Source: an uncultured Ruminococcus sp. | GTDB taxonomy: Bacteria; Bacillota; Clostridia; Oscillospirales; Acutalibacteraceae | Assembly: GCA_902773265.1 (NCBI GenBank) | Contig: CACYDZ010000378.1 | Span: 1-5,757 of the forward strand | Reading direction: 5' to 3' | Length of the DNA: 5,757 nucleotides | Shown: positions 1 through 5,757 of the stretch, piece by piece | How the letters are laid out: every line of letters starts with the position of its first letter | Numbering within the stretch: the first letter of the stretch is position 1 | Notes under the pieces: model-generated | What the model saw: only the letters and a program-made list of their open reading frames with translations | Database searches by the model: none | What the model was told of the DNA's origin: nothing | Translations under genes and position numbers: made by a program

Positions 1-6
1 AAAATC

Positions 7-30
7 CAAAATTTGCGTACGCAAATTTTG
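7..30. repeat. Perfect 24-bp palindrome inside repeat copy A
   Basis: Positions 7-30 read identically on both strands: each 10-nt arm is CAAAATTTGC (or its complement) around GTAC. As RNA it would form a 10-bp stem with a GTAC loop. The equivalent element of copy B (4524-4547) has the same arms but loop GTAA, so the full palindrome is specific to this copy. No function is assigned. Confidence 0.9.
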
Positions 31-139
31 TCTGAATATTTAGCCGATTAAAGGGTTGCCACCCTTTAAAATCCCGCCCAAAGGCTCCGCCTTTGGAAAC
101 CGCCACTTTTTTGAAAAAAAGTGGACAAAAAACTTTTAA
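7..139 (-). repeat. Four-hairpin dispersed repeat, copy A
   Basis: Read on the minus strand, this copy begins TTAAAAGTTTTTTGTC and then holds four successive inverted repeats. Hairpin 1 is at 103-124 (CCACTTTTT arms), hairpin 2 at 78-96 (CCAAAGGC/GCCTTTGG, 3-nt loop), hairpin 3 at 48-69 (TTAAAGGGT/ACCCTTTAA, 4-nt loop) and hairpin 4 at 7-30 (CAAAATTTGC/GCAAATTTTG, loop GTAC). The same order, spacing and core words recur in opposite orientation at 4420-4547. It contains no believable gene and no terminal inverted repeat or target-site duplication that I can see. It starts 69 bp after the proC stop codon and is transcribed with proC if nothing ends that transcript earlier. It may therefore act as the proC 3' end, which is inference. 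The repeat may extend past the window edge. Confidence 0.85.
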
Positions 140-207
140 GTTTCACCGCCGACACTTTGATAAATAATCTCAATAGAGTAAACCTTGAAAATTTTGTCAA
201 GAGCAAC

Positions 208-1008
208 TCATTTGCCGAGTTCTTCCGCACGGTTAGTGCAGGCTTGCATAGCGTTTTTGATATTCTGATAAAATCCGCCTTTATCCAGAACATCAAGAGC
301 GGCTAATGTTGTTCCGCCCGGAGAAGAAACTTTCTTAATTAATGTGTCAAGACTGTCGCCTGAGCGTAATATCATTTCGGCACTGCCTTTGAGTGTGGCA
401 CAAATGAGTGATAAAGCAGTAGTTTCGTCTATATCTGATTCTTTGGCATAGTCAAGCATAGCTTTGGCGAAAAGATAGATATAGGCAGGACTGCTTCCGT
501 TGACAGAAATAACCGTGTTCATCTGATTTTCAGGCAGAACAGTACATATTCCTGAACTTCCGAAAATTTTCTTTACACTGGAAAAATCGTCATCGCTGAT
601 ATTTTCAGAGGGACATAATGCCGTTGCACCACAGCCGAGTAACAATGGTGTATTGGGCATAACTCTTACGCAAGGACAGTTTTTTTCCAGAGAGGAAAGA
701 ACATAGTGAATGGAAATTCCTGCCGCAATGGAGATAATGACGGTATTTTCTGAAACAGAAGTTTTGATTTGTGAAAGTACCTGTGCATAATTCTGTGGTT
801 TGACTGCCAGTACAACAAAATGACTGTTTTCTACAACAGCATTGGCACTGTCGCAAACCTGTACGCCTTTTTTCTCCATGACAGAAAGTTTATCTTTGTC
901 AAGGTCAAAGACATAAATATCTTCTGTTGTGGCAACATTATTGGCAATCATACCGTTGATGATAGCGGTTGCCATATTTCCTGCTCCGATAAATCCTGTT
1001 TTTTTCAT
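208..1008 (-). CDS. proC: Pyrroline-5-carboxylate reductase
   Basis: This enzyme catalyses the last step of proline synthesis, the NAD(P)H-dependent reduction of 1-pyrroline-5-carboxylate to L-proline in the cytoplasm. The 266-residue product is normal length for the family. It opens with the Rossmann dinucleotide-binding motif GFIGAGNMA (residues 5-13), followed by VVLAVKPQ (65-72) and RVMPNTP (115-121). The dimerisation-domain segment GSSPAYIYLF (171-180) has Ser where many members have Gly. The C-terminal family signature SSPGGTTLAALDVLDKGGF lies at 228-246. The ATG at 1006-1008 is preceded by GGAGTG with a 7-nt spacer, supporting this start. It has its own promoter just upstream and a terminator separates it from gntR, so it is probably monocistronic. 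No proA or proB is in the window. Confidence 0.97.
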   Translation of the reverse strand: MKKTGFIGAGNMATAIINGMIANNVATTEDIYVFDLDKDKLSVMEKKGVQVCDSANAVVENSHFVVLAVKPQNYAQVLSQIKTSVSENTVIISIAAGISIHYVLSSLEKNCPCVRVMPNTPLLLGCGATALCPSENISDDDFSSVKKIFGSSGICTVLPENQMNTVISVNGSSPAYIYLFAKAMLDYAKESDIDETTALSLICATLKGSAEMILRSGDSLDTLIKKVSSPGGTTLAALDVLDKGGFYQNIKNAMQACTNRAEELGK

Positions 1009-1050
1009 TGACTATCACTCCATATTGATAAAACTTGATTGGCTGTTTTT

Positions 1051-1078
1051 ATTATAGCACTTTATTTTTTTATTACAA
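1051..1078 (-). promoter_or_regulatory. Sigma-A-type promoter of proC
   Basis: On the minus strand a perfect -10 box TATAAT (1051-1056) lies 16 bp from a weaker -35 box TTGTAA (1073-1078). Transcription would begin near 1044, giving a short leader of about 36 nt before the proC ATG. It sits between the gntR terminator and proC, as expected for an independent unit. Confidence 0.75.
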
Positions 1079-1124
1079 TCCATAATCAAGCAATTCTAGA
1101 ACAAATTTTAAAAGTAATCAATAA

Positions 1125-1161
1125 AACGCAGTGAAAATCTTTAAAGATTTTTCACTGCGTT
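1125..1161 (-). terminator. Intrinsic terminator after the gntR-family gene
   Basis: A long hairpin has arms AACGCAGTGAAAA and TTTTCACTGCGTT around an AT-rich apex with a one-base bulge. On the minus strand the stem is followed by TTTTATTGATT, a usable U-tract. It begins 17 bp after the regulator's stop codon. The stem is nearly symmetric, but the plus-strand side runs into TGAAAATATA, so minus-strand termination is the natural reading. Confidence 0.85.
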
Positions 1162-1178
1162 GAAAATATATACCTTAG

Positions 1179-1556
1179 TTATTTATTATTGTCAGCCTGA
1201 TAAATTTCCACAACCATCTGTTGTAATTCTTCAGCGGAATAGCGTAAGCGTTTGGCTTCGGTAAGTAAGGCTTTGACATATCTGTCTTTAAAAGTTTTAC
1301 GGCGTTCCTCAATGAGTTTTTCTGTTGCTCCTTCTCTGACAAACATACCGATACCCCGTTTTTTGTAGACAATTCCCTCATACACCAACAGATTGACCGC
1401 TTTGTTGACGGTAGCAATATTGATGTTGTATTCTTTGGAAATATAGGTTGTTGAGGGAACCTGTTCTTCCTCTTTGATATCGCCCATAAGAATATGGTCT
1501 TTGATACCTTCAGCAATCCTTGCAAAAATCGGAATGTTTTCTCCTATGATATCCAT
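1179..1556 (-). CDS. GntR-family transcriptional regulator, YtrA-like
   Basis: This 125-residue protein has the short layout of the YtrA subfamily: an N-terminal winged helix-turn-helix and a brief C-terminal helical tail instead of a large ligand-binding domain. The DNA-binding part spans about residues 8-75, with VPSTTYISKEYNI and NIATVNKAVNLLVYEGIV forming the recognition region and KKRGIGMFV (65-73) the wing. Residues 77-120 look helical and probably dimerise. The ATG at 1554-1556 follows AAGGTGG with a 7-nt spacer. YtrA-type regulators are usually co-transcribed with ABC transporter genes, but here a terminator follows directly and no transporter is in the window. A consensus promoter with a perfect palindrome over its -10 box suggests autorepression. 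The effector and wider targets cannot be told from sequence. Confidence 0.93.
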   Translation of the reverse strand: MDIIGENIPIFARIAEGIKDHILMGDIKEEEQVPSTTYISKEYNINIATVNKAVNLLVYEGIVYKKRGIGMFVREGATEKLIEERRKTFKDRYVKALLTEAKRLRYSAEELQQMVVEIYQADNNK

Positions 1557-1603
1557 ACAATTTCCACCTTTTTCAAAAAATCAGTTAATCACTCATATAA
1601 TCA

Positions 1604-1622
1604 AGATATAATCATTATATCT
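1604..1622. promoter_or_regulatory. Palindromic operator over the gntR-family -10 box
   Basis: A perfect inverted repeat AGATATAAT-C-ATTATATCT (9 + 1 + 9 bp) completely covers the -10 hexamer at 1614-1619. One arm word, ATATAATCA, recurs at 1595-1603 and 1606-1614, an 11-bp direct spacing or about one helical turn. A dimeric GntR protein bound here would block RNA polymerase, so this is the likely site for autorepression by the downstream gene. The palindrome is seen; its binding by this regulator is inferred. Confidence 0.75.
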
Positions 1623-1642
1623 GATAATTTCAGTAATGTCAA
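1614..1642 (-). promoter_or_regulatory. Consensus sigma-A promoter of the gntR-family gene
   Basis: On the minus strand a perfect TTGACA (-35, 1637-1642) and a perfect TATAAT (-10, 1614-1619) are separated by exactly 17 bp. Transcription would start near 1607, about 50 nt before the start codon. Such a strong promoter fits a gene held down by a repressor at the overlapping palindrome. Confidence 0.88.
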
Positions 1643-1694
1643 TGATTTTGTCAGAAAACGCAGTAAAAAAATGGTATGGCTCTTTGTCAGAAAG

Positions 1695-2300
1695 TCAATC
1701 TTTTCTGGCACTTCTCCATGTCATACCCCAATGAAAATCTCTGTCCATACTCTGATGACCTGTATAGAAACCGACAATTTTTTCTACACTGAAAGTAGTA
1801 TCGTCAATATTTTCAAACATTGCCAACGCACACATTTTTTTTGTCGTATCATAAATATCCATTTTAATCACTAAATCTTCAGCGTTGGGATATTTGATGG
1901 TGACAATGCCATCAGCACGCTTCCAGTTGGCAATACCGTCATAAATAAAAGTGTAGACCAGTATTCTTTTGAATTGGGAAATCTGATTGCCGTTAATCCG
2001 CAGATTTTCACCTGTTGCTATATTGCCTGTTCTGTCATCGCCGTCAAGAAGAATATACGGATATTTTTCCATACTGCCAAAATGTTTTCCCAACGCTTGT
2101 ATACAGCCCTTTTTACCGTCTTTCATTTCATACAGACACCCTAAATCCAAATCAATCGGCTTTTCATTACTGAAAATCGCTTTGAAAAATCCCTGTTTAT
2201 TCGCTCTGGCATTCCAGTTGAGGTTAATCAGAATTTCCCCAAGATTGCTTTTGTTTTTCTTTAAATTGACTTTTTGCCCTTTTTGCAGACGGATACTCAT
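1695..2300 (-). CDS. TerD-superfamily stress protein, TerA-like
   Basis: The 201-residue protein belongs to the TerD superfamily (tellurium-resistance/general stress proteins that bind calcium in characterised members) and looks closest to the TerA-like branch. It opens MSIRLQKGQKVNL, the usual first strand of the fold. The acidic pair DLDLGCLYEMKDG is at 50-62, LDGDDRTG at 85-92 and GENLRING at 97-104, supplying the Asp-rich calcium-site residues. FIYDGIANW (118-126) and the terminal WGMTW (191-195) are also typical. The ATG at 2300 is preferred to an in-frame GTG at 2310-2312, because that GTG lies inside the ribosome site GAAAGGTG, which sits 9 nt before the ATG. The gene stands alone, without terB, terC, terD or terZ, so tellurite resistance should not be assumed. 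It lies 68 bp after rny, with a terminator between. Confidence 0.88.
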   Translation of the reverse strand: MSIRLQKGQKVNLKKNKSNLGEILINLNWNARANKQGFFKAIFSNEKPIDLDLGCLYEMKDGKKGCIQALGKHFGSMEKYPYILLDGDDRTGNIATGENLRINGNQISQFKRILVYTFIYDGIANWKRADGIVTIKYPNAEDLVIKMDIYDTTKKMCALAMFENIDDTTFSVEKIVGFYTGHQSMDRDFHWGMTWRSARKD

Positions 2301-2309
2301 ATTTTGACA

Positions 2310-2317
2310 CACCTTTC
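2310..2317 (-). promoter_or_regulatory. Ribosome-binding site fixing the TerA-like start
   Basis: The minus-strand sequence GAAAGGTG is spaced 9 nt from the ATG at 2298-2300. The in-frame GTG at 2310-2312 is part of this site and cannot use it, which rules in the ATG and gives a protein of 201 rather than 205 residues. Confidence 0.75.
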
Positions 2318-2332
2318 GTTGAAAATGAAAAT

Positions 2333-2360
2333 GGGGAGAAAAGCGGAACTTTTTCTCCCC
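2333..2360 (-). terminator. Intrinsic terminator after rny
   Basis: The arms GGGGAGAAAA (2333-2342) and TTTTCTCCCC (2351-2360) pair perfectly over 10 bp around an 8-nt loop, starting 8 bp after the rny stop codon. On the minus strand the stem is followed by ATTTTCATTTTC, a broken U-tract that suggests incomplete termination. Only 32 bp separate it from the next start codon. Confidence 0.82.
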
Positions 2361-2368
2361 GAAAATGG

Positions 2369-3922
2369 TTATTTGGCAAACTGTACTGCCCGACTTTCCC
2401 TTATCATGTTGACTTTGATTTGTCCGGGATATTCCAGTTCTTTTTCGATTTTATCACAGATTTCTTTGGCAAGCAGAACCATTTTGTCATCGTCAATGAT
2501 TTCAGGCTTGACCATAATGCGTATTTCCCGTCCTGCCTGAATAGCATAGGAAGCCTCTACACCCTCAAAAGACATAGCCACTTCTTCAAGTTTTTGCAGA
2601 CGCTTGATATAATTTTCGAGATTTTCACGCCTTGCACCGGGTCTTGCCGCCGAAATCGCATCTGCCGCCTGTACAATACAGGCAACAACTGTTTTTGCTT
2701 CGATATCGCCGTGATGAGCGGCAATAGCGTGTATAACGGCTTCACTTTCCTTGTAGCGTTTGGCAACTTCCACACCCAATTCAATATGTGACCCCTCAAC
2801 TTCATGGTCAAGAGCTTTACCGATGTCGTGCAATAATCCCGCACGCTTGGCAACAGACGGGTTCAGTCCCAATTCCTGAGCAATCATACCGGCAAGATGA
2901 CTGACTTCGATAGAATGTTTCAGCACATTCTGTCCGTAACTGGTACGGTATTTCAGACGACCTAATAATTTGATAATTTCAGGGTGAATACCATTAACGC
3001 CTGTTTCGATAATTGTTCTTTCTCCCTCCTGACGGATTGTCATTTCTACTTCCCGTTTAGCTTTTTCAAACATTTCTTCGATTTTGGCGGGGTGTATACG
3101 ACCGTCAGCAATCAATTTTTCAATTGTGACTTTGGCAACCTCTCGCCGGACAGGTTCAAAACAGGAAATGGTAATGGCTTCAGGGGTATCGTCAATAATC
3201 AAATCTACGCCTGTAATATTTTCTATGGAACGGATATTTCTTCCCTCTCTGCCGATAATCCGCCCTTTCATCTCGTCATTCGGCAACTGGACAACGGATA
3301 CAGTTGCTTCTGCCACATGGTCAGACGCACAACGCTGAATTGCCATAGAGATAATATTACGGGCTTTTTTGTCACATTCATCTTTCAGATGCTGTTCATA
3401 TTCTCTGATTTTGACTGCTTTTTCATGAGTAAGTTCGCCGTCAAGTTTTTTCAGCAATTCTTCTTTTGCCTGTTCGGTGGTATAACCCGAAATTTTTTCC
3501 AGTACTTCCAAATGACTGTTTTTAATTCTTTCTGCCTCTGCAAATTCATTTTCGACAGCTTTTTGTTTTTTGGCAATCTTGTCTTCTTTTTTCTCCAGAT
3601 TGTCAATTTTCTTATCCAGTGTTTCTTCTTTGGACTGTATACGCCTCTCCTGACGCTGGATTTCTCGTCTGCGTTCATTGATTTCTTTTTCGGAAACTTC
3701 TCTTTGGCGATGAATTTCTTCTTTTGCCTCTAAGATAGTTTCTTTTTTCTTTGCTTCTGCCTCCTTATAAGCGTCATTGACAATACGCTGTGCCTCTGCT
3801 TCTGCCGAACCGATTTCCGCTTCGGCAGTCTTTTTACGGTGATTGATACCCATAAAAAAGGCAACCGCTCCGGAAACAGCTCCGACGGCTATAATCAGCA
3901 CTATCGCAAGAACTAAATCCAT
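2369..3922 (-). CDS. rny: Ribonuclease Y
   Basis: RNase Y is a membrane-anchored endoribonuclease that starts mRNA decay and processing in many Firmicutes. All domains are present in order in the 517-residue product, the usual length. They are an N-terminal membrane helix (about 2-25), a long charged coiled coil (about 30-180) rich in Glu, Lys and Arg, and a KH RNA-binding domain with the [12 protein letters not shown] loop (220-231). The HD metal-dependent catalytic domain (about 330-430) contains [11 protein letters not shown], the HD pair in [23 protein letters not shown] and [14 protein letters not shown]. The C-terminus [16 protein letters not shown] is typical of the family. The start is ATG at 3920-3922, 8 nt from a perfect AAGGAGGTG. 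An adjacent in-frame TTG at 3923-3925 would add one residue and is less likely. A strong promoter lies about 390 bp upstream, leaving a long structured leader. Confidence 0.98.
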
Positions 3923-3930
3923 CAACTAAG

Positions 3931-3939
3931 CACCTCCTT
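3931..3939 (-). promoter_or_regulatory. Strong ribosome-binding site of rny
   Basis: AAGGAGGTG on the minus strand is a full complement to the 16S rRNA 3' end, 8 nt before the ATG at 3920-3922. This favours the ATG over the adjacent TTG at 3923-3925, although the two starts differ by only one codon. Confidence 0.85.
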
Positions 3940-4129
3940 GTTAAAATGTAGAAACCGATAAAAGTATCTAATGTCAGTGTAATTTGGTAACTCGCAGGTG
4001 CAACCGCTGTGATAATCAGACGGTGTTTTGTTTCATTAAAAAATTGAAGAGAACTACCTCCTGTTGTAACTGCTTAATCTAAATCTTATCACAAAATAAT
4101 TCCCGAACAAATATTTCAACAATTCTTTT

Positions 4130-4157
4130 CTCCCACAAAAACACTTTTTTGTAGGAG
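4130..4157 (-). repeat. 12-bp hairpin in the rny leader
   Basis: Arms 4130-4141 and 4146-4157 pair along their whole length in minus-strand RNA around loop AGTG. The pair 4134/4153 is G-U in that RNA but a C-A mismatch on the plus strand. A competing 7-bp fold (AAACACT at 4139-4145 with AGTGTTT at 4156-4162) uses some of the same bases. No U-tract follows, so it is not a standard terminator. Confidence 0.7.
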
Positions 4158-4309
4158 TGTTTAAACTTTAGTCTAAATATATCCTGACGGCTCTCTTTAC
4201 GAGTCGGAATCCTGAATTTACTTATCTATGTAAAAAAGTAAATTTTATAAGCAAAACATATCCGTAAGTTTTTCCACTTTCACTTTACGGATAACATTAC
4301 ACCAATATA

Positions 4310-4338
4310 ATAATAGCATTTTTTCATGGAATTGTCAA
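4310..4338 (-). promoter_or_regulatory. Near-consensus sigma-A promoter of rny
   Basis: On the minus strand a perfect TTGACA (4333-4338) is 17 bp from TATTAT (4310-4315, one mismatch to TATAAT). The next gene on this strand is rny, so this is its most likely promoter. The 81 bp between it and repeat copy B (4339-4419) show nothing further that I can support. Confidence 0.8.
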
Positions 4339-4419
4339 CCTGATTTTTTATCATTGCATAGAAATCCATTGTTAATCCGGAAATCGCTAATGACAAAAAA
4401 TAACTTATAGCTGTGACAA

Positions 4420-4547
4420 TTAAAAGTTTTTGTCGAACTTTTTTCAAAAAGTTCGTGGGGGCAAGGGGCAAAGCCCCTTGTGGGATTTTAAAGGGCAACG
4501 CCCTTTAACTCCCCATAAAAATTCAAAATTTGCGTAAGCAAATTTTG
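4420..4547 (+). repeat. Four-hairpin dispersed repeat, copy B
   Basis: This is the second copy of the element at the left edge, inverted relative to it. It begins TTAAAAGTTTTTGTC. Hairpin 1 is at 4434-4455 (CGAACTTTTT/AAAAAGTTCG), hairpin 2 at 4462-4480 (CAAGGGGC/GCCCCTTG, loop AAA), hairpin 3 at 4488-4508 (TTAAAGGGC/GCCCTTTAA, loop AAC) and hairpin 4 at 4524-4547 (CAAAATTTGC/GCAAATTTTG, loop GTAA). The words GGGATT before hairpin 3 and the arms of hairpin 4 are shared with copy A. The stems of hairpins 1-3 differ, but every change is matched on the other arm. It lies between the dgkA terminator region and the rny promoter, and no promoter or gene on the plus strand explains it. Confidence 0.85.
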
Positions 4548-4589
4548 ACAATAATTACTTAATTTATCAACCGCTCAGATAGAAAAATT

Positions 4590-4648
4590 TTCAGAACAGA
4601 CTGAATAAGTGATATAATCTGTCTTTATAACAGACCATACCACTTATC
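4590..4648 (-). terminator. Hairpin region ending the phoH-ybeY-dgkA unit
   Basis: Starting 12 bp after the dgkA stop codon, minus-strand RNA can form an 18-bp stem (4631-4648 with 4604-4621) around a 9-nt loop. Several of its pairs are G-U, which would be A-C mismatches in plus-strand RNA. A small hairpin TTCAG/CTGAA (4590-4605) follows and leads into AATTTTTC. The second is the more terminator-like. The two share two bases at their junction, so they may compete or stack. Where transcription actually stops is uncertain. Confidence 0.55.
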
Positions 4649-4659
4649 TGAATTTTGTT

Positions 4660-5172
4660 TTATGGATTATTCATATTATCAAGCTGCTTACGCAGTTCGG
4701 TGCGTTCCTTGATGTGTTCCACGAACTTTCTGGGTCCCACCACAATGAACACACTGCTGATAAGCATACTCAAAATAAATACCGTAAGATATTCGGGAGT
4801 GTTACACAGAAAAGAAATAATGTTCCACATGGTTTTCATATCGAAAAACAAATATACGCCGATAATCACCGCAACGATTGCCGTTGTCAGTACAGCTCCT
4901 GCGGAAGCATCTTTGGCAATTTTAATCAGTTCTGATTTTTCCTGAGTGATAGCATCACAAGTTTTTTCCACAGCGGTATTCAGGAGTTCAAGTGCCATAA
5001 CAACTCCGATTACCAGCCATACAATACAAATCTGTTCTGTACTAAGTGAATAAAACTGAGAAAAGTACAGTACATATGCCCCGACAACCAGATGGATTCT
5101 CATATTTCTCTGGTCGCACAGACAGCTTACCATACCTCTGAAAGCATAAAACAGGCTTTTCAGAAATCTCAC
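4660..5172 (-). CDS. dgkA: Diacylglycerol kinase family membrane protein (DgkA/undecaprenol kinase type)
   Basis: This is a small integral-membrane lipid kinase. In Gram-positive bacteria the family mainly phosphorylates undecaprenol to regenerate the wall-synthesis carrier lipid, and the exact substrate here is not shown. Family marks are the cytoplasmic RNMRIHLVVGAY (22-33), the catalytic helix ELLNTAVEKTCDAI (62-75) and KDASAGAVL (87-95). Hydrophobic segments lie at about 28-40, 48-66 and 92-110. At 170 residues it is longer than the common ~120. The extra part carries a fourth hydrophobic segment (about 128-146) and a charged tail. The start is GTG at 5170-5172, supported by AGAGGA 6 nt before it. 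That GTG overlaps the ybeY stop as GTGA, indicating translational coupling. The phoH-ybeY-dgkA order is common in Firmicutes. Confidence 0.93.
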   Translation of the reverse strand: MRFLKSLFYAFRGMVSCLCDQRNMRIHLVVGAYVLYFSQFYSLSTEQICIVWLVIGVVMALELLNTAVEKTCDAITQEKSELIKIAKDASAGAVLTTAIVAVIIGVYLFFDMKTMWNIISFLCNTPEYLTVFILSMLISSVFIVVGPRKFVEHIKERTELRKQLDNMNNP

Positions 5173-5672
5173 AGCAAATCCTCTCTTACATAGCTTGTTG
5201 ACGCCGGTAATCCCAACAAGGACATGACTTTTTCTTCTTTTTCTCTCATGCGTACTCTTTCCATGTTGTCAATGTGGTCATATCCCAGAAGATGAAGTAC
5301 GGAATGTGCCGTCAGATAACCGACCTCTCTCTGTAAGGAATGACCATAACGCTGTGCCTGTTCAACCGCTTTTTCCATAGAAATCACCACATCGCCCAGA
5401 ATCTGAGCACCGGTTTTTGGGTCGATATCATACACACCGTTTTCTCCCATAGGAAAAGAAAGTACATCTGTTGCACAGTCTTTATTACGGTATTGCTTGT
5501 TCAGATTATGAATTTCGTTATTATCCACAAAAGTCACACTGATTTCTGCAATCCCCTCAAAGCCCTCCAACTGCAATACGGCATGACAACAACGCCTTAC
5601 CAACATTCTCAGTCCTGTCGGAATTTTGACTTTTTTCTGATTATTAGTGATAATTACTCTTATTTTCTCCAT
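5169..5672 (-). CDS. ybeY: Endoribonuclease YbeY (16S rRNA maturation factor)
   Basis: YbeY is a zinc-dependent endoribonuclease that acts in 16S rRNA 3'-end maturation and ribosome quality control. The 167-residue product has the family's usual length. It carries the metal-binding signature HSVLHLLGYDH, with the three histidines at 123, 127 and 133. Also characteristic are the upstream NKQYRNKDCATDVLSFPM segment (58-75) and ILGDVVIS (91-98). The reading frame stays open towards the window edge, but the ATG at 5670-5672 gives the standard N-terminus MEKIRVII. Purine-rich AAGGAAAGG precedes it, with GAGGAGG a little further upstream. The start lies within the end of phoH (29-nt overlap) and the stop overlaps the dgkA start, so all three are likely co-translated. 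Confidence 0.96.
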   Translation of the reverse strand: MEKIRVIITNNQKKVKIPTGLRMLVRRCCHAVLQLEGFEGIAEISVTFVDNNEIHNLNKQYRNKDCATDVLSFPMGENGVYDIDPKTGAQILGDVVISMEKAVEQAQRYGHSLQREVGYLTAHSVLHLLGYDHIDNMERVRMREKEEKVMSLLGLPASTSYVREDLL

Positions 5673-5757
5673 TACCTTTCCTTGCCTCCTCAACATTTCT
5701 CTCGTAAGCCCTGATGATATCCTGTACCAGCTTATGACGGACAACATCTCGTTCACT
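5644..5757 (-). CDS. phoH: PhoH-family protein, C-terminal end only
   Basis: Reading from the window edge on the minus strand, 37 codons end in TAA at 5644-5646. The peptide begins SERDVVRHKLVQDIIRAYER and continues with a charged tail to SNYH. The DVVRHxLVQxIIRAYE pattern is the conserved C-terminus of PhoH-like (PhoL-type) ATPases, P-loop proteins of the RecD-like helicase fold usually encoded directly before ybeY. The Walker motifs and the start lie outside the window, so activity cannot be judged. It overlaps ybeY by 29 nt in a different frame. The identification rests on the short motif plus gene order. Confidence 0.85.
   Translation of the reverse strand, partial: SERDVVRHKLVQDIIRAYERNVEEARKGNGENKSNYH

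Follow-up and report, generated by a model that had tools for sequence, protein, structure and literature searches.

BOX elements of Streptococcus pneumoniae (boxA-boxB-boxC) are intergenic, modular repeats with predicted stem-loops, and passages of PMC3049150 treat them as MITE-like parasites whose module content varies by site and strain. RUP, Correia and Nezha, named in the same passages, are MITEs that are short, non-coding and structured and carry terminal inverted repeats. REP sequences and REPINs are extragenic palindromes of high copy number that occur as spaced inverted doublets (PMC3116915; PMC3733652); compensatory stem changes are reported for REPINs in the part of PMC3116915 used here, and, in that of PMC3733652, GTAG and CGTC REPs form mostly head-to-head dimers, the CGTC type lacking a dedicated transposase. 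When both arms of a stem change in step, this is usually taken to prove that selection acts on folded RNA. Here, 564 copies of a hairpin-array family from two sister genomes provide a large natural test, with whole-hairpin exchange or arm copying as an alternative source of such changes. We consider it probable that this intergenic family, which has hundreds of copies, is a non-autonomous MITE-like element moved by a predicted transposase, and that its hairpins are swapped whole.

The window, a stretch of 5,757 nt from an uncultured Ruminococcus sp. (contig CACYDZ010000378.1), contains two copies with four hairpins each (H1 to H4), located where the original prediction for this DNA had placed them. 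The features are as follows:

4415 to 4549, plus strand: conserved core of the right copy, head (GACAATTAAAAGTTTTTGTC) and H1 to H4, a full-length family member by profile and BLAST matches
4435 to 4454, plus strand: right copy H1, GAACTTTT/AAAAGTTC, loop TTCA
4462 to 4480, plus strand: right copy H2, CAAGGGGC/GCCCCTTG, loop AAA
4488 to 4508, plus strand: right copy H3, TTAAAGGGC/GCCCTTTAA, loop AAC
4524 to 4547, plus strand: right copy H4, CAAAATTTGC/GCAAATTTTG, loop GTAA
4568 to 4581, minus strand: 3′ terminal inverted repeat of the right copy, one mismatch to YACCTGAGCGGTTG
5 to 144, minus strand: conserved core of the left copy, with head at 125-144, H1 at 103-124, H2 at 78-96, H3 at 48-69 and H4 at 7-30
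145 to 169, no strand: segment of a head-to-head pair's spacer, adjoining the left copy, assigned by inspection
170 to 198, plus strand: worn head of the second head-to-head unit (TCAATAGAGTAAACCTTGAAAATTTTGTC versus GAACGAAGTGAGCC..AAAAGTTTTTGTC), truncated before the end of the proC ORF, by inspection

The left copy is thus half of a head-to-head pair, and its worn partner head stops nine bases short of the proC ORF end at 208. Beside the right copy, a 3′ but no 5′ terminal repeat was recognised, and the orthologous site in the sister species is empty. The stem differences between the two copies agree with the original prediction: H2 carries three changes, all matched on the other arm, CCAC/GTGG in H1 becomes CGAAC/GTTCG, and the H4 stems are the same. 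In H3 the loop-closing T-A pair does become C-G, but the loop differs as well (GGCA versus AAC), which had been missed. The right copy has an additional basal pairing, GTGGGG/CTCCCC, that is absent from the left one. The hairpins had been placed correctly, but the element was drawn too short, as its conserved 3′ tail continues to the terminal repeat at 4568-4581; no meaning is evident in the inversion of the copies across 4.3 kb, given the near-random orientation in the samples. Compared with dinucleotide shuffles, the two copies fold strongly both as RNA (z -8.2 and -4.7) and as DNA (z -7.9 and -6.0), and in each test none of 200 shuffles folded as well.

In the source genome (G000) we counted 181 non-overlapping copies in 478,771 readable bases, a quarter of the genome, and the 79 copies in 212,259 bases of the 33 readable contigs not picked by match extrapolate to ~665. 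The sister species (G002), sampled as stretches from long contigs already present in the match lists, holds 383 copies in 785,590 bases (a third of the genome), or ~1,170 by arithmetic for 2.4 Mb. Family copies account for 4-5% of the bases read. The prediction of a structured, high-copy family of REP/MITE-like character is supported. In G001, a 100% complete genome, 149 of 150 scored candidates were confirmed, G022 from another genus gave weak matches only, and another species of the same genus (G004) yielded one weak partial match in 400,000 bases. With genes called by a greedy ORF pick and no trained gene finder, the copy midpoint fell within a called ORF for 5 of 181 copies in G000 and 13 of 383 in G002, so that both samples contain many short non-coding copies outside genes. 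In the G002 sample, copies occupy 232 of 635 intergenic gaps, which is more than a third. Copies show no strand bias by replication relative to local GC skew (211 to 196). The array folds as RNA as well, and its placement gives no sign of one transcript strand being favoured. In G000, 83 of the 181 copies lie ≤150 bases from a contig end, in a sample partly picked by matches, and the copies probably help break this draft assembly. Spread by phage or plasmid was considered and rejected, as neither the 50,697 phage nor the 72,556 plasmid records searched gave a blastn match to the right copy; a head-plus-H1 pattern matched two IMG/VR contigs. We found no published description of the family in the open-access literature, which does not prove that none exists, and the text of PMC12306157 (RepRanger) nowhere mentions Ruminococc- or Clostridi-.

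Mapping of orthologous sites from G000 to G002 gave 22 sites, 19 filled and 3 empty, and from G002 to G000 29 sites, 20 filled and 9 empty, the filled ones being partly the same in both directions; among 16 sites mapped to G004, none was filled. Several empty sites are clean among the alignments listed, and at least two of the nine sites filled only in G002, where the lengths differ by -251 and 47, do not represent simple insertions. An inverted terminal repeat (CYACCTGAGCGGTTG) is kept by a minority of copies: with ≤3 mismatches it stands 5′ beside 41 and 3′ beside 51 of the 564 copies, versus 0 and 1 for reversed flanks. Because both terminal repeats were found at this threshold in only 14 of the 169 strict full-length copies (5′ end 20, 3′ end 39), most copies appear to be worn or of another form. 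With ≤1 mismatch, YACCTGAGCGGTTG occurs 11 times in G000, 9 in G001, 99 in G002, 22 in G003, never in G004 and once in G005, whereas its backwards control is found 0 times in each of G000-G004 and once in G005. The two flanks of the same copy resemble each other in direct orientation, with a best z of 4.3 (3.4 in 8-bp windows) and a median of 0.7 across settings, and not in inverted orientation (best z 1.4; median -0.3), in 22 copies and with 100 window settings scanned per direction. This suggests a worn AT-rich target duplication of ~8 bp that is statistical and not clean case by case. In some filled/empty pairs a target duplication is visible by eye. Empty sites between sister species, terminal repeats and flank resemblance together indicate that the family behaves as a non-autonomous, MITE-like mobile element.

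A single unit measures ~205-280 bp. A second form is the head-to-head pair with a spacer of ~48 nt: of 143 neighbouring pairs of copies <150 bp apart, 104 are head-to-head, and 76 of these 104 have 48-51 nt between the heads. The sampled DNA (a third of G002 and a quarter of G000) yielded no autonomous partner, the remaining sequence having been scanned for the end motif alone. In this sampled DNA, three convergent pairs of terminal repeats lie >500 bp from each other, with apparent host genes and no transposase between them. Isolated end motifs with ≤2 of 13 positions mismatched numbered 20, about 4 of them real by eye, and none was seen beside a transposase.

Stem pairing is kept in nearly every copy. 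Across the 213 copies of full length, mismatches at the positions read affected 10 of 735 arm pairs, using fixed patterns that cover one to three positions per arm (for H2 the AGGGG type only) and left 33, 42, 14 and 28 of the 213 copies unparsed at H1 to H4. The expected absence of one-sided stem changes therefore holds for nearly all copies, but with these ten exceptions. A hairpin finder, which favours paired hairpins and found 460, 342, 435 and 194 of H1 to H4 among the 564 copies, returned 12,498 Watson-Crick pairs out of 12,687. In an alignment of 68 of the 78 listed full copies, omitting the 10 whose modules were expanded or missing, pairing held in 98.8% of 2,105 cells, and two-sided cells numbered 104 versus 23.3 ± 3.8 in shuffles, as anticipated for covarying stems, H1 counts being low owing to misplaced gaps; the number of pair types, 23, was not above that of shuffles (23.2).

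The association between partner arms is almost complete (V 1.00, 0.99, 0.98 and 0.97 at 11-17 nt), whereas equally close non-partner arms are weakly associated (V 0.36 and 0.18 at 11 nt), so the hairpins behave as interchangeable cassettes. Association between modules is weak except for partner arms and next to H3; non-adjacent modules reached 0.22 for the linker with the left arm of H1, and 0.23-0.24 for the head with H3 or H2 (G002) and with H4 (G000). Since the copies draw on a small, recurring set of hairpin alleles whose combinations are weakly associated, a hairpin is likely exchanged whole, the pair-by-pair compensation read from the two window copies is not required, and their three matched changes in H2 are likely one exchange. 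In 11 same-orientation ortholog pairs, 24 of 44 module alleles were common (0.55) versus 0.41 ± 0.07 in permutations, of which 48 of 2000 were as high, so orthologs share alleles somewhat above random.

In the mobile-element reading that we prefer, insertion would be by an enzyme of the cut-and-paste type, leaving duplications of ~8 bp, and hairpins would be reshuffled among copies by recombination or gene conversion. Complementarity may be preserved in the DNA itself: movement may require a hairpin strand, or template switching may copy one arm anew from the other.

Hairpin-primed template switching might also account for the stems on its own, by rewriting one arm from the other and making pairing perfect without selection or function. 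We regard this as a real but minor possibility. The mechanism has been proposed for RNA hairpins and described at E. coli quasipalindromes (PMC8794818 and PMC7202029, respectively), the very rare one-arm states agree with it, and inverted loops do occur. In H4, 7 of 202 loops are inverted, 6 of them TTAC in place of GTAA, and in genus G103 the 20 loops at the H4 position include AAA 7, TTT 5, GAA 4 and TTC 2 times, one AAA (L279) being a misplaced hairpin. However, inverted loops are almost absent from H1 (4/470) and from the H2/H3 classes (2/479 and 0/365). One H2 loop, TTT, lies outside the inverted-loop patterns counted. The rarity of inverted loops limits loop-inverting switching, and in H1 to H3 any switching must keep the loop. 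Moreover, template switching leaves the empty and filled sites and the weak association of neighbouring hairpins unexplained, and it is compatible with the MITE-like cassette explanation as its upkeep step.

A further reading is more speculative, and we think it rather unlikely: a new kind of mobile repeat made of exchangeable hairpin cassettes, on which a predicted non-RAYT enzyme would act through single-strand DNA hairpins, with breakpoints between and almost never inside hairpins. Arm copying at the DNA level would keep each hairpin perfect, and the hundreds of copies would share one recombining pool of alleles, related pools existing in other genera of the bacterial family.

It is improbable that the array is an RNA element, transcribed at gene 3′ ends and ending or stabilising transcripts, whose stems are kept by RNA selection. 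Such a role would fit the strong RNA folding of both window copies and the covariation across the family, and copies in tandem gaps do lean towards the upstream stop codon (163/282, p 0.01). Convergent gaps in G002 are filled more often (43/87) than tandem (161/465) or divergent ones (28/83), and a terminator-like match lies over H4 on the dgkA strand. Some RNA-level selection would also be consistent with the excess of G-T (41) over A-C (22) when imperfect pairs inside the stems are counted (p 0.02, the 30 T-G pairs at the stem edge, H1 position 9, having been dropped) and with the H4 tetraloops, 113 of 202 of which belong to GNRA, a class that is stable in RNA. Yet the tetraloops of H2 and H3 are GNYA in 230 of 239 cases and GNRA in just 4, terminator-like matches in the window number 4 versus 4.3 in shuffles, no Rfam 15 family came close to its gathering score on the window (best 24.2 bits versus a cut-off of 65.9), and the family is near-absent from G004 within the same genus. 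Copies lie almost as often against the genes (128) as with them (155 of 283, p 0.12), and 34% of divergent gaps carry copies, which lends little weight to a role at 3′ ends. The gene 3′-end preference that had been expected thus exists but is slight, and selection on folded RNA is not the leading reading.

Less probable again is a REP/REPIN system in which a RAYT-type (Y1, HUH) transposase recognises single-strand hairpins and the head-to-head pair is the moving unit: the many extragenic inverted doublets with near-fixed spacer, the compensatory changes and the dimers known from REPs would suit it, but Y1_Tnp (PF01797) has no match in G001, G003 (84% complete) and G005 (90%), survives in G000 as a decayed fragment and matches G002 with broken reading frames, inspection of the 78 listed copies found mostly TGTC or GGTC before H1 and no GTAG or CGTC tag at the palindrome end, and terminal repeats with a duplicated target would fit another enzyme class. 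A RAYT as mover within the genus was rejected after a search for PF01797 in G000 and seven relatives, the sole intact match being in G022.

Compared with known systems, the family shares extragenic palindromes, spaced inverted doublets, compensatory stem changes and high copy number with REPINs and REP sequences, as described in parts of PMC3116915 and PMC3733652. It differs from them in that three family-carrying relatives have no Y1/RAYT match, in its unit, an array of four hairpins (~135 nt) instead of one, and in the terminal inverted repeats of a minority of copies. The intergenic position, modularity, predicted stem-loops and variable module content are common to the family and BOX elements, as far as passages of PMC3049150 describe the latter; set against that description, and not against BOX sequences, the modules of our family are four distinct hairpins whose order is fixed and each of which has many alleles, there is a head-to-head paired form, and we found no IS whose terminal repeat matches that of the family. 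Unlike MITEs, most copies have no recognisable ends, the hairpin cores are G/C-rich, internal cassettes are reshuffled, and no autonomous partner was seen in the sampled DNA of G000 and G002. With MITEs the family nevertheless has in common that it is short, non-coding and structured, with terminal inverted repeats on a minority of copies, AT-rich flanks, and sites that are filled in one relative and empty in another.

The original prediction of two inverted copies, each with four hairpins (H1-H4) and with matched stem changes, was borne out in its positions, hairpin number and stem differences, and both copies fold far more strongly than shuffled sequences, as RNA and as DNA. The right copy (plus strand) lies in the dgkA-rny gap and the left copy (minus strand) past the 3′ end of proC. 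The neighbouring genes are ORF calls, named by sequence recognition and not by family search:

208-1008, minus strand, proC-like gene
1179-1556, minus strand, GntR-type regulator gene
1695-2312, minus strand, TerD-like protein gene
2369-3925, minus strand, rny-like gene (RNase Y)
4660-5172, minus strand, dgkA-like gene
5169-5756, minus strand, ybeY-like gene

Just downstream of the GntR-type gene, a perfect 13-bp inverted repeat followed by TTTTATT on the minus strand (1125-1161) resembles a typical intrinsic terminator. On the dgkA strand (4523-4548, minus), a terminator-like scan accepts H4 of the right copy together with the ATTTTTATGG behind it, so the dgkA transcript may happen to end in this copy.

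The window's RNase Y, searched against named genomes, matched the MAG RUG10751 ("uncultured Ruminococcus sp.") at 99%, RUG standing for rumen genomes. Iterated profile searches of the window's own genome, G000, yielded 181 non-overlapping copies in 478,771 bases (69 readable contigs and the window); the 33 readable contigs not chosen by a match held 79 in 212,259 bases, which extrapolates to ~665 copies. For 83 of the 181 a contig end is no more than 150 bases away, so the assembly is likely broken up by the repeats. The closely related sister species G002 (88.8% identity over 117,620 bases, alignments longer than 800) carried 383 copies in 785,590 bases, 124 of them full length, and the same-genus G004 one weak partial copy in 400,000 bases. 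A covariance model matched 149, 150, 149, 3 and 127 of 150 scored candidates in the same-genus relatives G001-G005, respectively. A DNA search matched 7 of 40 genomes (five of the six species of the genus, plus weakly G013 and G022). Within the bacterial family there were matches in 16 of 150 genomes (E 1e-6), and within the order in 9 of 197; 9 of 80 named RNase Y loci had a repeat match at E 0.01 or better. The head-plus-H1 pattern was also matched exactly in two contigs that IMG/VR lists as viral (L284, L285); these are possibly host flanks of prophages. An unlike repeat at a contig start (L111, 1-174), reading in frame VRNDRESVRNDRE / HFEERKRREIF, is of a type present in many bacteria.

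Outside the genus, the one strong match was G103, in which all 22 scored candidates matched, with a best value of 1.9e-14; the other non-genus matches among the 150 family genomes were at E 9e-9 or weaker. The analysis covered 20 of the 22 listed G103 matches. These 20 copies retained the head, H1, H2 and H3 in order, and in some of them H2 was identical to the left-copy allele of the window, CCAAAGGC/GCCTTTGG; on this sample, not only the layout of the array but even individual hairpin alleles are thus shared across genera. H4 in these 20 copies was unrelated and had many matched-arm variants. Several G103 copies (L264-L283) had extra hairpins to the right of the core, after H4, e.g., AGCGGTGGACAAAGTCCACCGCTT, so arrays there may exceed four hairpins.

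Among 68 full-length copies, 98.8% of cells were paired and 104 were two-sided, compared with 23.3 ± 3.8 in shuffles; slid versions of the pairing all scored far lower, and the pair-type count was not above shuffles. To tell the effect of pairing from that of proximity, 213 full-length copies from G000 and G002 were scanned with fixed patterns that read the allele of each arm. Partner arms were associated with a strength (V) of 1.00, 0.99, 0.98 and 0.97 at 15, 17, 16 and 11 nt, whereas non-partner arms at 11 nt reached 0.36 between the right arm of H1 and the left arm of H2, and 0.18 between the right arm of H2 and the left arm of H3. The right arm of H3 and the linker preceding H4, 3 nt apart, gave 0.67, the linker and H4 left 0.27, H1 left and the linker 0.22, and H1-H3, H1-H4 and H3-H4 0.00-0.05. 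When modules were classed more coarsely, values of up to 0.24 were seen for some non-adjacent pairs in one genome. One-arm-only states were rare at the positions read (1/180, 5/171, 2/199 and 2/185 arm pairs of H1-H4, respectively). At sites common to both genomes, 24 of 44 module alleles were alike in same-orientation copies, slightly above permuted pairs, despite flanks 80-95% identical, and 3 of 14 single ortholog pairs had opposite orientation. The hairpins are likely cassettes that recombine fairly freely with their neighbours while the partner arm is not lost; exchanging an entire hairpin would account in one step for three matched changes such as those in H2 of the window.

Template switching can keep arms matched without selection (PMC8794818). 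Its clearest sign, an inverted loop, was present in H4 and hardly in H1-H3. GNRA loops are favoured in RNA, and such tetraloops numbered 4 of 239 in H2/H3 versus 113 of 202 in H4. H2 and H3 loops were often GNA or GNYA, alongside AAA and AAC; GNA and GNNA loops give extraordinarily stable DNA hairpins (PMC4686876). Orientation relative to genes was near-random and divergent gaps also carried copies, which, with the loop classes, tips the balance, not strongly, towards a DNA-level role, given that related copies do not supply independent loops. A recurring loop variant, GGGTTGGGAACACAGACACTGTGCG (L051:2449-2603, L060:1108-1264, L045:3998-4189, L042:2085-2217), is a second small hairpin within the H2 or H3 loop of several copies.

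When mapped by flanking DNA, 22 G000 sites were filled (19) or empty (3) in G002; the site orthologous to the window's right copy is empty, its mapped flanks being 24 nt apart versus 236 in the window. The reverse mapping gave 20 filled and 9 empty among 29 sites, at least 2 of the 9 not simple insertions, and 0 of 16 sites were filled in G004. Flank alignment showed a longer element, bounded on either side by terminal inverted repeats of roughly AAATTTCYACCTGAGCGGTTG; of 160 strict copies, 49 had a tail and 37 an extended 5′ end. The terminal 13 nt, within 3 mismatches, adjoined 41 (5′) and 51 (3′) of 564 copies, compared with 0 and 1 for reversed flanks. With ≤1 mismatch the motif occurred 11, 9, 99, 22, 0 and 1 times in G000-G005, respectively, the lone G005 match equalling the count of its backwards control. 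In 22 copies, the two sequences just beyond the ends were similar when compared in direct orientation, with a best z of 4.3 and a median of 0.7 over 100 settings. No such similarity appeared in inverted orientation, where the best z was 1.4 and the median -0.3, also over 100 settings. This points to a worn ~8 bp duplication. No transposase with the same terminal repeats was found in the sampled G000/G002 DNA. Frame-broken or decayed Y1_Tnp (IS200-like) matches occur at G002:C12:31579-31942, G002:C29:514-633 and G000:C241:1451-1585.

Among neighbours <150 bp apart, the head-to-head arrangement accounted for 18 of 24 in G000 and for 86 of 119 in G002. The 104 head-to-head pairs have a common spacer, with heads 48-51 nt apart in 76, and 103 of them miss the full array on one or both sides. 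The window's left copy is half of such a pair, its partner reduced to a worn 29-nt remnant at 170-198.

Modular hairpin repeats are already known from BOX elements (PMC3049150) and inverted palindrome doublets from REPINs (PMC3116915 and PMC3733652). Relative to these, the hairpin-array repeat family itself is new as far as our searches show, and so is the measured difference in association between arms that pair with each other and arms that do not.
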